A DNA stretch of 11,541 nt from NCBI GenBank assembly GCA_027858355.1, contig JAQICW010000171.1, positions 1 through 11,541 of the forward strand, given 5' to 3'. Origin of the DNA: Desulfobacula sp. Its GTDB lineage: Bacteria; Desulfobacterota; Desulfobacteria; Desulfobacterales; Desulfobacteraceae. Numbering within the stretch: the first letter of the stretch is position 1; every line of letters starts with the position of its first letter. The notes beneath the pieces were generated by a model. The model saw only the letters and a program-made list of their open reading frames with translations. It ran no database searches and was not told where the DNA came from. A program made the translations under genes and the position numbers. Shown here piece after piece: positions 1 through 11,541 of this stretch.

Positions 1-1
1 C

Positions 2-1153
2 CTTTTGGAACAGGATAACCCAGTTGACCCAGTTGACCCAGATAACCGGGACAACCACATTGTTATAGGGGGTCAGATCACAGATCATGCAGCCTTTCTG
101 GCCAATGTATCGCCAGAACGTTTCCTGACAGATGCTGAGACCTTTACCCAGACTCAATTACTTGTCACGGAATATTATAATCTGGATGCATTGAGTAATT
201 TCTGGGATGTTTATAACCTGGAAGCCGAAGCAATGGGACAAAAGATTCTGTATCAACCAGGGGAGATGCCTGATATAGACAGAACCCGGCCTTTGATCGC
301 CCAACTTTCGGACCTTGACCACCTGGGTCCTCCTGATCCATATAAATCAGGTCGCATGCCATGGGTTCACCAGGTCAATAAAAAATTTTTAGAAAAGACA
401 GGAAAATTGGACCGGGCCTATTTTACAGCTCCATTTAGTCTGGCTACAAATATCCGGGGTTATGAAAATCTCATGGGTGATATGTTCCAGAGACCTGCCT
501 TTGCCCATAGGCTTTTTACATTTATCTGTGATAAAGTGCTTGTGCCCCATATTGAAGCACTGCGGAAAGAGTCTGGAATGCCTGACCTGCTCATGGACGG
601 CCGGGATGCCTGGGCATCACCTCCAATGCTCACTTTGAACATGATGGACGAATATGTTGTCACATATACTGAAAGGTTGCGGAATAAAGTTGGCAATAAC
701 CTGATAACCCGGGGGAATTGGGGAGATGCCAAAAGTCGTGATCCAGAACGGTTCTTTGCCCAAAAAATGAAATGCACTCCTGGCTTATTAAGCGTGTCAG
801 ACCCGGACCTGCATGAACTGGGACCTGAGCGGGTAAAAGCCTATGCAGATAAGCATAACCTCTTTGTAACAGCTGGTGTGGATGCCGGCCTTCTTTTGGA
901 AGGTCCTGTTGATGCCATTGTAGAACGTATAAAATTTTATATTGATAAAATCGCAAGGAATGGGCGCTGCATGATCCATCTGAACCAGGTTCCTGAAAAA
1001 ACACCTGTTGAGCATGTTCACGCTGCTGTGGCTGCCTGCCATACCTATGGACAATTTCCCATCCCAAAAAATTTAGATGACATTCCCTTTGAAATTCCAG
1101 AAAGAGAGAGCTTTTCAGAATTTGTAAAAAAAAGACCAAAATCCAATTTTTAG
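2..1153 (+). CDS. UroD-family (uroporphyrinogen decarboxylase / corrinoid methyltransferase-like) protein, 5' end cut off by the window
   Basis: The frame is open from the left edge to a TAG at 1151-1153, giving about 382 residues. It has the layout of the UroD superfamily TIM barrel: a segment around residues 140-160 (YFTAPFSLATNIRGYENLM), helices with PDLLMDG, and a C-terminal block near residues 290-345 (GVDAGLLLEGP, then EKTP and a final YGQFP). In this superfamily, MtaA/MtbA-type members move methyl groups between a corrinoid protein and a thiol through a zinc bound by His-x-Cys and a distal Cys. Those ligands are not visible here: the equivalent spots read RGNWGD (residues 236-241) and HLNQVPEKTP (325-334). 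It is therefore probably neither a canonical CoM methyltransferase nor HemE. A TTG at 5 could serve as a start, but the true start probably lies outside the window because no ribosome-binding site is visible. It ends 16 nt before hisD, so the two are probably co-transcribed. The family is fairly sure; the substrate is unknown. Confidence 0.75.
   Translation, partial: LLEQDNPVDPVDPDNRDNHIVIGGQITDHAAFLANVSPERFLTDAETFTQTQLLVTEYYNLDALSNFWDVYNLEAEAMGQKILYQPGEMPDIDRTRPLIAQLSDLDHLGPPDPYKSGRMPWVHQVNKKFLEKTGKLDRAYFTAPFSLATNIRGYENLMGDMFQRPAFAHRLFTFICDKVLVPHIEALRKESGMPDLLMDGRDAWASPPMLTLNMMDEYVVTYTERLRNKVGNNLITRGNWGDAKSRDPERFFAQKMKCTPGLLSVSDPDLHELGPERVKAYADKHNLFVTAGVDAGLLLEGPVDAIVERIKFYIDKIARNGRCMIHLNQVPEKTPVEHVHAAVAACHTYGQFPIPKNLDDIPFEIPERESFSEFVKKRPKSNF
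11..56 (+). repeat. Degenerate 9-bp tandem repeat in the 5' part of the UroD-like gene
   Basis: Two exact copies of CAGTTGACC (21-29 and 30-38) are flanked by related units: CAGGATAACC (11-20), CAGATAACC (39-47) and GGGACAACC (48-56). Read in the gene's frame they give an Asp-rich triplet pattern (DNP-VDP-VDP-DNR-DN). The array is either an expanded linker before the barrel or, if translation starts downstream, untranslated sequence. Confidence 0.6.
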
Positions 1154-1169
1154 GAAAACAGGAATACCC

Positions 1170-2465
1170 ATGAAAATATTTCAATACCCTTCCAAGGAAG
1201 CAGAAAAAAAAGTCAAAAACACCATTGAAAGGGGCCTGGGATTTTCCCAGACCGATTATGAAAATGTCCAGGGCTATATTGACGATGTAAAAAAAAGAGG
1301 TGACCAGGCCCTGGTGGAATACACCAATCAATTTGATTCAAAGGCCGTGACCCTGGATTCCCTGAAAGTCACCAAAGAAGAATTTGATATGGCCATGGCT
1401 TCCCTTGACCCGAATTTCTTAAAAGCTTTGGACCGGTCCGTGGACCAGCTGACATCCTTTCATTCAAAGCAAAAGGAACAATCCTGGATTGATACTCCCA
1501 GAAACGGAGTGATGCTGGGCCAGCTGGTCAGGCCCGTTGGTGCGGCTGGCGTGTATGCCCCGGGTGCCAGGGGCGGCAAAACTCCTTTGGTCTCCTCCGT
1601 GCTCATGGGCGGTATTCCCGCCAGGGTGGCCGGGGTGGAATCCATAACACTCATGACCCCGCCCATGGAGAACGGCCAGATCAATCCCCACATTCTGGCA
1701 GCAGCAAAAAAAGTCGGGATCTCCAGGGTATTCAAGGCCGGCAGTGCCTGGGCCATTGCGGCCCTGGCCCATGGAACTGAGCAAATACCCCGGGTGGACG
1801 TAATTGTGGGCCCGGGCAATATATATGTGACCCTGGCCAAGAAGATTGTTGCAGGAACCGTGGGAATTGATATGGTTGCAGGCCCCAGTGAAATCCTGAT
1901 CATTGCAGACCAGGATGCCAATCCAGATTTTATTGCAGCCGATCTTCTTTCCCAGGCAGAACACGATGTCATGGCCTCGTCCATCCTTGTCACTGACTCC
2001 AGAGACCTGGCCCAAAAAACCATTTCAGCCCTGGAAAAGCAGATATTAAATCTTTCACGACAGGATATTGCCAGGGTTTCCATTGAAAATTTCGGGACTA
2101 TTCTGCTGGTGCCGGACATTGAAACCGGGATTGCCCTTTCCAACCGTCTGGCCCCGGAACATCTTGAGCTCATCGTAAAAAATCCCTTTGATTATATTGA
2201 CCAGATCCACAATGCCGGAGCTCTGTTCCTGGGAGCTTATTCCCCTGAACCCATGGGAGATTATATTGCAGGCCCCAACCATGTACTGCCAACAGCCGGG
2301 ACTGCAAGGTTTTCATCGGCATTGAGCGTTGAGCATTTCACAAAGAAAACCAGCCTGATCCATTATTCAGAATCTGCCTTTAAAAAAGAGGCTGATGACG
2401 TTATCTGCCTGGCCATGACCGAAGGACTGGATGCCCATGCCAATTCAATAAAGATTCGCAAGTAA
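1170..2465 (+). CDS. hisD: Histidinol dehydrogenase (HisD)
   Basis: This 431-residue protein is full length for HisD (E. coli 434). The enzyme performs the last two steps of histidine synthesis in the cytoplasm, oxidising L-histidinol to histidine with two NAD+. All family landmarks are present: VRPVGAAGVYAPGARGG near residue 115, the VIVGPGNIYV dinucleotide region, zinc ligands Gln262 and His265 in QAEHD, the catalytic pair Glu330-His331 in APEHLE, zinc ligand Asp364 in PMGDY, and the C-terminal His423 in AHANS. The ATG at 1170 has a weak AGGAA 5 nt upstream. It lies 16 nt after the UroD-like gene and is followed by a strong hairpin, so it ends its transcription unit. No other his genes are in view. 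HisD-like enzymes also occur in sulfopropanediol catabolism (HpsN), but the sequence reads as the biosynthetic type. A 303-bp copy of residues 263-363 recurs at 11105-11407. Confidence 0.95.
   Translation: MKIFQYPSKEAEKKVKNTIERGLGFSQTDYENVQGYIDDVKKRGDQALVEYTNQFDSKAVTLDSLKVTKEEFDMAMASLDPNFLKALDRSVDQLTSFHSKQKEQSWIDTPRNGVMLGQLVRPVGAAGVYAPGARGGKTPLVSSVLMGGIPARVAGVESITLMTPPMENGQINPHILAAAKKVGISRVFKAGSAWAIAALAHGTEQIPRVDVIVGPGNIYVTLAKKIVAGTVGIDMVAGPSEILIIADQDANPDFIAADLLSQAEHDVMASSILVTDSRDLAQKTISALEKQILNLSRQDIARVSIENFGTILLVPDIETGIALSNRLAPEHLELIVKNPFDYIDQIHNAGALFLGAYSPEPMGDYIAGPNHVLPTAGTARFSSALSVEHFTKKTSLIHYSESAFKKEADDVICLAMTEGLDAHANSIKIRK
1956..2258 (+). repeat. Left copy of a ~303-bp direct repeat (internal part of hisD)
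   Basis: This stretch encodes HisD residues 263-363 and recurs in the same orientation at 11105-11407, a constant offset of 9149 bp without gaps. A base-by-base comparison by eye gives about 22 differences (about 93% identity), many of them at third codon positions. The homology ends sharply on both sides. Confidence 0.9.
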
Positions 2466-2520
2466 AGACATTTCAGATCTCTCAAGTCAGGTCACTGACA
2501 TCAGATCGCTAGATAAAAAC

Positions 2521-2556
2521 AAGGGCCAGGCATTCAAAATGCCTGGCCCTTATGTT
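2521..2556 (+). terminator. Rho-independent-like terminator after hisD
   Basis: A perfect 14-bp stem (2521-2534 pairing with 2538-2551, arm AAGGGCCAGGCATT) with a 3-nt loop lies 56 nt after the hisD stop. The 3' tail (ATGTTT) has only a short T run, but the GC-rich stem is very strong. The near-perfect symmetry would also work for transcription coming from the right. Confidence 0.75.
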
Positions 2557-2656
2557 TAATTCTTCCCTTGCAAACACCAAAGGCGTATTTCCTGTACCCT
2601 TCAGGGTTGCCATGGATGCCCTGGTGCAGATGGATGTGGATATGCCTGCCAGGTAA
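2552..2656 (+). pseudogene. Short open frame after the hisD terminator, possible gene relic
   Basis: A 34-codon frame from ATG 2552 to TAA 2654-2656 reads MFNSSLANTKGVFPVPF and ends VDMPAR. The base composition and residue mix look like coding DNA, but the start codon sits at the foot of the terminator stem and no ribosome-binding site precedes it. It could be the eroded end of a lost gene or chance. I do not recognise the sequence. The rest of 2466-2786 holds the hisD terminator and the promoter-like region. Confidence 0.2.
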
Positions 2657-2685
2657 GGGATATGGATGACGAATACAGAAAATAC

Positions 2686-2724
2686 TTGACTCTGACTATA
2701 GCAGATTATAAACATTCGTATAAT
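2686..2724 (+). promoter_or_regulatory. Promoter-like region upstream of the enolase-like gene
   Basis: The AT-rich stretch before the cluster contains TTGACT (2686-2691), followed after 15 nt by TATAAA (2707-2712), and a perfect TATAAT at 2719-2724. The TTGACT/TATAAA spacing is shorter than optimal, and the TATAAT lacks a good -35 box at 16-18 nt, so the exact promoter is undecided. Its position after a terminator and 60-100 nt before the first gene of the cluster supports a promoter here. Confidence 0.35.
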
Positions 2725-2786
2725 AAATTTGAATTGCGTACTATGGAATTTATCCGTTTTAATCTATAGAATAAGGAGCATAAGTG

Positions 2787-4064
2787 ATGAGCGTCAAACA
2801 GATTACCAAGATCAGAGCTCGTGAGATTATAGACTGCAGAGGATGGCCCACAGTACAGGCAGACGTTTGGGTGGATGGACGTTTGAGAGGTCGTGCAGAT
2901 GTGCCCTCGGGCCGAAGCACTGGTGGTCATGAAGCCCATGTACTTCTGGACGGTGACCCCAAGCGCTACCTGGGTCTGGGCGTGCTAAAGGCAATTGATC
3001 ATGTTAATGATCTCATCGGTCCGGCTCTGGAAGGGATGGTAGTGACGGATCAACGTAAAATTGATCTGGCCATGATCGGCCTGGATGGAACTCCGAATAA
3101 AAGCAAGTTGGGCGCCAATGCTATATTAGGTGTCTCTCTGGCCGTGGCCCGGGCTGCTGCCGCCATCTGCGATATACCTCTTTACCGCTATATAAATCCC
3201 ACAGCACACGTTCTTCCTGTCCCCCTGATGAACTGTCTCAATGGAGGTCTGCTCACGGCAAATGATCTTGAAATTCAAGAGTTTATTTTTATGCCAGTGG
3301 GGGCTGTCAGTTATAGAGAGGCCCTCAGGATGACCACGGATATAAACGAGCACTTAAGAGAACTTGTGATAAAAAAATATGGTATTCTGGCCACCAATAC
3401 AGGCGATGAAGGTGGCTTTGCCACTCCCATGCGTGGTATCTGGGAGCCTTTTGAGTTCATGTCAAAAGCCGTGGAAATGGCCGGCTACAGTGATGACATA
3501 GTCTATGCCATGGATCTTGCTGCCAATTCATGGTTTGACAAAGAAAAAAATCTCTATGAACTGGACGGCAAACTATATGATCGGGATGCCCTGATTAACC
3601 TTTATAAAGAGGTTTGTGCCAAATATCCAGTGGCTTCCATGGAGGACCCCCTGGAAGAGGAAGATTTTGACGGATTTGCTATTCTGACGGGTGAGCTGGA
3701 TATCCAGATCGTTGGCGATGATCTTTTTGTGACCAATATGAAACGCTTGCGCATGGGCCTGGAAAAAGGAGCTGCCAACGCCATGTTGTTCAAGGTGAAT
3801 CAGATCGGCAGCCTGACCGAGGCTCTGGACTCTGCCGAGTTTGCCTACCGTCACAACTACGGGGTGCAGGTGTCAGAGCGTTCTGGTGAAACCGAAGACC
3901 CCATCATCTCAGATCTTGTGGTTGCCCTGAACAGTGGGCAGATTAAAACCGGCATGCCAATACGGGGTGAACGTACCTCCAAACACAACCGGTTGCTTCA
4001 GATTGAAGAAGAACTTGGAGAGGCAGCCACCTATGCAGGACGTAATTTTCATCGTCCAGGCTGA
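2787..4064 (+). CDS. Divergent enolase-superfamily protein (phosphopyruvate hydratase homologue with altered active site)
   Basis: This 425-residue protein aligns along its whole length with bacterial enolase, with few gaps. Enolase converts 2-phosphoglycerate to PEP. Conserved here (ATG 2787 numbering): Gln164 in IQEF, catalytic Glu208 in GDEGG, Mg ligands Asp243 (AMD), Glu286 (MED) and Asp311 (GDDL), catalytic base Lys336 in KVNQIGS, phosphate-binding Arg365-Ser366, and Lys387 in GQIKTG. Changed: the invariant His of the NGG-x-H loop is Leu156 (NGGLLTAND); the His of SHRSGETED is Glu364 (SERSGETED); the mobile loop reads PSGRSTG, with Arg43 where Ala is usual; and SRGNPT reads CRGWPT. It is therefore probably not the housekeeping enolase and may act on a related 2-phospho acid. 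AAGGAG (2773-2778) is 8 nt before ATG 2787, which makes it a better start than GTG 2784. It leads the catabolic cluster, ahead of a glycerate kinase gene. Confidence 0.85.
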   Translation: MSVKQITKIRAREIIDCRGWPTVQADVWVDGRLRGRADVPSGRSTGGHEAHVLLDGDPKRYLGLGVLKAIDHVNDLIGPALEGMVVTDQRKIDLAMIGLDGTPNKSKLGANAILGVSLAVARAAAAICDIPLYRYINPTAHVLPVPLMNCLNGGLLTANDLEIQEFIFMPVGAVSYREALRMTTDINEHLRELVIKKYGILATNTGDEGGFATPMRGIWEPFEFMSKAVEMAGYSDDIVYAMDLAANSWFDKEKNLYELDGKLYDRDALINLYKEVCAKYPVASMEDPLEEEDFDGFAILTGELDIQIVGDDLFVTNMKRLRMGLEKGAANAMLFKVNQIGSLTEALDSAEFAYRHNYGVQVSERSGETEDPIISDLVVALNSGQIKTGMPIRGERTSKHNRLLQIEEELGEAATYAGRNFHRPG

Positions 4065-4080
4065 TCCAGCATGAAAGAGC

Positions 4081-4150
4081 ATTCCCTGCGGCTTGTTCCA
4101 GGGAATCTTCAATTTGTCCAAGGCAGCAGTTTGTCCCGGGGTGCCCGGGA
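4081..4150 (+). promoter_or_regulatory. Two hairpins in the enolase-like / glycerate kinase gap
   Basis: ATTCCCTG (4081-4088) can pair with CAGGGAAT (4099-4106) across a 10-nt loop. TCCCGGG (4134-4140) can pair with CCCGGGA (4144-4150) across GTG. Neither has a T tract, so they are not standard terminators. They may stabilise the mRNA or set the relative translation of the two genes. The second ends 50 nt before the kinase start. Confidence 0.4.
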
Positions 4151-4200
4151 AATCCCGGCAAGCGACTGACGGGTTCATTACCACCGGAAAAGAGGTTTTT

Positions 4201-5580
4201 ATGGCATATATTAAAAACGCATCCCAGCTTCTTGCCCACGGTAACAGGGCAGCCCGGAGGGCAGCCCTTGAAATTATCGAGAGTGGGCTAGCCGGGGCTG
4301 ATCCCTATGAGGCCACCCGCTGCCTTGTGAACAGAAAGGACAACCAGCTTAACATTGGATCAATGACATTGGATTTGAGCTCCTGCCCGCAAATTTTTAT
4401 ATTGGGTGCTGGCAAGGCAACATACCCCATTGCAAAGGCCTTGGAGGAGATCTTAGGCGACCGGATTACAGATGGCATTGTGATCTGCAAATATGGTCAG
4501 GAGGGTACTCTGGAGCATTCCAGAATGCTGCTGGCATCCCATCCCATCCCGGATGAATCGAGTCTGGAAGGTGCCGTGAAAACCCTTGCCCTGGCAAAAA
4601 AGAGCCGGCCAGGGGATCTTATTATCTGCTGTTACACCGGTGGAAGTTCGGCCCTGTTGTCCCTTCCGGCGGGCGACATTACGCTGGATGAAAAAAAACA
4701 GGTTAACAAGCTGCTGCTCTCCTGCGGTGCCAACATTATCGAGATCAACTCCGTTCGTAAACATCTGAGCCGGATAAAGGGCGGCCGCCTGGCTGCAGCA
4801 ATCCACCCCCAGGCGCGTCTGGTGAACTTGACGGTTTCAGATGTGATCGGAGATCCGTTGGATTATATCACCGATCCCACTGTACCCGACACCTCAACCA
4901 TGGCGGATGCAAGAGCGACCCTGACCCGTTACGATCTGTGGGAAAATATACCAGCGACTGCAGCAACATATCTGAAAAATGACGACCCGGACAGAGAGAC
5001 CCCAAAGACAGAAGATTTGAACAATCTATCCTGTCACAACTTTATCCTGGTTCCCGGTGATGCGGCCTGTGTTGCAGCAGCAAAAAAAGCGGAGGCACTT
5101 GGTTTCAGAACCATGATCCTCTCGACCATGCTCGAGGGTGAAAGCCGGGAGCTGGGTCGTACCTTTGCCGCAGTGGGCAATGAAATTGTACAAAACGGCC
5201 GACCCCTGCCGGCGCCCTGTGTAGTTATCGGTGGCGGGGAAACCACCGTAAGGCTGGACACCCATTTCGGCATGGGCGGGCCCAACCAGGAGTTTGCCCT
5301 GGGGGCGGCCTTTGATATCTGCGGCAGGAACCATGTGCTGGTGGCGGGTATAGATTCCGATGGCACAGACGGGCCCACCGACCTTGCCGGCGCTCTTGTT
5401 GATGGCCAGACCCTGCAGCGTGCCGAGGTTGCCGGCCTTGATCTTCGTTCCAGCCTGAAAAATCATAATGTCTCTCAAGCCCTTGAAAAACTAGGTGACT
5501 CCGTGATTACAGGTGCCACCGGTACCAATGTCAACGACCTGAAGCTGCTGCTCGTTATGAATCCCAAAGGTAAATCATAA
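4201..5580 (+). CDS. Class II glycerate 2-kinase (GK-II / MOFRL family)
   Basis: This 459-residue cytoplasmic kinase phosphorylates D-glycerate, or a similar 2-hydroxyacid, with ATP at the 2-position. The N-terminal domain (about residues 10-240) has GAGKA with Lys72, HPIPDES at 114-120, a glycine-rich GGSSALL, NSVRKHLSRIKGGRLA at 183-198 and VSDVIGDP at 212-219. The C-terminal MOFRL domain (about 340-450) has GGGETTVR with the likely catalytic Arg351, GGPNQEFAL, DSDGTDGPTD at 385-394 and a final TGTNVNDL. The length is usual for the family. The frame is open upstream to 4093, but ATG 4201 is chosen because AGAGG (4191-4195) lies 5 nt before it and GNRAARRAALEI matches the usual N-terminus. 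Its product class, 2-phosphoglycerate, is the natural substrate class of the upstream enolase-like enzyme. This family is often misnamed hydroxypyruvate reductase (TtuD). Confidence 0.92.
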   Translation: MAYIKNASQLLAHGNRAARRAALEIIESGLAGADPYEATRCLVNRKDNQLNIGSMTLDLSSCPQIFILGAGKATYPIAKALEEILGDRITDGIVICKYGQEGTLEHSRMLLASHPIPDESSLEGAVKTLALAKKSRPGDLIICCYTGGSSALLSLPAGDITLDEKKQVNKLLLSCGANIIEINSVRKHLSRIKGGRLAAAIHPQARLVNLTVSDVIGDPLDYITDPTVPDTSTMADARATLTRYDLWENIPATAATYLKNDDPDRETPKTEDLNNLSCHNFILVPGDAACVAAAKKAEALGFRTMILSTMLEGESRELGRTFAAVGNEIVQNGRPLPAPCVVIGGGETTVRLDTHFGMGGPNQEFALGAAFDICGRNHVLVAGIDSDGTDGPTDLAGALVDGQTLQRAEVAGLDLRSSLKNHNVSQALEKLGDSVITGATGTNVNDLKLLLVMNPKGKS

Positions 5581-5681
5581 TCCTTTACGACCATGTAAAA
5601 ATTATGATATGAAGAAACAATTATCGATTATAGCTGTATCGCAAAATAAAATTATTTTATGATGCTCCCGGGAGACAAGAG

Positions 5682-5747
5682 ATGGAATTACCAGAAATGA
5701 TTTGAATTCGTCAGCGGTTTAAGGCCCTGGGTAAAAAGAATAATTGA
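5682..5747 (+). pseudogene. Relic of the start of a LarA-like (lactate racemase N-terminal domain) gene
   Basis: ATG 5682, preceded by GGGAGACAAGAG, reads MELPEMI, then TGA (5703-5705), then IRQRFKALGKKNN and TGA. From memory of the family, LarA-type nickel-pincer racemase genes (DUF2088) often begin with a Leu-Pro-x-Met-(Val/Ile)-Arg-x-Arg-Gln-x-Phe motif. Here the Arg codon could have become TGA by one C-to-T change, and the homology is lost after about 15 residues. No similar sequence follows before the aldehyde dehydrogenase gene, so this would be a short leftover of a deleted gene. The identification rests on a short motif and is tentative. Confidence 0.4.
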
Positions 5748-5773
5748 GAGAAAGAATAGGAGATAAATTATTA

Positions 5774-7306
5774 ATGACTTTTATACGTATAAAAAATTTT
5801 ATTGATGGCAAATGGGAAGAAGAACCAAATGTTGAACATGTACCATTGTTCAATCCTTCAACCGGAGAGCAGATTGGTGAAGTACCCCTTTCAACGGTAG
5901 ACACTTCTTTACGGGCAGTTGAATCATCTGCCCGGGCTTATGCATTGTGGAAAAAAATGCCGATTTCAAGGCGTATGGGATATATTTTTGCTATGCGAAC
6001 AGCCATGGAAAATCACGCAGAGGAACTTGCCGTATCCATTGCCGTGGACCAGGCCAAACATATCAGTGAAGCAAGAGGTGAAGTAGCACGGGTCATTGAG
6101 CTCATAGAAGCGGCTTGTTCAATCCCCGCCCTGATTCAGGGGGAGACCCTCGATATGATTGCCGGTAACATCAACGGTCGTGTAATACGTCAGCCTTTAG
6201 GGGTTTTTGGCGGTGTTGCCCCCTTTAACTTTCCAGCCCTAGTCTTTGGGTGGTTTATACCCTGTGCCATTGGTGTTGGCAATACCTTTGTTTTTAAACC
6301 GTCTACCCAGTCTCCTCTTTTTATGCAGAGGATGGGAGATATTTTTAATGAAATCAATTTGCCGCCAGGGGTTGTTAATATTATCCACGGCAATCGCAAG
6401 GTTCCTGAAGTCTGGTATAGCCATCCTGCAATTTCCGGTGTCTGCCTTGTAGGGTCAACACCTACTGCCAAAAAAATTGCCGAAGGGTGTGCCCATGGAG
6501 CCAAACGAACAATGCTTTTGGGCGGTGCGAAAAATTATCTCGTTGTTATGGAAGATGCAAATCTTGATGTGTTTATCGAGAACTTCATTCATTCCTGTTA
6601 TGGCTCAGCCGGCCAACGCTGTCTTGCAGGATCAATTGTGGCCATCGTGCCTGAGCTCTACGATAAAGTCATAGATCGCATGATGGAAGCCTCTAAAACC
6701 ATAACAATTGGCGATGCAATGGACTCTGATGTCTATATGGGACCGGTGATTTCAGCCCAGGCAAAAAAGACCATTGAAAAATACATTGAATTGGGTATTG
6801 AGGGGGGGTCCAACCTGATTCTGGATGGCCGTAATCCGGATATAGCTGACAAAAACAAGAATGGATATTTTGTCGGCCCCACTATTTTTACCGATGTCAC
6901 TCCTTGCAGAACCATTGCAAAGGAAGAGATCTTCGGTCCTGTTGTCTCTGTAATGAAAATTGATGGTTTAGATGATGCCCTTGAACTTATCAGGGACCAG
7001 GAGTTTGGCAATGGTGCCTGCATATTTACAGATAACCTTTTTTATGCGGAACGGTTCATTTCGGAAGCAGATGTGGGTATGGTTGGAGTAAATGTAGGCG
7101 TGTGTGCTCCTCATCCCTATCTGCCCTTTGGCGGCATCAAGGATTCACTGCTCGGCACAGACAAGGTTCAGGGTAAAGACGGTATTGATTTTTTCACCCA
7201 GAACAAAGTTGCAACAGTTCGCTTTGTCCCCCCAAAAGGATATAAGACCGAACAGGAAAGAAAAATTTTGCCAGACAGTTCAATAAGATCATGTGTGGCC
7301 CAGTAA
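5774..7306 (+). CDS. mmsA: Methylmalonate/malonate-semialdehyde dehydrogenase-family aldehyde dehydrogenase (CoA-acylating)
   Basis: This 510-residue enzyme belongs to the MmsA/IolA branch of NAD-dependent aldehyde dehydrogenases, which turn (methyl)malonate semialdehyde into propionyl- or acetyl-CoA plus CO2. Visible landmarks are NFIDGKW at 8-14, the oxyanion Asn153 in FNFP, VGSTP at 226-230, and GGAKN at 250-254, where this branch has Asn instead of the general-base Glu of hydrolytic ALDHs. The catalytic Cys283 is in GQRC, KEEIFGPV is at 383-390 and PFGGIKDS at 451-458. Arg106 and Arg282 fall where the family's two carboxylate-binding arginines sit, which favours an aldehyde with a beta-carboxylate or similar anion. 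ATG 5774 is preceded by AGGAG (5758-5762); a TTG at 5744 in the same frame is less likely. It sits between the glycerate kinase and the TRAP receptor, so a role in the same catabolism is inferred. The true substrate is unknown. Confidence 0.9.
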   Translation: MTFIRIKNFIDGKWEEEPNVEHVPLFNPSTGEQIGEVPLSTVDTSLRAVESSARAYALWKKMPISRRMGYIFAMRTAMENHAEELAVSIAVDQAKHISEARGEVARVIELIEAACSIPALIQGETLDMIAGNINGRVIRQPLGVFGGVAPFNFPALVFGWFIPCAIGVGNTFVFKPSTQSPLFMQRMGDIFNEINLPPGVVNIIHGNRKVPEVWYSHPAISGVCLVGSTPTAKKIAEGCAHGAKRTMLLGGAKNYLVVMEDANLDVFIENFIHSCYGSAGQRCLAGSIVAIVPELYDKVIDRMMEASKTITIGDAMDSDVYMGPVISAQAKKTIEKYIELGIEGGSNLILDGRNPDIADKNKNGYFVGPTIFTDVTPCRTIAKEEIFGPVVSVMKIDGLDDALELIRDQEFGNGACIFTDNLFYAERFISEADVGMVGVNVGVCAPHPYLPFGGIKDSLLGTDKVQGKDGIDFFTQNKVATVRFVPPKGYKTEQERKILPDSSIRSCVAQ

Positions 7307-7389
7307 TGGATACACTGCAAAAACAAAGAATCTTTAACTGGGTGGGTAAAGTCTGTGGAGTTGAAGGCAATACCCCCTCGCAACCATAG
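7306..7389 (+). other. Tiny coupled open frame (27 codons) between the ALDH gene and dctP
   Basis: The aldehyde dehydrogenase stop overlaps an ATG (TAATG, 7304-7308) that opens 27 codons (MDTLQKQRIFNWVGKVCG...) and ends with TAG at 7387-7389, shortly before the dctP ribosome-binding site. The stop/start overlap would allow translational coupling to dctP. I do not recognise the peptide; it could be a gene relic or chance. Confidence 0.2.
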
Positions 7390-7406
7390 TATTAAAAGGA
7401 GTTAAG

Positions 7407-8396
7407 ATGAAAAAAGTTTTAAGTATTTTAATTGTTGGTCTGGTTTTAATGGCAATATCGTCCTCACCTGTTTTTGCCGGGGAAAAGAAAATTTGCAAAT
7501 TGGGGCATGTCAACTCACCGGCATCCATTTTTCAATTCGGTGCGTTGGCATTTAAAGAAGCTGTGGAAAAAGAGCTTCCCGACTGGACGATTGAAGTTTA
7601 TCCAGCCGGCGGTCTTGGCGGAACCCTGGCCATGATCCAGGGCATGACTCTGGGTACGGTGGATATCTACACTGAATTCATCAGTGTCCTGGCCGACCTG
7701 GTTCCGGAATATAAAGTTTTTGCTGTTCATTATAAGTTTGATTCAGTAGGTGAATACGAGTTGTTCATGAATTCCGCTACCTTTGCCTCGATGAACGAGA
7801 AAATGATCAAAAAGAATGGTATTACCAATATCGGTAACATGAGTGCCGGAAGCATCTACAACCATTTCAGTAACAAGGCGATGTATACGATCAGTGACGC
7901 CAAGGGTGTGATTAACCGTGTGGCCCAGATGGCCCCGCTGGTACAGTGCTGGAAGGCCTATGGCGCAAAACCGACGTCCATGGACTGGGGTGAGATCTAT
8001 ACCAGCCTTCAGACCGGGGTCATCACCTCCATTGACAATCCCATACTTGACATGTTCGATGAAAAATTTCATGAGGCTGTCAAGTATGTCAATATGACAA
8101 ATAACCTTTATAATATGATCTCCTACAACACCAGCATGGCCTTCTGGAAAACCCTGAATGACAAGGAGAAGGATGTATTCAGAAGAGCCGTCAGAGTTGC
8201 CAGTATTAAAGGCCAGATGGAAGTGGAAAGACGTCTTGCCGGTGTCAAGGCAGAACTGAAAAGCAAAAATATCAAAACCATCCAGACTGACGTGTCTGGT
8301 TTCAAAAAAGCGGTCCAGGACAATATTAACACCATTCTTGCAAACGATAAGGATGCGATTGCTGTTTACAAAAAAATCATGGCAAAGGATTACTAA
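7407..8396 (+). CDS. dctP: TRAP transporter solute-binding protein DctP
   Basis: This 329-residue periplasmic receptor captures a small organic acid and delivers it to the DctQM membrane pair. A Sec signal peptide covers residues 1-24 (Lys-Lys, hydrophobic core, cleavage likely after VFA). The mature part shows the DctP fold: HVNSPAS near residue 35, FxxxVEKELP, YPAGGLGG near 66-73, and the segment NRVAQM with Arg171, the position of the family's carboxylate-binding arginine. It continues YGAKPTSMDWGEIYTSLQTG and IDNP. The usual GxxxxR ladder before this segment is replaced by MSAGSIYNHF, so the binding pocket may differ from that of C4-dicarboxylate receptors. ATG 7407 has AAAAGGAG just upstream. 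A terminator-like hairpin follows the gene, which would favour excess receptor over permease. The ligand is unknown; the neighbours suggest a hydroxyacid. Confidence 0.92.
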   Translation: MKKVLSILIVGLVLMAISSSPVFAGEKKICKLGHVNSPASIFQFGALAFKEAVEKELPDWTIEVYPAGGLGGTLAMIQGMTLGTVDIYTEFISVLADLVPEYKVFAVHYKFDSVGEYELFMNSATFASMNEKMIKKNGITNIGNMSAGSIYNHFSNKAMYTISDAKGVINRVAQMAPLVQCWKAYGAKPTSMDWGEIYTSLQTGVITSIDNPILDMFDEKFHEAVKYVNMTNNLYNMISYNTSMAFWKTLNDKEKDVFRRAVRVASIKGQMEVERRLAGVKAELKSKNIKTIQTDVSGFKKAVQDNINTILANDKDAIAVYKKIMAKDY

Positions 8397-8432
8397 CCCA
8401 AAGTATCTGCTAATGTAGACAACTTATAATTA

Positions 8433-8501
8433 CAGGCTTCCTGCCAGGGCTCAGGGCTCTATGGCCCAGAGCTCTTGCAGGAACCTGCCGGTTATTTTTT
8501 T
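8433..8501 (+). terminator. Terminator/attenuator between dctP and dctQ
   Basis: A long imperfect hairpin starts with CAGGCTTCCTGCC (8433-8445) and pairs with TGCAGGAACCTG (8476-8487), with one bulged C. Inner arms AGGGCTC and GAGCTCT add pairs. After the stem, GGTTA leads into seven T residues (8495-8501). This fits a Rho-independent terminator, and inside the transporter operon it probably acts as a partial terminator. Confidence 0.75.
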
Positions 8502-8570
8502 CAAAGATAATCAGCAGTTCCGGAAAAAACAGGTATGGTTGCCTTTACTTAAAAAAAATGGGAGACCCAG

Positions 8571-9074
8571 ATGAATATCGTTCAGGTTTCAGATAAAATA
8601 CTTGATACCATTAATACTTTTATGGAATACCTGATGGGTATTTTGTTTCTCTCCCTGGTAGTCATTACATTCCAGGAGGTGCTTCGGCGGTATTTGCTTA
8701 ATGACCCGACCCACTGGGCCTCGGAAGCGAGTCGATTTCTTCTGATATGGATGACATTTACAGGGGCTTGCATCGTTACTCGGCTTGTCGCTCATCTCAC
8801 CATGGGATTTACCATCCATAGGTTTGTTAATAAATCCATTAGTAGATTTATCAAGGTATTCATTTCTGCGATTGCCGCAGTCAGCATGATCGTTCTGACG
8901 TATTACAGCGGGAAAGTAACACTTCTGGCCGGATATCGACCTGCCCCCATGACGGGTATTCACATGTACTACGTCTGGTCGGCACTTCCCTTTAACGGTG
9001 CCATCATGTCCCTGTATATGATCGCAGAGACGGTTAAACATATATTTGATAAAGAAGAGGAGGTGAGTCCGTGA
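8571..9074 (+). CDS. dctQ: TRAP transporter small membrane subunit DctQ
   Basis: This 167-residue inner-membrane protein has four predicted membrane spans (about residues 16-37, 54-72, 92-113 and 131-153). It carries the DctQ signature between spans 1 and 2: FQEVLRRYLLNDPTHWASEA followed by RFLLIWMTFTGA. DctQ partners DctM and is needed for Na+-driven uptake of the DctP-bound solute. ATG 8571 is preceded by GGGAG (8560-8564). Its stop overlaps the dctM start (GTGA), which indicates translational coupling. It lies 174 nt after dctP, across a terminator-like hairpin. No other promoter was evident in that gap. Confidence 0.92.
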   Translation: MNIVQVSDKILDTINTFMEYLMGILFLSLVVITFQEVLRRYLLNDPTHWASEASRFLLIWMTFTGACIVTRLVAHLTMGFTIHRFVNKSISRFIKVFISAIAAVSMIVLTYYSGKVTLLAGYRPAPMTGIHMYYVWSALPFNGAIMSLYMIAETVKHIFDKEEEVSP

Positions 9075-10351
9075 TTTATATTTTTATCGCCATGTTTATC
9101 TTCTTCTTTTTCGGTATGCCCATCGCCTTTGGTATATTATCCAGCACCATCTATTACCTCCTCTTTTCAGGGCAATCCCGGGAATTACTAGCTTTTTCCA
9201 CCCGGGTGATATCTGCCTCAGACTCTTACGTTCTTTTAGCCGTCCCTTTTTTCATGCTGGCAGCTGAACTGATGAACGAAGCTAAAATAACCGACCGGAT
9301 TTTTTCTTTTGCCAGATCCCTGGTGGGGCACATCCCTGGAGGGTTGGGCCATGTCAACATTGTCGCCAGTATGATCTTTGCCGGGATGTCCGGCTCTGGA
9401 CTGGCCGATACGGCCGGTTTGGGAAAAGTAGAAATTAAAGCTATGAAGGAAGGGGGGTATGACCCGGCCTTCAGTGCTGCAGTAACAGCATCTTCAGCTA
9501 TTATCGGCCCCATCATACCACCCAGTATCTGTATGGTAGTGGGCGCAGTAGTGACTAACACCTCTGTGGGCCGGATGCTGGTGGGTGGTATTATCCCCGG
9601 CCTCATGATGGGAATCGGCCTCATGATGGTAGTTTATTTTCTATCGAAAAAAAGAGGTTATCCAAAAGCACCACGGGCGACCGGGAAAGAGATTTGGAAG
9701 CAATTGACTGCTACAGGACCTGCCCTTCTGACACCGCTTATTCTGGTCGGCGGTATTCTTTCCGGTGTTTTTACTCCCACGGAGGCAGCTGCAGTGGCTT
9801 GTATTTATGCCATGATTCTGGCAATGGTTTTTTATAAGGCCTTTGGTTTAAAAAGGTTATTCCGCATTTTTATCAATGTCGGTACTGGTACCGGTGCACT
9901 GCTCTTTGTTATGTCCGCGGCAGCAGCCCTGGGTACCCTGGCTTCCCGGGCTCAAGTACCCCAAAACCTGATGAAGCTGGTCATGTCCATAACCAGCAGT
10001 CCGACGGTGACCATATTTATTATTGTTGGTGTTCTTATTCTGCTGGGCATGATTATGGAAGATCTGTCCCTGCTGGTGATTATGGGGCCGTTGCTGCTTC
10101 CTGTGGTTCTCAAGCTTGGAATCAACCCGGTTCACTTTGGAGTGATCATGGTACTGACACTTCAACTGGCCATGATTACACCACCGGTGGGTATGGGATT
10201 CTATATTACCTGCCACCTGGCCCAGGTGGATGCGGTGTCCTACTCTAAAGAGATTATCTGGTTTGTATTGATTCTTGTTGTCGTTGTAATTTTGATGTGC
10301 TTGATTCCGTCTCTGGTGACATTTCTGCCGGATCTGTTCTTTGGAAAGTGA
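9071..10351 (+). CDS. dctM: TRAP transporter large permease subunit DctM
   Basis: This 426-residue polytopic membrane protein has the normal DctM length and many hydrophobic spans. Family blocks include FFFGMPIAFGIL near the N-terminus, GHIPGGLGHVNIVASMIFAGMSGSG around residues 78-102, GPIIPPSICMVVGA near 142-155 and PLILVGGILSGVFTPTEAAA near 217-236. The C-terminal part includes the MITPPVGMGFYITC segment. DctM forms the transport pathway and couples import to the Na+ gradient. The GTG start at 9071 overlaps the dctQ stop and has AGGAGG (9058-9063) at 7 nt. The P-Q-M order is the common DctPQM arrangement with separate Q and M. A hairpin follows the gene. Confidence 0.95.
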   Translation: MIYIFIAMFIFFFFGMPIAFGILSSTIYYLLFSGQSRELLAFSTRVISASDSYVLLAVPFFMLAAELMNEAKITDRIFSFARSLVGHIPGGLGHVNIVASMIFAGMSGSGLADTAGLGKVEIKAMKEGGYDPAFSAAVTASSAIIGPIIPPSICMVVGAVVTNTSVGRMLVGGIIPGLMMGIGLMMVVYFLSKKRGYPKAPRATGKEIWKQLTATGPALLTPLILVGGILSGVFTPTEAAAVACIYAMILAMVFYKAFGLKRLFRIFINVGTGTGALLFVMSAAAALGTLASRAQVPQNLMKLVMSITSSPTVTIFIIVGVLILLGMIMEDLSLLVIMGPLLLPVVLKLGINPVHFGVIMVLTLQLAMITPPVGMGFYITCHLAQVDAVSYSKEIIWFVLILVVVVILMCLIPSLVTFLPDLFFGK

Positions 10352-10385
10352 TTCCAGAGCCCAGGTTTAGCATAAATTATTTTCT

Positions 10386-10435
10386 CCCCCGGTTGTCAGC
10401 CACTATATATTGCCTGATAACGGGGGAACATTTTT
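10386..10435 (+). terminator. Terminator between dctM and the usp gene
   Basis: CCCCCGGTTGTCAG (10386-10399) pairs with CTGATAACGGGGG (10414-10426), with one extra G and one G-T pair. AACA and five T residues (10431-10435) follow. It lies 35 nt after the dctM stop. The usp ribosome-binding site begins only 5 nt after the T run, so readthrough or RNA structure could affect usp expression. Confidence 0.7.
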
Positions 10436-10452
10436 AAGAAAAGGAGATTTCG

Positions 10453-10917
10453 GTGTTTAAAATCATACTATATCCAACCGATTTTTCAGATAATGCGGGC
10501 AAGAGCCTGGACTATCTGAAACAGCTGCACAAGGCCGGGACCGAAAAAATCATTCTTCTTAACGTCATCCACCAGCGAATCCTTGATACCCTTGAAACCA
10601 TCCACAAGGCCGCATATTTTCAGGATGGCCGATACCATGAGGACAGGGATGAATCAGAGCTGAGACTTGAAAAAGACCGAAAGAATAAGATAGCTCCCAT
10701 CGCAGGGGAACTGGAAGCTGCCGGCCTTGAAGTTAAAATCAGAATCGAAAAAGGCTATCCTGTCAAGGAGATTCTGAGAGTTGAAAAAGAAGAGGCTGTT
10801 TCCGCTATTGTCATGGGTTCACACGGCAGGAATAATCTTCTTGGTGCCCGCATCGGATCGGTTTCAGAGAAAATTGTGCGTAGATCGATAACACCCGTAC
10901 TGCTTGTCAAGCGATAG
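10453..10917 (+). CDS. uspA: Universal stress protein (UspA family, ATP-binding type)
   Basis: This single Usp domain of 154 residues begins ILYPTDFSDNA and has the nucleotide-binding motif G-x2-G-x9-G-S complete at Gly122, Gly125, Gly135 and Ser136. It ends with the usual hydrophobic strand TPVLLVKR. A charged insert (about residues 52-80, HEDRDESELRLEKDRK) follows the first helix-strand unit and is common in this family. The GTG start at 10453 has AAGGAG (10441-10446) at 6 nt. Usp proteins are encoded beside TRAP operons elsewhere; in the ectoine importer TeaABC of Halomonas the Usp protein TeaD lowers transport activity. A similar role for this one is inferred from position. A terminator lies between it and dctM, so it may also have its own control. 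Confidence 0.93.
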   Translation: MFKIILYPTDFSDNAGKSLDYLKQLHKAGTEKIILLNVIHQRILDTLETIHKAAYFQDGRYHEDRDESELRLEKDRKNKIAPIAGELEAAGLEVKIRIEKGYPVKEILRVEKEEAVSAIVMGSHGRNNLLGARIGSVSEKIVRRSITPVLLVKR

Positions 10918-11104
10918 GCTTGTGCAGGACCTTTTATTTTTGAATAATGCACCGGAACTCTCTGTCCGCATCCAGATTTGAGGTACTCTCAGGCATTCAG
11001 ATCCCGGTATAAACCAAGGGCTTCATTGTCATCCGGGCTTCACACAAACCATTACTGGTGATGCATGCCGAACTGGAAACCTGCTGGTAATACAGCAGGT
11101 TGGG
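10918..11104 (+). other. Gap after uspA with no intact gene; in-frame unrecognised stretch leading into the hisD fragment
   Basis: No complete gene or clear terminator is seen here. From the TGA at 10979-10981 the reading frame stays open into the hisD fragment, reading through HPGFTQTITGDACRTGNL and VIQQVG before the HisD-like residues begin. This looks like a piece of another coding sequence joined to the fragment, but I do not recognise it. There is no start codon with a good ribosome-binding site. Confidence 0.35.
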
Positions 11105-11407
11105 GCAGAACCCGATGTCATGGCCTTGTCCATCCTTGTTACTGACTCCAGAGACCTGGCCCAAAAAACCATTTCAGCCCTGGAAAAACAGATATCTGAG
11201 CTTTCACGACAGAATATTGCCAGGGCCTCCATTGATAATTTCGGGACCATACTGCTGGTGCCGGACATTGAAACCGGGATTGCCCTTTCCAACCGCCTGG
11301 CCCCGGAACATCTTGAGCTCATCGTAAAAAATCCCTTTGATTATATTGACCAGATCCGCAATGCCGGAGCCCTGTTCCTAGGGTCCTATACCCCTGAACC
11401 CATGGGA
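11105..11407 (+). pseudogene. hisD: Internal hisD fragment (right copy of the direct repeat)
   Basis: About 101 codons match residues 263-363 of the intact hisD at 1170-2465, in the same reading frame and orientation, about 93% identical in bases by eye. It lacks the first 262 residues and everything from Asp364 on, so it cannot fold as HisD. The zinc ligand His265 of the intact copy is Pro here (CAC to CCC), although the catalytic pair APEHLE remains. Most differences are silent or conservative, which suggests divergence under selection in a functional relative before truncation. The left boundary is at 11104-11105 and the right boundary at 11407-11408. Confidence 0.88.
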
Positions 11408-11479
11408 TTTATATCCTTTATACTCTCTAAAAAAGGCCAGGAACTTGTAAAAGACGCTGGCTCCATACCTCTTTTTTAA
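11408..11479 (+). pseudogene. C-terminal tail of a phosphate/tungstate-type ABC substrate-binding protein, fused to the hisD fragment
   Basis: Directly after the hisD homology ends, the same frame reads FISFILSKKGQELVKDAG, then SIPLF and TAA (11477-11479). This pattern (phi-x-phi-phi-LS-x-x-GQ-x-phi-V-x-x-x-G-x-PL) is typical of the end of periplasmic binding proteins of the PstS/TupA kind. Only about 23 codons are present, so it is the remnant of a gene whose front was replaced. After it, 11480-11541 holds AAAGGAG near 11519-11525, possibly the ribosome-binding site of a gene beyond the window. Confidence 0.55.
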
Positions 11480-11541
11480 ATTATTGGGGACCCTTTCCTT
11501 GAAACGTCAACACATAGATAAAGGAGTGCATTCAGGATTTC

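What the first reader, a model, noticed from the sequence alone, without database searches (positions are those of the whole stretch)
2787..4064. Enolase homologue with both active-site histidines replaced and an Arg in the mobile loop
Seen: the catalytic Lys336 and Glu208, three Mg ligands and the phosphate-binding Arg365-Ser366 are all kept. The His in the NGG-x-H loop is Leu156, the His of SHRSGETED is Glu364, and the Ser loop reads PSGRSTG with Arg43. Known: in enolase these two His residues line the substrate's hydroxymethyl side and the mobile loop closes over Mg. Inference: the phosphoester end is bound as usual but the leaving-group end is rebuilt, so the enzyme may dehydrate, or eliminate another group from, a different 2-phospho acid. 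The new Arg could meet an extra negative charge.
Basis: partly seen in the sequence, partly recalled or inferred. Interest (0 to 1): 0.8.

Follow-up and report, generated by a model that had tools for sequence, protein, structure and literature searches.

The report
Enolase relative remade as ammonia-lyase (predicted)
A rare relative of the sugar-burning enzyme enolase, altered at the same two active-site positions and usually encoded near a matching altered kinase, probably strips ammonia from a phosphorylated amino-hydroxy acid to make phosphoenolpyruvate, which would be a new pathway; no assay has been done.

Summary
The gene at 2787-4064 encodes an enolase-fold protein that keeps the catalytic Lys, both Glu, the Mg ligands and Arg-Ser, but has Leu156, Glu364 and Arg43 where enolases have His, His and Ala. 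It is a family: Arg43 356, Leu156 351 (Ile 9) and Glu364 359 of 360 rows, against Ala/His/His in 11 of 11 canonical enolases. 10 of 11 host genomes also hold an ordinary enolase. In 17 loci, a MOFRL glycerate-2-kinase paralogue lies next to it or one gene away in 15, a LarA-type 2-hydroxy-acid racemase near it in 9, a ureohydrolase or AGAT-like amidinotransferase in 7, pyruvate kinase in 2; none was detected at 10 canonical-enolase loci. The kinases have their own diagnostic changes, including a new Asp225. Best explanation: the kinase makes 2-phospho-D-isoserine (3-amino-2-phosphopropanoate) and this enzyme expels ammonia, giving PEP. Substrate and reaction are inferred. My literature searches showed nothing on it.

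The parts
2787..4064 (+). enolase-like lyase, 425 aa (predicted 2-phosphoisoserine ammonia-lyase)
2913..2915 (+). Arg43 codon, mobile loop PSGRSTG (Ala in enolases)
   Evidence: 356 of 360 family rows
3252..3254 (+). Leu156 codon (His in enolases; yeast His159, numbering recalled)
   Evidence: Leu 351 and Ile 9 of 360 rows
3876..3878 (+). Glu364 codon (His in enolases; yeast His373, numbering recalled)
   Evidence: Glu 359 and Asp 1 of 360 rows
4201..5580 (+). DUF4147/MOFRL kinase paralogue, predicted D-isoserine 2-kinase (TGGSS and YITDPT motifs)
4645..4647 (+). kinase Ser149 codon (usually Gly in ordinary paralogues)
   Evidence: Ser 17 of 17 cluster-type; ordinary Gly 8, Ala 1, Ser 1 of 10
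4873..4875 (+). kinase Asp225 codon (usually Gly in ordinary paralogues)
   Evidence: Asp 16 and Gly 1 of 17 cluster-type; ordinary Gly 9, Thr 1 of 10
5774..7306 (+). aldehyde dehydrogenase close to the methylmalonate-semialdehyde type; role in the pathway unclear
   Evidence: 447.7 bits, cut-off 448.5
7407..10351 (+). TRAP transporter DctP, DctQ, DctM: possible importer of the substrate
   Evidence: role inferred from position
2519..2553 (.). terminator-like hairpin between hisD and the enolase-like gene, taken as the start of the unit
   Evidence: terminator-like sites in the region are no more frequent than in shuffles, 5 found and 5.1 expected, but this one has 14-16 pairs

Best explanation
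The protein is an enolase-fold beta-eliminating lyase that works on 2-phospho-3-aminopropanoate (2-phospho-D-isoserine) and releases ammonia, giving phosphoenolpyruvate. Proposed steps: (1) isoserine is taken up, or freed from a 3-guanidino- or 3-ureido-2-hydroxypropanoate by a ureohydrolase, amidinotransferase or amidase [inferred]; (2) a LarA-type racemase brings it to the D form in those hosts that have one [inferred]; (3) the linked MOFRL kinase phosphorylates the 2-OH [family shown, substrate inferred]; (4) the enolase-like protein, using the kept Lys336 base, Mg sites and phosphate ligands, takes the C2 proton and expels NH3 from C3; Glu364, with Glu165 and Glu208, holds the ammonium where enolase has its histidine by the leaving water [residues shown, mechanism inferred, role of the enolase His recalled]; (5) pyruvate kinase returns the ATP, so isoserine becomes pyruvate plus ammonia at no net ATP cost [pyruvate kinase gene shown in two enteric loci]. 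In enolase a hydroxide must be protonated to leave; an ammonium leaves already protonated, so losing the histidines and gaining a carboxylate makes chemical sense.
For: Fixed Glu364/Leu156/Arg43 with the other catalytic residues intact. A second, ordinary enolase in 10 of 11 genomes. A 2-hydroxy-acid 2-kinase paralogue next to it or one gene away in 15 of 17 loci (one partial); the two exceptions, G004 and G1477, hold kinases of this type on other contigs. These kinases differ from ordinary paralogues at conserved motifs and gain an Asp. A homologue of the lactate racemase family in 9 of 17 loci (one cut by a contig end), in both deep clades, with LarC- and LarE-like genes in three; the three full-length ones scanned pass Pfam Lar_N. 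Ureohydrolase in 5 of 17; the one searched (L008) scores 436 bits to 3-guanidinopropionase against 316 to guanidinobutyrase, and those of L006, L007 and L052 are 70-77% identical to it. AGAT-like amidinotransferase in 2 of 17. Pyruvate kinase in the Salmonella locus (646 bits to solved pyruvate kinase 6k0k) and, 90% identical, in Citrobacter, so the product there is plausibly PEP itself. None of these detected near 10 canonical enolases (Fisher p 8e-6 for the kinase, 0.005 for LarA, 0.02 for ureohydrolase or AGAT). Precedent: 3-methylaspartate ammonia-lyase, an enolase-superfamily enzyme, eliminates ammonia after proton abstraction by Lys (PMC7241714, passages). LarA homologues racemise small 2-hydroxy acids including glycerate (PMC11770544, passages).
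Against: No assay and no substrate-bound structure. The amine identity rests on neighbours present in only 7 of 17 loci, plus the acidic residues. The enteric loci have no racemase hit and carry a D-Ala-D-Ala-ligase-like gene that the pathway does not explain. The window itself has no racemase, ureohydrolase or amidinotransferase hit. LarA homologues also racemise glycerate, so their presence does not by itself exclude glycerate. L004 carries a galactarate-dehydratase-like gene, a family that, as recalled, includes a sulfolactate sulfo-lyase subunit. The place of kinase Asp225 relative to the substrate was not tested, and one cluster-type kinase (L079) has Gly there. The neighbour statistics treat related loci as independent; with three near-duplicate loci collapsed, p is 3e-5, 0.01 and 0.02. 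Some control stretches are short (5.9-9.5 kb), and the table used E 1e-12, so weak relatives may be missed.
Confidence: 0.52

Rival explanations
1. Same logic, another nitrogen leaving group: a methylated amine or the whole guanidino/ureido group is eliminated from the corresponding 2-phospho acid, again giving PEP.
For: MTTB-type methyltransferase genes at L010 and L055, a UROD/MtaA-like gene in the window, guanidino or amidino enzymes in 7 of 17 loci.
Against: A 3-guanidinopropionase-like enzyme would cut the guanidino group to an amine before the kinase; the UROD-like gene lies before a terminator-like hairpin; MTTB was found in 2 of 17 loci only.
Confidence: 0.15
2. It is still a dehydratase, for 2-phosphoglycerate or a larger 2-phospho sugar acid, with a rearranged acid catalyst.
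For: Overall enolase sequence and fold; glycerate-kinase paralogue near it; LarA homologues can racemise glycerate (PMC11770544, passages).
Against: Both His of enolase are replaced in 360 of 360 rows, and an ordinary enolase is already present in 10 of 11 genomes; guanidino enzymes would be unexplained; the kinase also departs from the motifs of ordinary paralogues.
Confidence: 0.15
3. It eliminates an anionic group, e.g. sulfite from 2-phospho-3-sulfolactate (the reverse of the phosphosulfolactate synthase reaction, recalled), with Arg43 and Lys155 meeting the anion.
For: Two new basic residues (Arg43 and, in 267 of 360 rows, Lys155, though Lys155 also occurs in 3 of 11 canonical enolases); several hosts are labelled Deltaproteobacteria or Desulfobacterales; galactarate-dehydratase-like gene in L004.
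Against: The new residue at the His373 position is Glu in 359 of 360 rows; the kinase gained an Asp; the window's HisD is closer to true histidinol dehydrogenase (356 bits) than to DHPS/sulfopropanediol dehydrogenases (207 bits or less). Apart from the L004 gene I recognised no sulfonate gene when reading the loci by eye, but I made no systematic search for one.
Confidence: 0.08
4. It runs the other way and makes 2-phosphoisoserine from PEP and ammonia for biosynthesis.
For: Lyases are reversible.
Against: Carriers, racemase, kinase and regulators surround it; I recognised no biosynthetic cluster by eye.
Confidence: 0.05
5. Inactive enolase copy with a regulatory or binding role.
For: Two histidines lost.
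Against: The ten metal, base and phosphate residues checked are 360 of 360 conserved, and it is kept with a specialised kinase.
Confidence: 0.05

Closest known systems
Enolase (phosphopyruvate hydratase), nearest solved: Methanocaldococcus jannaschii MJ0232, 2pa6
   Different: His to Leu156, His to Glu364, Ala to Arg43; second copy beside the ordinary enolase; kinase and racemase neighbours
3-Methylaspartate ammonia-lyase (enolase superfamily)
   Same: Mg-dependent Lys proton abstraction and ammonia elimination (PMC7241714, passages): what this protein is proposed to work like
   Different: no such model among the NCBIfam matches; no phosphate ester in its substrate (recalled)
Carboxyphosphonoenolpyruvate synthase (bialaphos pathway enolase paralogue)
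   Same: an enolase paralogue recruited to a different phospho substrate (recalled)
   Different: no sequence was on hand to compare; phosphonate biosynthesis, not catabolism (recalled)
D-glycerate 2-kinase of DUF4147/MOFRL type (1x3l PH0495; 2b8n)
   Same: sequence family of the neighbouring kinase
   Different: TGGSS for SGGGS and YITDPT for ISGPT in the cluster-type kinases

Membership tests
Enolase (phosphopyruvate hydratase) | sequence model TIGR01060 above its cut-off | tested here: met
   519.9 bits, cut-off 300
Enolase (phosphopyruvate hydratase) | enolase fold | tested here: met
Enolase (phosphopyruvate hydratase) | catalytic Lys pair, two Glu, three Mg ligands, Arg-Ser | tested here: met
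   360 of 360 rows
Enolase (phosphopyruvate hydratase) | active-site His of the NGGxH loop and of SHRSGETED | tested here: not met
   Leu/Ile 360 of 360 and Glu/Asp 360 of 360, against His 11 of 11 canonical
Enolase (phosphopyruvate hydratase) | is the cell's glycolytic enolase | tested here: inconclusive
   10 of 11 relatives' genomes hold a canonical enolase as well, 1 (a MAG) showed none; the window's own genome is not held
Enolase (phosphopyruvate hydratase) | turns 2-phosphoglycerate into PEP | not testable with these tools
   needs an assay
3-Methylaspartate ammonia-lyase | matches that family by sequence | tested here: inconclusive
   no such model among the three NCBIfam matches; whether the library holds one was not checked
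Carboxyphosphonoenolpyruvate synthase | shared active-site replacements | not tested
   no sequence of it was fetched
D-glycerate 2-kinase (neighbour, DUF4147/MOFRL) | DUF4147 and MOFRL domains | tested here: met
   229.7 and 108.1 bits
D-glycerate 2-kinase (neighbour, DUF4147/MOFRL) | SGGGS and SGPT motifs of ordinary paralogues | tested here: not met
   Ser149 17 of 17 and Asp225 16 of 17 in the cluster type; Gly 8 of 10 and 9 of 10 in the others

The most novel reading that the evidence does not exclude
Enolase itself has been re-evolved into a PEP-forming ammonia-lyase, in a widely scattered but rare ATP-neutral cycle (kinase, lyase, pyruvate kinase) that deaminates a beta-amino-alpha-hydroxy acid which pyridoxal enzymes of the serine dehydratase kind cannot treat, because it has no alpha-amino group; the same steps, with a ureohydrolase, amidinotransferase or amidase in front, also serve guanidino and ureido versions of that acid.
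Probability: 0.5. Interest if true: 0.82.

Novelty: new variant of a known kind. Interest (0 to 1): 0.7.

Why it matters
Enolase is one of the most conserved enzymes and is annotated automatically; where a source names members of this family, it calls them enolase or phosphopyruvate hydratase. If the reading holds, it gives a new enzyme reaction, a new catabolic route for isoserine-type compounds, a natural experiment on how enolase's leaving-group specificity is set by a few residues, and a warning for genome-based metabolic models. It also suggests a function for one LarA subgroup and one MOFRL kinase subgroup.

Tried and rejected
Sulfolactate idea (first thought, from the HisD neighbour): the window's HisD scores higher to true histidinol dehydrogenases than to DHPS/sulfopropanediol dehydrogenases, and the new Glu argues against it; kept as a rival. 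A viral-contig scan found no relative. In E. coli, 753 of 5426 genomes had some match to the Salmonella cluster stretch, 0 a place covering 80% of it; the 15 records listed of 775 were matches to transposase regions (14 IS66, one IS630 with a DUF262 gene), the rest were not seen. Sampling of genomes at strict E-values found the family rarely: 1 of 295, 1 of 6, 4 of 242, 1 of 61, 2 of 245, 2 of 16, 1 of 398, 2 of 336 and 1 of 327 genomes, the centre genome included each time; three new genomes came from this (G796, G855, G1477). A literature search for H159/H373 enolase mutants returned nothing in the held library, so the roles of these His are recalled. Bialaphos search: one review in the listing, not opened. 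A sponge metabolomics paper held 'isoserine' only in a reference title (PMC8805237, passage). L011-L013 keep both His and were not treated as family loci: L013 is one of the 11 canonical rows; L011 and L012 were used beside the canonical rows in the alignment and the tree. L014 holds only an internally deleted copy near a contig end; it is counted in the 17 loci (partial kinase), not in the 360 rows. L068 was dropped from the kinase table because the script found no matching long open frame there. The ORF listing was cut, and the missing loci were read.

Full report
What is there. The window carries, on the + strand, a UROD/MtaA-like gene (2-1153, open at the window's start), hisD (1170-2465), a terminator-like hairpin (2519-2553), then the enolase-like gene (2787-4064), a DUF4147/MOFRL kinase (4201-5580), an aldehyde dehydrogenase (5774-7306), a TRAP transporter (7407-10351), a universal stress protein and a fragment of a second hisD. 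The window looks like one metagenome contig: the database holds its protein on one contig of 11541 bases, and no whole genome is held for it.

One old family. In a quick tree the 31 family rows form one side of a branch (SH-aLRT 99) against 13 canonical and archaeal rows, with two deep clades: Proteobacteria/Deltaproteobacteria-type, and Chloroflexota/Bathyarchaeota-type (names). The tool warned of long branches among the canonical rows (L012 above all). The second clade also has Val for Asp207 (118 rows). Of 11 host genomes searched, 10 hold a canonical enolase too; in G003, a MAG, only the family member was found. One of the 11 (G011) holds only the deleted family copy of L014.

The neighbours. 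In 17 loci (window, L001-L010, L014, L037, L038, L051, L052, L055) a tblastn table at E 1e-12 gives: MOFRL kinase in 15 (L014 partial; next to the enolase-like gene, or one carrier gene away in the two enteric loci); LarA homologue in 9 (L004 cut by the contig end); ureohydrolase in 5; AGAT-like amidinotransferase in 2; pyruvate kinase in 2. Three LarA homologues scanned match Pfam Lar_N above its cut-off (36.1, 41.8 and 208.9 bits against 23.3); L008 also carries a nickel-insertion LarC and an AIRC-domain LarB-like gene; its LarE-like gene had no Pfam match and is named from its place and my reading. The L008 ureohydrolase is nearest to 3-guanidinopropionase among solved structures (436 bits; guanidinobutyrase 316); those of L006, L007 and L052 are 70-77% identical to it, while that of L055 is distant (28-29%). 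The amidinotransferases are nearest to L-arginine:glycine amidinotransferase, with the HC motif around the catalytic Cys kept in the alignment (catalytic assignment recalled). In L001 a carbon-nitrogen hydrolase, below the cut-offs of nitrilase and N-carbamoylputrescine-amidase models, precedes the pair; in Paraburkholderia a D-amino-acid-dehydrogenase-like flavoprotein, RidA and a hydroxypyruvate-reductase-like enzyme lie a few genes on, which could make a 2-hydroxy acid from an amino acid. In Citrobacter and on a Salmonella plasmid the unit is lyase, MFS carrier, kinase, Ddl-like, GntR, pyruvate kinase. The Salmonella pyruvate kinase is close to a solved one. As a control, in 10 stretches of 5.9-19.9 kb around canonical enolases no kinase, LarA, ureohydrolase, amidinotransferase or pyruvate kinase was detected; one TRAP DctM and one IclR match were. 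Fisher p values are (8e-6, 0.005, 0.02); related loci are not independent, and with three near-duplicate loci collapsed the values are 3e-5, 0.01 and 0.02.

The kinase was remade as well. A DUF4147 search in 13 host genomes gave cluster-type and ordinary paralogues. Against 10 ordinary ones, the 17 cluster-type kinases have Ser149 (17 of 17) where the others have Gly 8, Ala 1, Ser 1, and Asp225 (16 of 17, Gly in L079) where the others have Gly 9, Thr 1; L090 is the one with Ser and Thr among the others. I moved three kinases (L079, L080, L089; 55-56% identical to the window's) to the cluster type after a first pass in which they stood with the others. They belong to G004 and G1477, the two genomes whose enolase-like gene has no kinase in its locus; the G004 locus ends with its contig, so true linkage there is unknown. 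A new acidic residue in each of two consecutive enzymes is what an added ammonium group on the substrate would call for; that Asp225 touches the substrate is not shown.

Putting it together. A 2-hydroxy acid that needs racemising in some hosts, is related to a guanidino compound like guanidinopropionate, is phosphorylated on the 2-OH, and yields a product that pyruvate kinase can use: the simplest compound is isoserine, 3-amino-2-hydroxypropanoate, with PEP and ammonia as products. Enolase-superfamily precedent for ammonia elimination exists in 3-methylaspartate ammonia-lyase (PMC7241714, passages). A PLP lyase for the phosphonate analogue of isoserine is known and showed virtually no activity on isoserine (PMC8154272, passages), so that enzyme does not cover isoserine.

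What is in print. Searches for sulfolactate with enolase, phosphosulfolactate with PEP, isoserine with catabolism and kinase, enolase with lactate racemase and glycerate kinase, isoserine with ammonia-lyase, and guanidinolactate or phosphoisoserine terms listed nothing that I recognised as this family (listings and abstract starts seen; passages of two of the listed papers read). Three LarA papers hold no 'isoserine', 'enolase' or 'guanidino' in their main text (PMC11770544, PMC7583248, PMC12611868; term counts and passages). The library holds only open papers, and supplements were not searched, so absence elsewhere is not shown.

Verdict. The best reading is a PEP-forming ammonia-lyase for 2-phosphoisoserine (0.52), with any nitrogen leaving group at about 0.67 in sum.

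Noticed in passing
window 11104-11414: A stretch 92% identical over 312 aligned positions to hisD 1955-2266, open at both ends into other sequence and ending in a frame that reads like the tail of a solute-binding protein; a recombined copy or an assembly join.
   Followed up: partly
L037:16233-17138 and L005:14233-15138: A D-Ala-D-Ala-ligase-like gene sits between the kinase and the regulator in the enteric loci; the proposed pathway gives it no job.
   Followed up: partly
L002, L007, L008 (PuuE-like); L006, L052 (cyclase family PF04199): Hydrolase types known to open cyclic amides (recalled) recur at five loci, as if the substrate could arrive as a cyclic compound.
   Followed up: partly
family clade B (L009, L051 and the 118 rows with Val207): GDEGG is GVEGG, and 104 of 360 rows have Gln for Glu368 (SGQTED, as in L009): this branch may take a somewhat different substrate.
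   Followed up: no
L014:5732-6175: Spirochaetales contig with an internally deleted copy of the enolase-like gene and a partial kinase near the contig end.
   Followed up: no
L010 and L055: MTTB-type methyltransferase genes near the unit; may be chance in such anaerobes.
   Followed up: no
genomes G004 and G1477: Cluster-type kinases (L079, L089, L080) lie on other contigs than the enolase-like gene; their own neighbours were not read.
   Followed up: no
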